32,655 nt of DNA from Candidatus Avibacteroides excrementipullorum (GCA_018711405.1 DVIH01000134.1:1-32655); one strand, 5' to 3'; counted from the stretch's first letter, positions 1-32,655 are shown. The notes: a model not told the origin generated them from the sequence alone. Made by a program: numbers and translations.

Positions 1-420
1 GCGAAGTTAAATTTTATGAAAGGTTCTATTATTCGATTATCTGGTAATTCTCAAATAGTTGTAGAAAGTAGAGGTGTTTTATCTTTTGATGATGCTAATT
101 TATATCTTATAGATCCCGAATCTATTGTAAAATGTTATAATAATAACAATGACGAAATTCTTAACACTCCTTTCATAGGTAAAGGTAAGATTGTAGATGG
201 AACTGTTAACTGCGAAATTCAAAATGAGACAATAAACTCAAGTAAAGAAATCTACGGTAAAAAAGTAGAAGTAGGCTCAAATGTCAGCGTCTCAAAAGAA
301 AAAGGAAACGTAATTTTAGACAATGGTGCTTCACTTATAATAAATTACGAGGAGAATGTCTTGATTGATAAAGGATTTTATATGAAGAAAGGCTCGGAAT
401 TAATAATAAGAAAAAATTAA
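1..420 (+). CDS. 3' end of a secreted 3-coathanger-stack-like protein (partial)
   Basis: The frame is open from the first base of the window, so the ATG at base 16 is probably an internal Met and the 5' part of the gene lies outside. What is visible is a series of short beta-strand-like segments ending in GASLIINYEENVLIDKGFYM followed by KKGSELIIRKN. This resembles the 3-coathanger stack repeats of secreted Bacteroidetes proteins, which typically read as a 'GF.a..Gs.f' ending. No enzymatic motif is visible. The DNA is strikingly AT-rich compared with the rest of the window. The stop is 5 nt before the next gene, so the two are probably co-transcribed. Function is unknown; a structural or adhesive surface role is inferred from the family. 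A complete small 134-aa protein starting at base 16 is possible but less likely because no signal peptide is present. Confidence 0.6.
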   Translation, partial: AKLNFMKGSIIRLSGNSQIVVESRGVLSFDDANLYLIDPESIVKCYNNNNDEILNTPFIGKGKIVDGTVNCEIQNETINSSKEIYGKKVEVGSNVSVSKEKGNVILDNGASLIINYEENVLIDKGFYMKKGSELIIRKN

Positions 421-425
421 ACATT

Positions 426-2141
426 ATGAAAAAATATATATGTATACTGTTTATATCCTTATTTTCGATTAAATGCTATGGGCAGGAACCATTGCCGGAG
501 GGCGGCCTGCACGTGGACGGCAGCCGCAACTTCATGGTGCCGGTGGACAGCCTCGACATACGCCCCTGGGCTGCCGACTTCACAGTGAGCCTCACCATAG
601 ATTTCGACTCCATAAAGGACAATGCCACGACCTCTCTGCTCGGCCTGCGCAGCCGCGAGTGGGACGGCACCGACAAGGCCGACAGGGGCACGCTGTGGGT
701 GGACTGCATAAATGACAACGACACGATGTACCTGAAGTGCGGTTTTCGGTATTATAGCGGTATGGAACAGGATTCTGCCAGATTGCCCTGTCTTGATGGC
801 ATACATACGTTGACAATCATCCATGAAGTCAAGCAGGTATTAAGCGATACAGAATTTGTTGACGACAACAATTACAACATATGTTTATATGTGGATGACA
901 ACTGCATATCCAAGATAGAAGACCACGAGAGACAAAATGCCATTTCTGACTTATGGTGGCGCGAGACATCCCATTTCGTGATAGGCGGAAGCCTGTCCGA
1001 TGCTCTGCCATACAGCGGCACGCTTTATGACTTCAGATATTACGATATGGCATTAAACGAAGAACAGGTGGCATCGTCGTTGGATGAAGAAAACGGGAAT
1101 TATACAGCCCCTGCCTGCCATTGGGACTTTTGGGATATGACTGCTGACGATGCCTCAGATTCTTACCCGGGTGAGGGGCTTATTTCCGGACTTCAGGCCT
1201 TGGCGGGCGATTTCCTGTCGGATGCTTTCATCCCTGCAATCAATAAAGAATATGATGACTTTGATGAAGATTCCACGCTTTGTTTTTATTTTTCTTGGGC
1301 AACAGGGCTTAATAACGAGCTTTTTATTAATGAGTTCCGTCACTCCGATGAGAAAGGTTTATGGTGTTTGGAAAAAAAGTTTGGCATGCATTTGTTCAAC
1401 TACCTCATTATGGATCGGGAGAATAGGCATTTCAACGGAATGAACGGGGATGAGGATTTAATATCAGCTCTCGATGTCAGTGAAAATATAGAAATAGGGG
1501 ACATCTTTTATGGCGATTTAATAGAAAGTGAAAGTTACTGTAATTTTTTTCAAGGAGCAGACAGTGTAATAGATGTGTATTATGCCGACGGGCGTAAAAA
1601 CATAGTTTTGAAAACTGTGTCAAACATGTCATTGCAAATGTATGCGCGTTATTGCAATTTAGTAGAAAATGAGCTTGACGTAGAATCGGGTGTCAATGGT
1701 GGCGGTTATTTGAATAACAGATATATAGAGGGTATTGGTTGGGTAAATAATGGCAGCGGATACCATTGGACAGCTTCAAACACGAACCTCCGCATGATAA
1801 AAAATGGAGACAAATGCATGTTTGCAAATCCGTTGTTCAATGGTTATACGGCAATGAATGCATGGGGAGGCATGCCCGACTCCGTAGAAGACTCCGAGTC
1901 CTCTCCCGCTTCGTGGCATCTGCCATCCACTGTGGCAGGCAGCGAACTTGCCATAACGGACAACAGCGGCAGGGCGGTCTGTCCCGACAATGTATCCGTT
2001 GCATCTTTGGGCGGAATGGTATATCAGTGTGCAGTACGTGACGGCGGCACGGTGGACGTGTCAACGCTTCCGCAAGGCTTCTACCTGCTCACGGCCACAT
2101 GCGGCGATGTGACGCAGACGCTGAAGTTCATAAAGAAATGA
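426..2141 (+). CDS. Secreted LamG/concanavalin-like protein with T9SS-type C-terminal tail
   Basis: This 571-aa product begins with a signal peptide (MKKYICILFISLFSIKCYGQ); the Cys near its end does not sit in a good lipobox, so signal peptidase I is favoured. Residues about 30-225 look like a LamG/concanavalin A-like jelly roll (paired beta strands ending in YSGTLYDFRYYDMALNEEQV, a common LamG ending). A middle region of about 250 residues is unrecognised. The last 65 residues (ITDNSGRAV, then LPQGFYLLTATCGDVTQTLK) look like a type A sorting domain of the type IX secretion system, predicting outer-membrane translocation and surface attachment. Base composition changes sharply: bases 421-480 are 20% G+C, 481-600 about 65%, 1501-1560 30%, and 1861-1920 63%. 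This is unlike any neighbour and suggests a mosaic origin. Ligand and function are unknown. Confidence 0.75.
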   Translation: MKKYICILFISLFSIKCYGQEPLPEGGLHVDGSRNFMVPVDSLDIRPWAADFTVSLTIDFDSIKDNATTSLLGLRSREWDGTDKADRGTLWVDCINDNDTMYLKCGFRYYSGMEQDSARLPCLDGIHTLTIIHEVKQVLSDTEFVDDNNYNICLYVDDNCISKIEDHERQNAISDLWWRETSHFVIGGSLSDALPYSGTLYDFRYYDMALNEEQVASSLDEENGNYTAPACHWDFWDMTADDASDSYPGEGLISGLQALAGDFLSDAFIPAINKEYDDFDEDSTLCFYFSWATGLNNELFINEFRHSDEKGLWCLEKKFGMHLFNYLIMDRENRHFNGMNGDEDLISALDVSENIEIGDIFYGDLIESESYCNFFQGADSVIDVYYADGRKNIVLKTVSNMSLQMYARYCNLVENELDVESGVNGGGYLNNRYIEGIGWVNNGSGYHWTASNTNLRMIKNGDKCMFANPLFNGYTAMNAWGGMPDSVEDSESSPASWHLPSTVAGSELAITDNSGRAVCPDNVSVASLGGMVYQCAVRDGGTVDVSTLPQGFYLLTATCGDVTQTLKFIKK

Positions 2142-2158
2142 GGTCTTGATATTAGTAT

Positions 2159-2197
2159 CATCTCGGCAGGCAACATGTCTGCCGAGATGTTTTTTTT
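2159..2197 (+). terminator. Rho-independent terminator after the LamG-like gene
   Basis: A perfect 11-bp stem (CATCTCGGCAG / CTGCCGAGATG) encloses a 9-nt loop and is followed directly by eight T residues. It begins 17 nt after the stop of the preceding gene. Confidence 0.9.
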
Positions 2198-2238
2198 GCT
2201 ATGGCGAAGTCTGATTCGGGCTGGGGCTGGGAGCGTTT

Positions 2239-2386
2239 TTATTCTGCTATTTCAATCTGTATGTCTTCCGGACCGAGTATGCAGCTTTCGTAATGTCCGT
2301 CGCCTGTCGTGCGCGGACCGTCGGTTACTGCATATCCGGCTGTTGAAAGTTGCTGCGTGAGCCTGTCGACATGCTCTTTTGTGTCA
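2239..2386 (-). pseudogene. C-terminal remnant of a VOC/glyoxalase-family gene
   Basis: On the minus strand, in a frame that has no start codon of its own, the sequence encodes TNDTKEHVDRLTQQLSTAGY, then AVTDGPRTTGDGHYESCILG, then PEDIQIEIAE and a TAA stop at 2241-2239. This matches the end of vicinal-oxygen-chelate (glyoxalase/bleomycin resistance) proteins, where 'GPRTTGDGYYES.ilDPdGN.iEi' supplies the last strands and the metal-ligand Glu. The usual N-terminal 80 or so residues are absent: the recognisable part stops where the neighbouring TPR gene ends (stop at 2387), and further upstream the frame runs into that gene and hits a stop. Codon use is like the host genome. A deletion that removed the 5' part is the simplest reading. 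It is missing from the ORF track because it has no start. Confidence 0.7.
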
Positions 2387-4069
2387 TTAGTTGCAGTTCT
2401 TTTCGTATAAATCCTTAGCGAGTTGGTCTCCGTTGGCTATGGCTGTCTTGAAATACTGTCCGGCTTTCTCTTTGTCGCCTTTTCCCAGCATGGCCAGTCC
2501 CATAAGCCGGTTTGCATCGGGGGAGTCGGGCATTTGGGCGAGGACTTCCTGCAATGTGTCGGCTGCTTTTTCATAGTCTCTTGTTATGATGTGCAGGGCT
2601 GCTTTTTCCAGTCTGTAAAGGTTTTCTTGCGGATTCAGTTCTATGGCTTTGGTTATGTCGTCAAGGGCCATCTGGTAGAGCCGTGCCTCCATAGCCATTT
2701 GTTTCCGGTTGTAGTAGAATATGTCCGACACATTGCCACTCACCGATTCGTAGTATAGCTGCATGTCTTTTATGGCATCGGTGTATTTGCCTGCTGCCGA
2801 CTTCCGCATGGCTTTTTCATAAATCAGGTCGGGAACGAGGGTGGCGTTGGTCTCTTTCATGTAGACTATCATGCTGTCGAGTTCGTTTATGATGTCGTCC
2901 TGTCCTGCACCGCTTGTTTCCATGAGCGATATTTCCTTGCCCAAAGTCTCTTTGGTGGCCATGTTCGAGCGGTTTACCGTGTGCAGGTATCGCAATGCTT
3001 CATCGTTTTTGCCTGCGGCTATGCAGATATTGGCTTTCAGCTGCATGTAGAGTGGCAGCGGGTTGTTTTCTATGGCTTTGTCTATCTCTTTTTCGGCTTC
3101 GTCCAGGTTCCGGTCTCTGTCTTGTGCGTCAGGTTTGGCGGCTGTGACATTGTAGATGAAGTTGGCCATGATGTAGTGCGCTTCCGCTTTGTTCGGTTCG
3201 TAGTCCATAGCCTGTTTTATGTTTTTCTCCGCATTTTTCATGTCGTCTTGCCCGAGATAGTAATATGCGGCTTTTTCGTATGGCGCTCTCGACTTCGGGA
3301 ACAGTTGCATATATTGCTCGATGTATTGGGCGTATTTGTCGGCGGGCAGAGCCTGTTCTGCCAGGAGCATGGCTATTTCGGCTTGTCCGGCATCGGCTGG
3401 CAGGGCTTTCATGATGTTTATGCCGGCAAGTTCGCGGTCGTATATGGAGAATGCGTTTGTAGACAGGCTGTCGGCTATGTTTATGTCGAGTATGTAAAAT
3501 ATGGTTGAGTCCTGGTCGTAATTGGGCTGGGTTATTCCTATGAGTTTCCCCTCTTCATTCAATGCCGGCAGGCTTTTTTCGATGCTGAATGTCTCCGATG
3601 CTGCGGAATAATATTTCAGGCCTCCTTTGATGTCGGAGGCGGATGTGATTTTTCCGGCTGTATATGTTCTGTTTTCGGAGGGTCTGACTACATAGACAGG
3701 GCTGTTTTCCGTTGCTGCCGTTTCGCCCTTTTCCGTGCATTGCGATTTGTCTATGTCTATTTTCAGTTTTGCCACGTCATACAGGTCGTCTTTGCCTAAA
3801 ATCATAGCCACAGGATATTTGTCTCCGCTGCTTGTCGTTATTTCTGCTCTGTCGGCTCCCTTGATGACGGAAAAATCGGTTATGGCGGTTCCTGCCTTGT
3901 CGATGAAAAATCCGTTGCTTTCATTTCTTTTCAGTCCGTCAGCATCGTAGGCTGTTATCTTGAATATGCTTTTCCTGCTTTTGCTTGCTGATTTTTCTAT
4001 GTTTTGGGAGAATGACAGGTGAAATGCGCCCAACAGCAGGCATAGCGTGAGTAGTAGATTCTTTTTCAT
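2387..4069 (-). CDS. Periplasmic TPR protein with degenerate trypsin-like domain
   Basis: The 560-aa product has a signal peptide (MKKNLLLTLCLLLGAFHLSFSQ). Residues about 30-200 follow the trypsin/DegP-like pattern: SNGFFIDKAGTAITDFSVIKGA corresponds to the region around the catalytic His, KDDLYDVAKLKI to the Asp, and EKSLPALNEEGKLIGI to the Ser region. By eye the His position is Ser67 and the 'GNSGGP' motif is IEKSLP, so only Asp98 of the triad is kept and the domain is probably non-proteolytic. Residues about 225-555 are tetratricopeptide repeats (for example AEKNIKQAMDYEPNKAEAHY and ALDDITKAIELNPQENLYRL), pointing to a scaffold role. Its start overlaps the end of rlmB by 4 nt, so it is the last gene of the dnaN-distal operon. 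Specific function is not known. Confidence 0.8.
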   Translation of the reverse strand: MKKNLLLTLCLLLGAFHLSFSQNIEKSASKSRKSIFKITAYDADGLKRNESNGFFIDKAGTAITDFSVIKGADRAEITTSSGDKYPVAMILGKDDLYDVAKLKIDIDKSQCTEKGETAATENSPVYVVRPSENRTYTAGKITSASDIKGGLKYYSAASETFSIEKSLPALNEEGKLIGITQPNYDQDSTIFYILDINIADSLSTNAFSIYDRELAGINIMKALPADAGQAEIAMLLAEQALPADKYAQYIEQYMQLFPKSRAPYEKAAYYYLGQDDMKNAEKNIKQAMDYEPNKAEAHYIMANFIYNVTAAKPDAQDRDRNLDEAEKEIDKAIENNPLPLYMQLKANICIAAGKNDEALRYLHTVNRSNMATKETLGKEISLMETSGAGQDDIINELDSMIVYMKETNATLVPDLIYEKAMRKSAAGKYTDAIKDMQLYYESVSGNVSDIFYYNRKQMAMEARLYQMALDDITKAIELNPQENLYRLEKAALHIITRDYEKAADTLQEVLAQMPDSPDANRLMGLAMLGKGDKEKAGQYFKTAIANGDQLAKDLYEKNCN

Positions 4070-4809
4070 TGTTGTCTTGTCCTTTTTGTTATTGCGTCAT
4101 ATATAATGATTCCGGCTGCCACTGATACGTTGAGCGATTGTATCTTGCCTTTGATGGGTATTTTGATGCATTCATCGCACAAGGCGAGGTGTTCGGCGGG
4201 AATGCCTCTGTCTTCTGCTCCCATTATGATGCATGTGGGAGATGAGTAGTCGGCTGCCGTATAGTCTTTGTCTCCTTTTTCCGTAGTGGCCGTTATCTTG
4301 AAGCCGCAGTCTTTCAGATATTTTATGGTGGCTCTGATGTTCTGCTCTTTGCAGACCGGCAGGGTGTGCAATGCTCCGGCCGAAGTCTTTATGGCATCGG
4401 CGTTGACCGACACGCTGTTTTTGGCCGGGATTATTATCCCGTCTATGCCTGCGCATTCGCATGTCCTTGCTATTGCGCCGAAATTTCTTATATCGGTCAA
4501 TCCGTCAAGCAGAATGAAGATAGGATTGATGCCCTGCTCGAATAGAAACGGTACCAATTCATCTGTCTTCTGATATGTTATCGGTGAAATGAAGGCTATG
4601 ACACCCTGATGGTTTTTTCTTGTTATCCGGTTGATTCTTTCCACCGGAACTTTCTGTATGTTGATGTTTTTGCCTTTTACTGCATTGAAGAGCTCTTTCG
4701 ACAGTTCACCCTGCATGTCTTTTTTGACTATGATTTTGTCTATATCCCTTCCTGCTTCTATGGCTTCGATTACGGCTCTCAGGCCGAATATTATGTTATT
4801 GTCTGTCAT
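4066..4809 (-). CDS. rlmB: 23S rRNA (guanosine-2'-O-)-methyltransferase RlmB
   Basis: This is a SpoU/TrmH-type (SPOUT) methyltransferase of 247 aa, the normal length. The N-terminal substrate-binding domain (residues 1-75) begins IIFGLRAVIEAIEAG and includes RKNHQGVIAF. The catalytic domain carries motif 1 (DGLTDIRNFGAIARTCECAG, residues 102-121, with the conserved Asn and Arg), motif 2 (GAEDRGIP, 197-204) and motif 3 (IPIKGKIQSLNVSVAAGI, 217-234), which form the trefoil-knot AdoMet site. RlmB of E. coli methylates G2251 in the peptidyl-transferase loop; a related tRNA/rRNA SpoU enzyme cannot be fully excluded, but the length and the N-terminal domain favour RlmB. It overlaps recN upstream by 4 nt and the TPR gene downstream by 4 nt, implying translational coupling. 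Confidence 0.88.
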   Translation of the reverse strand: MTDNNIIFGLRAVIEAIEAGRDIDKIIVKKDMQGELSKELFNAVKGKNINIQKVPVERINRITRKNHQGVIAFISPITYQKTDELVPFLFEQGINPIFILLDGLTDIRNFGAIARTCECAGIDGIIIPAKNSVSVNADAIKTSAGALHTLPVCKEQNIRATIKYLKDCGFKITATTEKGDKDYTAADYSSPTCIIMGAEDRGIPAEHLALCDECIKIPIKGKIQSLNVSVAAGIIIYDAITKRTRQQ

Positions 4810-6455
4810 GATTTTAAAAGTTCTTTAGCGTTGTCTACGGCTGCTTTTGTTATGGTTTCGCCGCTCAGCATGTGTGCTATTTCAGTTATTCTCTCTTCTT
4901 CAGGCAAAAGTTTTATGTGGCTTGTCGTCTGTTCTTCGTTATCTTGTTTGTAGACTTTGTAATGATATTTTCCTTTCGATGCTATTTGCGGCAGATGGGT
5001 TATGCTTATTATCTGCATTTGTTTTCCCATCTGTTTCATGATGTCTCCCATCTTTGCCGCGATTTCTCCTGAGACTCCCGTGTCTATCTCATCGAATATT
5101 ATGGTCGGCAGTTGCTTGTAGTCGGCTATCAGCGATTTCAACGATAGCATTACACGTGCTATTTCGCCTCCGGAAGCAGTATTGCCTATGTCTCTGAGGG
5201 GTTGGTTCTTGTTTGCGGAGAATAGCACTGTGACATGATCGGAGCCGTCTTCCGAGAAGTCTTTCTTTTGCGATATTTCTATATGGAATTTGACGTTCGG
5301 CATGCCGAGCTGGATAAGCGATGAGGTGATGGCTTTTTCTATTTTCACTGCTGCTTCAGTACGGCTGCGGGTCAGTTCCTTGCAGTAGCCGGCAAGTATT
5401 TTGTGCCTGTCTTCTATTTGTTTTTTAAGTTCTTCTATATCATCTTCAAACGAATCTATTTCATCGAGTTTCGATTGCAATTCGTCTCTCAATCCTATGA
5501 GTTCTGCTACGGAATCCTTGTGATATTTTTGCTGGAATGAGTATATGGTATTGAGCCTGTCGTTTATCTCGTTGAGCCTGTCCTGGTCGAACGTGATGTT
5601 TTCTTCCATTGCCGAAGTCTCCATGTATATGTCTTTCAGCTCGATGTAGAGATTTTCCATCCTGCGTGCAAGACTTTCTGTCTGCGGCATTTTCTTGCTG
5701 ACCGATTCGAGTCTGTTGAGTTGCTCTTTCGTATGGTTCAGAGTGCCGTTTTCGTCATCATTGAATATGGCATTGATTCTGAACAAGGATTCTTTAATCT
5801 CTTCAGCGTGAATCAATATGTTCTGTTCTTCTTCGAGTGTTTCCTGCTCGTCTTCCTTGAAATTGGCTTCTTTCAGTTCGTTCAACCGGAAGCGGGTGTA
5901 ATCTTCGTATTCCCGGCTTTGAGTGTGTGCCGCGATTTTTTCATCGAGGAGTCTGTTCAATTTGCCGTATTCTTCAAACACTGTCCTGTATCTTTCCATT
6001 GCGGCTTTGTTGCCTGCTATGGCGTCCAGCGTGTCAATCTGGAATCGCTCGTTGCCGAGTTGCAGATTGTTGTATTGCGAGTGTATGTCTATCAGGTCGT
6101 TGCCCAGTTCTTTGGTCAGTTGGAGCGACACAGGAGTGTCATTGATGAAAGACCTGCTTTTGCCAGTGGCCGATATTTCCCTCCTGATGATGCATTCTTC
6201 ATCGTATTCCAGTTCGTTATTGTCGAAGAAACTTTTGATGTCATATCCGGAAATATCGAATGTCATTTCTATAATGCATTTTTTCCCCTTGAGGATTCTG
6301 TTGTCGGCTCTTTGTCCCAGCAGGATGTTTATGGCTTCCAGTATGATGGATTTGCCGGCTCCCGTTTCGCCTGTTATTACGGAAAAACCCTCATGGAAAT
6401 CTATATTCAGATCTTCAATAAGCGCGAAATTGTTAATATGAATATTTTTCAGCAT
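4806..6455 (-). CDS. recN: DNA repair protein RecN
   Basis: This SMC-like ATPase of 549 aa acts in double-strand break repair and is close to the length of E. coli RecN. The N-terminal half-ATPase starts MLKNIHINNFALIEDLNIDF and has the Walker A motif GETGAGKS at residues 29-36. The middle (about 150-370) is a long charged coiled coil. The C-terminal half has the ABC signature ASGGEIARV (427-435) and Walker B TIIFDEIDTGVSGE (452-464), followed by the H-loop SITHLPQIAS. All catalytic elements are present. It sits between DUF4835 (6-nt gap) and rlmB (4-nt overlap), a gene order widespread in Bacteroidales. Confidence 0.96.
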   Translation of the reverse strand: MLKNIHINNFALIEDLNIDFHEGFSVITGETGAGKSIILEAINILLGQRADNRILKGKKCIIEMTFDISGYDIKSFFDNNELEYDEECIIRREISATGKSRSFINDTPVSLQLTKELGNDLIDIHSQYNNLQLGNERFQIDTLDAIAGNKAAMERYRTVFEEYGKLNRLLDEKIAAHTQSREYEDYTRFRLNELKEANFKEDEQETLEEEQNILIHAEEIKESLFRINAIFNDDENGTLNHTKEQLNRLESVSKKMPQTESLARRMENLYIELKDIYMETSAMEENITFDQDRLNEINDRLNTIYSFQQKYHKDSVAELIGLRDELQSKLDEIDSFEDDIEELKKQIEDRHKILAGYCKELTRSRTEAAVKIEKAITSSLIQLGMPNVKFHIEISQKKDFSEDGSDHVTVLFSANKNQPLRDIGNTASGGEIARVMLSLKSLIADYKQLPTIIFDEIDTGVSGEIAAKMGDIMKQMGKQMQIISITHLPQIASKGKYHYKVYKQDNEEQTTSHIKLLPEEERITEIAHMLSGETITKAAVDNAKELLKS

Positions 6456-6461
6456 ATATGG

Positions 6462-7376
6462 TTATTGAGCGTTTTGTTTGATTTTTTCCCAATCGTTTAT
6501 ATCTGCCGGGCTGATAGAGGTAAGTATTTCGTACACGTTCTCCCTTTCCTGTTGCGGCCCTTTGGAGAATATGTTGAGCAATTCGTCTTTTTTTGCTTCC
6601 AGTATTATTTCCGGCAATGCCGACATGGGCTGGTTTTCTTTAGCCTGTTTCAGCTGTTCCAGACTTGTCGCTATGGTGGCTCTGCCTCTTTCCGCATTTT
6701 GGCTCATTTCATCGAGTCCTGTCCTGTGGTAGTCGTACATGAATTGTCTGATAGGGTTCATGTATTCACTGAGGTAATCGTTGATGATGGCATGTCTGTT
6801 TTTTGAGTCGTCAAAGGCTTTCCAGCCCGGTTCGCCGAATGTTTGGGCAGCGTTGACTATGTTTTCAGCTTTTCTCAAGACTTCCGTGCCTCCCATCGGC
6901 CCCATGGAGTCGAGGTCTATGCCTATGATGAGATAGGCGTAATAGGCTATTACGGCCGTGAGATTGTTGTCTATCACGTCATCGCGGAATTCGAGCGGAT
7001 CGTATTCCATGTACTGAAATTCAAAACTGTTGTCTTTGATGTTCAGCAATGTGGTGTTGTAGTTGGAGTTGAACACAGGTCTTGATGACTGGACTGTGAG
7101 TTCGCATTTGAAAGTGCCATCGTCTGAGTATTCCTTGACTACTATGCTGAAGTTGCATGATATCCGTTCTATAATGGAGTAGTGCGCATTTGTCCATTTC
7201 CTTTCGTTGATAAATTCTTTCAAGGAGTTTTCGAGCGTTTGGAATATCTGCGTATTCGTTCCTTGTATCTGCGAATGGTTTATGCTGATTCTGCAATTGA
7301 GCTCTTGTGCATGGCTTTTCGCCGTGCTCAGAGACAACAGGCAAATGAACAATGTGGTTATGGACAGGATTCTCAT
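6462..7376 (-). CDS. DUF4835 family protein (PorD-like, possible T9SS link)
   Basis: The 304-aa exported protein has a signal peptide (MRILSITTLFICLLSLSTAKSHAQ). It opens with LNCRISINHSQIQGTNTQIF and contains RKWTNAHYSIIERISCNFSI and a central segment EYDPLEFRDDVIDNNLTAVI, the hallmark pattern of DUF4835, a Bacteroidetes-restricted family almost always found between coaBC and recN. From memory some databases label this family PorD, tied to type IX secretion; that assignment is not shown by the sequence. The T9SS-type tails on two other secreted proteins here make it plausible. It begins 1 nt after the coaBC stop and ends 6 nt before recN, so it is in the same operon. No catalytic motif is visible. 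Confidence 0.85.
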   Translation of the reverse strand: MRILSITTLFICLLSLSTAKSHAQELNCRISINHSQIQGTNTQIFQTLENSLKEFINERKWTNAHYSIIERISCNFSIVVKEYSDDGTFKCELTVQSSRPVFNSNYNTTLLNIKDNSFEFQYMEYDPLEFRDDVIDNNLTAVIAYYAYLIIGIDLDSMGPMGGTEVLRKAENIVNAAQTFGEPGWKAFDDSKNRHAIINDYLSEYMNPIRQFMYDYHRTGLDEMSQNAERGRATIATSLEQLKQAKENQPMSALPEIILEAKKDELLNIFSKGPQQERENVYEILTSISPADINDWEKIKQNAQ

Positions 7377-7377
7377 G

Positions 7378-8586
7378 TCAGATGTTTTTTTCTTTTATCG
7401 TTTCGCACAGTTTGTCTACAATGTCTGCGGCTACTTCTTTTTTTGTTTTCAGCCCGAAACTTCTGTTTCCGCCTTTTTCTATGATGCTTATTTTGTTTGT
7501 GTCATATCCGAAACCTGCGCCTGCGTCATTCAGGGAGTTGAGGACTATGAAATCGAAATTTTTTCTTTGCAGCTTGTTCACTGCATTTTCTATTTCATTG
7601 TTGGTCTCGAGGGCGAAGCCTGCCAAGACCTGTCTCTGGGTTTTCATTTTGCCGAGATGCTCCGCAATGTCTTTTGTGGGTTTTAGTTCCAATATGAGAT
7701 TCTCGCTTTTGTGCTTTATTTTCTCATCGGCTCTTTTTACCGGCGTATAGTCGGCAGTGGCTGCACTGAGAATGGCTGCATCTGCTTCGGGATACAGCGA
7801 TATGGCTTTCTGATACATTTCTTCGGCCGATTCCACTCTGTGTGTGGTTATGTTGCTGTGGAAAGCCGTGAGGCTTGTCGGTCCGGAGATCAGTTGCACG
7901 TCTGCACCTCTTTCGGCACATTCTTCGGCAAGTGCGTAACCCATTTTCCCGCTCGAACAGTTTCCTATAAAACGCACGGGGTCTATCTTTTCGTATGTAG
8001 GTCCTGCCGTTATTATTATTTTTTTGCCTTTGAGCGATTGTTTCTTTGAGAAGAAGTTTTTGATGAAGTCTATTATGGCTTCGGGTTCGGCCATGCGTCC
8101 TTTTCCCACAAGGGAACTTGCCAGCTCGCCTTCTTCCGGTTCTATTATAATATTGCCGTAGCTTTTGAGTGTAGCCAGATTGTTTTGCGTGGCAGGATGC
8201 GCATACATGTCAAGGTCCATGGCCGGTGCCACGAGGACGGGCGCTTTCATTGACATGTATGTGGTGATGAGCATGTTGTCGGCTATGCCGTGTGCCATTT
8301 TCCCGATGGTGGACGCTGTTGCCGGAGCTATGAGCATCAGGTCTGCCCACAGTCCTATGTCGACATGGCTGTTCCATGTGCCGTCTTTCCTTGAGAAGAA
8401 TTCCGAGACTACGGGATTTTTCGTCAGTGTAGACATGGTGAGCGGCGTGATGAATTCTTTTCCTGCCGGAGTCATGACCGTCAGCACTTCCGCACCTTCT
8501 TTGATGAGTCCGCGCGCCAGTACTGCCGATTTGTAGGCTGCAATGCTGCCCGTTATTCCCAAAACTATTTTTTTTCCTTTCAGCAT
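7378..8586 (-). CDS. coaBC: Bifunctional phosphopantothenoylcysteine decarboxylase / phosphopantothenate-cysteine ligase
   Basis: The 402-aa protein carries out two successive steps of coenzyme A synthesis from 4'-phosphopantothenate. The N-terminal flavoprotein (CoaC, residues 1-180) has GKKIVLGITGSIAAYKSA, the active-site His region NSHVDIGLWADLMLIAPATA, and PAMDLDMY in place of the PxMNxxMW motif of E. coli. The conserved loop Cys of E. coli CoaC (ACG) reads ASS here. The C-terminal CoaB domain (from about 187) starts GKKIIITAGPTYEKIDPVRF and carries IGNCSSGKMGYALAEE and FALETNNEIENA, typical of the CTP-dependent bacterial ligase. Spacing is 6 nt from the exonuclease gene and 1 nt to DUF4835, so all are co-transcribed. 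Confidence 0.95.
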   Translation of the reverse strand: MLKGKKIVLGITGSIAAYKSAVLARGLIKEGAEVLTVMTPAGKEFITPLTMSTLTKNPVVSEFFSRKDGTWNSHVDIGLWADLMLIAPATASTIGKMAHGIADNMLITTYMSMKAPVLVAPAMDLDMYAHPATQNNLATLKSYGNIIIEPEEGELASSLVGKGRMAEPEAIIDFIKNFFSKKQSLKGKKIIITAGPTYEKIDPVRFIGNCSSGKMGYALAEECAERGADVQLISGPTSLTAFHSNITTHRVESAEEMYQKAISLYPEADAAILSAATADYTPVKRADEKIKHKSENLILELKPTKDIAEHLGKMKTQRQVLAGFALETNNEIENAVNKLQRKNFDFIVLNSLNDAGAGFGYDTNKISIIEKGGNRSFGLKTKKEVAADIVDKLCETIKEKNI

Positions 8587-8592
8587 GGCTTG

Positions 8593-9366
8593 TTATCTTT
8601 CAGTAAGTTCTTTTAGTCTTATTTTCGTTAAAACGTTTTTTGTGTTCAGGGTGAAATCGCCGTTCATTATCCAGCTGTAGTAGCCGGGATCTTTTTTCAG
8701 GACTTCTTTCACGTGTATGCCTTTGTACTTGCCGAAGTTGAATGTCTCTATGCCTTTGTCGTCATAGATTATCCTCCCTGCGAAGTCTGCGTTTTTGGTG
8801 AAGCTGGAGTATTGCGACAGGAAAGCCACATCGTTTTTCAGCGTATCGCTGTATTTGTCGAGTTGCGCTTTCAGCACTTCGTAGGTAGCCATAGTGTCGG
8901 CCTGTGCCGTGTGTGCGTCTTCCAGGTCTTTGTGGCAGTAGAATTTGTAGGCTGCCGACAGCGTCCTTTGCTCCATTTTGTGGAATATGACTTGCACGTC
9001 AATGAGTTTTCTGTTGCTGATGTCCAGGTCTATTTCCGCCCTTAGAAACTCTTCTGCCAGCATGGGGATGTCGAATCTGTTTGAATTGAATCCCGCCAGG
9101 TCCGCTCCCTCGAAGTCTTTGGCTATGTTTTTCGCCACTTTTTTGAAAGTGGGGCAGTCGGCCACGTCTTCATCGTGTATTCCGTGTATTTTGGCGGATT
9201 CTTCGGGGATGTGCATCTCCGGGTTTATCCGCATGGTTTTCGATTCCCTGTTGCCGTTGGGATACACTTTCAGGTAGCTTATCTCTATGATTCTGTCTGT
9301 GTTGATGTTGGTGCCTGTCGTTTCGAGGTCGAAGAATATTATCGGATTTTTCAGATTGAGTTCCAT
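8593..9366 (-). CDS. DnaQ-like 3'-5' exonuclease (DEDDh)
   Basis: The protein is 257 aa from the ATG at 9366. The ORF track start at 9411 is rejected because the 15 extra residues are translated from a terminator-like hairpin and MELNLKNPIIFF is the natural beginning. Exo I is IIFFDLETTGTN (Asp13, Glu15), Exo II is LAGFNSNRFDIPMLAEE and Exo III is HTAQADTMATYEVL with the His-x4-Asp of DEDDh nucleases. The C-terminal 60 residues (IIYDDKGIETFNFGKYKGIH, then KDPGYYSWIMNGDF) form the small domain often found in Bacteroidetes DnaQ-like exonucleases. Being next to dnaN suggests a replication or repair role, but whether it is the Pol III proofreader or an ExoX/RNase T-like nuclease cannot be decided from sequence. 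Confidence 0.88.
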   Translation of the reverse strand: MELNLKNPIIFFDLETTGTNINTDRIIEISYLKVYPNGNRESKTMRINPEMHIPEESAKIHGIHDEDVADCPTFKKVAKNIAKDFEGADLAGFNSNRFDIPMLAEEFLRAEIDLDISNRKLIDVQVIFHKMEQRTLSAAYKFYCHKDLEDAHTAQADTMATYEVLKAQLDKYSDTLKNDVAFLSQYSSFTKNADFAGRIIYDDKGIETFNFGKYKGIHVKEVLKKDPGYYSWIMNGDFTLNTKNVLTKIRLKELTER

Positions 9367-9388
9367 TGATTGGTTGAGGTTTAAATGT

Positions 9389-9422
9389 AAAGGACAAATG
9401 CAGAAGCGCACATTTGTCCTTT
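9389..9422 (-). terminator. Hairpin between dnaN and the exonuclease operon (putative terminator or attenuator)
   Basis: A perfect 12-bp stem (AAAGGACAAATG / CATTTGTCCTTT) with a 10-nt loop lies 42 nt after the dnaN stop. In the direction of dnaN transcription the stem ends in TTT and is followed by ACATTTAA, a weak U-tract, so partial termination or attenuation is more likely than a full stop. The opposite strand has a better T-run but no gene to terminate. Confidence 0.6.
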
Positions 9423-9463
9423 ATTTTTATGCTAATGTATTTCGCTGTCTGGTTTGTATAAGT

Positions 9464-10591
9464 TTAGTAATTTATGGTTATCGGCATGAGGAGCATGAGC
9501 AGGTCGCATCCTTTTTCCTGTTCGGCGGGTTTGATGACTCCGGCTCTCGATGGGTCGGTCAGTTCTATGGTCACGCTTTCCGAATCTATGTTGTTGAGGA
9601 TGTCGAGCATGGGCAATGCCTGGAAGCCGATGTGCATGTTCATGCCTTCATACTGGCATGGCACTGTCTCTTCCGCCGAAGTGGAGAAGTCCATGTCTTG
9701 CGACGAGAGTACTATTTTGTTGTTTTCTATGTTGAACCTTATCAGGTCGCTTGATGCTGCAAACAGCGACACCCTCCTCAACGCTCCTATGATGAGTTGT
9801 TTTTCCACCGTGATGATGTTGGGGCTGTTTTGCGGGATGACTGCGTTGTAGTTGGGGTATTTGCTTTCTATGAGGCGGCAGGTGAGGGTGTATTCTGCGA
9901 GTTTGAATACGGCGTTTTTGCTGTTGAATTTTATTTCAATGTTTTCCTCATCGTTGGCAAGTACTGATTTGAGCAGTGTGGCCGGTTTCTTTGCCAGGAT
10001 AAAGGCCGATTTGCCTTCGCTTTTGATCTGGTCGTATTTGTTTCTGACAAGTTTCCTTCCGTTGGTGGATACAATGGTGAGGTCTTCGGGTGTGATGTCG
10101 AAATATATGCCTGTCAGGACCCGTCTCAGGCTGTCGTCTCCTACTGCGAGCAGGCATTTCGATATGCCTTTCTGGAGTACATCGGCCGGTATGCTGAGGT
10201 TTACGGTGTTTTCATCGTCGGGGATTTCCGCTGTTTGCGGGTATTCGTCTGCCGATTGTCCCATCAGGTTGATTTGTCCGTTCAGGTAATTGATGGATAT
10301 GGCTAAGTCGCCGGGATTGAACGAGATGGAAACCGGCTGTTCCGGTATTTCTTTCAGTGCGTCCAATATGTGTTTTGCGGAGATGGCAAAGCTGCCGTCT
10401 TCATCGCATTCGTTGAGTTCGATGTATGTCTCCATAGTGTTTTCACTGTCGGAGGCGTTGATTGTCAGGTGTGTCCCTTTGGTCGTGAAAAGGAAGTTTT
10501 CGAGTATCTGTAGCGTAGGTCTGGAGTTGATGACCTTGCTTATGGCTTGCAGATGGGTGAACAGTGTATTGCTTGAAATAGTGAATCTCAT
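9464..10591 (-). CDS. dnaN: DNA polymerase III beta subunit (sliding clamp)
   Basis: The 375-aa protein forms the ring that tethers the replicative polymerase to DNA. It shows the three-domain DnaN organisation: MRFTISSNTLFTHLQAISKV at the start; the domain 1 strand NASDSENTMETYIEL; domain 2 from about 130 (LSIPADVLQKGISKCLLAVG, then RRVLTGIYFDI, STNGRKLVRNKY); domain 3 from about 255 (PNIITVEKQLIIGALRRVSL). The C-terminus is CDLLMLLMPITINY, a Bacteroidetes-style variant of the usual 'yvlMPmrl' end that forms part of the protein-binding pocket. It is preceded by a consensus promoter and separated from the next genes by a hairpin. Confidence 0.97.
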   Translation of the reverse strand: MRFTISSNTLFTHLQAISKVINSRPTLQILENFLFTTKGTHLTINASDSENTMETYIELNECDEDGSFAISAKHILDALKEIPEQPVSISFNPGDLAISINYLNGQINLMGQSADEYPQTAEIPDDENTVNLSIPADVLQKGISKCLLAVGDDSLRRVLTGIYFDITPEDLTIVSTNGRKLVRNKYDQIKSEGKSAFILAKKPATLLKSVLANDEENIEIKFNSKNAVFKLAEYTLTCRLIESKYPNYNAVIPQNSPNIITVEKQLIIGALRRVSLFAASSDLIRFNIENNKIVLSSQDMDFSTSAEETVPCQYEGMNMHIGFQALPMLDILNNIDSESVTIELTDPSRAGVIKPAEQEKGCDLLMLLMPITINY

Positions 10592-10643
10592 AATGGTATG
10601 AATTTATTTTGTTGTTTTTCGTTGTTCGGAAATAAACACTATG

Positions 10644-10675
10644 CAAATATAAATATATAACATGAAATGTGCAAA
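10644..10675 (-). promoter_or_regulatory. dnaN promoter (Bacteroidetes consensus)
   Basis: On the minus strand TTTG (10675-10672) is followed after exactly 20 nt by TATATTTG (10651-10644), fitting the Bacteroidetes -33/-7 consensus. The expected start near 10637 gives a leader of about 45 nt. Confidence 0.8.
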
Positions 10676-10732
10676 CGCTTGCTCTTTTACGTTGGGAAGT
10701 TGTGTTTTTGAATGTTAAAACGGGACGGTCTT

Positions 10733-10750
10733 CGGTTTGCCCGGTTTGCC
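10733..10750. repeat. 9-bp tandem duplication beside repeat copy A
   Basis: CGGTTTGCC occurs twice head to tail with no spacer. The preceding GGTCTTCGG resembles part of the larger palindromic repeat next to it, so this may be a decayed unit of the same element. Confidence 0.6.
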
Positions 10751-10770
10751 GTTTCCTTATGCATTGAAAA

Positions 10771-10851
10771 AGATCGGCTCGGTCTTCGGCAAAGATGGCG
10801 TACATCTTCGGGCAAGACCGAGCCGATCCCTGGCGGAGATGGCGCACATCC
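10771..10851 (-). repeat. Palindromic intergenic repeat, copy A
   Basis: A 15-bp perfect inverted repeat (GATCGGCTCGGTCTT at 10772-10786, its complement at 10814-10828) encloses an inner hairpin AAGATG-GCGTA-CATCTT, giving a nested cruciform of about 57 nt. A second short unit (GATGGCGCACATC) follows. Read on the minus strand, 10830-10794 is identical over 37 nt to 20662-20698 of copy B, and 10851-10837 is identical over 15 nt to 20619-20633. The element lies between the upstream region of dnaN and the 3' end of the efflux operon. The surrounding stretch 10592-10899 holds only the dnaN promoter, this element and a hairpin; the ORFs that cross it are repeat translations. Confidence 0.9.
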
Positions 10852-10876
10852 TTTGGCGCGTCATTTCCGCAAGGTG

Positions 10877-10895
10877 CACGGGCTGTGCGCCCGTG
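10877..10895 (-). terminator. Hairpin after the efflux operon
   Basis: CACGGGC-TGTGC-GCCCGTG forms a 7-bp GC-rich stem starting 4 nt after the TolC-like stop codon. No T-run follows it on the minus strand, so it may only protect the 3' end or aid factor-dependent termination. Confidence 0.45.
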
Positions 10896-10899
10896 TCTG

Positions 10900-12081
10900 T
10901 CAGATTCTGTGTTTCAACAGGTTGGCTACCGATTTGTGGTATGAGTTTTCCAACCGGTAGTAGGTCTGCATGCTCTGGTAGATGTTGTTGCATTCGTTGA
11001 AAAAATCAATGAGCGATATTTCCCTGTGCTCGAATGCTTTTTCCAGAGTGTTCAGGCTTTCTTCAAACATGTCGGGCGAGAAACGTTGCATGGCTTCTTT
11101 CAGGCGGATGGCATCGTTGTAGTTGGCAGCCAGATCGTTCACTATCTTGTTGTGTGTGTCTTCTCTTTCGAGCGTGTTGACCAGCGATGCTGCTTTGGCG
11201 CGTTTCACGTTTCCTGCTTTTTCCCACAGCGGTATGGACATGCCTATCTCAAAGGCGTTGGATGTGGTTTCAAAACTTTTTTCCCTGATGTAGCTGATGT
11301 CGAATGACGGCAGCATGCGGTGTTTCTCCAGTCTCAATTCCTTTTTTGCGACTGTCTCCTGCAATGTGGATTTTACCGATGTGGCATCGGAGCTTATAGC
11401 TTCTTCGCTGAGTTCCGACAGCGGTGGCAGTATCTCCGCATTGTCATATTCGGTCGGGGCGGCGGTCAGTGCCATGCCGCCGTTGAGCGTGATGAGCGAG
11501 CGGAGGGTCTGTTCTTTTTGCGTGCTGTTCACCAGCAGTTCCGATTCGGCGTTGAGATATTCCAGTTCGGCTTTGTTCAGTTCTATGGTTGTGGCGCTGC
11601 CTTCTTGCATCTTCAGCCTGTAGAGTTCCATAATCTTTGCCGCGTTTTTCATTTTCATGTTCAGCATGGTGTTTTCTTTCTCTATCAGGATGAGGTCGAG
11701 GCACAGCATCTGTGCTTCGAGCAGTGTCTGCTGGCGGATTTCGTCATATTCAGCCCTGAGATATTCGCGTTGCGTGTTGTTCACGTTTCTCCTTTGGAAA
11801 TAGATGCTTGGGAAGTCGAATCCTTGTGTGACTTTTATTTCCTGTTCGCGTCCTGTAGAGGGGCTTTTCTCAAAGGCCTTTTTGTAGCTTACGGTGGGGT
11901 CGGGCAGTCTGTTGCCCAGTCTGGCCTCTATCAGCTTTGCTTCTTTCGTGCTGTTTGCCGCCCTGATTGCTATGTTGTTTTTTTCTATTTCAGCCAATGC
12001 GTCTTTCACTGTCTGCGAGCGGGCCATGCCCGAGAAAAGCATCAGCGGCAGTGCCATTAAGATGATATATGTCTTGTTCAT
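10900..12081 (-). CDS. TolC-family outer-membrane channel of metal efflux system (CusC/CzcC-like)
   Basis: The 393-aa exported protein has a signal peptide (MNKTYIILMALPLMLFSGMARSQ). Two outer-membrane-efflux-protein repeats are visible as long amphipathic helices: ALAEIEKNNIAIRAANSTKEAKLIEARLG with PDPTVSYKK in the first half, and KKELRLEKHRMLPSFDISY with IPLWEKAGNVKRAKAASL in the second. It is shorter than E. coli TolC, as CzcC-like channels of Bacteroidetes often are. Its start overlaps the RND pump by 4 nt (12078-12081), implying coupled translation and a matched tripartite complex. It completes the export path from the periplasm across the outer membrane. Confidence 0.85.
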   Translation of the reverse strand: MNKTYIILMALPLMLFSGMARSQTVKDALAEIEKNNIAIRAANSTKEAKLIEARLGNRLPDPTVSYKKAFEKSPSTGREQEIKVTQGFDFPSIYFQRRNVNNTQREYLRAEYDEIRQQTLLEAQMLCLDLILIEKENTMLNMKMKNAAKIMELYRLKMQEGSATTIELNKAELEYLNAESELLVNSTQKEQTLRSLITLNGGMALTAAPTEYDNAEILPPLSELSEEAISSDATSVKSTLQETVAKKELRLEKHRMLPSFDISYIREKSFETTSNAFEIGMSIPLWEKAGNVKRAKAASLVNTLEREDTHNKIVNDLAANYNDAIRLKEAMQRFSPDMFEESLNTLEKAFEHREISLIDFFNECNNIYQSMQTYYRLENSYHKSVANLLKHRI

Positions 12082-15000
12082 TTTACTGTTCCTTTCCTTT
12101 TGTTGGTTATTTCGTAGATTACCGGTACGATGAAGCCGTTGAGTATGGTGGATGTTATTAGTCCTCCCAATATGACTTTTGCCATAGGGCTTTGAATCTC
12201 GTTGCCGGGCAGGTCTCCGTTGATGGCCAGAGGTATCAGTGCCAAAGCTGATGACAAGGCTGTCATGAGTATGGGGTTGAGACGTTCTGCCGAAGACTTC
12301 ATGATGCTTGCCCTCAGGCTCATGCCTTCTTCCTGCATGTGTTGGTAACCGGTTATCAGCAACATGCCGTTGCGGGTGGTGATGCCGAAGAGCGATATGA
12401 ATCCGATTATGGCCGGTATGCTCATCTCGCCTTCAGTGAGATATATGGAGAATACTCCTCCGATGAGTGCCAGCGGCAGGTTGATGAGTATTATGGCCGA
12501 GAGTTTCACGCTCTTGAAGTCCATGTACAGCAGCAGGAATATGATGAGTAGCGAGAATGCCGATGCGAATACAAGTATCTTCGATGCGGCCTGCTCGCTT
12601 TCAAACTGGCCTCCGTATTCTATGTGGTAGTCTTCGGGCAATGTTATTTTTTCATTTACGATGTCGCGGATGTCGTTCACCACGCTGCCTACATCTCTGC
12701 CCGATGTATTGGCCGATATTACTATCTTTCTTTTTACGTTTTCGCGGCTGATTGTGTTCGGTCCCATTGCCGAAGTCACGTTTGCCACATAGTACAGCGG
12801 CACCTTGCCTATGGAAGAATCTATCATCAGGCCTTTTATCTTTTCTATTTTGTCTTTCTCGCTGTGTTTGGCCTTTACTGTCAGGTCGAAAGACTTCCCG
12901 TCGGTATATACTTGCGATACGACTTCTCCTGCCATGTTGACTCTGACGAATTGGGCAAAGTCGGCAAGCGATATGCCATATCTGGCAAGCATCTCTCTTT
13001 TCGGGGTTATCTTTATCTGCGGTCTGTCTATCAGCTGTTCCACATTCAGGTCGGCTATGCCTTCCACGCTTTCTATGTTGTTGCGTATCTCGTTGGCCAG
13101 CTTGTACATCGTTTCCAGGTCGTTGCCGAACAGTTTTATGGCTATGCTGGCTTTGGTGCCCGACAGCATGGCGTCTATCCTGTGCGATATGGGCTGGCCT
13201 ATCTCTACCATTGCACCGCTTATGGACGAGAGCTTTGTGCGTATCTCGTGCACTACCTCTTCACGGCTCCTGTCTTTAAGCTCGAACGGTGCTTCTATTT
13301 CAGACGTGTTTACCCCGAGTGCATGTTCGTCCAGTTCGGCGCGGCCTGTTTTTCTTGCCACAGTCTTTATTTCAGGCACGGTGAGCAGCAGTTCTTCCGC
13401 CCGCCGTCCTATTTCATCGGATTCTTCGAGCGAGATGCCCGGCAGGCTGCTTATGTTTATCGTGAAAGAACCTTCGTTGAACGGTGGCAGGAAGTTCCTT
13501 CCCAGATTGCACAGGCAGATTATGGCTGCAATGAAAAGCGCGGTGGTAGAGCCGAGCAGCACTTTCTTATGGGAGAGAGCCTTTTCGAGCAAAACGGAGT
13601 AATGCTTTTTTATGAACAAGGAAACCAAAGACTCTTTCATCACTTTCTCCTTTTTGTTTCTCAGCAAATAGCTGCACAATACCGGTGTGAGCGTCATAGC
13701 TACTATCGTGGATGCTGCAAGGGCTACGATGAATGCGATGCCGAGCGGTACGAGCATGCGTCCTTCCATGCCGCTCAGGAAAAACAGCGGCATGAAGCTG
13801 GCTATGATTATCAGTGTGGAGTTGAGTATGGGTTTTCTGACTTCACGCGATGCATCGTATACCACAGTCAGCACAGGTTTCCTTTCTCCTTTGGGCAACA
13901 TCATGTTTTCCCGTATGTGCCTGTACACGTTTTCCACATCGACAATGGAATCGTCTACCAACGAGCCTATGGCTATGGCCATACCTCCCAGACTCATAGT
14001 GTTGATGCTGAGCCCGAAGAGATGCAGCACCAATATGGATATGAGCAATGACAGCGGCAGCGTGACAAGCGATATGACTGTGGTGCGCACGTTGGCGAGA
14101 AACAGAAACAGTACTATGACTACGAAGAATGCTCCTTCGTAGAGCGCTTGTTTGATGTTTCCTATTGAGTTTTCTATGAAATTGCTCTGTTTGAATATGT
14201 CGGTGTAGACTTTCACGTCTTGCGGCATGGATTTTTGCAGGTCTTTCATGGCTGCCTCCAGCTTTTCGGTCAATTCCAGCGTGTTGGTCTCCGGTTGTTT
14301 TGTGACGGTGACGAGCACTGCGTTTTTCCCTCTTACGGAAGCCGTTCCCAGTTTCGGCTCCTGATAGCCTATCTTCACTTCAGCCACATCGCGCAGCAAC
14401 ACCGGCATGTCTCCGACTTTTTTGACAAGGGCGGTGGATAGCTGTTCTATATCGGTGGTCGACAGCATCCCGCGAACTATGTATTCGTTGCCGTATTCGT
14501 ATATGACACCTCCGTTTTCATTTCTGTTCATCTCTTCGGTCACAGCCATGACTTCCTGCAGGGTGACGCCGTAATGTTTCATCTTGCCGTGATCCAGCAA
14601 AATCTGAAATTCCTTGACATCTCCGCCGAGCACGGCTACTTGGGCCACTCCTCCGGTTGACAGCAGTCTCGGGCGTATTGTCCAGTCGGCCAATGTTCTC
14701 AGATCCATCATAGATGTGCTGTCGGCTGTGAGGCCTATTATAAGCACTTCGCCGAGTATGGACGACTGCGGTCCCATGACGGGACGGTTTACGTTGTCGG
14801 GCAATTCTTCCGATACGGTAGCCAGTCGTTCCGACACTATTTGCCGGGCGAGATATACATCGGTGTCCCAATCGAATTCCACCCATACTATGGAGAATCC
14901 GTTAGTTGATGATGAGCGTACTCTTCTTACTCCGGCTGCTCCGTTTATGGAAGTTTCTATGGGGAATGTGACGAGTTGTTCCACCTCTTCGGCTGCCAGA

Positions 15001-15164
15001 CCGGATGCCTCAGTCATGACCACTACGGTAGGTGCATTCAGATCGGGGAATACATCGACTTCCGTCCTCGATGTGACGAAAATTCCGGCAACCATCAGCA
15101 AGATGGAGGCCGTCAGTATGATGAGGCGGTTGTGGAGGGAATAGTAAATGATTTTATTCAGCAT
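12078..15164 (-). CDS. Heavy-metal efflux RND pump (CusA/CzcA family)
   Basis: The 1028-aa inner-membrane proton-driven pump has 12 expected membrane segments in two halves. The N-terminus reads LNKIIYYSLHNRLIILTASI, and the first periplasmic part has TEVDVFPDLNAPTVVVMTEA and TFPIETSINGAAGVRRVRSS, signatures of the heavy-metal RND branch. The fourth membrane helix carries acidic proton-relay candidates in GSLVDDSIVDVENVYRHI (Asp404, Asp405, Asp409, Glu411). Aligned by eye with E. coli CusA, the three Cu/Ag-binding methionines (573, 623, 672) do not appear conserved: NEGSFTINISSLPGI, SEIEAPFEL and HRIDAMLSGTKASI stand at those sites. The substrate may therefore be a divalent ion such as Zn, Co or Ni, or Cu bound differently. 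It is encoded 18 nt after the adaptor. Confidence 0.93.
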   Translation of the reverse strand: MLNKIIYYSLHNRLIILTASILLMVAGIFVTSRTEVDVFPDLNAPTVVVMTEASGLAAEEVEQLVTFPIETSINGAAGVRRVRSSSTNGFSIVWVEFDWDTDVYLARQIVSERLATVSEELPDNVNRPVMGPQSSILGEVLIIGLTADSTSMMDLRTLADWTIRPRLLSTGGVAQVAVLGGDVKEFQILLDHGKMKHYGVTLQEVMAVTEEMNRNENGGVIYEYGNEYIVRGMLSTTDIEQLSTALVKKVGDMPVLLRDVAEVKIGYQEPKLGTASVRGKNAVLVTVTKQPETNTLELTEKLEAAMKDLQKSMPQDVKVYTDIFKQSNFIENSIGNIKQALYEGAFFVVIVLFLFLANVRTTVISLVTLPLSLLISILVLHLFGLSINTMSLGGMAIAIGSLVDDSIVDVENVYRHIRENMMLPKGERKPVLTVVYDASREVRKPILNSTLIIIASFMPLFFLSGMEGRMLVPLGIAFIVALAASTIVAMTLTPVLCSYLLRNKKEKVMKESLVSLFIKKHYSVLLEKALSHKKVLLGSTTALFIAAIICLCNLGRNFLPPFNEGSFTINISSLPGISLEESDEIGRRAEELLLTVPEIKTVARKTGRAELDEHALGVNTSEIEAPFELKDRSREEVVHEIRTKLSSISGAMVEIGQPISHRIDAMLSGTKASIAIKLFGNDLETMYKLANEIRNNIESVEGIADLNVEQLIDRPQIKITPKREMLARYGISLADFAQFVRVNMAGEVVSQVYTDGKSFDLTVKAKHSEKDKIEKIKGLMIDSSIGKVPLYYVANVTSAMGPNTISRENVKRKIVISANTSGRDVGSVVNDIRDIVNEKITLPEDYHIEYGGQFESEQAASKILVFASAFSLLIIFLLLYMDFKSVKLSAIILINLPLALIGGVFSIYLTEGEMSIPAIIGFISLFGITTRNGMLLITGYQHMQEEGMSLRASIMKSSAERLNPILMTALSSALALIPLAINGDLPGNEIQSPMAKVILGGLITSTILNGFIVPVIYEITNKRKGTVK

Positions 15165-15182
15165 GACGTTTTTCCTCCGTTT

Positions 15183-16358
15183 TTAATGTTCGTGGGTATG
15201 GGCGGGTATGGTGTGGGAGGCAGACTCCAGTTTTATCTGATATGCTCCTTCGGTCACTATATTGTCTCCGGGAGTTATGCCTGAAAGGATCTGCACCATT
15301 TTCCCATTGTCATTGCCCAATGTGACTTCCTGCTTTTTATACGAATCTTCGCATGTCTTCTTGTATACGAAGAAATGTCCTTGTTCTTCGCTTATGGCTG
15401 TTACGGGCAGGGAGATTACGTCTTTCAGCGGAGTTGAAATCAGATAGATTTCCGCGTAAGTGCCGGGTATGATATTGCCTGTATTGTTGAATTCAAATGT
15501 GACAGGGATGTATACTGACGATTCATCTACAGATTTCCCGGATGAAATCAGTTTGCCCGACATTTTTCCCAATTCATAGACTTTGTTGTCATACGAAGTT
15601 GTGAAGTTGGCGGAAGATATGTTGGGCAAAGCATAAAGGTCTCTTTCCGAAACGTCTGCGCGCAGGTATAGTTTCTGTGTCTGAGTTACGGTCATTATGG
15701 CTTGTCCCGACTGTACGTATTCCCCGTTTTTCACGAGAAAGTTTTTCACATATCCGTTTATGCTGGGTGCGACCGACAGTCCGTCTTTGCATTTACGGCG
15801 CATTAATGTCTCATAGTCTATTTTGGCCTGTTCGTATTCTTGCTTGGCATCATTGTATTCCTTTTCCGATATGATGTTGTCTTTGACCAGTACGCTTGCC
15901 CTGTCAAATTCTTTTTTTGCTATTTCATATCTCACTTCTATGTAGTCCGGCTTGTTGGTTCCGACAGTCTTTTTTGTCGTAATGTGTGCTATGCATCCGT
16001 CTTGTCTTACTCGGCTGCCTTCCGATATGTTGTCGATGAATATGACATTGCCTTCTGTCGGGGCAGTTATTGTCTGTTCGTTGCCTATGGCCGGAAGTAT
16101 TTTCCCGCTTGTCTTTATGATTTCATTGAAGTTGCCCGGAGTGACTATAGAGCTTTTTATGCCGGCTTCGATGGCTTTTTCTTTGCTGATTATTATTTCA
16201 TCCGGAGAGTGCGCACCTTCTTCATCGTTGTGGGCTGCTCCGTCTGTGTGTATGTCTTCTTCGGAATGTATTTCAGTATGTATGTCTTGTTTTGAATTGT
16301 TGCATGCGGCCATGATTGTTGTGAACAGCAACAATCCGGCGTAATAAATTATTTTCAT
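15183..16358 (-). CDS. Periplasmic adaptor lipoprotein with His-rich ends (CusB/CzcB-like)
   Basis: The 391-aa membrane fusion protein links the RND pump to the TolC-like channel. A lipobox (TIMAAC) predicts lipid attachment at Cys19. Directly after it, residues 26-51 are rich in His, Asp and Glu (IHTEIHSEEDIHTDGAAHND), and the C-terminus ends AHTHEH; both are candidate metal-binding tails. The core shows the adaptor order: EIIKTSGKILPAIGNEQTIT for the membrane-proximal and lipoyl strands, a coiled-coil hairpin (YIEVRYEIAKKEFDRASVLV to YEQAKIDYETLMRRK), the second lipoyl half (GYVKNFLVKNGEYVQSGQAI), a beta barrel and the end GDNIVTEGAYQIKLES. It lies 72 nt downstream of the DUF6769-like gene. 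Confidence 0.92.
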   Translation of the reverse strand: MKIIYYAGLLLFTTIMAACNNSKQDIHTEIHSEEDIHTDGAAHNDEEGAHSPDEIIISKEKAIEAGIKSSIVTPGNFNEIIKTSGKILPAIGNEQTITAPTEGNVIFIDNISEGSRVRQDGCIAHITTKKTVGTNKPDYIEVRYEIAKKEFDRASVLVKDNIISEKEYNDAKQEYEQAKIDYETLMRRKCKDGLSVAPSINGYVKNFLVKNGEYVQSGQAIMTVTQTQKLYLRADVSERDLYALPNISSANFTTSYDNKVYELGKMSGKLISSGKSVDESSVYIPVTFEFNNTGNIIPGTYAEIYLISTPLKDVISLPVTAISEEQGHFFVYKKTCEDSYKKQEVTLGNDNGKMVQILSGITPGDNIVTEGAYQIKLESASHTIPAHTHEH

Positions 16359-16430
16359 AATAAATACGTTAATTGAAATGTTAGCGAAATGCCTACAGCT
16401 GGTTGGCGGCAGGTGTTTTTTATTGGAAAG

Positions 16431-16838
16431 TTATTTTATTGTCTGTACCGATACGGGTGGTGCCCTGAGCGTAAGCCCTGTAGTGCATTGGCTTGTAATG
16501 TGTGTACTGTATGCTGGTATTATGATGTCTGATATTGTCCCTGCCCGGCAAATGGCGGGATTGTCGTAAACGTCGGCATGCATTGTTACGCAATGTGCCA
16601 ACGTATTTTTTTCTTTAGTCTGTTTATGTTTTTTTATTTGCTGCTTGCCCGGAATGCGGATGTTGAAATTGGATATGCTGCAACTACCGTCGCATTTGCC
16701 GGATGTGCCGTTCGTTGCCTGCCTGTCGGCAAGCAGGCAGATCCTATCGTCATGATGATGATGGGGATATACTGTAGCTATTGTCATTACGGTGCATGAC
16801 AACAGCATGAAAAATATTATGTAATATCTGTTCCTCAT
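16431..16838 (-). CDS. Exported His/Cys-rich protein, DUF6769-like
   Basis: The protein is 135 aa from the ATG at 16838; the track start at 16901 is rejected because it overlaps the promoter and because MRNRYYIIFFMLLSCTVMTI is a natural signal or anchor segment. Right after this segment comes VYPHHHHDDRICL, followed by scattered Cys (GKCDGSCSI, LAHCVTMHAD, ICRAG, SQCTTG). The hydrophobic start, His cluster and spaced Cys residues match the small DUF6769-type proteins I recall beside Bacteroidetes metal-efflux operons. Binding of a soft or borderline metal in the periplasm is inferred. It is the first gene of the efflux operon and is divergent from the AraC regulators. Confidence 0.7.
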   Translation of the reverse strand: MRNRYYIIFFMLLSCTVMTIATVYPHHHHDDRICLLADRQATNGTSGKCDGSCSISNFNIRIPGKQQIKKHKQTKEKNTLAHCVTMHADVYDNPAICRAGTISDIIIPAYSTHITSQCTTGLTLRAPPVSVQTIK

Positions 16839-16871
16839 CAGTTGAAATAGGAGTTTGGTCCGTGCCGGATG

Positions 16872-16907
16872 CAAATTTAATGCATTATTGCATGCAACCA
16901 AGTTGCA
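16872..16907 (-). promoter_or_regulatory. Efflux operon promoter with overlapping palindromic operator
   Basis: A -7 box TAAATTTG (16879-16872, minus strand) lies 33 nt before the DUF6769-like ATG. No good TTTG is found at the right distance; the best is CTTG at 16902-16899 (19-nt spacer). Two overlapping palindromes fill this region: TTGCATGCAA (16888-16897) and TGCAAC-CAA-GTTGCA (16893-16907). A weak -33 box covered by palindromes is the layout expected of an activator-dependent promoter, fitting the divergent AraC regulators. Confidence 0.65.
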
Positions 16908-16946
16908 AACACGTTTTTTCCAAAAGCTTTTTCGGTGTTGCTGATT

Positions 16947-16977
16947 TTTGTCTTCTTGAATAAAGTCCGTATCTTTG
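16947..16977 (+). promoter_or_regulatory. Promoter of the AraC regulator pair
   Basis: TTTG (16947-16950), a 19-nt spacer and TATCTTTG (16970-16977) fit the Bacteroidetes consensus. The predicted start near 16984 leaves a leader of only about 14 nt. Confidence 0.8.
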
Positions 16978-16997
16978 ACATATAAATAAGTATAGGC

Positions 16998-17891
16998 ATG
17001 AGAGTAAAGGATATATCTACGATAGACTACGATGAAGTTATAGAAAGATACAACTATGATGATGAATACAATAATGAAATAGCGATATTCAGGGATGCGT
17101 CTTTTTCGCGGAACGTGTTGTCAGACAAGCCCACAAGACTTGACATGATGGTTTTCGCTTTCTGCACGAAAGGAGTTGCGGAGTTTCAGATAAACCTGAA
17201 AAGCTACATTATAGAGTCCGGAGACATGGTTATACTTTTTCCCGGACAGATAGTGTACAACAAGGATGCTTCTGTGGAGAATTGCATACTTATCTCAGTG
17301 TCGAGAAAACTGATGGAGTCGCTTGTGCCTGCCAACAAAAGCCTGATGAACCTTGTCTTCTACATATTCGAAAATCCTGTCATTAAGATAGACAAAAAGG
17401 GGGAGGCCATGATCAATGGATACATAGATTTCATGTTGGAAAGGATAAAGGATTTCAAATCGGGCAATACGGCCTATGGCAATGAGATAATAACCGGGTT
17501 GGGCATCGCGTTGTTCTATGAAGTCATCGACATAGTGAGGAAGAAAGCCGAATTCAATGACAAACCGCTGAACAGAAAGCATGAGATATTGAGGCGTTTT
17601 CTAAAACTTCTGGCAGAATATTACAACGAAAACAGGACTGTGGCGTTTTATGCCGACAAGATGTGCATGAGTCCGAAACATTTGTCGCATGTCATAAAGG
17701 AACTGACAGGAAAGACCGTCGGGACATGGATAGATGACCATGTGATAATGGAGGCAAAGGTGCTGTTGAAATCATCGAACATGTCTGTGCAGGAAATAGC
17801 CCACCTTTTGAATTTCAGCACGCAGTCGTTTTTCGGAAAATATTTCAAAAAGAGGACGGGAATGAGACCCGGAGAATATAGGAACTCATGA
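16998..17891 (+). CDS. AraC-family transcriptional regulator (cupin sensor domain)
   Basis: The 297-aa protein has an N-terminal cupin-like sensing domain (about residues 20-160, with FAFCTKGVAEFQINLKSYII and ESGDMVILFPGQIVYNKDAS) and a C-terminal double helix-turn-helix (about 195-297, with NRTVAFYADKMCMSPKHLSH and MSVQEIAHLLNFSTQSFFGK, then FKKRTGMRPGEYR). These are standard AraC/XylS DNA-binding elements. No Cys-rich metal site is seen in this protein. Its stop overlaps the start of the following HMA-AraC gene by 4 nt. Divergence from the efflux operon makes that operon the likely target, though the inducer cannot be read from sequence. Confidence 0.88.
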   Translation: MRVKDISTIDYDEVIERYNYDDEYNNEIAIFRDASFSRNVLSDKPTRLDMMVFAFCTKGVAEFQINLKSYIIESGDMVILFPGQIVYNKDASVENCILISVSRKLMESLVPANKSLMNLVFYIFENPVIKIDKKGEAMINGYIDFMLERIKDFKSGNTAYGNEIITGLGIALFYEVIDIVRKKAEFNDKPLNRKHEILRRFLKLLAEYYNENRTVAFYADKMCMSPKHLSHVIKELTGKTVGTWIDDHVIMEAKVLLKSSNMSVQEIAHLLNFSTQSFFGKYFKKRTGMRPGEYRNS

Positions 17892-18484
17892 ACAGGAGCG
17901 GAGGAAAAGAAACGGGAGTCGGAGTCTGCCTGCATATAAAGAATATGGTGTGCGACAGATGTGTAATGGCAGTGAGGGAACTGTTCGCTTCGTTGGACAT
18001 AAAAGTCAGTTCGGTGACACTCGGGTGTGTGGCACTGGCAGAACCGGTAGATGAAGCCACGTTTGGCCGGATAAAGGAAAGGCTGGTGGCTCTGGGCTTT
18101 GAGCTTATAGACGACAAGAGACTGATGCTGGCAGAGCAAATCAAGAATGAAATCATAAGGATAGTGCATCACGGCAACGGACTGTTGAATGAAAACCTGT
18201 CGGAGCATCTGCAACGTGCCTGCAACTATGAATACAGCACTTTGAGCAAGGTGTTTTCGGACGTTACGGGCATGACTGTGGAAAAATATTTCATAGCGCA
18301 GAAGATAGAGAAAGTGAAAGAACTCCTGGACTATGATGAATTGTCGTTGAACCAGATTGCCGACAGACTGTGCTATTCCAGTGCGGCCCACCTTAGCGGA
18401 CAGTTCAAAAGCGTGACAGGCATGACTCCAACGGAATACAAGAAACTGAAGGTGAAGAGCCGGACTCCGATTGATAAAATCTGA
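17888..18484 (+). CDS. AraC-type regulator with N-terminal HMA-like metal-binding domain
   Basis: The 198-aa protein is a short AraC regulator. Residues about 12-80 resemble a heavy-metal-associated ferredoxin-like domain: VCLHIKNMVCDRCVMAVREL carries a MxCxxC-type site (Cys22, Cys25) and LVALGFELIDDK closes the fold. The remainder is an AraC DNA-binding domain (YEYSTLSKVFSDVTGMTVEK, LNQIADRLCYSSAAHLSGQF, KSVTGMTPTEYKKL). The architecture suggests direct sensing of Cu(I) or a similar soft metal, possibly by receiving it from an HMA protein such as the one at 20836. ATGA overlap with the upstream AraC gene implies that the two are produced together and may act as a pair. Confidence 0.85.
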   Translation: MNRSGGKETGVGVCLHIKNMVCDRCVMAVRELFASLDIKVSSVTLGCVALAEPVDEATFGRIKERLVALGFELIDDKRLMLAEQIKNEIIRIVHHGNGLLNENLSEHLQRACNYEYSTLSKVFSDVTGMTVEKYFIAQKIEKVKELLDYDELSLNQIADRLCYSSAAHLSGQFKSVTGMTPTEYKKLKVKSRTPIDKI

Positions 18485-18492
18485 ATTAATCC

Positions 18493-18523
18493 TTTGATAA
18501 TTCATGCCTTTGTGATATATTCG
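18493..18523 (+). promoter_or_regulatory. Promoter of the Omp28-like gene
   Basis: TTTG (18493-18496), a 19-nt spacer and TATATTCG (18516-18523, one mismatch to TAnnTTTG) predict a start near 18530 and a leader of about 90 nt. Confidence 0.65.
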
Positions 18524-18535
18524 CAGGGACAATTT

Positions 18536-18568
18536 CCGGAATGTTTCATGATATGATGTCCGGTTTTT
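18536..18568 (+). terminator. Hairpin between HMA-AraC and Omp28-like genes (terminator or leader hairpin)
   Basis: CCGGA and TCCGG pair around an 18-nt interior containing TCAT-GAT-ATGA, followed by five T residues. It can terminate the regulator operon, but it also falls just after the predicted start of the next promoter and so would be in that transcript's leader. Confidence 0.45.
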
Positions 18569-18619
18569 ATGTTTTCCATGAAAAGAGAAAATCAGTAGTA
18601 ACTTAAAATTAATATTAAG

Positions 18620-20524
18620 ATGAAGAGATTTTTATTGACCTTATTGGCTGTTGCGACCGTTGCCACAATGGGGGCGCAGACGGTTTGCCGTGCAGCACAT
18701 GAAAAAGTGGCGGCATCTGCTCCTCAGGCAGACGGACTGGAATGGATGAGACATTGCAGCGATGATGTGACTTCTGTGGGCGGCGTGGGTACCGGCGGAG
18801 GCACCACCATAGGTGTAGCCACAAGATTTTCCAAAGAGTTTCTGGCCGACTATGCGGGAAAGGAGATTTCGCTCGTGGCTATATGCCTTTATTCCCCGTT
18901 GCAGGATGTGGAGATAACCGTGAAAAAAGGAGACAACATTGCTACGGCCAATGAAGTGGCGACAGAGAACGTCGCGTCTTTGGGAGCCGGCTGGAATTAT
19001 GTGCAGCTCAGCGAACCTGTGGCCATAGACGGCACGGAAGCCATCTCCATCGCTTATGAGGCGCTTGATACGGGAGACATGCCTTACGGGTTTGACGGCG
19101 ACAGGCTCTCTTCAGCCGATACAGGCATGTCTTATCTGAAAATGGGATATGGCAGTTATGAAGACATATCGGGCAATGCGTCTTACCGCGTTTTCGGAAA
19201 TGCCATGATAATGGCTCTGGTTGGCGGCGACATGGCCGAGCTGGAAAACCGCATGGTTATGGACGACATCAGGAATGTGGATGCGTATGTGTTGGAAAAC
19301 TCAAATATAGAGGCACGGTGCTACATGACCAACAACTCGTTTAATGAAATATCATCGGCCACGCTCACTTATGCCGTAAACGGAACGGAAAAGAACGAGG
19401 AAATCGCGTTTGCCGGACCTGTGGCGCCCCACACTCAGGCAAATTGCACCGTAAATATTCCGGCAGCAGCCGAAGATATGACGATTACTTTCAAAATAAG
19501 CAAGATAAACGGGCAGGACAATGCACTGGTCAATGTCATGAAGAAGGAACTGACAGTCTATGGTGAGGATGACGTAGTAGACAGAACCATACTGATAGAA
19601 AAATTCACCGGTGCAGGCTGCGTGGCTTGTCCGAGTGCGGAGACCAATATAGAGCAAGTCACGGAAGGACTGAAAGACAGGATAGTAAGAGTCAATTACT
19701 ATACCTATTCGCAGGATGATCCGCTTTGGGACAATAACTGCCAGCAGATTGCCAAGTTCTTCGGCATGAGCTATGCTCCGGCTTGTATGCTCGACAGGTC
19801 TATACAGGAGGAACGCATAGACTGGGAGCAGTATGACGGCATAATATGGCATCCCAGCTACATGACGACGGAGATGCTGCAAAAGGAGATAGACAAACCG
19901 GCTTTGGTGACGCTCGATGTGGAAGGCATCTATGATGAATCGACGAAGAACATGACGGTGACGGTGAAAGGAAAGGGAAATATAAACCTGGCAGGAAAAC
20001 GGCTGACCATACTCCTGACACAAGACGGATATGTGGGCTACCAGTCGGGCGCGGGAACAACGGAAGACAATGAGAACTATGTGCACAATTATTTCCCAAT
20101 CGTCTATTTCACCTCATACAACGGAAATACGCTCCGACCGGCCTCCGACGGGACTTATGAAATGTCGCTCAGAAAGAGGATTCCCGATACATACGCAACG
20201 ACCGATGCGAAAGTGGACCTGTCGAAATGCAAGGTTGTGGCCTTTATAGGCGACTGGGATGAAAAGAAGACCAGCCCCATACTCAATGCTGCTTCAGCTG
20301 ATGTCCAAATAGGCAAATCGGTGGACAGCCAGTCGGCAGAGGCAGCTGTCAAGGCTTATTATGCAGGCGATGGCAAGATAGCCTTTACCGCTCCTTGCGA
20401 AGACGTGGAGGTGTATGACATGGCAGGCGTAAGGCTTGAAAACCGCAATCTGTCATCGGGTGTATACATCGTCCGTTTCACGTGCGGGGCAACAGCCCAT
20501 GTGCAGAAAGTCGCGATAGACTGA
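18620..20524 (+). CDS. Omp28-like secreted protein with CxxC site and T9SS-type tail
   Basis: The 634-aa protein has a signal peptide (MKRFLLTLLAVATVATMGAQ). Residues about 45-200 form a beta-rich domain (FSKEFLADYAGKEISLVAIC). From about 320 it matches Omp28-related proteins: RTILIEKFTGAGCVACPSAE, with a thioredoxin-like CxxC at Cys334 and Cys337, followed by the conserved-looking VRVNYYTYSQDDPLWD. The last 65 residues (VEVYDMAGVRLENRNLSSGV, then YIVRFTCGATAHVQKVAID) look like a type A sorting domain, predicting secretion through the type IX system. A thiol-disulfide or metal-binding role of the CxxC is inferred, and its place between metal regulators and an HMA protein is suggestive but not proof of a role in metal stress. 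It has its own promoter and terminator. Confidence 0.8.
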   Translation: MKRFLLTLLAVATVATMGAQTVCRAAHEKVAASAPQADGLEWMRHCSDDVTSVGGVGTGGGTTIGVATRFSKEFLADYAGKEISLVAICLYSPLQDVEITVKKGDNIATANEVATENVASLGAGWNYVQLSEPVAIDGTEAISIAYEALDTGDMPYGFDGDRLSSADTGMSYLKMGYGSYEDISGNASYRVFGNAMIMALVGGDMAELENRMVMDDIRNVDAYVLENSNIEARCYMTNNSFNEISSATLTYAVNGTEKNEEIAFAGPVAPHTQANCTVNIPAAAEDMTITFKISKINGQDNALVNVMKKELTVYGEDDVVDRTILIEKFTGAGCVACPSAETNIEQVTEGLKDRIVRVNYYTYSQDDPLWDNNCQQIAKFFGMSYAPACMLDRSIQEERIDWEQYDGIIWHPSYMTTEMLQKEIDKPALVTLDVEGIYDESTKNMTVTVKGKGNINLAGKRLTILLTQDGYVGYQSGAGTTEDNENYVHNYFPIVYFTSYNGNTLRPASDGTYEMSLRKRIPDTYATTDAKVDLSKCKVVAFIGDWDEKKTSPILNAASADVQIGKSVDSQSAEAAVKAYYAGDGKIAFTAPCEDVEVYDMAGVRLENRNLSSGVYIVRFTCGATAHVQKVAID

Positions 20525-20547
20525 TAAGTGCTGATATTCAATGACTA

Positions 20548-20584
20548 CAGCCCGTTTCATGCCAGTGGAGCGGGCTGCTTTTTT
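20548..20584 (+). terminator. Rho-independent terminator after the Omp28-like gene
   Basis: CAGCCCG and CGGGCTG form a 7-bp stem with a 16-nt loop, followed by CTTTTTT. Confidence 0.82.
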
Positions 20585-20598
20585 GGTGGCTGCCAGCT

Positions 20599-20700
20599 AT
20601 CGGCTCGGTCATCGTCCGGGATGTGCGCCATCTTCGCCGGGTATGTACGCCATCTTCGCCCGGGATCGGCTCGGTCTTGCCCGAAGATGTACGCCATCCT
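20599..20700 (+). repeat. Palindromic intergenic repeat, copy B
   Basis: This copy has ATCGGCTCGGTC at both 20599-20610 and 20665-20676 and three short GATG/GTATG-x5-CATC units. Bases 20662-20698 are identical over 37 nt to the reverse complement of copy A, while one extra short unit (about 22 nt) is inserted relative to A. It lies between the terminator of the Omp28-like gene and the promoter of the HMA gene, so nothing coding is interrupted. The whole 20525-20835 gap contains only the terminator, this repeat and the HMA leader. Confidence 0.9.
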
Positions 20701-20754
20701 TGAGGAGGGTGGAAAAGTGTAAAACTGCACCATAATTGTGTAAGGCATTTGCAT

Positions 20755-20762
20755 TATCTTTG
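20755..20762 (+). promoter_or_regulatory. -7 box of the HMA gene
   Basis: TATCTTTG matches the Bacteroidetes -7 element, but no good TTTG stands 19-21 nt upstream (ATTG with a 16-nt spacer is the best), so an activator may be needed. The leader would be about 67 nt. Confidence 0.55.
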
Positions 20763-20835
20763 CAGCACGAAGGCACTCTTTCCGGCAGAGGCGGGGAGGA
20801 TGTGTAATACAGGTTAACATTAAAATACAGTGATC

Positions 20836-21045
20836 ATGAAGAAGGAGTATAAAATTGAAGGCATGATGTGCAATCATTGCCGCATGCATGTGGAGAATGC
20901 TTTGAACAGGCTGGACGGTGTGTCGGCTATCGTAACGCTCAACCCTCCTGTGGCCGTGCTTGTGTTTTCCGGCAGGGAATACAGTGTGGAAGATTTGCAG
21001 AAAGCTCTTGCTGAGGAAGGCGATTATAAGATTGCGGAAAAGTGA
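20836..21045 (+). CDS. Small heavy-metal-associated (HMA) domain protein, CopZ-like
   Basis: The protein is 69 aa from the ATG at 20836 (the track used a GTG six bases earlier). It is a single ferredoxin-like HMA domain: YKIEGMMCNHCRMHVENALN contains the MxCxxC metal site (Cys12, Cys15), and VEDLQKALAEEGDYKI is the usual C-terminal helix and strand. Such proteins bind Cu(I) or other soft metals and pass them to ATPases, regulators or membrane partners in the cytoplasm. No Cu-ATPase gene is in the window, so the HMA-AraC regulator and the efflux system are the nearest candidate partners. It is transcribed alone between its own promoter and a terminator. Confidence 0.9.
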   Translation: MKKEYKIEGMMCNHCRMHVENALNRLDGVSAIVTLNPPVAVLVFSGREYSVEDLQKALAEEGDYKIAEK

Positions 21046-21068
21046 ATTTTGCCTCAGGCGATAAAGAC

Positions 21069-21100
21069 AAAAGCCCGTCATCTTGTCGTGGCGGGCTTTT
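21069..21100. terminator. Bidirectional terminator between convergent genes
   Basis: AAAAGCCCG and CGGGCTTTT form a perfect 9-bp stem with a 14-nt loop. A-runs on one side and T-runs on the other suit both the HMA gene (+) and the PepSY-like gene that ends at 21128 (-). Confidence 0.8.
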
Positions 21101-21127
21101 GCTTATGGATGGGGCAGGCTGTCGTGT

Positions 21128-21565
21128 CTACATGTCTATGTCCATGATGTTTTGATTCTTGTCGAATTGCAGTTCTATCCTGTTTGAGAGTTTCAGTTCG
21201 TATCCGTACTTGTCTTTTTCTATCTCAAGCACTGCGGTGTCGGGGTAATTTGTCGACAGATATTCCGTGATGCGGCCCGGTATGACCTCTGTGGGCACAT
21301 GAGTCTTTGGTAATTGCAGTTCGACCCAGTTGCCCGATTTGTCGAATTTTACGCTTTCGCCATTGTTGAAAAACACTTCATAGTGCTTTTGCAGTCCGTC
21401 TTTTTCGTATTTCACCAATGCTATCGGCATGTCGCTGAAATAAGTGTCGATGAAATTGGATGCCGCAGCGGGTAGCTCGTCCATGCTGATGCTTTTTTCC
21501 TTTTCGCATGAGGTGAATATGGAGAATGCTGCTATCGTAACGATGATTAAAAATAGGTTTTTCAT
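21128..21565 (-). CDS. PepSY-like (BLIP-like) lipoprotein
   Basis: The 145-aa protein has a lipoprotein signal (MKNLFLIIVTIAAFSIFTSC, lipid on Cys20). It consists of two PepSY-like repeats: ELPAAASNFIDTYFSDMPIA followed by KHYEVFFNNGESVKFDKSGN, and IPGRITEYLSTNYPDTAVLE followed by YGYELKLSNRIELQFDKNQN. This is the putative beta-lactamase-inhibitor-like PepSY family of Bacteroidetes; it need not inhibit any lactamase. It is a clear paralogue of the gene 34 nt upstream, and both end in a MDIDM/LIDIDM motif. Acidic residues suggest cation or envelope-related binding, which is inference. It is downstream of a two-component system and likely controlled by it. Confidence 0.85.
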   Translation of the reverse strand: MKNLFLIIVTIAAFSIFTSCEKEKSISMDELPAAASNFIDTYFSDMPIALVKYEKDGLQKHYEVFFNNGESVKFDKSGNWVELQLPKTHVPTEVIPGRITEYLSTNYPDTAVLEIEKDKYGYELKLSNRIELQFDKNQNIMDIDM

Positions 21566-21599
21566 ATCTTTTTGTCTTTAATGGTTTATAAATCTTGTC

Positions 21600-22040
21600 T
21601 TACATGTCTATGTCGATGAGGTTGAACCATTTGTCGAATTCCAGTTCCACCCTGTTCGACAGTTTCACTTCGTATGAGTTCTTGTCTTTTTCGAGCGACA
21701 GCACTACCGCTCCCTGATAGTTGGTGCGGATGTAGTTTTTTATCTGTTCCGGTACGGCTGCTTCGGGCACTGCGCTGTGTTTGCAGTCAATGTCTTTCCA
21801 TTCCCCCGATCTGTTGAACTCTATTTTGTCTCCATTGGTGAAAATGACTTCATAGGTCTTGTCAAACCAGTCGGTGTCTACTTTGGAGATGGCGATTCTG
21901 CTGTCGGCAAAGTGTGTCTTGATGAACTGCTGCGCTTTTGCCGGCAATTGTTCCACTCTGATAGGTCTGTCGTCGTCTGCCATGCCGAATGTGGTTGTCA
22001 TACAAAACAGGCAGGTAATGATTAGCAATAATTTTTTCAT
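21600..22040 (-). CDS. PepSY-like (BLIP-like) periplasmic protein
   Basis: The 146-aa protein has a cleavable signal (MKKLLLIITCLFCMTTTFGMA) and no Cys at the expected cleavage point, so it should be soluble in the periplasm, unlike its lipoprotein paralogue next door. The same two repeats are seen: QLPAKAQQFIKTHFADSRIA followed by KTYEVIFTNGDKIEFNRSGE, and VPEQIKNYIRTNYQGAVVLS followed by NSYEVKLSNRVELEFDKWFN. A tandem duplication with one product anchored and one free is the simplest reading. A promoter with a direct-repeat operator lies directly upstream, matching one upstream of the response regulator. Confidence 0.85.
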   Translation of the reverse strand: MKKLLLIITCLFCMTTTFGMADDDRPIRVEQLPAKAQQFIKTHFADSRIAISKVDTDWFDKTYEVIFTNGDKIEFNRSGEWKDIDCKHSAVPEAAVPEQIKNYIRTNYQGAVVLSLEKDKNSYEVKLSNRVELEFDKWFNLIDIDM

Positions 22041-22098
22041 GACTTTTCGTTTTTTTGATTGTTTGCTTATGTTTTCCTTGTTTCATTGTTTTCTGATG

Positions 22099-22133
22099 CA
22101 AAGATCAGGGGCAAAACTGAAATAAACCTGAAA
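22099..22133 (-). promoter_or_regulatory. PepSY operon promoter with 11-nt direct-repeat operator
   Basis: On the minus strand TTTCAG occurs twice with 11-nt periodicity (22133-22128 and 22122-22117). After exactly 10 nt comes GATCTTTG (22106-22099), a -7 box with one mismatch. The repeats cover the -33 position, where no TTTG is properly spaced. The spacing is typical of OmpR-family response regulators, and the identical layout is present before the regulator gene at 24110. Confidence 0.7.
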
Positions 22134-22147
22134 CCCGGAAAAATTGT

Positions 22148-23428
22148 TTATTTTTTTCTCTCTATCGTGAAACAGTGCATCCCGTGCCTGTATGCGTATG
22201 TGAGCGACAGTCCTGATATCTTGCAGATGGAGTCGCAGATGGCGAGTCCCAGACCGGTGGAGCCTTCGCGTTTGCTGCCTTGATAGAATTTTTCAAAGAT
22301 GTGCTCCGCATCCAGTGCTCCGTCGGAGTCTGACGTGTTGGCAATGGTGATGTGGTTTTTGTCGGCTTCTATCGTAATGTGTCCGTCAGGGCGGTTGTGG
22401 GCATACGAGTTCTTCAGCAGATTGGTCATCAGCATTACCGCGAGTGTCTCATGGATACTGACTGTGAAGTGTGATTCCATGCGGCATTCGGTGGTTATGT
22501 TTCTGCTTTTGTATACGGCCTTGTAGTCGCCCAGATATTTCAATATCAGTTCGTCCAGATTCAGCTGTACGGTGTCAGTGAACTGTTTGTTTTCTATTTT
22601 CGAGAGGAGCAGCAGCGATTTGTTCAGCTTGGTGAGGTGTTCGAGCGTCTGCTTCGTCTTGAACAGTTCCTCCATTTGTTTCTCGGTGAGGTTCTCATCG
22701 TCCATCAGCAGTTCTATGCGGTTGATGCATATGGCGAGAGGTGTCTGCATCTCGTGCGATGCATTTCCTATAAACATCTTTTGTTCCTCGAAAAGTTTCT
22801 CGTGCCTGTTGGCGAATTCGCTTGCCGCTGCATTTAGTTTTCTGAATTCCGTCACGTTGGTGGGGTTGTCCAACGGTCTGTTCTTGCCTCCTGTCTTGTA
22901 GTCTTCTATCCACTTCAGCAGTATGTACAGCGGGCGTATGTTTTTCTGGAACACTATGATGTTGACTATTATGATGACTATGAGCATGGCTGCATAGAGC
23001 AATATGATCCATTTGGCTATGGACAGCCTGAGGTCTTCTTTTTCTATGGTAGGTGTCAGTACCGTCAGCTGGTGGTATGTATTGTTTTCATCCGGGAAAA
23101 TGGTGATCAGTACCCTTGCCGGTTCTGTCTCTTTCTTTTCCTCCATGTATGCTATGGAGTCTTTGTATATTATTATGGGTTTGGACTTGGCGTATTCTTC
23201 GGTCACTTCCGTGATGTAGTACTGGTTGTTTGAACCGTCGCTCGTGGTGGGCATGTCCTGTCCGGCGAGTTTCCTTATGATCAGTGTTTCGGCATAGCTG
23301 TCGAGGGCATCATCCACTTCGTCGTTTATTTCTTCTATCATGGCCATGTAGAAGAATATGGCCCAGATGGTGAGCAGCACGGTAAGCGTTGCCGTGAGTT
23401 TTGCTATTATTTTGTATTTCAGTTTCAT
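22148..23428 (-). CDS. Two-component sensor histidine kinase
   Basis: The 426-aa inner-membrane kinase has membrane segments at about residues 8-30 and 138-160 with a periplasmic sensor of about 105 residues between them (SNNQYYITEVTEEYAKSKPI), of no recognised type. The HisKA H-box is GNASHEMQTPLA (phospho-acceptor His225). The HATPase domain has the N-box TNLLKNSYAHN (about 335-345) and the G-box GSTGLGLAI (389-397). It lacks a clear HAMP signature. It starts 4 nt after the response regulator stop, so the two are co-translated and form a cognate pair. Signal unknown; the adjacent PepSY-like proteins may be its outputs or its periplasmic sensors. Confidence 0.93.
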   Translation of the reverse strand: MKLKYKIIAKLTATLTVLLTIWAIFFYMAMIEEINDEVDDALDSYAETLIIRKLAGQDMPTTSDGSNNQYYITEVTEEYAKSKPIIIYKDSIAYMEEKKETEPARVLITIFPDENNTYHQLTVLTPTIEKEDLRLSIAKWIILLYAAMLIVIIIVNIIVFQKNIRPLYILLKWIEDYKTGGKNRPLDNPTNVTEFRKLNAAASEFANRHEKLFEEQKMFIGNASHEMQTPLAICINRIELLMDDENLTEKQMEELFKTKQTLEHLTKLNKSLLLLSKIENKQFTDTVQLNLDELILKYLGDYKAVYKSRNITTECRMESHFTVSIHETLAVMLMTNLLKNSYAHNRPDGHITIEADKNHITIANTSDSDGALDAEHIFEKFYQGSKREGSTGLGLAICDSICKISGLSLTYAYRHGMHCFTIERKK

Positions 23429-23432
23429 GGCT

Positions 23433-24110
23433 TCATTCTGTTACCATTTTATATCCGAATCCGTATGCCGACTTGATTTGTATGTCCGAATCGGAGTCTT
23501 TCAGTTTTTTTCTGAGGTTTTTTATCTGGGCATATATGAAGTCGTAATTGTCTACCTGGTCTATATGGTCTCCCCATACGTTTTCGGCCAGTGTTATCTT
23601 GTCTATCAGCCTCCCTTTGCGGTTGGCGAAAAAGAGCAGTATGTCATATTCTTTTTTGTTGAGGTCGAGGGGGGTGCCGTTTACATATACTTGATACGTG
23701 TCGGGCTTTATGGTCGTGTTGCCGAGTATGATGTCCAGATTGCCTTCATGCTGGTTTCGGCGGATTACGCTTCTCACCCTTGCTATGAGTTCGGCCAGAT
23801 GGAAAGGTTTGGCCAGGTAGTCATCGGCTCCGAGTTCCAGACCTTTTACTTTGTCTTCTATGGAGTCTTTTGCCGATATTATGATGACATTTTCCTTTTT
23901 TCTCATCTTTTTCAGTTCTTCCAGTATTTCCAGTCCGCTGCCGCCCGGCAGCATTATGTCGAGCAGGACGCAGTCATAATCGTGGTCTTCTATTTTTCTC
24001 AGTCCGCTGATGAAGTCCTGCGCGGTTTCTACTGTGTATTTCTGCTTTTCCAATGTCTCGCAGATTAGTTCTCTGAGCGATTTCTGGTCTTCTATGACGA
24101 GTATTTTCAT
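23433..24110 (-). CDS. OmpR/PhoB-family response regulator
   Basis: The 225-aa protein has a receiver domain (1-115) with acidic residues Glu7 and Asp8, phospho-acceptor Asp51 in CVLLDIMLPGGSG, Ser79 and Lys101 (LAKPFH). The C-terminal winged helix (about 130-225) has LDLNKKEYDILLFFANRKGR, NVWGDHIDQ and SDIQIKSAYGFGYKM, the usual OmpR-type DNA-binding pattern. It is the first gene of the operon. The direct repeat found before its own promoter and before the PepSY operon is the best candidate binding site, implying positive autoregulation. Confidence 0.95.
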   Translation of the reverse strand: MKILVIEDQKSLRELICETLEKQKYTVETAQDFISGLRKIEDHDYDCVLLDIMLPGGSGLEILEELKKMRKKENVIIISAKDSIEDKVKGLELGADDYLAKPFHLAELIARVRSVIRRNQHEGNLDIILGNTTIKPDTYQVYVNGTPLDLNKKEYDILLFFANRKGRLIDKITLAENVWGDHIDQVDNYDFIYAQIKNLRKKLKDSDSDIQIKSAYGFGYKMVTE

Positions 24111-24138
24111 GACAAGTCGTTTTTAGGGATTCTACAGG

Positions 24139-24173
24139 CAAAGTAAAGACTTGTTTTTGAATTTTGTCTGAAA
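24139..24173 (-). promoter_or_regulatory. Response-regulator operon promoter with 11-nt direct-repeat operator
   Basis: On the minus strand TTTCAG (24173-24168) and ATTCAA (24162-24157) are 11 nt apart; 10 nt later lies TTACTTTG (24146-24139), a -7 box with one mismatch. Half-site spacing and distance to the -7 box are the same as in the PepSY promoter. Confidence 0.68.
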
Positions 24174-24191
24174 TTTTACAGGAAAAATAAT

Positions 24192-24234
24192 AAAAAAACA
24201 AGAGACTGAACATTGGCATGTCCCGTCTCTTGTT
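24192..24234 (-). terminator. Rho-independent terminator of rpmE2
   Basis: AACAAGAGAC and GTCTCTTGTT form a perfect 10-bp stem with an 18-nt loop; on the minus strand it is followed by a run of T residues. It begins 34 nt after the rpmE2 stop and isolates it from the two-component operon. Confidence 0.88.
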
Positions 24235-24268
24235 GAATGTTTAACTAAAACTTGTATCTTATGAAACG

Positions 24269-24520
24269 TTATTTCTTGCGGTTTCCGTATCTGCTCAAGA
24301 ATTTGTCCACACGTCCTGCCGTATCTACAAGTTTGGATTTACCGGTGTAGAACGGGTGAGAAGAACTTGAAATCTCCAGTTTAACCAAAGGATAAGTTTC
24401 TCCCTCAAATTCTATAGTGTCTTTTGTTGCGCAAGTGGAGCGTGAGAGAAAACAGTCTCCGTTTGACATGTCTTTGAAAACTACCGGGCGATATGATTCC
24501 GGATGAATACCTTTTTTCAT
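24269..24520 (-). CDS. rpmE2: Ribosomal protein bL31, type B (zinc-free)
   Basis: The 83-aa protein begins [20 protein letters not shown] and contains [27 protein letters not shown] (the SSHPFYTG region is diagnostic for L31). It has the longer type B form: the insert [20 protein letters not shown] is present and the CxxC zinc ribbon of type A L31 is absent. In Bacteroidetes type B is usually the main L31, whereas in many other bacteria it replaces the zinc form under zinc starvation. It is transcribed alone, with a leader of about 65 nt that could hold a regulatory site. Confidence 0.97.
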
Positions 24521-24593
24521 TTCTTATTGTTGTTTTATTGTTAACTTATTAAACGAATATTGGTAACGATAAATGTGTAATGGTAATTTTGTG

Positions 24594-24624
24594 CAAAGAT
24601 ATGCTTTTTATTTTTCATGCTAAA
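24594..24624 (-). promoter_or_regulatory. rpmE2 promoter
   Basis: On the minus strand TTTA (24624-24621), a 19-nt spacer and TATCTTTG (24601-24594) match the Bacteroidetes pattern with one -33 mismatch. Confidence 0.72.
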
Positions 24625-24655
24625 ATGTTGGCGATAAAAAATATCGTTTTATCCG

Positions 24656-25552
24656 TTATTTGTCTTTTTTGCCGAACAAGGAGAAGTGTACGTAGCGCTT
24701 CGGATGTTCTTTCAGGTCTTTCAACAGGTTCGCGGCGTTTTCTGCCGTAGCGTTGAGGTTGTCATAGAAAGCTCTGTCGTTGACCAGAAGTCCGAGACTG
24801 TTGTCGCTTTGCCCCAATTTGGATGTGAATTGGTTTACATCGGCCAGCGTGCTGTTTATTTTTGTGAAAGTGTCTTTTATGTTAGCATCGTTGAGCTCGT
24901 CTGTCAGAGTTACCACATTGTCTTCTATCTTGTCGAGTTTGGTCATGGCCTGTGGCAGGTCCTTGTCGAGCAATACGCTCAGGCTGGCGCTGCTTCGCTC
25001 CAGGTTTTTCATGGTAGCATCCAGCGAGGACAGGGTAGACGGGATGCTTTTGTCGGCCAGAATCGCATTGAGCGATACCAGTATGGAGTCGAGTTTTGGC
25101 ATCATCATTACTATCTTCGGCATGAGCTCGGTGGACAGGTCGCCCATCAGTCCGGCGTTGTTGGCGCCTTGCAATGTGTCGCCTATGGCATAAAAGTCTC
25201 CTTTGTTTTCGGCAAACAGCAGATTCATCCTTACTCCTCCGAGCATTTCGGCCTGAAGCTCCGCCGATGTGCCTTTGGGCAATACTATGTCTTGTTCGAG
25301 TTCCACTTCTACTGCGATATTGCCAGGATGCAGGTTGTCATACACAATGTCGCTCACGATGCCTACTTTGAAACCGTTGGCATATACCGGACTTGATTTT
25401 GTCAGTCCGTTGATGTCGGAGAATTTCACATATATGTATTTGCTCGGTTTGAATATGTCTACGCCTTTCAGGTAGTTGAGGCCATAAATCAACATGAACA
25501 GTGCCACGATTCCGGCCAATCCTATTTTTACTTCTTTCGTAAAGTATTTCAT
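24656..25552 (-). CDS. MCE/MlaD-family lipid-transport protein
   Basis: The 298-aa protein has one N-terminal membrane segment (about residues 9-29, EVKIGLAGIVALFMLIYGLN) followed by an MCE domain (about 38-118: YVKFSDINGLTKSSPVYANG, FKVGIVSDIV, LPKGTSAELQAEMLGGVRMN). MCE proteins form hexameric rings that shuttle phospholipids between the inner and outer membranes with an ABC transporter. The rest (about 140-280) is helical and likely forms a needle or coiled extension. Partner MlaE and MlaF genes are not in the window. It starts 15 nt after the amidase stop, so the two are co-transcribed, an arrangement common in Bacteroidetes. Confidence 0.9.
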   Translation of the reverse strand: MKYFTKEVKIGLAGIVALFMLIYGLNYLKGVDIFKPSKYIYVKFSDINGLTKSSPVYANGFKVGIVSDIVYDNLHPGNIAVEVELEQDIVLPKGTSAELQAEMLGGVRMNLLFAENKGDFYAIGDTLQGANNAGLMGDLSTELMPKIVMMMPKLDSILVSLNAILADKSIPSTLSSLDATMKNLERSSASLSVLLDKDLPQAMTKLDKIEDNVVTLTDELNDANIKDTFTKINSTLADVNQFTSKLGQSDNSLGLLVNDRAFYDNLNATAENAANLLKDLKEHPKRYVHFSLFGKKDK

Positions 25553-25567
25553 GTCTCAGTGTTTTTT

Positions 25568-26701
25568 TTATTTCTTGTTTGATTTGTATTGTTTTATCGC
25601 TTCGTTTATGTCCATGCGTTCTCCGTTTTTGAATGCAACGATGAATGCGTCTTTGAATTTTGTCAGTATTTTTTTGCGTTCGCTGTATACTTTCGAGTAG
25701 TCTTCCGACTCCATGTAGGTGTATTTGTATATGCCGTTTTCTTTATAATAATCTATGTCGGTTATGCCTTTCAGTCTTTTGTCGTTTTTTTTCAGCGGGG
25801 AGGACGATGTGAGTATTTGTATCTTGAACACCGGGTTTCCGTCTGATGCCGCCGATTCTATACGTTGAGGCTTGCTGTCGTTTTTTGCCAGAAGCGGGGC
25901 GTTGTCATTTTTGCCTGTATCAAATCGTGCCAAGTGTTCGTTTTTGTATGACAGGAATGCCTTGTAAATGGATTTGCTCAGCGCGGCTGTTCCGGCTGCG
26001 CTGTTCAGGTAGTTCTCTTCTTCCGGAGTGCTTATGAATCCGAGCTCCACCAGGACGCTTGGCATGGCACATGCTTTCAGTACGAGAAATCCTGCCTGAT
26101 GCACCCCTTTGTCTATCCTTTTGGCTGTATTTTTGAACGATTTCTGGATCAGGGAGGCAAAATGTACGCTTTGCTCCATGTATTGGTCTTGTATGAGTTC
26201 GAATATTATGTATGATTCCGATGAGTTCGGATTGAATCCTGCATATTTTTGTTGGTAGTCGTCTTCGTAAAGTATTATTTCGTTTTCCCGTTTTGCCACA
26301 GCCAGGTTTTCGGCGGTCTTGGCCAAACCTAGTGTCCATGTGGATGCTCCTTTCACTTGTTTGCTGCCTCCCACAGAGTTAGTGTGTATGGATATGAAAA
26401 GGTCGGCTTTTGCTTCGTTTGCAATTTCGGCACGTCTTGCCAGCCCAATGAATACGTCTTTCTTGCGTGTGTAGATCACCTTCGTGTCTTTGCAATTGTC
26501 TTCTATCAGTTTGCCGAGAGCGAGAGCTACTTTCAGATTGATGTTTTTCTCTTTGCTCTTTTTACCTATTGCGCCCGGGTCTTTTCCTCCATGCCCTGCA
26601 TCTATGACGACAGTGAATCTCTTTGTCGGAGCTGTACGGGCAGTATCCGGGCAAAGGAATGTTATTGCGATGATGCAGAATATGAATTTAAAAAGTCTCA
26701 T
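25568..26701 (-). CDS. N-acetylmuramoyl-L-alanine amidase (Amidase_3) with C-terminal SPOR-like region
   Basis: The protein is 377 aa from the ATG at 26701; the longer ORF from 26746 is rejected because it includes the -7 promoter box. A signal peptide (MRLFKFIFCIIAITFLCPDT) exports it. The zinc-amidase domain (about 28-255) has the ligand motifs VVIDAGHGGKDPGAIG (His37), LFISIHTNS and the catalytic Glu in SVLVELGFIS; it cleaves the bond between muramic acid and the stem peptide during cell separation. The tail (about 290-377: PVFKIQILTSSSPLKKNDKR, then IYKYTYMESEDYSK) looks like a SPOR domain, which would target denuded septal glycan. It is followed by the MCE gene after 15 nt. Confidence 0.92.
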   Translation of the reverse strand: MRLFKFIFCIIAITFLCPDTARTAPTKRFTVVIDAGHGGKDPGAIGKKSKEKNINLKVALALGKLIEDNCKDTKVIYTRKKDVFIGLARRAEIANEAKADLFISIHTNSVGGSKQVKGASTWTLGLAKTAENLAVAKRENEIILYEDDYQQKYAGFNPNSSESYIIFELIQDQYMEQSVHFASLIQKSFKNTAKRIDKGVHQAGFLVLKACAMPSVLVELGFISTPEEENYLNSAAGTAALSKSIYKAFLSYKNEHLARFDTGKNDNAPLLAKNDSKPQRIESAASDGNPVFKIQILTSSSPLKKNDKRLKGITDIDYYKENGIYKYTYMESEDYSKVYSERKKILTKFKDAFIVAFKNGERMDINEAIKQYKSNKK

Positions 26702-26728
26702 TCGGTAATGTGTAAATGTATTCGCACG

Positions 26729-26736
26729 CAAAGTTA
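26729..26736 (-). promoter_or_regulatory. -7 box of the amidase-MCE operon
   Basis: TAACTTTG on the minus strand fits TAnnTTTG; no good -33 box is spaced correctly. It lies 27 nt before the chosen ATG and inside the longer track ORF, which supports the shorter start. Confidence 0.6.
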
Positions 26737-26787
26737 GAACTTTCATTTTAAAACTCCCATAAACATAAAAGGTTTTGTCAATTTTAA

Positions 26788-26795
26788 TAATTTTG
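26788..26795 (+). promoter_or_regulatory. -7 box of the BASS-like transporter operon
   Basis: TAATTTTG matches TAnnTTTG 27 nt before the ATG; a -33 TTTG at the proper distance is lacking. The divergent amidase promoter is about 50 bp away. Confidence 0.5.
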
Positions 26796-26822
26796 CACAG
26801 TGATTTCTACATGTTTTCTTAA

Positions 26823-27734
26823 ATGATATCTTTTATAAAAAACTGGGCATTGCCGATTGCTATGCTTATCGGTGCATTGTTTTACGGGTGGTTGTCTCAA
26901 TTGGAATTCATAACCCCGTATTTGATATTTGCCATGTTGTTGCTCACATTCTGCAAGATAAAGCCTTCTGAGATGAAAGTTTCGTTCATGCATTTGTGGC
27001 TTTTGCTCATTCAGATATTGGGCAGTGTGGCGGCTTATTATCTGTTTTATCCTTTGGGGAAGGTTGTGGCTGAAAGCGTCATGGTGTGTGTCATAGCTCC
27101 TACAGCTACGGCTTCGGCAGTGATTACGGCCAAGTTGGGAGGCAGTGCGGCAAGTCTTGCGGCCTATACATTGTTGTCCAATTTGGGGACGGCAATGGCC
27201 GTGCCGATAATATTTCCTTTGGTGGAGGAGAATGCCGAACTTGGATTTCTGGTCTTGTCGATGAGAATATTTTCCAAAGTCTTTCCTTTGTTGATATGTC
27301 CGTTCTTGTTGTCTGTCTTGCTGAGAGGCATAGTGCCGGGAGTCTATCGCAAGCTGAAAGAGTGTAGCGGAGCGGCTTTTTATATTTGGGCGGCATCATT
27401 GGCCATAGTTATGGCGGAGATTACTCAGGCTATATTGTCTGGCACTACCTCTGTAGGCACCGAGATAGTGATAGCTTTATGTTCTCTTGCGGTTTGTTGC
27501 CTTTTGTTTTTCATAGGAAAGAAAATAGGACGCATATATGGCGATTCCATCAGTGGCGGACAGGGACTGGGACAGAAAAATACGATATTGGCCATTTGGA
27601 TTGCCGGTACCTACCTCAATCCTTCATCGGCAATAGGTCCCGGCGCCTATGTGGTCTGGCAAAACATAATCAACAGTTGGCAATTGTGGAAGAAAAGGAA
27701 GAAAGAAGAAAAAGCATATATAAATAAGGTATGA
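26823..27734 (+). CDS. Membrane transporter of the bile acid:sodium symporter (BASS/SBF-like) superfamily
   Basis: The 303-aa polytopic protein has about nine or ten hydrophobic segments, the first pair at residues 8-22 and 30-45. The region VMVCVIAPTATASAVITAKLGGSAASLAAYTLLSNLGTAM matches the SBF-type helix pair with its paired Pro/Ala/Thr-rich break, and GQGLGQKNTILAIWIAGTYL followed by PSSAIGPGAYVVWQNIINSW matches the C-terminal helices ('GQkNT.LAiw'). The family imports organic anions with sodium, but the substrate cannot be read. The gene overlaps the next one by 4 nt (ATGA), so the transporter and the lipoprotein hydrolase-like protein are co-translated. Confidence 0.82.
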   Translation: MISFIKNWALPIAMLIGALFYGWLSQLEFITPYLIFAMLLLTFCKIKPSEMKVSFMHLWLLLIQILGSVAAYYLFYPLGKVVAESVMVCVIAPTATASAVITAKLGGSAASLAAYTLLSNLGTAMAVPIIFPLVEENAELGFLVLSMRIFSKVFPLLICPFLLSVLLRGIVPGVYRKLKECSGAAFYIWAASLAIVMAEITQAILSGTTSVGTEIVIALCSLAVCCLLFFIGKKIGRIYGDSISGGQGLGQKNTILAIWIAGTYLNPSSAIGPGAYVVWQNIINSWQLWKKRKKEEKAYINKV

Positions 27735-29977
27735 AAACAGCAAATACAGTTTCAGTTTTTAGGCATAATGCCATGTCGTGGCAGTGGGGTGCGGCATGTG
27801 TTCTTTTGACGGCAAGTTTATGTTTCTCATGCTCCTCTCCGTCATCAGAAAGGCATAGTGATGGCGGACGCGAGAAAACGGCTTTTCAGACAAGTGCAGC
27901 ATGGCGTCCGGAACTTGATGTGCGGTCGGATGTGGCTATAGTGTATAGTGTCAATTCGCACGGCAACGAAGGCGGAAAGGATGTCACATCGTTTGAGCAG
28001 CGTGCAGACTCTTGGAGGAAGCGCGGGTACGACGTGCATTACATGACGGGAATGGCTTGGGGAGAATATCAGGATTATTTCAACGGCTCATGGGACGGTA
28101 AGACCCATTTTGATGAAGGCCAGATGAATGTGCATGGAGATACTATCTGGCACGGGCCGGGAGTGCCATACGTGGTTCCTACGCTCAATTTTATAGAATA
28201 TATGAAGCAATGCCACATAAAACGCGCCATAGATGCAGGTATAGATGCCATATATCTGGAGGAGCCGGAGTTCTGGGCTTTTGCCGGATATAGCGAAGCA
28301 TTCAAAAGGGAATGGAAAGATTATTACGGCTCGGAGTGGAAGCCGCAAAACGAGTCGCCTGAGAGTCTGTATCTGTCGAACAAACTGAAATACCATCTTT
28401 TCTATCGTGCCCTTGACGAGTGTTTCTCTTTTGCAAAGGAATATGGCAGGAGCAAAGGCATGGATGTGAGATGCTATGTGCCTACGCACTCCCTGATAAA
28501 TTATTCGCAATGGAATATTGTCAGCCCGGAGGCAAGCCTTGCCTCGCTCGACTGTGTGGACGGATACATAGCGCAGGTATGGACAGGCACATCGCGCGTG
28601 CTTAACTATTTTGACGGGAAGATAGGCGAAAGGGTATTTGAGACTGCATACCTGGAGTATGGCACTCTTTATTCCATGACTGAGCCGACAGGCCGGAAAG
28701 TCTTTTTTCTGACAGATCCCATAGAGGACCGTCCGAGAGACTGGAAAGACTATAAACAGAATTACGAGGCGACTTATGTGGCGGAGCTGCTCTATCCGGG
28801 CAATGATAATTTTGAAGTTATGCCTTGGCCGGAAAGAATATATCTGGGCAAGTACAAGGTTTCGGCTGCCAGTGACAGCATGGAGAGCATTTCTCCGGCT
28901 TTCGCCACCCAGATGCAAATCATGGTCAATGCGCTCAATGATATGCCAAAGTCAGATTCGCGAGTGTCTGGCAGTCACGGCGTGAGCGTGCTTATGGCCA
29001 ATTCGCTTATGTTTCAACGTGATGAAGAAAAGATAAAAGGCTATGAAGACCCGCAGTTGGCCGATTATTTCGGACTTGCCATGCCTTTTGTGAAAAGGGG
29101 AGTGCCTGTCAGTATGCTGCATTTGGAAAATGTGGCTTACGAAAAGACTTGGGCGGATACCAAAGTGTTGTTGATGACGTATTCCAACATGAAACCTATG
29201 TCTGAAGACTGCCATGCCCATATAGCCCGTTGGGTGGAAAACGGGGGTACGCTGGTGTATGTCTCAAGAGACAATGATGCATTTTGCCGTGTGCCGGAAT
29301 GGTGGAACTCTGGGACGAACGATTTTGCTGCCCCATCGGAGCATCTGTTTGGGCTGATGGGAATGCAAAGGCATCCGAGTGACGGTATATATAATGTAGG
29401 CAAAGGGCGTGTGTGTGTCATAAGGCAGGATCCGAAAGAATTTGTCATGCAGGCCGATGGCGACAGGGCTTTTGTAGATCTGGTATCAGACTTGTATGAA
29501 AAGTCTGCCGACGGCGAGAAGATCTTGTTCAAAAACAGTTTCATGGTGCAGCGGGGATGCTATCTGGCTGGTGCTGTCATGACCGAAAGCGTATCTGACG
29601 AGTCTTTGACCCTCTCAGGCCTGTACATCGATTTGTTCGACCCGCAGCTGGGCATAGTGCAATCGAAGACTGTAGTTCCCGGCGACCGTTTCTTCCTTTA
29701 TGACCTTTCGCGTGCGAGCGTTGATGCAACACCGCGTGTGCTTGCCGGAGCGGCAAGGGTGTATGACGAGACAGTCGGAACGCGCTGCTACAGCTTCACA
29801 TGCAAGTCGCCTGCCGGGACTGACAATGTGATGAGGATACTCCTGCCCTCGCAGCCGGAAGAAATAAATGCGGAGGCGGCCGATGGGCTTGATTACGCAT
29901 GGGATGAAAAGAGCAAGACCCTGTTGTTGACATTTGCCAATGACCCGGATGGAGTGGATGTGATTGTGAAATGGTAA
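27731..29977 (+). CDS. Lipoprotein, candidate glycoside hydrolase with GH42-like layout
   Basis: The 748-aa protein has a lipobox (LCFSC, lipid on Cys34) after a hydrophobic segment. I do not recognise a named family with certainty. Residues about 65-380 look like a TIM barrel of clan GH-A type: AIDAGIDAIYLEEPEFWAFA (Glu177/Glu178 and Glu180, a candidate acid/base at a strand end), AFKREWKDYYG, GERVFETAYLEYGTL (Glu304/Glu309) and NDNFEVMPWPERIYLGKY (Glu362). Residues about 415-520 look like a flavodoxin-like domain (VLLMTYSNMKPMSEDCHAHI, then ARWVENGGTLVYVSRDND), as in the trimerisation domain of GH42 enzymes, and the last 150 residues are beta-rich. GH164 beta-mannosidases share such a layout and are one candidate, by memory only. 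The downstream GH130 gene makes a mannoside substrate plausible. It overlaps the BASS-like gene. Confidence 0.6.
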   Translation: MKTANTVSVFRHNAMSWQWGAACVLLTASLCFSCSSPSSERHSDGGREKTAFQTSAAWRPELDVRSDVAIVYSVNSHGNEGGKDVTSFEQRADSWRKRGYDVHYMTGMAWGEYQDYFNGSWDGKTHFDEGQMNVHGDTIWHGPGVPYVVPTLNFIEYMKQCHIKRAIDAGIDAIYLEEPEFWAFAGYSEAFKREWKDYYGSEWKPQNESPESLYLSNKLKYHLFYRALDECFSFAKEYGRSKGMDVRCYVPTHSLINYSQWNIVSPEASLASLDCVDGYIAQVWTGTSRVLNYFDGKIGERVFETAYLEYGTLYSMTEPTGRKVFFLTDPIEDRPRDWKDYKQNYEATYVAELLYPGNDNFEVMPWPERIYLGKYKVSAASDSMESISPAFATQMQIMVNALNDMPKSDSRVSGSHGVSVLMANSLMFQRDEEKIKGYEDPQLADYFGLAMPFVKRGVPVSMLHLENVAYEKTWADTKVLLMTYSNMKPMSEDCHAHIARWVENGGTLVYVSRDNDAFCRVPEWWNSGTNDFAAPSEHLFGLMGMQRHPSDGIYNVGKGRVCVIRQDPKEFVMQADGDRAFVDLVSDLYEKSADGEKILFKNSFMVQRGCYLAGAVMTESVSDESLTLSGLYIDLFDPQLGIVQSKTVVPGDRFFLYDLSRASVDATPRVLAGAARVYDETVGTRCYSFTCKSPAGTDNVMRILLPSQPEEINAEAADGLDYAWDEKSKTLLLTFANDPDGVDVIVKW

Positions 29978-29995
29978 GGAATGGGTGTGGCAATG

Positions 29996-30026
29996 ATTGT
30001 GATTTGTTATAAATTTTCTACTTTTG
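29996..30026 (+). promoter_or_regulatory. Promoter of the MFS transporter gene
   Basis: ATTG (29996-29999), a 19-nt spacer and TACTTTTG (30019-30026) fit the Bacteroidetes consensus with one -33 mismatch. Confidence 0.65.
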
Positions 30027-30064
30027 CCATGAAATCGATGATGTAACTAAAAAACTAAGATACG

Positions 30065-31378
30065 ATGAAAAATACAGTGAAAAGAAGAAGCCCCATAACA
30101 TGGGTTCCTACCGCATACTTCGCGATGGGTATGCCGTTTATCGCCATAAATCTGGTGTCTACATTCATGTTCAAGGATTTGGGCATTTCCGATACGCAGA
30201 TTGCTTTTTGGACATCTATAATCATGATGCCTTGGACATTGAAGTTCCTGTGGAGTCCGTTTCTTGAGATGTACAAGACTAAGAAATTCTTTGTGGTGCT
30301 TACACAGTTGCTCAGCGGCCTGTTGTTCGGCGTGGTGGCATTCTCTCTCAATTTCGATTATTTCTTTGCCATAAGCATTTCGACCATGGCGGTCATAGCA
30401 TTGAGCGGGGCCACTCATGACATAGCATGCGATGGCGTGTATATGGCAGAACTGTCGTTGAAAGATCAGGCGAAATACATAGGCGTGCAGGGTGCGTTCT
30501 ACAATATTGCCAAACTTGTGGCCAACGGCGGCCTTGTGGCGCTTGCCGGAATGCTGGCAGAGCATTTCGGGGCGGTGGAGAACGCAAGCATGCAAGACAA
30601 CATGCCGGCCTATAAGGATGCATGGATGCTGATATTTGCAGTCATATCGGTCATGATGATCCTGCTGGGGCTGTATCACATCAAGATTTTGCCTTGCAGC
30701 CAGAGCGGCAATCATGTCACCCGTTCGGCGGGCGAGGTCATGCGCGAGTTGGTGCTTGTGATAAAAAATTTCTTCACCAAGAAACATATAGTCTACTACA
30801 TCTGTTTCATCATACTCTATCGCTTTGCCGAAGGGTTTGTCATGAAGATTGCCCCTCTGTTTCTGCGTTCGGCACGCGATGACGGCGGTTTGGGCTTGTC
30901 ACTCACCGAGATAGGCACGCTCAACGGCGGTTTCGGCTCGGCTGCTTTCGTGCTCGGCTCGTTGCTTGCCGGCGTTTACGTATCGAGATTCGGGCTGAAG
31001 AAGACTTTGTTCTCGCTTTGCTGCGTGTTCAACTTCCCTTTCATAGCCTATACGCTTCTTGCCATATACCAGCCTGAAAACATTTATGTGATAGGAGCGG
31101 GAATAGTGGCGGAATATTTCGGCTACGGTTTCGGGTTTGTTGGGCTTACGCTTTTCATGATGCAGCAGATAGCTCCCGGTCCTCACCAGATGTCGCATTA
31201 TGCCTTTGCTTCGGGCATTATGAATTTGGGCGTGATGCTGCCTGGCATGATGAGCGGATTTTTCAGCGACATGCTCGGCTACCGTGATTTCTTTATCTAT
31301 GTGCTTCTTGCGGCCATACCCGGATTGATAGTCACCTATTTCATTCCTTTCACTTATAATGATGAAGCGAAAAAATGA
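30065..31378 (+). CDS. MFS transporter, AmpG-like (probable oligosaccharide importer)
   Basis: The 437-aa protein has 12 predicted membrane helices. The start WVPTAYFAMGMPFIAINLVS and the loop FWTSIIMMPWTLKFLWSPFL followed by EMYKTKKFFVV match the AmpG/PAT branch of the major facilitator superfamily, and GATHDIACDGVYMAEL is the conserved 'D.a.Dg' helix of that branch. AmpG members import sugar-peptides or amino-sugar disaccharides with protons. The GH130 phosphorylase begins 62 nt downstream, and such MFS/GH130 pairs occur in Bacteroides N-glycan loci, so import of beta-mannosyl-GlcNAc or mannobiose-like sugars is the best inference. Substrate is not shown by the sequence itself. Confidence 0.85.
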   Translation: MKNTVKRRSPITWVPTAYFAMGMPFIAINLVSTFMFKDLGISDTQIAFWTSIIMMPWTLKFLWSPFLEMYKTKKFFVVLTQLLSGLLFGVVAFSLNFDYFFAISISTMAVIALSGATHDIACDGVYMAELSLKDQAKYIGVQGAFYNIAKLVANGGLVALAGMLAEHFGAVENASMQDNMPAYKDAWMLIFAVISVMMILLGLYHIKILPCSQSGNHVTRSAGEVMRELVLVIKNFFTKKHIVYYICFIILYRFAEGFVMKIAPLFLRSARDDGGLGLSLTEIGTLNGGFGSAAFVLGSLLAGVYVSRFGLKKTLFSLCCVFNFPFIAYTLLAIYQPENIYVIGAGIVAEYFGYGFGFVGLTLFMMQQIAPGPHQMSHYAFASGIMNLGVMLPGMMSGFFSDMLGYRDFFIYVLLAAIPGLIVTYFIPFTYNDEAKK

Positions 31379-31380
31379 TG

Positions 31381-31388
31381 TATCTTTG
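31381..31388 (+). promoter_or_regulatory. -7 box of the GH130 gene
   Basis: TATCTTTG begins 3 nt after the MFS stop codon, giving a leader of about 45 nt. No TTTG lies at the expected -33 distance, so the gene may also be read through from the MFS promoter. Confidence 0.55.
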
Positions 31389-31440
31389 CACTCCGATTGT
31401 GTTTTAATAAAGATATGGATTAATTAAAGTAAAAAAGATT

Positions 31441-32418
31441 ATGGACAGAAAAGTAAATATCCCTTGGGAAGAGCGTCCGGCATCGTGCCGGGATGTGGTG
31501 TGGAGATATTCCCGCAATCCTGTGATAGACCGTTATCACATACCGTGTTCCAACAGTATATTCAACAGTGCGATAGTGCCTTTCGGCGATGGGTTTGCCG
31601 GAGTGTTCCGTTGCGACAACAAGGCAGTGCAGATGAACATATTCGCAGGCTTCAGCAAAGACGGACTGAACTGGGACATCTGCCATGAGCCGATAGTATT
31701 CAAACCGGGAAACACCGAAATGATAGATTCCGACTACAAGTACGACCCGCGTGTGACATGGATTGAAGACCGCTATTGGATTACGTGGTGCAACGGATAC
31801 AACGGCCCTACCATAGGCATAGGCTATACGTTTGATTTCAAGGAGTTTTTCCAGTGTGAAAACGCATTCTTGCCGTTCAACCGCAACGGAGTGCTGTTTC
31901 CGCAGAAGATCAACGGCAAATATGCCATGCTGAGCCGTCCGAGCGACAGCGGGCATACGCCTTTCGGCGACATATACATCAGCTACAGTCCCGACATGAA
32001 ATACTGGGGCGAGCACCGTTCTGTCATGAAAGTCACTCCTTTCGAGGAGAGCGCATGGCAATGCACCAAGATAGGCGCAGGCTCAGTGCCGTTCCTCACC
32101 GAAGAGGGATGGCTCATGTTCTATCACGGCGTGATAACCACGTGCAACGGTTTCAGATATTCTATGGGAGCCGCCATACTCGACAGGGATAATCCGGAGA
32201 AACTGCTTTACCGCACCCGCGAATACCTCCTTGCTCCGGCCGCACCCTACGAGTTGCAGGGCGATGTGCCCAACGTGGTGTTCCCATGCGCTTCGCTGTG
32301 CGATATGGAGAAAGACCGTGTGGCTATCTATTACGGCTGCGCCGACACCGTGACGGGACTCGCTTTCGGGCACATTTCAGAGATACTCGACTTTGTAAAG
32401 AAACACTCTATACTTTAA
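31441..32418 (+). CDS. GH130 beta-1,4-mannoside phosphorylase (Man-GlcNAc / mannooligosaccharide type)
   Basis: The 325-aa cytoplasmic enzyme has a five-bladed propeller fold. It looks closely like the GH130_2 enzymes Uhgb_MP and BT1033 as I remember them: [90 protein letters not shown] and [20 protein letters not shown]. The catalytic proton donor is predicted as Asp102 in YDPRV; phosphate-binding Arg and His residues ([16 protein letters not shown]) are present. It should phosphorolyse Man-beta-1,4-GlcNAc or beta-1,4-mannooligosaccharides to mannose 1-phosphate. The MFS gene upstream probably supplies the substrate. Exact chain-length preference cannot be inferred. Confidence 0.92.
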
Positions 32419-32438
32419 TGATTTACGAGGTCATGCAA

Positions 32439-32531
32439 GATGCCGGGAAAAGATCGGCTTGATCTTTCCCCGACATCGGCTCGATACCTGCCGGGGATCG
32501 AGCCGATCTTGCTCGAAGATGGCGTATATCC
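32439..32531 (+). repeat. Palindromic intergenic repeat, copy C (diverged)
   Basis: Two consecutive hairpins are seen. The first has 17-nt arms with two mismatches (32439-32455 with 32461-32477) around GGCTT; the second pairs ATCGGCTCGAT (32475-32485) with ATCGAGCCGAT (32497-32507). It ends with GAAGATGGCGTATATCC, like the short unit of copies A and B. It starts 20 nt after the GH130 stop and could double as its terminator, although no T-run follows. The remaining 32532-32655 is non-coding and AT-rich. Confidence 0.8.
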
Positions 32532-32624
32532 TCAGCTGCTGTCAGACCGACTCCTCTTGTGAGGCTTGCTGCTTCGCTGCGGATTTTATAGTGAAATTAT
32601 TTAAATAAAAAAACACTAAATCAT

Positions 32625-32655
32625 TTTTTAATAAGGAACTAAAGCTATATATTTG
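32625..32655 (+). promoter_or_regulatory. Putative promoter of the next gene at the window edge
   Basis: TATATTTG fills the last 8 bases of the window, with TTTT 19 nt upstream in place of TTTG. The gene itself is outside. Confidence 0.5.

Follow-up and report, generated by a model that had tools for sequence, protein, structure and literature searches.

What does the gene of 748 codons in the window analyzed here encode, and on which glycans might its product act? The window is a 32,655-nt stretch of the genome of Candidatus Avibacteroides excrementipullorum (GCA_018711405.1, contig DVIH01000134.1). The first-pass annotation had described the product (hereafter, the query protein) as an uncharacterized lipoprotein resembling glycoside hydrolases of families GH42 and GH164, with a possible activity on beta-mannosides or other glycans. 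On balance, the query protein is probably a secreted glycosidase of mannose-rich glycans, having the GH42/GH164 architecture and belonging to an unclassified family. The features discussed are listed in Table 1.

Table 1. Coordinates of the features of the window and of neighbors of related genes at other loci
Feature	Position	Strand	Evidence
Upstream membrane protein, weakly BASS-like	26823..27734	+	NCBIfam bass E 0.07; stop overlaps start of query gene
Unclassified three-domain glycoside-hydrolase-like protein, 748 aa (query protein)	27731..29977	+	Open reading frame, family alignment, structure model
Signal peptide region, residues ~15-34	27773..27832	+	Helix 17-33 in model; sequence
(beta/alpha)8 barrel, residues 46-414	27866..28972	+	Model; family alignment
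Glu177-Glu178-Pro-Glu180, end of beta4	28259..28270	+	Invariant in 39/39; DSSP strand assignment
Asp329-Pro-Ile-Glu332-Asp333, end of beta7	28715..28729	+	Asp329 39/39, Glu332 38/39, Asp333 39/39
Trp366-Pro-x-Arg369, after beta8	28826..28837	+	Invariant
Flavodoxin-like (Rossmann) middle domain, residues ~415-595	28973..29515	+	Model; weak DUF4350; full-length Foldseek
C-terminal beta-rich domain, residues 600-748	29528..29974	+	Model
MFS transporter, AmpG-like	30065..31378	+	Pfam, NCBIfam
GH130 phosphorylase	31441..32418	+	Pfam E 1.3e-68; 4udg (UhgbMP) E 4e-152, full length
DUF4964/DUF5127/GtaA neighbors of related genes	L012:10623-13115, L031:4874-7402, L072:11202-13688, L081:11195-13663, L082:6566-9034		

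The reading frame, family, fold, conservation, gene neighborhoods and gene fusion were computed. The frame is uninterrupted throughout, and its product shares about 50-61% identity with 38 other distinct relatives; this conservation makes it a genuine gene, far beyond a chance frame. The GTDB contig set yielded full-length relatives at 17 loci, every one of them in Bacteroidota. With the window genome counted, the family was present in 25 of the 251 genomes of the host's own taxonomic family and in 4 of the 396 Bacteroidota genomes searched phylum-wide; in the searches made here it was confined to this phylum. Since the phylum-wide genome search gave no intermediate relatives at E 1e-6, the members form a compact group that stands isolated among known sequences.

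That the protein has no known family, as proposed at first pass, was supported by the searches of Pfam, NCBIfam and PDB sequences. We found no Pfam family for the query protein (the best was DUF4350, E 0.12) and no NCBIfam family. Neither single-sequence (phmmer) nor profile searches gave a relative among PDB sequences, the best profile match (E 0.064) being unconvincing, and no characterized glycosidase similar by sequence or profile was found with Pfam, NCBIfam, PDB sequences and hhalign. The DUF4350 match was weak among the family members (best E 5e-4) and gives no more than a hint of the flavodoxin-like domain. Searches of the open-licence literature gave no described family that fits. We regard the group as a candidate new family, for which a CAZy family number may already exist.

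The start of the query gene and the upstream stop share 4 nt (ATGA, 27731-27734). The translational coupling to a BASS-like transporter, proposed earlier, is consistent with this overlap, but Met15 (27773) offers an alternative start, and therefore coupling is likely rather than proven. The assignment of the upstream membrane protein to the BASS type is itself weak; Pfam gave no family for this protein, and the PDB held nothing that convinced as a relative. Description of the query protein as a lipoprotein is doubtful: its candidate lipobox, FSC|SS, is poor, and the signal peptides of most relatives, as judged by eye, are ordinary ones that lack Cys. Of 46 members, one fitted a rough lipobox pattern, which was too strict to rely on.

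The AlphaFold2 model of the query protein, built from 22 aligned sequences, was confident (mean pLDDT 86.8, pTM 0.88). The anticipated TIM barrel was present, with eight parallel strands alternating with helices (residues 50-54, 68-72, 101-107, 173-177, 247-253, 278-284, 323-329 and 361-365, by DSSP); it is the most conserved domain (mean 0.77). The middle domain occupies the place of the GH42/GH164 trimerization domain. A Foldseek search of the PDB with the whole chain (about 770 columns) produced matches at 9-12% identity with TM scores of 0.42-0.55. The best full-length match was the GH42 beta-galactosidase 4uzs (E 4e-14; also 3tts and 1kwg), followed by IaSGT 7vky of the GH35 type (E 8e-14); the GH164 beta-mannosidase Bs164 (7oms) also matched along the full length (E 1.5e-12, TM 0.44-0.49). 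The confident model and these matches bear out the three-domain architecture. When modeled alone (pLDDT 81.6), the barrel matched a mixture of GH14, GH66, PgaB, PelA, GH35 and GH42 structures, with the best query TM of 0.62 for GH42 6y2k. Membership in clan GH-A is therefore probable, not assured, and the three-domain layout is stronger evidence than the barrel, whose matches are not discriminating. A viral fold library gave only generic GH5 and TIM-barrel matches.

In fold, the family resembles GH42 and GH164; by sequence, it belongs to neither of them, and the earlier proposal of a relationship holds for the first part only, given the results of the Pfam, PDB and hhalign searches. PF02449 matched neither the query protein nor any of 22 members, and hhalign gave a 7.6% probability against seven GH42 proteins. 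For GH164, phmmer and profile searches found no chain of that family among PDB sequences at E up to 10. GH42 shares with the query protein the barrel, the flavodoxin-like domain and the beta domain, and gave the best Foldseek E-value; it differs in the Asn-Glu at the beta4 end, where the query protein has the invariant Glu177-Glu178. IaSGT, a beta-1,2-glucan-associated GH35 protein of Ignavibacterium album, has a similar barrel with Rossmann-like and Ig-like domains and a similar spacing of catalytic Glu residues (PMC8861115), but it is cytosolic and glucan-linked and has no sequence similarity to the query protein. Bs164, from Bacteroides salyersiae, is likewise a Bacteroidota protein with three domains (barrel, middle sheet and beta) and acids at beta4 and beta7, again with no sequence similarity.

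Conservation was counted over 39 distinct members. Enzymes of clan GH-A carry their acid/base after strand 4 and their nucleophile at the end of strand 7. By DSSP strand order, and as a matter of position only, the carboxylates of the query protein sit at these same places. Glu178 at the end of beta4 is the predicted acid/base, while either Asp329, the last residue of beta7, or Glu332, three residues on, is the predicted nucleophile/base. Their spacing from Glu178 (151-154 residues) falls between that of IaSGT (176/343, 167 residues) and that of Bs164, in which Glu160 is the acid/base and Glu297 the nucleophile (PMC7105311; 137 residues). Whether the acids meet in one pocket was assessed from strand positions only. 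All members have Glu177 where the clan has Asn, turning the Asn-Glu signature into Glu-Glu, whereas Asn-Glu was invariant in the seven GH42 proteins of these genomes.

Bs164 has eight conserved contacts in the -1 subsite, including Arg75, Asn159, Glu160, Trp263, Glu297, Arg341 and Glu346, with Trp336 as the platform. By strand position, Glu178, Trp284, Asp329/Glu332, Trp366 and Arg369 of the query protein could be paired with such contacts; in particular, Trp284, invariant at the beta6 end, would pair with Trp263, and Trp366/Arg369 with Trp336/Arg341. By this analogy, Trp366-Pro-x-Arg369 is the predicted platform of the -1 subsite. Asn159 is replaced by Glu177, and Arg75 and Glu346 have no obvious counterpart by position.

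The motifs noticed at first pass (LEEPEFW, FETAYLEYG and NFEVMPWPERIY) were all found in the sequence, and the key acids within them do not vary. Among the acids proposed from them, Glu178 retains its place as a candidate, being conserved in all 39 members at the beta4 end. Conversely, Glu304 and Glu309 are poor candidates, since they lie on helix alpha6 (302-320), away from the ends of the barrel strands, and Glu362 falls within strand beta8; the partner at beta7, Asp329/Glu332, had been absent from that list. One diverged member (L042:8871-11141) has Gly in place of Glu332 as well as the change R289Q. Its locus has an NADH-quinone oxidoreductase/antiporter-type gene nearby, and no glycan enzyme was recognized beside the family gene; a change or loss of function is possible in this member.

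Gene order was read around 46 members, with Pfam annotation made on representative loci. We observed a recurring block of SusC, SusD (both presumably so, as named from size and order), DUF3823, the family gene, a DUF4964/DUF5127/GtaA protein and GH92, to which GH76, GH125 and GH38 were added in several loci. Families GH92, GH125 and GH38 comprise alpha-mannosidases, and family GH76 endo-alpha-1,6-mannanases (PMC9213526). Across 30 genomes bearing the family, with the expectation derived from genome-wide densities, GH76 was found within 10 kb of the family gene, or fused to it, in 9 genomes against an expected 0.6; for GH92 within 10 kb the observed and expected figures were 13 and 2.0, and for GH125 they were 4 and 0.3. 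With genera as the unit, GH76 was near the family gene in 6 of 13 (against 0.6 expected), GH92 in 6 (against 1.7) and GH125 in 3 (against 0.25). Besides, a GH76 domain was fused ahead of the whole family protein in L004/L030 (Pfam E 2.8e-44; L030:7051-10239, 1,063 aa), and an open frame of 900 codons in genome G520 carries both GH76 and the family protein. The presence of an alpha-mannan neighbor was scattered on the family tree, whose supported branches require it to have changed at least 10 times; therefore, the link to alpha-mannan is not one clonal event. Many members have no adjoining alpha-mannan enzyme, including those of the window's own clade (with L028 and L029), and SusC/D with GH76, GH92, GH125 or GH38 occurs in many relatives' loci and not at the window locus.

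The mannose connection suggested at first pass is upheld, although the relatives' loci point to alpha-mannan systems with GH92, GH76, GH125 and GH38, the opposite of GH164 loci, which lack alpha-mannose families (PMC7105311). The Bacteroides MAN-PULs for yeast alpha-mannan combine SusC/D with GH92, GH76, GH125 and GH38, as seen around many relatives; the available portions of the descriptions of these systems mention no gene like the query gene. GH99 is typical of some MAN-PULs, whereas a single GH99 match over the cut-off was found in the 30 genomes bearing the family, and GH99 was rejected as a partner or functional counterpart. GH130 was rejected as a general partner, being close to the family gene in the window only among the 30 genomes.

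Several neighbors deserve a separate mention. The DUF4964/DUF5127/GtaA six-hairpin protein adjoins the family gene in five loci (Table 1). A fungal protein sharing these domains took up the label of an activity probe for glycosidases and has been suggested to be a glycoside hydrolase (PMC9668830), and so this neighbor may be a second uncharacterized enzyme of these loci. A 404-aa protein directly downstream of one relative (L019:10156-11367) has a partial match to GH42, to the end of the profile only (E 7e-8). Neighbors of 411-742 aa at four further loci (L018:5951-7972, L020:4482-6707, L026:10398-11942 and L015:6713-7945) had no Pfam match at E 1e-5.

In the window itself, the MFS/GH130 pair reported downstream of the query gene was confirmed, both members by Pfam. 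The structure matched by the GH130 protein, UhgbMP, is a beta-1,4-mannosyl-N-glycan phosphorylase (PMC10619541), and no signal peptide was apparent by eye in the window protein. The checked portion of the rest of the window was housekeeping (DNA polymerase III beta, amidase, MlaD and an AraC regulator). The window genome, which is 88% complete, had five matches to GH92, one to GH130 and none to GH76 or GH125. With GH130 and GH92 present and GH76 and GH125 not found, the organism probably directs the query protein at mannosides, N-glycan-like or other, rather than at alpha-1,6-mannan.

We consider it likely that the query protein is an active glycosidase on mannose-rich glycans. The catalysis, catalytic residues, localization and linkage that we infer would combine as follows. 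The protein would be secreted, to the periplasm or the surface, and most likely exo-acting, on fungal-type alpha-mannan in many relatives and probably on N-glycan-type glycans in the window organism. Glu178 would protonate the leaving group, the carboxylate at the beta7 end (Asp329 or Glu332) would serve as the nucleophile or base, and Trp366 would provide an aromatic platform beneath the sugar site. The sugar removed would be beta-linked, with beta-mannose as the first choice. Such a target is suggested because the GH92, GH76, GH125 and GH38 enzymes cannot remove it, and is favored because the close architectural relatives all act on beta-linkages. In the window, the product would enter via the MFS or BASS-like carriers, and the cytosolic GH130 would split Man-beta-1,4-GlcNAc by phosphorolysis. 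Given an active enzyme, we would assign about half of the expectation to a beta-mannoside, about a third to another beta-linked sugar (galactose, galactofuranose or xylose) and the rest to an alpha-mannoside.

If the bond cleaved were alpha-mannosidic, as at a branch or at the core alpha-1,6-mannose, Glu178 and Asp329 would work together by inversion on a scaffold like that of GH42. The neighbors and fusion partners are overwhelmingly alpha-mannan enzymes, Asp and not Glu ends strand beta7 in all members, the barrel-only matches include alpha-acting TIM barrels (GH14, GH66 and a GH129 enzyme), and at the time of a plant N-glycan study (PMC9522356) no enzyme had been reported to remove the core alpha-1,6-mannose. 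An enzyme that acts on alpha-linkages or by inversion remains a candidate, given that Asp may be the partner at strand 7 and that the fusion is to an alpha-mannanase. Still, we find it rather improbable: the closest full-length architectures (GH42, GH164 and IaSGT) are all beta-acting, the loci already contain several alpha-mannosidase families, and the catalytic positions of the GH66 type, with an acid at beta6, are not present. A bolder version would make the query protein the founder of a new family, with the same inverting pair, Glu177 in place of the clan Asn and, as its target, an alpha-mannosidic linkage left by the known alpha-mannosidases, for instance that of the N-glycan core alpha-1,6-mannose or of a mannan branch point; this we regard as a long shot.

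Unlikely, but deserving some weight, is a beta-galactosidase, beta-galactofuranosidase or beta-xylosidase that trims side chains of heteromannan and is not a mannosidase; fungal galactomannan and plant N-glycan would be examples of its targets. GH42 is the best architectural match, and some relatives adjoin GH2, GH3 and GH29; loci that serve mannose glycans with decorations, plant N-glycans among them, contain GH29, GH3, GH130 and GH92 (PMC9522356). The match to GH42, however, does not extend to the level of residues. The conserved position beside SusC/SusD and the one diverged member without Glu332 would also suit a non-catalytic protein for glycan binding or assembly built on a glycosidase scaffold; there is little chance of this, since 39 members share invariant acids where strands beta4 and beta7 end and no domain is conserved more strongly than the barrel. 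Finally, a plain member of the existing family GH42 or GH164 would account for the same three-domain fold, but such an identity is very improbable in view of the hhalign result and the absence of a Pfam GH42 match, of a GH164 or GH42 PDB chain at E up to 10 and of the Asn-Glu pair.

For a glycosidase of mannose-rich glycans, the loci of the family indicate substrates to try, and the GH76 fusion is a ready-made expression construct. The Glu-Glu pair and the Asp at the catalytic strand ends would test the extent to which this scaffold can depart from the rules of clan GH-A. If active, the query protein would represent a new family of glycoside hydrolases and would fill in a missing step of the route by which gut, rumen and environmental Bacteroidota take mannose-rich glycans apart.
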